NCBI RefSeq assembly: GCF_000003605.2
Contig: NW_003121913.1
Span: 308,484-329,969 of the forward strand
Direction: 5' to 3'
Origin: Saccoglossus kowalevskii
Taxonomy: Eukaryota > Hemichordata > Enteropneusta > Harrimaniidae
DNA length: 21,486 nucleotides
Positions within the stretch are counted from its first letter, which is position 1; each line of letters begins with the position of its first letter. Of this stretch, positions 1 through 21,486 are shown one piece after another. Made by a program: the position numbers and the translations under genes. A model generated the notes under the pieces. The model did not search any database. It saw only the letters and a list, made by a program, of their open reading frames with translations, and was not told the DNA's origin.

Positions 1-515
1 CAGATTTTTACCCAAACTAATCAAATCTGCGCATTAGTTCAGAGCATCCATGTGCCAAGTTTCATTGAAATCCAATGAGTGGTTCTCAAAAATCAGTGGA
101 ACAGTCATGGAACAGCTTGAAATCAGTTAATTATCATTCAAATTAGATAATTAATATTCATAGATTTTTACCCAAAACTAATCAAATCTGCGCACTAGTT
201 CAGAGCATCCATGTGCCAAGTTTCATCAAAATCCAATGAGTGGTTCTTCAGATATCAGTGGAACAGTCTTGGAAGAGCTAAAAATCAGCTAATTATCATG
301 CAAATTAGGTAATTAATATTCATAGATTTTTACCAAAACCTAATCAACTCTGCGCATTATCCTAGAGCATCTATGTACCAAGTTTCACAAAAATTTGATT
401 AGTGGTTCTTGAGATAACGGTGGAACAAAAAAAGTGACATACATACATACATACATACAGACATACAGACAGGGTAACTGCAAAGACTCCCTTTTGTGCT
501 TCGCACACGGGAGTC
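1..515 (+). mobile_element. Tandem-core repeat element, family A copy 1 (pearl/Helentron-associated-like), 5' part cut by window edge
   Basis: About 2.7 tandem units are visible. The anchor AGATTTTTACC recurs at 2, 162 and 324, so the period is 160-162 bp. Each unit also carries CCAAGTTTCA and a form of GTGGTTCT. The last unit runs into an ACAT/ACAG tetranucleotide run (437-472), a 12-nt linker, a 31-nt hairpin (485-515, outer arms GACTCCC/GGGAGTC, inner arms GTGC/GCAC) and then AAAAA. This order matches what I recall for pearl elements of bivalves and Helentron-associated non-autonomous elements: tandem core, microsatellite, 3' hairpin. No protein is encoded. The left end lies outside the window. 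The repeat structure is certain; the superfamily assignment is inference. Confidence 0.75.
437..472 (+). repeat. ACAT/ACAG tetranucleotide run inside family A copy 1
   Basis: Five or more ACAT units pass into ACAG units just before the terminal hairpin. It is part of the element, not an independent microsatellite, because the reverse-oriented copy near 18185-18215 has a related TGTG/TGCG run at the same place. Confidence 0.85.
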
Positions 516-620
516 AAAAAACCACCACAAAGACTAAACTCAGACACAAAAAGAGCAACGGACCCACAGCTAAATCAAACTGTTACACTTGTTAAAACAC
601 GGTACGTCTCATCCTGGAGG

Positions 621-650
621 ATGTGGTGGCCCTAAAAAGGGCAGTTTTGT
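621..650 (-). other. Histone-mRNA-type 3' stem-loop look-alike, no histone gene attached
   Basis: Read on the minus strand, the bases give ACAAAAC, then the stem-loop TGCCCTTTTTAGGGCC, then ACCACA. The replication-dependent histone 3' signal is normally GGYYCTTTTCAGRRCC flanked by AAA-rich sequence and ACCCA. Five of six stem pairs, the 4-nt T loop and both flanks fit; the closing pair is broken and the loop is TTTT, not TTTC. Within 450 bases upstream on the minus strand no histone reading frame is visible, and no clear purine-rich downstream element follows. It may be a relic of a histone gene or a chance hairpin. Confidence 0.3.
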
Positions 651-1980
651 ACAGTTTCTGAGCTAAACGAAAAGATATCTTGTTGCACTGAAGAATGATC
701 TAGTGTCAGCTTGTGTAATTTCCTCAATGGCAGAGTATATAGAACACAAAAAATTTTCGAAGCTGATTAAAAGACAACAGTGGTCACTCTAAACACCTTT
801 TTTCCCTGGACTATTTCAAACACACAAATGCTTTTCACAACAGTGACGACTGTACAGAATTTAGTTATCGGTAGATTTCGAATCGTTGCCATCCAAATCT
901 TGTTTTTATACAAACGATTCGTCACATTCCGGGTTTGTTCGGCACAAATGAGATCACAGTTGTCTCATTAACCTTTTCGTCGCCGATTGTTTTTAAAATG
1001 TAGCCAGTTTGTTGTTACACTCAAGAAGCAATCGACGGCACCATCAATAAAACAAACCGATCGTTCTAAACTAATTTCACGCAATTATGCGCTTCGTTGT
1101 AATATATTCGCATTATATAAATTTGAATACCAGTATTCAGGAAAAGTCAAACAATGATCAAAGACCTAGTTTTATGATGAGATAAAGTGGTCATTTTAAC
1201 ATGGTCATTTCAAGACCATTACAAGATCAACTGAAATGCATACAACATCTAAAATGTACAATGTATGTGGGAAATATGATTGAGACCAGCTCAGGCATAT
1301 CTAAGATACAAGTGCGGACAAGTTCCCATTTTCAGACTTCATCCAACCGAAATTATCTACATGTAACTTAATTTGCTAATTATTATGCATGGAATTGAGC
1401 CATAAGTAATCAGGTTTGTGGATTATCCATTAGAACCTATAGACCAAGTTTCATTTCAAACTGTAGTTTTCGCAAGATTAGGAATTCTGAGGGCATTTCA
1501 GATTATGGACATGCTGTCTCACTGTCATTTCCATCTACTTTTATTAACTAAAACAGTAACATTGCCAGCTATGTTGGCGACTCATTTGCTATGCATGCCT
1601 TGCCTGCATTGAAAATAGAGCAAACTTATTTGCAACGCAGCAGTGACCCAAGTGTCTAGAAGTTATTACATACATTTTGTTTAATTTGATAACTTTTCCG
1701 TAATTGAATGAAATAAATTTAACAAGAAAAGTAATTCTATTCTATTGGTTTGACCTAACATGTTTAAATCTCGTAATGATCTCAAGACTCATTAAAAACC
1801 AGTCAGCAACTTAGTTGGTAATGTTGCAGTTTCAGTATATGAAATATTATGGCGGTGACAGTAAAAATCATAATATGTTCACTACAACATAATCTCATGT
1901 TTTTTGTCGACTTTGTCACTCATGAAAATGGAGTACTGCTTAATAGTAGAATTACAACCACTGCTTACAGATGGTTAGAC
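651..1980. other. Unassigned intergenic sequence downstream of COX8
   Basis: AT-rich, with no reading frame I can support and no splice-linked exon recognised on either strand. The only structure noticed is one diverged family A-like unit near 1365-1500, listed separately. Confidence 0.5.
1365..1500 (+). repeat. Diverged single unit resembling the family A tandem core
   Basis: The stretch ATTTGCTAATTATTATGCAT, then AAGTAATCAG, then GACCAAGTTTCATTTCAAA follows the same order as the family A unit (ATAATTAATATTCAT, AACTAATCAA, CCAAGTTTCATTGAAAT). Spacing is similar. No hairpin or microsatellite is attached. Similarity is by eye only. Confidence 0.4.
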
Positions 1981-1993
1981 AAATGAGTACACC

Positions 1994-1999
1994 TTTATT
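1994..1999 (-). terminator. Candidate poly(A) signal AATAAA for COX8
   Basis: The minus strand carries AATAAA here, about 285 bases downstream of the COX8 stop codon, and an ATTAAA lies slightly upstream near 2020. No AATAAA was seen closer to the stop. This implies a 3'UTR of roughly 300 bases. AATAAA is common by chance in AT-rich DNA. Confidence 0.45.
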
Positions 2000-2280
2000 T
2001 ATATTATAATATTAAACTGAATTTAATTTGTTTCATACAACTTTTCAAAATTACACACAGAAGCCAAACTAGAGTTTCTACTGGAACCCAAAGAAAAGAG
2101 TAATTATAATGACAGTTTTAGGTGAAACAGGTGGTACAAGAGTCCAGCAATCACACAGCAAATGAAGTTGGCTATTCATAGTCAATCCTCTTCATCTGTT
2201 ATATCAGTTGCCATCTTCAATCATCCACCTCGTGCCAAGTACAGCGTCCAGAGAAAACTAATCACAGTCCAGTCACCATA

Positions 2281-3471
2281 TTATGACCTCTTCTTATATT
2301 CTTCTATGTGTGTCAGGATCCATGCAGGACCAGTCACCAGGCCAAAGAATATAACTGTGAAAGCTATGACGCCCTCCTATTGAAAATACAAAACAAGGAT
2401 AGAATAAATATTTATTAGAAGAACGATATACAGTAGCCCCTCGCTAACTCGAGCCTCAATAACTCGCGGTCCCGGTTAATTCGTGGCTATCACCATGGCT
2501 CCCAAAATCATAGTACATACATGTATGTACATGTATTGTTTTTGATGTCCATTTTTTTTCTTTGTGCGCGAGTCTGTTTGTTTTTATTCATAAATGTGCG
2601 AAGTTTTAAACACCGACACCCGCGACTTAGCGAGGGGCCACTGTATTAAGTTTCAGTGGATGTTTTACATACATTAATGAATCTTTCTGCAATGTTTGTT
2701 GCGCCTCAAGCTACTTTGGAGTGTAACTGCATTGTTATATAACACTATACTATATAGGTAGAGTTAAAAACGAAAATGTTTGACAGCATCCCCTAGCGGT
2801 TTGCTATCAAACGATCTCTTTCTCATGAGAATTTTATAGCGTTAGCTAACAAAGAAAATTGACAAAATTCTGTAAAATGTTGTGCTACTGAGCATACCCC
2901 AGTAAATCGGCTCCATCTTTCTGGTGAACCATTTTTGAGTGACATTCATTCATACTATGACCACAGGCGCACGTTACGTTTTTTGGATAATAAAAAGTAC
3001 CTTAAGTAGGATTGGAGGTCAGGATAAGGATAAGTCAGTCGTCGGTCCCTTTTTATTATCCAAGAAACGTACCGAGCATCACAAACACATGAAGGATACC
3101 CACTAATGCATTGTGGGATGTTTGAAAGGTAATAAAACCAATTTAATACACAAGCGCGTTTTTCTCCTGTGTCTTATTTAAACCTGTTAAACGAAACCAC
3201 GTAAATGCTTTTAGTGCAAAAGACTGTAAACAAGAAATGGCATTATTATAATTAGACAGTCTTGAATTTTAGTCAAATCCACATGCGTCGGCAACATTTC
3301 GCCGGTTACAGCGACAGTTTAGCAGCGACTGTACGACTTAAAAACACGTACCGGAGTGGATAGTTTCACTTTTGCTGGCCCACCTAGAACTGTGCGGCGT
3401 TGAATTGCCTGGCTCTGATTCCGTAACATCGGAACAGATCTCTGAAATAAACCACGAATTACTCCGGACAT
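2281..3471 (-). CDS. COX8: Cytochrome c oxidase subunit 8 precursor, complete, two coding exons
   Basis: COX8 is a small nuclear-encoded, single-span subunit of mitochondrial complex IV in the inner membrane. Exon 1 is 3471-3352 (40 codons), starting MSGVIRGLFQRSVPMLR and ending KVKLSTP. The donor GTACGT follows at 3351. Exon 2 is 2376-2281 (31 codons plus TAA), after the acceptor TTTTCAATAG. The join is phase 0. Residues 2-30 are rich in Arg, Gln and Ser with no acidic residue, as in a mitochondrial presequence. Residues 43-60 form the hydrophobic span, and the end GPAWILTHIEEYKKRS matches the human COX8A tail PAGWILSHLETYRRPE. The total is 71 residues against 69 in human COX8A. The ATG has A at -3. 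The 975-base intron holds two MITEs. The gene faces BTBD7 across a shared promoter zone. Identification is by motif and architecture, not by search. Confidence 0.9.
2431..2643. mobile_element. pogo/Tigger-type MITE, 213 bp, inside the COX8 intron
   Basis: The terminal inverted repeats start CAGTAGCCCCTCGCTAACTC on the left and CAGTGGCCCCTCGCTAAGTC on the right (reverse complement). Direct TA dinucleotides flank the element (2429-2430 and 2644-2645). CAGT ends, the CCCTCG core and the TA target are typical of pogo/Tigger non-autonomous elements. The interior has no coding capacity and contains an 18-bp perfect palindrome, GTACATACATGTATGTAC (2513-2530). It sits in the COX8 intron about 55 bases upstream of the exon 2 acceptor. 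Confidence 0.85.
2971..3074. mobile_element. Small foldback element (MITE-like) inside the COX8 intron
   Basis: Arms at 2973-2997 (core TTGGATAATAAAAAG) and 3049-3072 (core CTTTTTATTATCCAAG) pair over about 24 bases with few mismatches, separated by about 50 bases. The arm ends read GTTACG and CGTAC. I see no convincing target duplication, so the family is unknown. Confidence 0.6.
3107..3118 (+). promoter_or_regulatory. ZNF143/THAP11-like motif TGCATTGTGGGA
   Basis: Matches the core of the motif written GCATTSTGGGA that is frequent in promoters of nuclear mitochondrial genes. Here it lies within the COX8 intron, about 360 bases inside the gene. A similar pair (GCATCGTGGGG, TGCATCATGGGA) lies near 9256-9287. 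Motif match only. Confidence 0.25.
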
Positions 3472-3500
3472 TGTGTCAACTCAACTTTGTGCTCAAAATA

Positions 3501-3511
3501 CAAGATGGCGT
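3501..3511 (+). promoter_or_regulatory. YY1-type motif CAAGATGGCGT
   Basis: Matches the YY1 core AANATGGCGNC. It lies about 30 bases upstream of the COX8 ATG, in antisense orientation to COX8, probably within its 5'UTR or at its start site. YY1 and GABP sites are known in promoters of several complex IV subunit genes. Confidence 0.45.
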
Positions 3512-3756
3512 CCGCTCTGTCCGTCTGCACGTATCACGTCAACTACCCCTACAAAAAGAGTGGTATCGACACGGGCTATTCAACGAGAGATCCGGGAACT
3601 TGGAATTTGACTTTCAAGTGAATACACTTTAGTAAATATAGATCACTGGCTGACATGTAATCTGTTTTATTATATGTAAAACCAAGTATATTGTAATAAC
3701 ACGTAAATATCCATGAAATAGCAGACGAACGTATTGCTTCTGAAATGGTTTCAGCC

Positions 3757-3765
3757 ACTTCCGGT
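3757..3765 (-). promoter_or_regulatory. GABP (NRF-2)/ETS site, ACCGGAAGT on the minus strand
   Basis: A perfect ACCGGAAGT lies about 285 bases upstream of the COX8 ATG and about 160 bases upstream of the best plus-strand donor (3928). GABP/NRF-2 is an established regulator of nuclear-encoded cytochrome oxidase subunits. The site could serve both genes. Confidence 0.5.
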
Positions 3766-3789
3766 GATTATTGGGTCGAGTCGGGTAAT

Positions 3790-4307
3790 CGGACTTCATC
3801 GACCAAACCGAGTGTGGACGACAATAGCCGAAGATAGCTGCGGCAAAATAATGGATACGAGTTTCTTACTCAACTCAAGCTATGTACTGACCTAGGATTG
3901 CTAGTGCTATCGGTCACAATTTTCACGGTATGTAAAGGATTATTAACAATTCCAGTTACATGGTTTTTCCATATACTACACTGTCTACCGTAGACAAACA
4001 AAGGGCGTCGACCAAGGTAACAATTCGGCGTTCTGGCGAAGGATCGACTGAATCTGACACTGCCCATGCCCCGTTTCAGGACGATCACCTGGTCGAAATT
4101 CGCGAGTAGTTCCGTCCACTTCTTTCTGGCTCTTTCCTGTTAACGTGATCACTTTTAATTCACCTTTATAAATAGGAACAACATCAACTTCCAAATAATA
4201 CAAGCTCACGATCACAAGATGTTTGAACCGTTTGTTTGTTGTCATTGTCGCTTTCAAAGTTTTACGGCGTCTGATCGATGACCGAGTTGCCATTGCACCC
4301 ATTGAAG
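3790..4307 (+). other. BTBD7: Candidate non-coding first exon(s) of BTBD7
   Basis: BTBD7's coding exon begins with a splice acceptor, so a 5' exon must lie upstream. In the CpG-rich zone three plus-strand donors look usable: ACG|GTATGT (GT at 3928), AAG|GTAACA (4017) and GAA|GTGAGT (4308). The first follows the GABP site by about 160 bases and would give a short leader exon. None carries a long reading frame. Which donor is used cannot be told from sequence. Confidence 0.35.
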
Positions 4308-4320
4308 TGAGTCGCCATGT
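4307..4320 (-). promoter_or_regulatory. Second YY1-type motif, AACATGGCGAC on the minus strand
   Basis: A second full match to AANATGGCGNC, opposite in orientation to the one at 3501. An ATG with good context opens an 18-codon frame here on the minus strand (4318 leftward), which I do not call as a gene. Confidence 0.3.
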
Positions 4321-4440
4321 TGTTGTTCGGTAATCTGGCGGTCCATCGTTATTTTAAACCGTACCACCATACGACTGCAAATAGCGCGTCTTCTGACTTT
4401 TAGTTAGTTGTAACTAGAGTATCACATATTTTGCGGTCGA

Positions 4441-5626
4441 GTGCAATCCGCTCATTTCAGTAACTCATATTTAATTGTAACTCAAGGTTAGACTGACAAG
4501 CTTACATATACAAACCATGTGACGATCTCATCCAACTTTTCAACAAAATTTCTGGGTGAATTTGCCGTATGGTTCTAAGGTGCTCTTTTTGCAGTAAATT
4601 ACGTTGTGTTTACGTGTAAACATAAACGTCCATAGAAATGCACGTACGTGGGAATATATTCCAAAAGGTGCCACCTAGTCTCACTAATCGCAAATTATTT
4701 GGCCTTGATTTACAAATTGACAACAAGTCAATTTTGTACTGTTACATTAACTTGAAAACACACACGTCCATGTAACAATAACATATATTTAAAGTAAGGA
4801 TTTTAAATCTTTGATGTCTGATAACTTTAACATGAGAGTACTTTTGACTTTTTTAGTCAGAGTATGGAGCTCCATGGATAAGGGTCAATACACCTCTGCC
4901 ATGGGTTGGTGTGTTTGAATAATCTTTATATGCCAACCAGTAAAACCTTGGTGTATGTTTGTCATGTGCCTATAATGAATTTCATTCCATATTTTGATGT
5001 TCACTAACACCTATCGTACCTTCTGGCTTCTTCTTCCTAGTAAACAGTTAGAAATTTTCATGAATTACGGATTTTATGGCTTTTCTTAGGCAATATTTCG
5101 CTAAAGTCACTGACAGTCTTTGGTGTGGGACCACAGAGAAATTTTCTCCGCTATAGAATTTTGTGACTTTCACTAATTCACAAAGATTTGTCTCTCTTGA
5201 AATTTAATCGCTTTACTCTATTATCTACATGCTTAATTACTACATGTGTGTATTGATAGACCTTGGAATACAATGACACACAACCGTAAAACTGTTAAAA
5301 TATTTAATACAATTAAACTCGATGCAGGAGAGTTGTCACACTTTTGCTGTGTGAACTTTTCAATTCTATTATGATTAATTGTAGAAACTGAACCAAATTT
5401 AAATTCTTGTGTCTTCGTCAAATTCATTCATATGTTTTGTTTTGCTTCTAAATCTTGTTTTTTTTAATCCAATAATATCTGAGAGAACCACAAGACCAGC
5501 AAATTTTCAGTTTAATTTGAATAAAATTATTCTTTGAAGATTCAAAGTCTGCAGCTGATTATGCCTCGTTTGTTTCATGTATTCATTGGGATGTCTGATC
5601 ATTTTATGATTTTTTGCATCTTATAT
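4441..5626 (+). other. BTBD7 intron 1, unassigned part
   Basis: AT-rich sequence with no supported gene, repeat family or long inverted repeat noticed on either strand. Confidence 0.5.
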
Positions 5627-5628
5627 TA

Positions 5629-5836
5629 CTGTAGAATACTTTATGTTCGCTTGGAATTTATTTTCGCTATTTTCGCTGAAGGGATGATTCAGTGAAAATA
5701 AAATCCAGCGAATATACATTTTTTCCTATATTTTACATTAATCTCATCAAAAATCAGTGAAAATAAATTCTAAGCAAAACGCCCAAAATACCTTTTCAGC
5801 GAAAATTAATGCCAGCGAAAATAAAGTATTCCACAG
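5629..5836. mobile_element. TA-flanked palindromic MITE, copy 1 (208 bp)
   Basis: Terminal inverted repeats of about 40 bases start CTGTAGAATACTTTATGTTC (left) and CTGTGGAATACTTTATTTTC (right, reverse complement). TA flanks both ends (5627-5628, 5837-5838), as for Tc1/mariner-type insertion. The interior repeats the GCGAAAATAAA/TTTATTTTCGC motif in both orientations, so the whole element can fold. A second copy of identical length lies at 17880-18087, about 11-12% different by eye. Confidence 0.85.
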
Positions 5837-6064
5837 TACATTGCATGTTCCTGTTTTCTTTTCAATCTTGCCTGTGTTTTGTATTCCAAATTTTCTGTTT
5901 GTTTTTTGTTTAATTAATTATTTTTAGCCAGGTGACAGTTTTGAACATTAAATGTCTCCTGACTTGCTTTATGTTCAAATTGCAAGTTCAAGAAGCTGAC
6001 ATATGATGCATTTTGCCACAAAAACCATATTTATCTCAAATACTAGTAGTAATTCAAAGCACTA

Positions 6065-6276
6065 TTTTGGTGTCGACCAAGCTTGGTCGAAGATGATTAC
6101 CTGCGGACATCAACCATCAAAGTTGCATCCGTTAGTGAATGAATCTCGACCAGTATTTTTAGCTTTCCCATTGAGTCTGTACCACACTCACCGGGGAAAG
6201 GGTCAGGCATTTGAACTCTGGTTTACTGATCACAAGTCAGTGAAGTCTGATGCAACAACCACTATGCTACCAGTGT
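6065..6276 (-). mobile_element. tRNA-derived SINE-like element, minus strand
   Basis: On the minus strand an A box TAGCATAGTGG (6269-6259) fits TRGYNNARNGG fully, and a B box AGTTCAAATGC (6217-6207) fits GGTTCGANTCC at most positions, 41 bases apart. Between them ACTGA-CTTGTGA-TCAGT forms a 5-bp stem with a 7-nt loop, like an anticodon arm with TGT in the anticodon position. There are about 9 more bases than a normal tRNA before that arm, and the acceptor stem does not pair. A non-tRNA body of about 130 bases follows and ends near a perfect 18-bp palindrome (6073-6090). I found no clear target duplication and cannot name the family. Confidence 0.6.
6073..6090. repeat. Perfect 18-bp palindrome TCGACCAAGCTTGGTCGA
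   Basis: Self-complementary over all 18 bases and GC-rich in an AT-rich setting. It lies at the 3' end of the SINE-like element and may be its tail structure. Confidence 0.9.
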
Positions 6277-8014
6277 TTGCAACTGAACATTTCAATTTGT
6301 CACGTACGAATCCATGTTGAAATATTGCTATCACGTTTAGAAATATCACTGTGTACACCTTTACTATTCATTAATGAATATGCTGATTTTGCATCGAATG
6401 CTATATCGGTAACTAGTTTTTGGTATTAGACTGTCCTTTGACCCCCAGATGTTTCATTTACATTAGTTGGACCCACCAAGCTGACAGGATGTTAAATACA
6501 ACAAACAGGATATCGCTAAATGAAACTCAACATATATAATTTTGTCATAAAATAAAAAAAATATATAGTAAGAAACATTCTACGAAGAAAACAGGATTCT
6601 TACAGTTTGTAGTCTTTCATGTTAATGAAAATTTTGTGGTGCTTGTTGTACATTTGAATTATCCTCATGTTCTGCAAGTTTAGGGTTAGGGTCTTTGAAG
6701 CTTCTCAGTTCCACAAAGTCCTGACTGCCAATTGATTGATTGATGTTGGTAGTTTCATTCATTGAAATGTACAAGGTAAATTGGACACTTAGTAGCTACA
6801 GTAATTGACGTGCATGTAAAATCTGTTGATGATATGATCCTATCAAGAACTACCGGTATGTGGTTTTTGTGATTGTATACCTTTTTGCTTTTTAAAATAG
6901 ATTTCTTGTGGAATCCTGCTAATCAACTTGTCTAACCAAACCTATCTATAAACATTCTTCATGTGATCGTTTTGTATATATATTCACTCTGTATTCCAAA
7001 AAATTGCTCTATTATTCCTCATGGAAAATTGAACCGAATTGCATTTTAAATAGCATACGGAACAAGTTTTAATTATGTTTGGATTTCACCCTGGCCTGTA
7101 GTAACAAATGACATATTTTAACAGCCGCTACCAAAGAAATTGTGTTACTTTCTCAGACAGCTTGTTAATCTGATCATTTTGACATAATGTTGGCACTAGC
7201 CTGGAGTGCATATTTGTATTTACTTTACACTACTTTAAATAAAATCAAAGAGACAAACTGTCTACCTTAAATGAATTTATGCCAAAATTGGCTTATCTAG
7301 ATCACACATGTCAGATCATCAGTGATTAATGTCCGAGACCACCATTAATACTTTTGATATTATTGCCCTGATATGAAGTATGATGTGTAAGTACTTGGGA
7401 TTGTGGACTTATTTCAGTACAACACAGTATGTGTTTTGTGATAATATTCAGTAATAAGTTTTTCTGTTTAGCACTTTTATGGTTTCAACTGGAATCTTGT
7501 CTAAATAGCCCCATGCTTTCTTGATGATATTTCCAATACTACCATATTCACTCTATTAGATGCACAGGTTTTTTTTCTAAACTGGGGCACAGCGCGTTTC
7601 CAGGACGATTCCCCTGTGTATGCTCCCTTCTTGTTCATTTTTTCTAGAAAAACCCCTGGAAGCACATGTGAAAAATCAATTGCATTAACTGTATATTGGA
7701 TCATTCAAGTATTTCATCCATTGGCCATGGACATAGAACTTACACTCACATAAGTGCATAAGTTACTAATAGAGCAACTACAGGTACCGGGTAGTTGAAT
7801 TTTGCAATTCATAATGTATCCCAATTCACATGCTGAGTGATGAATGCAAAGATGTTGTACAATTTTCAACTTATCTGGAATTAATTGATTCTATATAATG
7901 ATACATGATTCTTTTTGAGAGAAGTCAGAGTTTGAATACTAATTTCTTAAATTTACATCTCAAATGATTAGTGAAATTTTGCTAAAAGGGCGATTAAAAA
8001 CTTTGCTGCATACT
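6277..8014 (+). other. BTBD7 intron 1, unassigned part
   Basis: No gene recognised. Short open frames here (for example 7501-7704 minus) show no motif and no conserved look. Two TTAGGG units near 6681 are treated as chance. Confidence 0.5.
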
Positions 8015-8159
8015 CAGGGCTTGATGTTAATGTTAAAACTCACTTAGTGCCCATAGTGTACATGTATGTAATGTTGCCTGTCTATAAACTATTAAGGCAA
8101 GTGAGTTTTAATTCAATTGCCAGAATGGCAATTTTACTTTTCCTTAGCATCAAGCCCCG
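8015..8159. mobile_element. hAT-like foldback MITE, 145 bp
   Basis: Ends read CAGGGCTTGATGTTAA on the left and CGGGGCTTGATGCTAA on the right (reverse complement), like many hAT termini. A second inverted pair lies inside: TTAAAACTCACTT (8033-8045) with AAGTGAGTTTTAA (8099-8111). A third is AATTGCCA-gaa-TGGCAATT (8115-8133). The 8-bp duplication expected of hAT is not recognisable (TGCATACT against ATACATGT). Confidence 0.6.
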
Positions 8160-8671
8160 ATACATGTGTTTTTTTCTCCATGATTAAACAAGTGGCTTCT
8201 GCAGCCTTGTCCTGGACCTGAATAGTGCTCTCTGCCATCAGTATCACTCAACAGTAGCAAATTACGGTACAGCTGCTGCAGTGTCTGTGCATAAATAGAC
8301 ATGTGTCAATAGAGAAATATCACCTTGCTTATTTATGTGTGGTCTATGGAGTATTAGTTGTTCAATTGGATGCACCAGTAGTTATACTGATAATTAATAA
8401 TGCATTAATGTTATAAATAGTACATTAAATGTGTGTCCACTGTGTACATGCGTTTATTCCAGAGCTTAGAAGTTACAGCCATTCTTGACCAAGTTTCTGC
8501 TGTCAAGTAGAAGTCAACTATGGTTTTTGTTTATAGACGTTGTACATGATGCATTTTTGAATTGTAAAATGTTTGTATCTAAATCTCAAATTATTACTAG
8601 TAACCAATGTGTTATTGAATTAAATGAAGCCATAACTATATATGAATTGTGGTGATCCCTTGATGCATCTA

Positions 8672-8937
8672 CAGGGATTTTCCCTGCATGCACAGTGTGC
8701 ATGTTGAAGTTGAAATTTACCTGCATTAACTTATTGTTTTAAAGTTTTAATAGCATTTACGGGTTATCGATTGATGCAATCACGAAAGAATTTGCTTTTT
8801 TTTTAGTTGTCTTACAATATTGGTTGAACTTAATTAATTTCTACATGCACAGTGTGCACATTATATTTTGAGTTTTCTTGCACTAGGTAATCATCTATGT
8901 GCATAGTGCAGTGTGCACAAGGGCATTTCGACCCCTG
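8672..8937. mobile_element. Possible hAT-like MITE, 266 bp, flanked by ATCTA
   Basis: Left end CAGGGATTTTCCC and right end (reverse complement) CAGGGGTCGAAATGCCC share the CAGGG start. A direct ATCTA lies immediately outside both ends (8667-8671 and 8938-8942). Inside are three near-palindromes built on TGCACAGTGTGCA (8687-8703, 8844-8858, 8899-8918). The terminal match is short and a 5-bp duplication is not typical of hAT, so the boundaries are tentative. Confidence 0.4.
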
Positions 8938-8961
8938 ATCTAACTACATATATGCACAGTT

Positions 8962-9185
8962 TTCCTCTTGTAACGCACAAAGACTGATGACATCACTGTA
9001 TTGAAACACAGTAAACGATGACATCATGAAACAAGAGGAATAACATCCTTTGCACTGAACCACAAAGGATGATGACAACACTTGCTCTAAAACACACTTG
9101 CCCTAGAATATAAATATTATCATTTGATGATGTCCTTTGCACTGACACATAACGGTGACAGCACATGCCTGAAAGGCAAAGAATG
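8962..9185. repeat. Cluster of foldbacks and degenerate GATGACATCA repeats
   Basis: TTCCTCTTGT (8962-8971) pairs with ACAAGAGGAA (9031-9040) and encloses two GATGACATCA copies (8986-8995, 9017-9026). ATCCTTTG (9045-9052) then pairs with CAAAGGAT (9063-9070), followed by GATGATGACAACA. CCTTTGCACTGA recurs near 9133. TGACATCA is a CRE-like bZIP half-palindrome, but the pattern reads as a decayed minisatellite. No function is assigned. Confidence 0.5.
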
Positions 9186-9239
9186 CTTAATTTAATGCTT
9201 GCTCTATACATTATCAACATAGAACTAATCTAGCTAGCA

Positions 9240-12200
9240 GTCACATAAATGAGATGCATCGTGGGGCAACCACAGTGCATCATGGGAGTACCACACAATT
9301 CTCATAGTGCTCCATTTATGAGAGTACGCAAGATACGGTATTATTTTTTCTGTAATTTTTTTTTTTATGAATATTTTTATAATCACCAACAACAAAATGT
9401 TTTAAACCCTGGAAATGATTGGTTTACTCTGCTTGAATTCTACTGCACCATATTATAAGATAATTGTTTCCGGTGTATACACAAAAATTACAGGCTTAAT
9501 AGATAGGCTGTTATATCATGAGTGTTATCATTAAAAGTAAATATTAACTAATACCTAGACCAAATGTTTGCCTATTTGTCTGTCACCATATAAACTATAT
9601 GCACACTGTTTCCTTGTAAGGGTTTCCTCCCCCAGGCTGTTGATGTATCCACAGATGGTTTGGCAAACTGTAAATACTCTGGATTGTTTATAGATAGATG
9701 TCCAGCTGATTGAACTGTCTGTGGTATAATTGAACTTGGCATCATGTTGAGAGGACGAATAAGTCACAAATTGATAAATTACATTGCATAATGTGTTGGG
9801 ATGTGATAACACTTAATGTGCAGTACCGTGCTCGTCCATTGTAATACTAAACTTTACAATACACCAGTGCAAATTAATTATGATAGTATGCAAATTAGTT
9901 GCCTTGAATTGAAAAAAATATTTTACAAATGAAGTCCCTAGTGAATATATTTTTTCCTATTTTTACATGTAAGGAAAATGACATTGTATATCCCTACACT
10001 TTACAGATAAACTATTCAAAGATGATGAGTAACTGTTGGTGTCCTCTCAACACAGTTCAGTGGACAGTAGCTAGATTTCACATGCGTGCATTCTTCCTGA
10101 GTGTTAGATGTCCCACTGGTTACACTTTATAAGATACCATCTGGGGTTGTGTTTATGCTTGATCTTGAACCATTTTAAAATGTCATATCGATCATAATTC
10201 TGGTTCAGTTCACTTTGCTCGTTTATTTTGATGTATATGTATTTAGTTTAGACCAGTAATTGTTGAGAACACGATCTATCATAAAAGTGTGAAAAGCTGT
10301 TTGTGCTAATTACATGTAGTTATACTGGAAAGCCATGAATTTGATTGGTCACTGATTTAACCATCGAAATGCCATTCATTAAACTTTAAATCTAGAAAAC
10401 ACCGGAGGTTATTATTGATATGTTAAATTATTTCTATTGCAATAAAATAAATTTGCAACTCAGATGATTAATTATAATAATATGCAAGTGAGCAGCCATA
10501 TTTGGTTAGGGAGAACTGAACTGTCACACAAGAGATTAATTCTCATGAGCTGTAGTGAGCGTTTAACTGTGGTCCTTAAGACTGGGGGTTCTCATTAGGC
10601 ACAGCCCATGAACCATCAATTCTGGTGACGATTTTAACCCCAATTGTTGCAGTCCCATTGAGTTTTTCAAAGATTAGGTACAATTATGGTTTTAATGGTT
10701 TACTGTGTTTGTTTCCACCCTTTCATGATGCAATTGCCGAGTTTGACAGATTCTCTTTTGAAAATTGACAGAGTTCCAGTAATGCTTTTAATGTATATAG
10801 TCGATATATTGGCTCTAATGTCCTCCTAGTACTGTTAATTTCTAGAATCATGTTGTCAGGGTTCTGATTACACACTAAAATACGATAAAATTGTTCACAT
10901 GACTGTTGAGCTTCTAAATGCATGTCGTTTAATACAAGGGAAACTCTATCGATCAAGCATATATTTTATTGTGAGGCAAGAAAAGGGGGGAAATGTTGCT
11001 ACTGTATACATGTATATCAGACATACAATACCAGTATGGCCAGTAAAGCTGATCCAAAAGGATTTTCTAAAAGAATTTACTTCCAGCACTCAGACTGCAG
11101 AAGTAGAGTTCAGAAAAGTTTACCGGCACTAATTCTATAGCGGCCATTTAAAACATGTTCTTTTTTTCTGTCCTTGCTCTGATCAGTCAATGTCACATGG
11201 CCTATTGATGTTATACCAACACTTCAGAATCTACATTGTACCGTGGAAATAGGCTGAATGATAGAAGTAGAATTAAATAAATACACCGCCAAAGGGGCCC
11301 CTCTAATTGGTTGTGTCTGTTTTTTGGTTCCTAGAATAACGTTACCATTAAATATTATTATCCCTGAGCGTGCGTGTTAAAATCAGCGTACCGTACTGTA
11401 GAGTTGTTTGTGTATTCAGTTATTTTTTTCAAAATCAGGGCCATTCGGTGTTTGTCCATCTGTTGTACACATTGCACTATGTGTAAGCAAAACATTTATT
11501 TTTCCATACATGTTAGATACACACACATAATACTATACACAAGACATTGTTTGCAGGTAAGATTTTTTTTGCCGAGTTATTTTTTTACTTGTTTTTTTTT
11601 TCTAGTCCCTGGCTGGAATATAATAACAAATACTAAATTACCGTGAGCAGTTTGTGAATTTTTTGTGGATATGAAAACATCTGGCGAGTGATAAAATGTG
11701 CTACTTGTTTTAATATATATATCAATATATATCAATATAATATTTATGAAATTCACCGGTAATAGTACACACACACACTGTTATCTGTACTCCTATCAGA
11801 AAATAACAAATAGTACAACCGAGTTATATACCGTCAATGATTTGCGATTCCCATGGGCGGTACGATAACATCACAGCTCTTGTGATGTAGCTGTATCAAA
11901 GTTGAATAAAAAAAATGTGTATTTATATTAACAATATAAATATGTAGTATGACATGAATGAACTTCGTCTTCCAACTGTATATTCTGTCAATCGTATAAC
12001 AAAACTGATCAAAGTTGAAACATATTGGAATACAATCGATAATTATTCTACATTGGCAAATAAGTTTCGTATAATAACTATTATTATACATCTGTCAATG
12101 TAATGCCATAAGTAACAGCTTGCTGTAATTTTGCAGTATTTTATGGGGTATTTTCATCCTACCATATTAGGAAATGCGAATTCCAAATACTAGTATGGAA

Positions 12201-14340
12201 TGATTACGCGGGTAAGCGTCCTTTAATAATAATAAAAAAACATGGCTGCCACCAGGGTTATACCTGACTCCACACAAAAACTGATTCTGTTCTAAACATT
12301 TTTGATTTCAATGATGTATCCTTGGAAGGAAAAGATGTATAAGTTAATTACGCTGCGCATCTGCCGATACTCCTGCTGTACTGTCTTCGTGCGTACTTTG
12401 AGGTATCTTCGTAATAACCTCATATTAAAAGTTGAGTGTTTTTTTTTAATAATTAAGAATCACTTCTGACAAATGCTTTGAGGAATATTTCAACTACAAT
12501 GGACACTATCGGTTGTCTAATGCTCAAATCACTATAATTTCTACCAGCAAAAATTCAATGATATATGTAAATATAAACGGATTACTTCCCAGGTCACATT
12601 GTACGGTTCTAACAAACCCTTAGGATACCAACACATAAAATAGAATAAGAATTTGTTTGTATATTTGTTAAACCTGTATGTGTTATAAACCAGCAGATGA
12701 ATTTGTGATAGTCCTTATAATTAATATAATTAGAGCGACTTCAAAAAAGTCAATTTTTTTGTTTTTTTGAACTAATTGAAATGCACGTATATACAAATTT
12801 GGAATGCTTTTCAATTTTGTTGAATAGAGAGAAAAAAAGACTTACGAAACAGCTTTTGTGAGTCATGTATTCATGAAATACTAGAAGTGAAAGCTTTTGG
12901 TTATACAAATTGGTCCCCTCCATTCATATCTCTGCAGAGAAGGCCAAAAAAAAAAGGCATGCTGTTGCGGATATGGGTTGCATTCCAAGCTGTTGTTAAG
13001 TGCTTTTTAAGTACACTTGATTAAATCCAAAGAAAAGAGGTTGTATTTTATCCATTTATCTCGCAGTGTCATTGTCACGCAAAATCCTGCTCTGTTGCGC
13101 CTTTTTTTTCTCCACTATTGGTAACTTTTAACCTGCTTAGAATATGATGAAACAAAAATTGCGCAGACAAATTGCTTTCTAGTTTTTTAGCATTCTCTTT
13201 CTCCCCAGTCTAGATCACCTGTTTATAACTATTGTTTATCAAAAGTTTGCTGCAAATTGACTGTAGGTCAAAGTTTATATTAACTACTAGTATATGTACA
13301 ATATATAACGTATGTGTGTGGATTTTTAAAAAGGGTATATTTGACAATCTCCATACTTAATAATGTTGAGGTGCACAGACCTGTACACAGCTCGAGGGTA
13401 CAATTCCTGCTAAAATAATAAACCTGAGGATATAAAAACAAATACCGTCTCTGAAAAACAAAATGAGCTGCACTCGTAATATTAAATTGATCTCTTAAAA
13501 AAAATGAATGAGGTTGTTGTATGCATGATTGCATATATGAACACAAGCATTAATAATTTTTTGATAATTGTATTTCTGCTCCCAGGCCAATTGCAGCGAG
13601 TCTGGATGTTATATAGGTGTTAGTTACTAAGGATGTGGTCTGGATGAGTGTTATATTACATTCATTGGTAAATTACTATTAAATTGGGTCATAAAAAAAA
13701 GCTGTTTGATTAAAGTTTTAAAGCAGGAGATGACTGCAATATTTATATGTATAGAGTGATTATGTATTTAGGGTGCGGGGCTGTTTAAATATCAATTATA
13801 CAATGGCTGTATTAATCACACATGAAATTAGTATGCCATAGTATCAGAAGTTGCATTTTATTTATATGTCAGTGTATGTAACATCAATATGCAAATAAAT
13901 GTTAATTCCATCTAATAATGTTCCCCCTCCACCAACCACAAGCAATTTTTCTATTTTAATCACTTAATTATTATTTTTTTTTTTTCAATTTGAAGTTATC
14001 TTAATGAGTTGTCGCTACGAATATTTTGTGGACATTGCTTGTATTTTTTTATTTTCCGTATTTGTTGTCAGAGGTAATAAATGAGTCGCTGTTTCAATAT
14101 TGGTTTTGATCTTGCCTACCGGATTATTAATAGGAATTGAAATTTCTATATGCATGATGTGTCATATACCAGACTGTACGTCTGCACGGTGTAGTCACTG
14201 AAAGCGTCTGTAATAAATATTCATGTCTCTGCTCTCATTAAATGCAAACTGTGTTTCCATCACTACTGAGTAGATTTTGGAAATATATAAGTGTCTTTGG
14301 TTTTAATGTATTTTTTTATTTTGTTTTTTTTTTCTTGTAG
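9240..14340 (+). other. BTBD7 intron 1, 3' part, mostly unassigned
   Basis: AT-rich with many T runs. No exon or repeat family recognised with confidence. A minus-strand frame at 10923-10723 (66 codons from the ATG) has a protein-like composition but matches nothing I know and has no promoter or splice support. The last 30 bases (14311-14340) are the polypyrimidine tract and TAG acceptor of the BTBD7 coding exon. Confidence 0.5.
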
Positions 14341-14619
14341 AGAATTTGATATTGAAACTGTGCTCGACTGTTTCATGGGAAGTACTTTTGTGACTCAACC
14401 ATCGGGGTCTTATCACAATGTTCTCCTGTAACTGAGCCAGGTGACCTGTGTGATTATATATTCTCCATTTTTCGCTCTTTTAACCCACTGGAAGATTCCA
14501 TTATTCCAAACATCAGATCTGAAGACGTTGATTCCCTCGTGTATGGCGGCGCCGTCAATTACTGGTGAGGAGTACTGACAATGATAAACATTTACATGAC
14601 AGCCTCCCAATGTTGAATA
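14341..14619 (+). other. BTBD7: 5'UTR part of the BTBD7 first coding exon, with six upstream ATGs
   Basis: A long T tract ending TTTCTTGTAG (14340) marks the acceptor. The 279-base leader holds upstream ORFs: 14375-14431 (18 codons), 14418-14435 (5), 14543-14578 (11), 14581-14616 (11, with an internal ATG at 14596) and 14610-14723 (37), which overlaps the main start out of frame. The ORF at 14581 is in the BTBD7 frame and its TGA lies 3 bases before the main ATG. Confidence 0.75.
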
Positions 14620-15820
14620 ATGGGAGTGAACACATCAACTTCCCAAGAGAAAGAGAAGGAAAAAGAGAAAGAGAAGCAGTTGGCACGGTTACAGTCATCA
14701 TCATCTCTGACTCAGTACTCTGATGCATTAGCATATCCTGAATATTTCTTGGAGCCTCGAGGAAGCAGTAGTAGCAGTGGCGGTGCTGGTATCAGTATGT
14801 CTTCCTCGGGTAAAGACAAAAAAAAGAAAAGTGCCGGCTTTGCCACTCTGCGCAAGAAATTCATCCGTCGGCGAAAGTCAAGCAAATATGACCATGCAAG
14901 AATTATCCGAGATTTGGTGTCTGGGTGGAGCATGCGAGATTTAAATGCATTAGTCGAAGAATACGAAGCTACAAATGTGCTGAAAGAACTGACTATTCAT
15001 GCTAATTTAGCAAGACCTCATGCCAGCTGTCTTAAAGAGGATTTATCGGATTTATATGACTATAAATACTGTACTGACATTGATCTCATCTTCCTTGGTA
15101 CATGCTTCCCAGTGCACAGAGGTATACTATCGTTGCGGTGTCCATACTTCCGTGATCTCCTCAGACGGCATCCTCAATATGGGGCGCAAGTTCATGTGGA
15201 TATTCGGACAAAAGGAATGGATATTTCAACATTCTCTGCTCTCCTGCGATATCTCTATACAGGTGATTTCAACACGCAGGTGTCACGTTTAGAAAATCTG
15301 GACGTCCTCGTCAAGCTTGGTGATCAGTTTGGCACCCCTAATTTACTAGAACACGACTTTAGGCATTTGTTAGAGACTGGTGAATTCTGCGATGCAGTGT
15401 TAGTGTTCTCATCAGAACCGGCTGCTGAAGTTCAAGGTCAAGAAGCAGCAAGCATTGGGGCAATCTATGAAGAACTATTCTGCCACAAGTCCATCCTAGC
15501 AGCTCGATCACCGTTCTTTCGGAATCTACTCCACAGAAGATGTAGATCAGGGGAAGAGTTAACTGAGAGGACTTTACAACAACCGACTCGTATTGTTTTA
15601 GACGAGTCAATTATCCCTAAAAGATATGCCCGAGTGTTACTTCATGCAATCTACTTAGACGTTGTAGATTTATCATTTGTCATTCAAGACAGCCCTAGTA
15701 TGGGGAGTCTTGGTGAAGTGCAAGCCATGGTATCAGGGAGAGGTCAGTTAACGAGAACCGAAGAAGCAATGGAGGTTTATCAGATTGCCCGATTCTTGGA
15801 TCTAACTATCATGGCTCAAG
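14620..15820 (+). CDS. BTBD7: BTB/POZ domain-containing protein 7, first coding exon (residues 1-400), partial
   Basis: BTBD7 is a double-BTB, BACK-domain protein; the mammalian protein is linked to epithelial branching, E-cadherin loss and cell motility. The ATG at 14620 has A at -3 and G at +4, follows an in-frame TGA (14614) and starts MGVNTS, like human MGANAS. Residues 10-19 are a Lys-Glu repeat, 22-64 are Ser-rich, and 65-89 are a basic block with GFATLRKKFIRRRKSS (human GLATLKKKFIKRRKSN). ALVEEYEATNVLKEL, BTB1 (about 144-240, FPVHRGILSLRCPYF) and BTB2 (about 256-395, CHKSILAARSPFFRNLLHRR, then ARFLDLTIMAQ) follow in the human order. The exon ends CAAG|GTTTGT at 15820, phase 1, at the point where human continues GCEDIIAES. 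Reading into the intron adds 14 residues to a stop at 15864. The BACK domain and C-terminus lie outside the window. Confidence 0.95.
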
Positions 15821-16278
15821 GTTTGTGTATAAAAACTGTATATTGTATGCGTAGCATCTTGTAAACATTAAGAATTTACTTGCCAAGTCATGGGTGAATC
15901 TTTGCAGTTAAGTTTTACATGATTGCAATCTTTAGATTGAAAAAAGTGTAAATTCAAATTCGCAAACGGAAATGTCACTAAATTTCGCTGCGTGCATGTG
16001 TGAACTTGTTTGCTTGTGTGTGTATGTGTCTGTATGAAATGTCATGGGGATTATAAACATGTACCACTGTGAGATAAAATAAAAACACAGCATGCCACTA
16101 TAGATGGTTAGCATGTCAAGAAACTCAATACTATTTCTTGGCTACGGTTGTGAATATCTGTGGTTATTGCGTATGACCTCTAAGGTTAGTGGCAATTTCA
16201 GGAGTTGTTGGCTGCATTGGAGACCGCAAATACTGCATTTATAAATAGAGGCTGTCCTCCTTGATTATGGGAGACTCC

Positions 16279-16360
16279 ATCGAGCTCGTACATGTTTAGT
16301 AATGGACAGCACTGTACTATCAAGCTTATACCCGTTTAGTAACGGAAAGGGACTGTGACT
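16279..16360 (+). repeat. Tandem duplication, about 40-bp unit, two copies
   Basis: ATCGAGCTCGTACATGTTTA... (16279) is followed at 16319 by ATCAAGCTTATACCCGTTTA.... The two copies share AGTAA, GGA and ACTGT at matching places and differ at about a quarter of positions. Confidence 0.6.
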
Positions 16361-17048
16361 GATTGTCACATTATCTGCCTTGTGACGGCCTCATTTATTA
16401 TCTTCACACGACAAAGCATGTTCAGTAATTGTATTATGCAAATTCTTTTATTCTTATTCTCCAGAGCACATGATAGCATCAGAATCAGAATACAATTCAC
16501 CTACTTGCAATTGTCTTTTGTTCCTGCTAGCTGATTGCTTCTTGTTCTAGCCATTGATGCTAGGCATGGTGGATAATTACTCTCTGTAATCTTAATTACG
16601 TGCATTTGGCAATTGAAAAAACACAATGAATAAAAAAAAAAATGATTTGCCTTTGCCCCGCCTGTCTAGTATATTCATAATATCCCTGAGGTGACCGTAC
16701 ATTTTTATTGTACACGCACTATATAGTTTGACTGACTGTCTTAGGGTGGAGGCAGGTGTTCTTTATGGTTCATAAATTCCATTTCAAGTGATTATATCTT
16801 AAGAGCTTTAGCTCTCATTGATGTACTGTATATTTCATGCTCAAGACATTGTAGCATTAAAAAATTTCTCTGAGGGTCTGCGACACAAAGCGTCAGTGGC
16901 TTTCGTGAAAATTTTATTTTTACGAATGTCATAAATTTATGAAATTACGAAACTTTCCAGCAGCAAACGTTATTACTGTTGTTAGTTCCTGCTCGGACTA
17001 ATAGTTTAGTTTCAGTACATGTGTGTTTCCAGATTTGTAAATTCTTCT

Positions 17049-17091
17049 CAAATTGACCGACTAGTGGTCAATTTGTCTCATACATGTATGA
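17049..17091. repeat. Two adjacent palindromes
   Basis: CAAATTGACC-gactagt-GGTCAATTTG (17049-17075) is a perfect 10-bp stem with a 7-nt loop. Two bases later TCATACATGTATGA (17078-17091) is a perfect 14-bp palindrome. Weak inverted similarity continues outward (CATAAATTT and AGCAGC motifs near 16930-16975 and 17100-17125), so this may be the middle of a decayed foldback element. Confidence 0.7.
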
Positions 17092-17879
17092 CCCAAATTT
17101 TCGCTGCTGCAAAATTTTTATGATTTTTACTGACTCTGTAAAAACTTTTCTCTCGCAAAATTAAAGTAAATGTATTTCATTAAGGCGCAGTTGTTGTCGA
17201 GTAGCGCACATTTGCAATCTATGTAAATAAACAACAAAAGTATACATCACATGGAACAATGCTTCACGATGATCGTCACTCGTTACTATCGGTACAGTGT
17301 TTTGTGAAATTTCATGCTGATGGTTTGCTGCCAAATGACATTGTATCAAATCATAACAAATTTATAGCTGGAAAAATTCGGGTAAATTTTACAAATGACA
17401 AAGTAGTTTGAAATCTCGCATGAACATTTGGTGTAAGTCCCGGGATTAACAGCGGGCCCCTTTTGAAAATGCATACAAGTTTAAGTCACTGCATTTTTAC
17501 AGTTACTTCGGCTTAGACTAGTATTCTGTCGTATTGTTCTGTCAGTACAATCCACCTGCATACACAACGGTAGGTGAATAGTCCAATGTACTTTCCTCAC
17601 AAGTACAGCACCCTGTTCTGCCTTGAGAAATTAGAATACCGATAATTCACGTATGAGATAGTCTCAATCATTTTATCAAACATGCTGTGAAACCCTTGTA
17701 AATGTCATAGGCCATTGCTGTGAACATGCGTTGTCAGATTTCATTTGGATTTGATACGTTTACACAGACCCCTTTGCGCATTGAATAGTTTAATGGTGTG
17801 TTTCACATAGTAAAATGAAAACTTGTGTCCTCTTAATAACATGCGTTGACCTTGGACTGTCTTATTTTTCCTTAAGATA

Positions 17880-18087
17880 CTGTAGAATACTTTATTTTTG
17901 CTTGGAATTTGTTTTTGCTATTTTCGCTGATGGGATGATTCCGTGAAAATAAAATCCAACGAATATACTTTTTTCCCTATATTTCACATTAAACTAATCA
18001 AAAATCAGTGAAAATAAATTCCATACGGAATGCCTAAAAAGCCTTTTCAGTGAAAATTAATTCCAGCGAAAATAAACTATTCCACAG
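17880..18087. mobile_element. TA-flanked palindromic MITE, copy 2 (208 bp)
   Basis: Same family, length and orientation as 5629-5836. Ends CTGTAGAATAC and TATTCCACAG, TA on both sides (17878-17879, 18088-18089). Many of the roughly 24 differences from copy 1 are C/T or G/A, as expected from CpG decay. It lies 50 bases left of the family A copy 2 hairpin. Confidence 0.85.
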
Positions 18088-18137
18088 TATATAGATTTTG
18101 TACTGATCAGCCAGGAGAATAGTTTCTCGATCTTGTT

Positions 18138-18900
18138 GACTCTTGTGTGTGAAACACACATGGAAGTCTTTGCAGTTAGTGCATCTGTGTGTATGTGCGT
18201 GTGTGCATGTCTGTTCCACTGGTATTTTAAAAAAACATTAGTACATTTGATTTGTTTTTGGTTGAAATCTGTGCATATTATTTACCTAATTTAAATGATA
18301 ATGCACCAATTTTTAGCTGTTTCATGACTTCCACTGAGAACCGCTCAATGGATTTTGATGAAACTTGGTACATAGATGCTCTGGGACAATGCCCAGACCT
18401 GATTAGTTTTGGGTAAAATTTCATGCATATTAATTGCCTACTGTTCATAATAATTAGTCTGCTGATATTTCAAGTACTAATCATTACATTTCAATAAAAC
18501 TTGGTACATAGCTGTTCTAGAAGTATGCACAGACCTGATTACCAGTAGTTTGTGTTCAAAATATGTGCATATTAATTACCGTTTTTGCATAATTAACCAA
18601 TTTTCTGCTTTTACACTGTCATCACATTTCAATGAAACTTGGTACATAAATGGTCTGTGACATTGCATAAACAATGTTAGTTTTACATTCAAATATGTGC
18701 ATACTAATTACCTGTTTTGCATATTAATTAGTAAATTTTCAGCTTTTCCATCAGTATCTGACATGATTAGTTTAATGGTGAAAAACATGTATATTGTTTA
18801 TCTAATTATTAGTAGCTAATTTCTGATGTCACAAAAAATCAGATTTGAATTGAACCTGTGGTAAAGATGCTCTGGAATAAAACCACAGATGTAAAATCAA
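18138..18900 (-). mobile_element. Tandem-core repeat element, family A copy 2, reverse orientation
   Basis: Read on the minus strand this has the same plan as 1-515: core units, tetranucleotide-like run (18185-18215), the conserved linker TTTGCAGTTA (plus-strand sense), and a 31-nt hairpin at 18138-18168 (stem GTGTGT/ACACAC, outer GACT/AAGTC). The unit anchor AAACTTGGTACATA recurs at 18361, 18497 and 18635 and in decayed form near 18852, so units are shortened to about 137 bp and at least four are present. It is clearly older than copy 1. The right end is uncertain. Confidence 0.75.
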
Positions 18901-19164
18901 ATTTGAACTTCAACAACGAGGATCACATTGTTTTCATGTTGTGCATCTCAAATAGCAGACAAATATTACTTGCCATACTTATTAATTACAAGGCTGATCT
19001 TAAAATTCGTAAAATGTGTCTTTTACTGTCAGCACACGGGAATTCTTTCTAAGCTTTCTTTGATTTTTTTATTTGTCTGCGATCAGACAGCTGCCGTGTT
19101 ACATGTACCTTTCAAGTTTCACTTCAGTTATTTTTTTTACTTACTCAAGATGAAGAAGCACAAG

Positions 19165-19460
19165 TAGCTCTGAGACACTTTCACAGACATGATTCAGATC
19201 AATCGTTTAACATCCTGCCAAAAACAAAAGTTGGTTTCTCCTAACTCAGTTTAGTTAACATTGTTTTGTGACCCACTTTGTGCCCCTCCGTTTACTCTTT
19301 TCTCAATAAAATAGTTTTACCTGAATATGCAAAGCATAGCATAGGGCTGAGACTGAGATTCTTCACAGACACGATTCGTGTTTGACTTGTAACTTCCTGT
19401 CCAAAACAAAAATGGGTTTATTTCAGTTTTGTTTCATTGTTGTGACCCACTTGATGTCTG
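19165..19460 (+). repeat. Local direct duplication, unit about 175-182 bp
   Basis: TCACAGACATGATTC (19181) recurs as TCACAGACACGATTC (19363). CATCCTGCC...AAAACAAAA and TTGTGACCCACTT recur in the same order, the last at about 19267 and 19440. Similarity between is patchy, so the duplication is not recent. Confidence 0.6.
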
Positions 19461-19465
19461 CATAC

Positions 19466-19506
19466 GCACACACCCACACACACACCCACACACACACCCA
19501 CACACC
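19466..19506 (+). repeat. CA-rich minisatellite, unit CCACACACAC
   Basis: About four tandem 10-base units of CA repeat interrupted by a regular extra C. Confidence 0.9.
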
Positions 19507-20977
19507 TACTTACATATTTCAAGATGGTATGACTTTAATGTGAACAAAAAAACAATCCAACCAGCAATATTTTAATATAGTTCACTGTTTTGATAACAAA
19601 GTAGCAATATTGATATCAGCTTATCATTACAAACTGCTACATTTAAACTATCAATGTTGCTGTTTTGTTTGCAAAACAATGAGCTTACTGGTATACTGCT
19701 GGTTGGCTTGCTTTCCTTTTTTTTACTTCACAGTAAATGTATATCTGTCTTCACTTGATCTACTTTTTGAGAGCTGCCTGATGAGAGTTTTATTATTTGA
19801 AAAATACACGGTTTCCCTTGTTACCATCTGGATACTTTTCATTTAGGCAGTCAGCAACACGAATAATACTAGAACACGTGCATTCTGATGTTATCTCGCC
19901 CTTTCAATTTCCACTCAATAGTCTTTTCAGTAAGGTTGATCGGTTTTCTCTAATAACCGTACGGTCTCTGTGAGTCATGTTAGCAGGAAAACGCACAATC
20001 ACGCTTATGGGCTGAGTTACACATACGTGCCAGAAATTGAAGATTTAGCTTTTGTTTCAAACTATTAGTATCTAAGTACCCAGAGTTTGAAGTATTTCTC
20101 AGATGGACATGGGCAACTCAACTTTTATTTACTATCTTACTCTTTCACACAGCATACAGACAACATTTTGATTTGATAAGGTTGCTGACGAGCTGCCACT
20201 GTTTGTACTTGTCGATTTCAAAATCGGATTTCAAGTATAGACAGTGAAAATAACATATAACAATGTATGGTATATGTGGAAGTCAATTATATCAACGTTA
20301 TAAACATTTTTAAAGTTACTTTTACAGTTCTCATATAAATGAAATAAAATGTTGACGAAAAAAATATGTCGTTGGTTTTCAAATACACTCAAAATCATTA
20401 TTTAAAAAATATTGCCCTGTCCTTTCCCTTGTTTGATTACATGTTGCAATATTGATGTCGCAGATAGCAAGGGACTTGTGTGTTAGTGCATTAAATTGGC
20501 AAGTGGCGTCTCCAAACAGCCACAAACCACCACCATCACTCAATGGTAGTTACTAACAATATTGTAACGATAGGGAAATAATGTCTTTTTAGTGTCCCAT
20601 GGGTGCTATTTGTTGGGGCAATGTGGAATTGTTTTTACTACAGTGTGTGACAGCAACTTAATACGCCACGACTTGATTGATGTTTTATCATTGCATTTAC
20701 TTTACTTTGCTTTCCATGATATTTTTTGAATTACCAATTGTATCTGAAATGCTGATTGCAATTTTCAGAACATAACAACCGTTGTCAAATTCAGTTTTGT
20801 TACATAAAAAAAAAATAACGTTGATATAATTGAATTATGTTTTGACCTGTGTGTGTGTTTTTTTGCATCTGCACTTGTATCTCGGACATTCCTGGCCGAT
20901 CACATTTACAAATACATATCTTGGGCAACACATACACTTCCATTAGTATTATGACCCGATTCAAGATTGTCATTTTT

Positions 20978-21486
20978 AGCTCCGCTGTCGACGTTGTCAA
21001 GCGGAACTTATCATATGAGTGATTGTCCGGCGTCGGTGTCCGGCGTCCGTGTCAATGTTTTGCTTTTTCGACTTCTTCTTGAAAACTACAAGCCTGAATG
21101 CTTTGATACTTGGTGTATATGTACCTTGGGTGGACCTCTCTCAGATTTGTTCATTTCATGATCATATCTTCAATTCTCTAATTTTGGTGAATATTTTTGT
21201 CATTTTTGGTAAAAAGTGATATTTTCGACTTCTTGTTAAAAACCGCAAGTCCAATTGCTTTGATATTACATATATAGGTACTACATGTGTATCTCTCTCA
21301 GATTTGTTCATTTTGTAATGATATCTTCAATTCTCTAACTTTGGTGAATATGTTTGTCATTTTTGGTAAAAAGTGATATTTTCGACTTCTTGTTAAAAAC
21401 CGCAAGTCCAATTGCTTTGATATGACATATATAGGTACTACATGTGAATCTCTCTCAGATTTGTTCATTTTGTAATGATATCTTTA
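20978..21486 (-). mobile_element. Tandem-core repeat element, family B, cut by window end
   Basis: A 31-nt hairpin (20978-21008; arms AGCTCCGCT and AGCGGAACT, inner GAC/GTC) is followed by a 16-nt linker, a GTCCGGC/GTCCGTG run (about 21024-21053) and then tandem units. CGACTTCTT recurs at 21069, 21226 and 21383, an exact 157-bp period. Units 2 and 3 differ at about 3 of 104 compared bases, while unit 1 is clearly diverged. Read on the minus strand the hairpin is terminal and followed by AAAAA, the same plan as family A though the sequences are unrelated. No coding frame is supported. The element continues outside the window. Confidence 0.75.

Follow-up and report, generated by a model that had tools for sequence, protein, structure and literature searches.

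Among the nuclear-encoded subunits of cytochrome c oxidase, COX8 is the smallest; BTBD7 is a BTB-domain regulator of cell adhesion. In the hemichordate Saccoglossus kowalevskii the genes for these two proteins are neighbours that point away from one another, which raises the question of whether this arrangement descends from the ancestor shared with vertebrates or was reached separately in the two lineages. An ancestral pair would give the three COX8 genes of vertebrates a positional anchor for their history, which is hardly feasible by means of a tree with ~70 residues. It would also add a further case of genes with unrelated functions that have stayed linked over hundreds of millions of years, and would allow regulatory-block and slow-rearrangement explanations of such linkage to be tested against each other. 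To address the question, we analysed a window of 21,486 nucleotides (the whole stretch of DNA under study), which lies on a contig of 388.9 kb (C1467), together with genome searches covering 572 Mb in 4,830 contigs.

The two genes and the interval between them

A complete two-exon COX8 gene, with a product of 71 aa, occupies the minus strand of the window; of BTBD7, which is on the plus strand, the window contains the first coding exon. The features of the two genes are as follows:

3471..3352, minus strand: COX8 exon 1, 40 codons encoding the presequence and the start of the mature part, from the ATG to a phase-0 donor (GTACGT)
2377..3351, minus strand: COX8 intron, GT..AG, phase 0, at the boundary of codons 40/41
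2376..2281, minus strand: COX8 exon 2, from the acceptor TTTTCAATAG to TAA, encoding the transmembrane part and the C-terminus
14341..14619, plus strand: 5' UTR portion of BTBD7's first coding exon, behind a polypyrimidine tract and an AG ending at 14340, with six upstream ATGs
14620..15820, plus strand: BTBD7 first coding exon, beginning MGVNTS..., with two BTB stretches and a phase-1 donor (GTTTGT after 15820)

The spliced 71-aa product matched PF02285 with an E value of 4.4e-12 and 46.2 bits (cut-off 24) over positions 3-43 of 43, and so belongs to COX8 by a profile that spans the mature subunit. Solved COX8 subunits were matched as well, the best being chain 2y69_M (E 2.7e-4), which we take to be the COX8B chain of bovine type. 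When PF02285 was searched against the readable genome, four matches were obtained at E up to 1, and the only one over the cut-off was exon 2 of the window. The same profile gave a match in one of 14 control genomes, under the cut-off. In local alignments, the COX8 of the window scored 83 against bovine COX8B, 62 against human COX8A and 52 against human COX8C, with provisional human sequences.

The structure of the gene was compared with that of human COX8A by way of a splice mutation, c.115-1G>C with p.E39Rfs*27, given in a published report (PMC9489860). By this mutation, intron 1 of human COX8A falls directly before Glu39, at the boundary of codons 38/39. In the window, the intron precedes Glu41, which occupies the same alignment column as Glu39 of human COX8A (provisional sequence). 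The position and phase 0 of the intron are therefore common to both genes, and the window has the two-exon structure with a phase-0 intron before Glu. The common intron position argues for orthology of the COX8 family and counts against a retrocopy at this locus, without singling out COX8C.

The ATG of BTBD7 at 14620 has in-frame stops directly 5' of it, and the exon carries 400 full codons and one further base. Its product matched the BTB profile PF00651 in two stretches (E 3.3e-21), and 195 of 338 residues (58%) were the same as in a provisional human BTBD7 sequence. The two BTB stretches behind a basic N-terminal segment, together with this high identity, mark it as BTBD7. When the exon was searched against the readable genome, two matches were obtained at E up to 0.001: one full, in the window, and one weak and generic for BTB, with 31% identity. 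As far as the readable genome shows, there is one good match each for COX8 and BTBD7. A provisional query for the C-terminal part of BTBD7 gave two weak matches, both away from C1467, a contig on which much of the sequence is N; the remainder of the gene would fall outside the window. Of the 158,907 bases examined on C1467 outside the window, 148,157 are N, so that absences on this contig are uninformative whereas placements elsewhere are informative.

In S. kowalevskii, COX8 (minus) and BTBD7 (plus) are thus both adjacent and divergent, and 10.9 kb separate the ATG of COX8 from the first BTBD7 exon that could be recognised. This bears out the divergent arrangement described in the initial annotation, whose limits, 2281 and 15820, correspond to the COX8 stop codon and the end of the BTBD7 exon. 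Between the two genes (3342-13549), none of 27 ORFs reached the Pfam cut-off in a scan that covered ORFs of at least 60 aa; a single weak match (E 0.075) lay below the cut-off. Rfam gave no match in the window at the gathering score. Viral and prokaryote collections were also searched for relatives, and none of the pattern matches there was confirmed (0 of 208, 0 of 429 and 0 of 21). On the mitochondrial contig of this genome, AAA was seen at lysine-like sites and ATA at isoleucine-like ones, as judged from residues presumed to be conserved.

Flanking genes here and in mammals

The initial annotation had suggested that the pair may be a conserved animal neighbourhood, with UNC79 to be sought near it. 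Human COX8C is presumed to lie at 14q32.12, on the opposite strand to BTBD7, ~14 kb from the 5' end of BTBD7 and within the first part of UNC79; on the opposite side, mammalian BTBD7 is presumably flanked by UBR7.

Published gene lists bear on this picture. In a mouse eQTL paper, a list for chromosome 12 ends '... Chga, Itpk1, Moap1, Btbd7, Cox8c' (PMC4519886). This list may be taken as map order; the paper is silent on order, and Ubr7 and Unc79 are missing from the list, which limits what it shows about mammalian adjacency. A human chromosome 14 linkage list, which does not follow map position, names BTBD7, UBR7, UNC79, PRIMA1, COX8C, OTUB2 and ITPK1 (PMC6834745). In cattle, an interval on BTA21 (57.87-58.10 Mb) includes BTBD7 and UNC79 (PMC9392250), and a goat signal was named for BTBD7 with UNC79 and UBR7 (PMC8369930). 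For one human variant, BTBD7 expression was lower and UNC79 expression higher in testis (PMC11713753, a conference abstract). In salmon, a candidate list drawn from mixed regions contains BTBD7, UBR7, PRIMA1 and ITPK1B, with no COX8 anywhere in the paper's text (PMC6786245), which counts against a conserved pairing.

In the genome of S. kowalevskii, UNC79 gave eight matches, seven of them over the cut-off, and all fell on contig C135 (431 kb), at 157-164 kb. A THADA-like exon lies on the opposite strand, ~14 kb upstream of where the UNC79 matches begin (PF10350, E 2.8e-12, one of eight ORFs tested). UNC79 was accordingly rejected as a member of the unit in this genome, with the THADA-like exon, and not BTBD7, upstream of it. 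Two further candidates, UBR7 (provisional query; six matches, all on C2605) and ITPK1 (two matches, both on C2986, of 86.9 kb), were rejected as flanks on C1467. The three genes are found on three contigs other than that of the COX8-BTBD7 pair, and stand outside the conserved unit in this genome; it is possible that all four contigs belong to one chromosome.

The expectation that UNC79 would be found near this locus was thus contradicted, its matches being on C135 and the window on C1467. The interpretation in the initial annotation is supported in part: the divergent pair is present, with one good match for each gene in the readable genome, and the mouse list ends in Btbd7 and Cox8c. Against the wider neighbourhood, UNC79, UBR7 and ITPK1 are on other contigs. 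Orientation agrees between the two lineages, with the mammalian side presumed, and the flanks do not.

Probable inherited linkage and the vertebrate COX8 copies

The match with mammals is confined to the pair itself and does not take in the three flanks tested. Our best reading, which we consider probable and still well short of secure, is that the COX8-BTBD7 arrangement descends from the ancestor shared with vertebrates, as two unrelated genes at an ordinary nuclear locus; the comparison on which this ancestry rests comprises S. kowalevskii and mammals only. The COX8C-BTBD7 end of 14q32 and of mouse chromosome 12 would then retain the ancestral arrangement. In favour of this reading count the two divergent genes, intact within the window and with no recognised gene separating them, the intron position common with human COX8A, and the mouse and human gene lists. 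If 20,000 genes were ordered at random, the analytic probability that a named pair is adjacent and divergent would be 2.5e-5, or 5e-5 if one gene is allowed between the two. The existence of three COX8 paralogues, and the choice of the pair after it had been seen, weaken this figure several-fold; it is still small, and for this reason inherited linkage is favoured over coincidence.

Under coincidence, COX8 and BTBD7 would have come together separately in this lineage and in mammals, with COX8C a duplicate that landed beside BTBD7, and we regard this as unlikely. It is consistent with the finding that the three flanks tested are not common to both lineages, with the scores of the window's COX8, which lie nearer to COX8B and COX8A, and with a review that reports COX8C from several mammals only (PMC5448071). 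It has to contend with the low prior for an identical adjacency and orientation, and with the statement in that review that all three isoforms go back to gene duplication, as indicated by how the genes are built and by the similarity of their sequences (PMC5448071). A duplication origin of the three isoforms would exclude a retrocopy. What is left beside inherited linkage and coincidence is allotted to error in the partly presumed mammalian picture.

If linkage was inherited, a further question is which vertebrate copy holds the ancestral position. The initial annotation proposed that it is COX8C rather than COX8A, a hypothesis that we regard as possible. The sequence of COX8 is unable to assign position; a protein of ~70 residues offers too few for a tree. 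That COX8C had the lowest of the three isoform scores fits the faster change reported for it in the review (PMC5448071), and says nothing about position. In its fullest form, the proposal would have the divergent pair in the last common ancestor with vertebrates, the fast-evolving, testis-enriched COX8C at the original locus, the ubiquitous COX8A as a duplicate that lost BTBD7, and UNC79 joining BTBD7 only in the vertebrate line. We offer this combination tentatively, and would sooner expect it to fail in some part than to hold in full.

An alternative is that COX8A (11q13) and COX8C (14q32) both arose by whole-genome duplication from a single ancestral COX8 that lay next to BTBD7, in which case neither alone holds 'the' ancestral position; to this we give close to an even chance, if slightly below it. 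As a whole-genome-duplication pair, both would descend from one ancestral locus, with BTBD7 kept only by the 14q copy. We take 11q13 and 14q to have many duplicate pairs in common, and OTUB1 to lie beside COX8A and OTUB2 near COX8C, all of which counts in its favour. The occurrence of OTUB2, BTBD7 and COX8C in one human chromosome 14 list points the same way (PMC6834745). A search of this genome for OTUB returned no matches, and its controls were also silent, hence this search is uninformative on duplicate origin. Nothing on a whole-genome-duplication origin of COX8A and COX8C was found in the open-licence literature. Papers in the same literature that mention BTBD7 together with a COX8 gene, COX8C included, are not, judging by title and abstract, about gene-order evolution, and the pair is not named there as microsynteny, which is weak evidence of novelty.

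Start sites, persistence of the pair and comparison with known systems

The inherited linkage that we favour would probably have persisted either because one gene has regulatory sequence of its neighbour within it or close by, or simply because rearrangement was slow. The initial annotation had the two genes diverge from one CpG-rich zone, a claim on which the following features bear:

2201..4600, no strand: CpG-rich zone, CpG o/e 1.09 and GC 0.405, spanning COX8 and about 1.1 kb upstream
3502..3513, plus strand: YY1-like motif AAGATGGCGTCC, situated 30 bases upstream of the ATG of COX8; one match against 0.02 expected; weak
3757..3764, minus strand: ETS/GABP-like motif CCGGAAGT; one match against 0.17 expected, present in 16 of 100 shuffles; weak
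11201..12800, no strand: CpG-normal, low-GC stretch, CpG o/e 0.88-0.98 in three tiles of 800 bp; candidate BTBD7 promoter

Half of the claim could be shown. The zone over COX8 is real, with a CpG o/e of 1.09 against a background median of 0.42 (95 tiles of 800 bp from two contigs, five of which exceed 1.09). It is the probable COX8 promoter, and is possibly common with BTBD7. A start of BTBD7 in this zone is putative, a second, CpG-normal stretch lying at 11.2-12.8 kb. COX8 transcription would start in the CpG-rich zone beside its ATG, and BTBD7 would start from a non-coding exon upstream of 14341, situated either in the CpG-rich zone or in a zone of its own at 11.2-12.8 kb.

That both genes start at the CpG zone (~3.5-4.6 kb), and that this zone keeps the pair together, is a reading that deserves consideration, although on balance we lean against it. 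CpG o/e exceeds 1 in the 800-bp tiles of 2401-4800, and the tiles from 4.8 to 11 kb are mostly CpG-poor, as a methylated first intron would be. A single ETS-like and a single YY1-like motif also accord with a common start zone; these patterns, whose names are presumed, were picked after reading the sequence and are therefore weak evidence. Against a common zone stand the 10.9 kb from the COX8 ATG to the first known BTBD7 exon, the absence of any NRF1-like site with up to one mismatch, and the ~14 kb that presumably lie between human COX8C and BTBD7. To these is added the CpG-normal stretch at 11.2-12.8 kb, beside which the donor-like CAGGTAAGA at 11557 has the best score within 3472-14340. The CpG-normal stretch alone is no promoter mark, since similar CpG o/e values (0.90-0.94) occur elsewhere in the window, at 401-1600 and 16801-17600.

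Three known systems offer comparisons. The mammalian COX8C-BTBD7-UNC79 locus (14q32.12 / mouse chromosome 12) resembles the present one in having a COX8 gene beside BTBD7, according to the mouse list, and in its presumed divergent order. It differs in having UNC79 close to BTBD7, as reported for cattle and, together with UBR7, for goat, whereas these genes are on other contigs in S. kowalevskii, and in having two or three COX8 genes against one match over the cut-off here. Divergent bidirectional-promoter pairs share with this locus the head-to-head order, a CpG-rich start zone and a housekeeping partner; their starts lie under 1 kb apart, whereas those here are possibly many kb apart and a common promoter is putative. 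Finally, ancient conserved metazoan microsyntenic gene pairs have reportedly been described by Irimia in 2012. The evidence for the present pair differs from theirs in coming from one genome plus mammals only; the likeness is that two unrelated genes would keep both their neighbourhood and their orientation over deep time.

The start of BTBD7

The BTBD7 product begins with MGVNTS (window 14620–14637), which, together with the human BTBD7 start, MGANAS, fits the pattern MGxxxS of an N-myristoylation signal. The 5' untranslated part of this BTBD7 exon (window 14341–14619) carries six ATGs 5' of the start codon, and these may point to translational control.

Repeated elements in the window

Window 2–427 and 18337–18750: tandem repeat, 162-nt units
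Window 21065–21484: tandem array, 157-nt units
Window 5620–5841 and 17871–18092: 222-nt element, two copies

Parts of the 162-nt-unit repeat reappear inverted ~18 kb away, with the two stretches being 72–81% complementary. The 157-nt-unit array runs up to the window end. The two copies of the 222-nt element are 87% alike, and the first has inverted ends of ~42 bp, starting TACTGTAGAATACTTTAT, in the manner of a MITE.

Codon use on the mitochondrial contig

COX1 and ND1 lie on opposite strands of mitochondrial contig C4830 (L039). With conserved residues of these proteins as the reference for codon positions, ATA fell at positions resembling isoleucine and AAA at those resembling lysine, while the AGA positions are possibly serine. 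Among the mitochondrial codes of animals, such a combination is unusual.

The surroundings of UNC79

Host contig C135, ~142–164 kb (L031–L033): UNC79, plus; THADA-like exon, minus

These two features are divergently oriented and are possibly another divergent pair, with one tile between them (~155 kb) reaching a CpG observed/expected ratio of 1.2. This arrangement differs from the vertebrate UNC79 setting.
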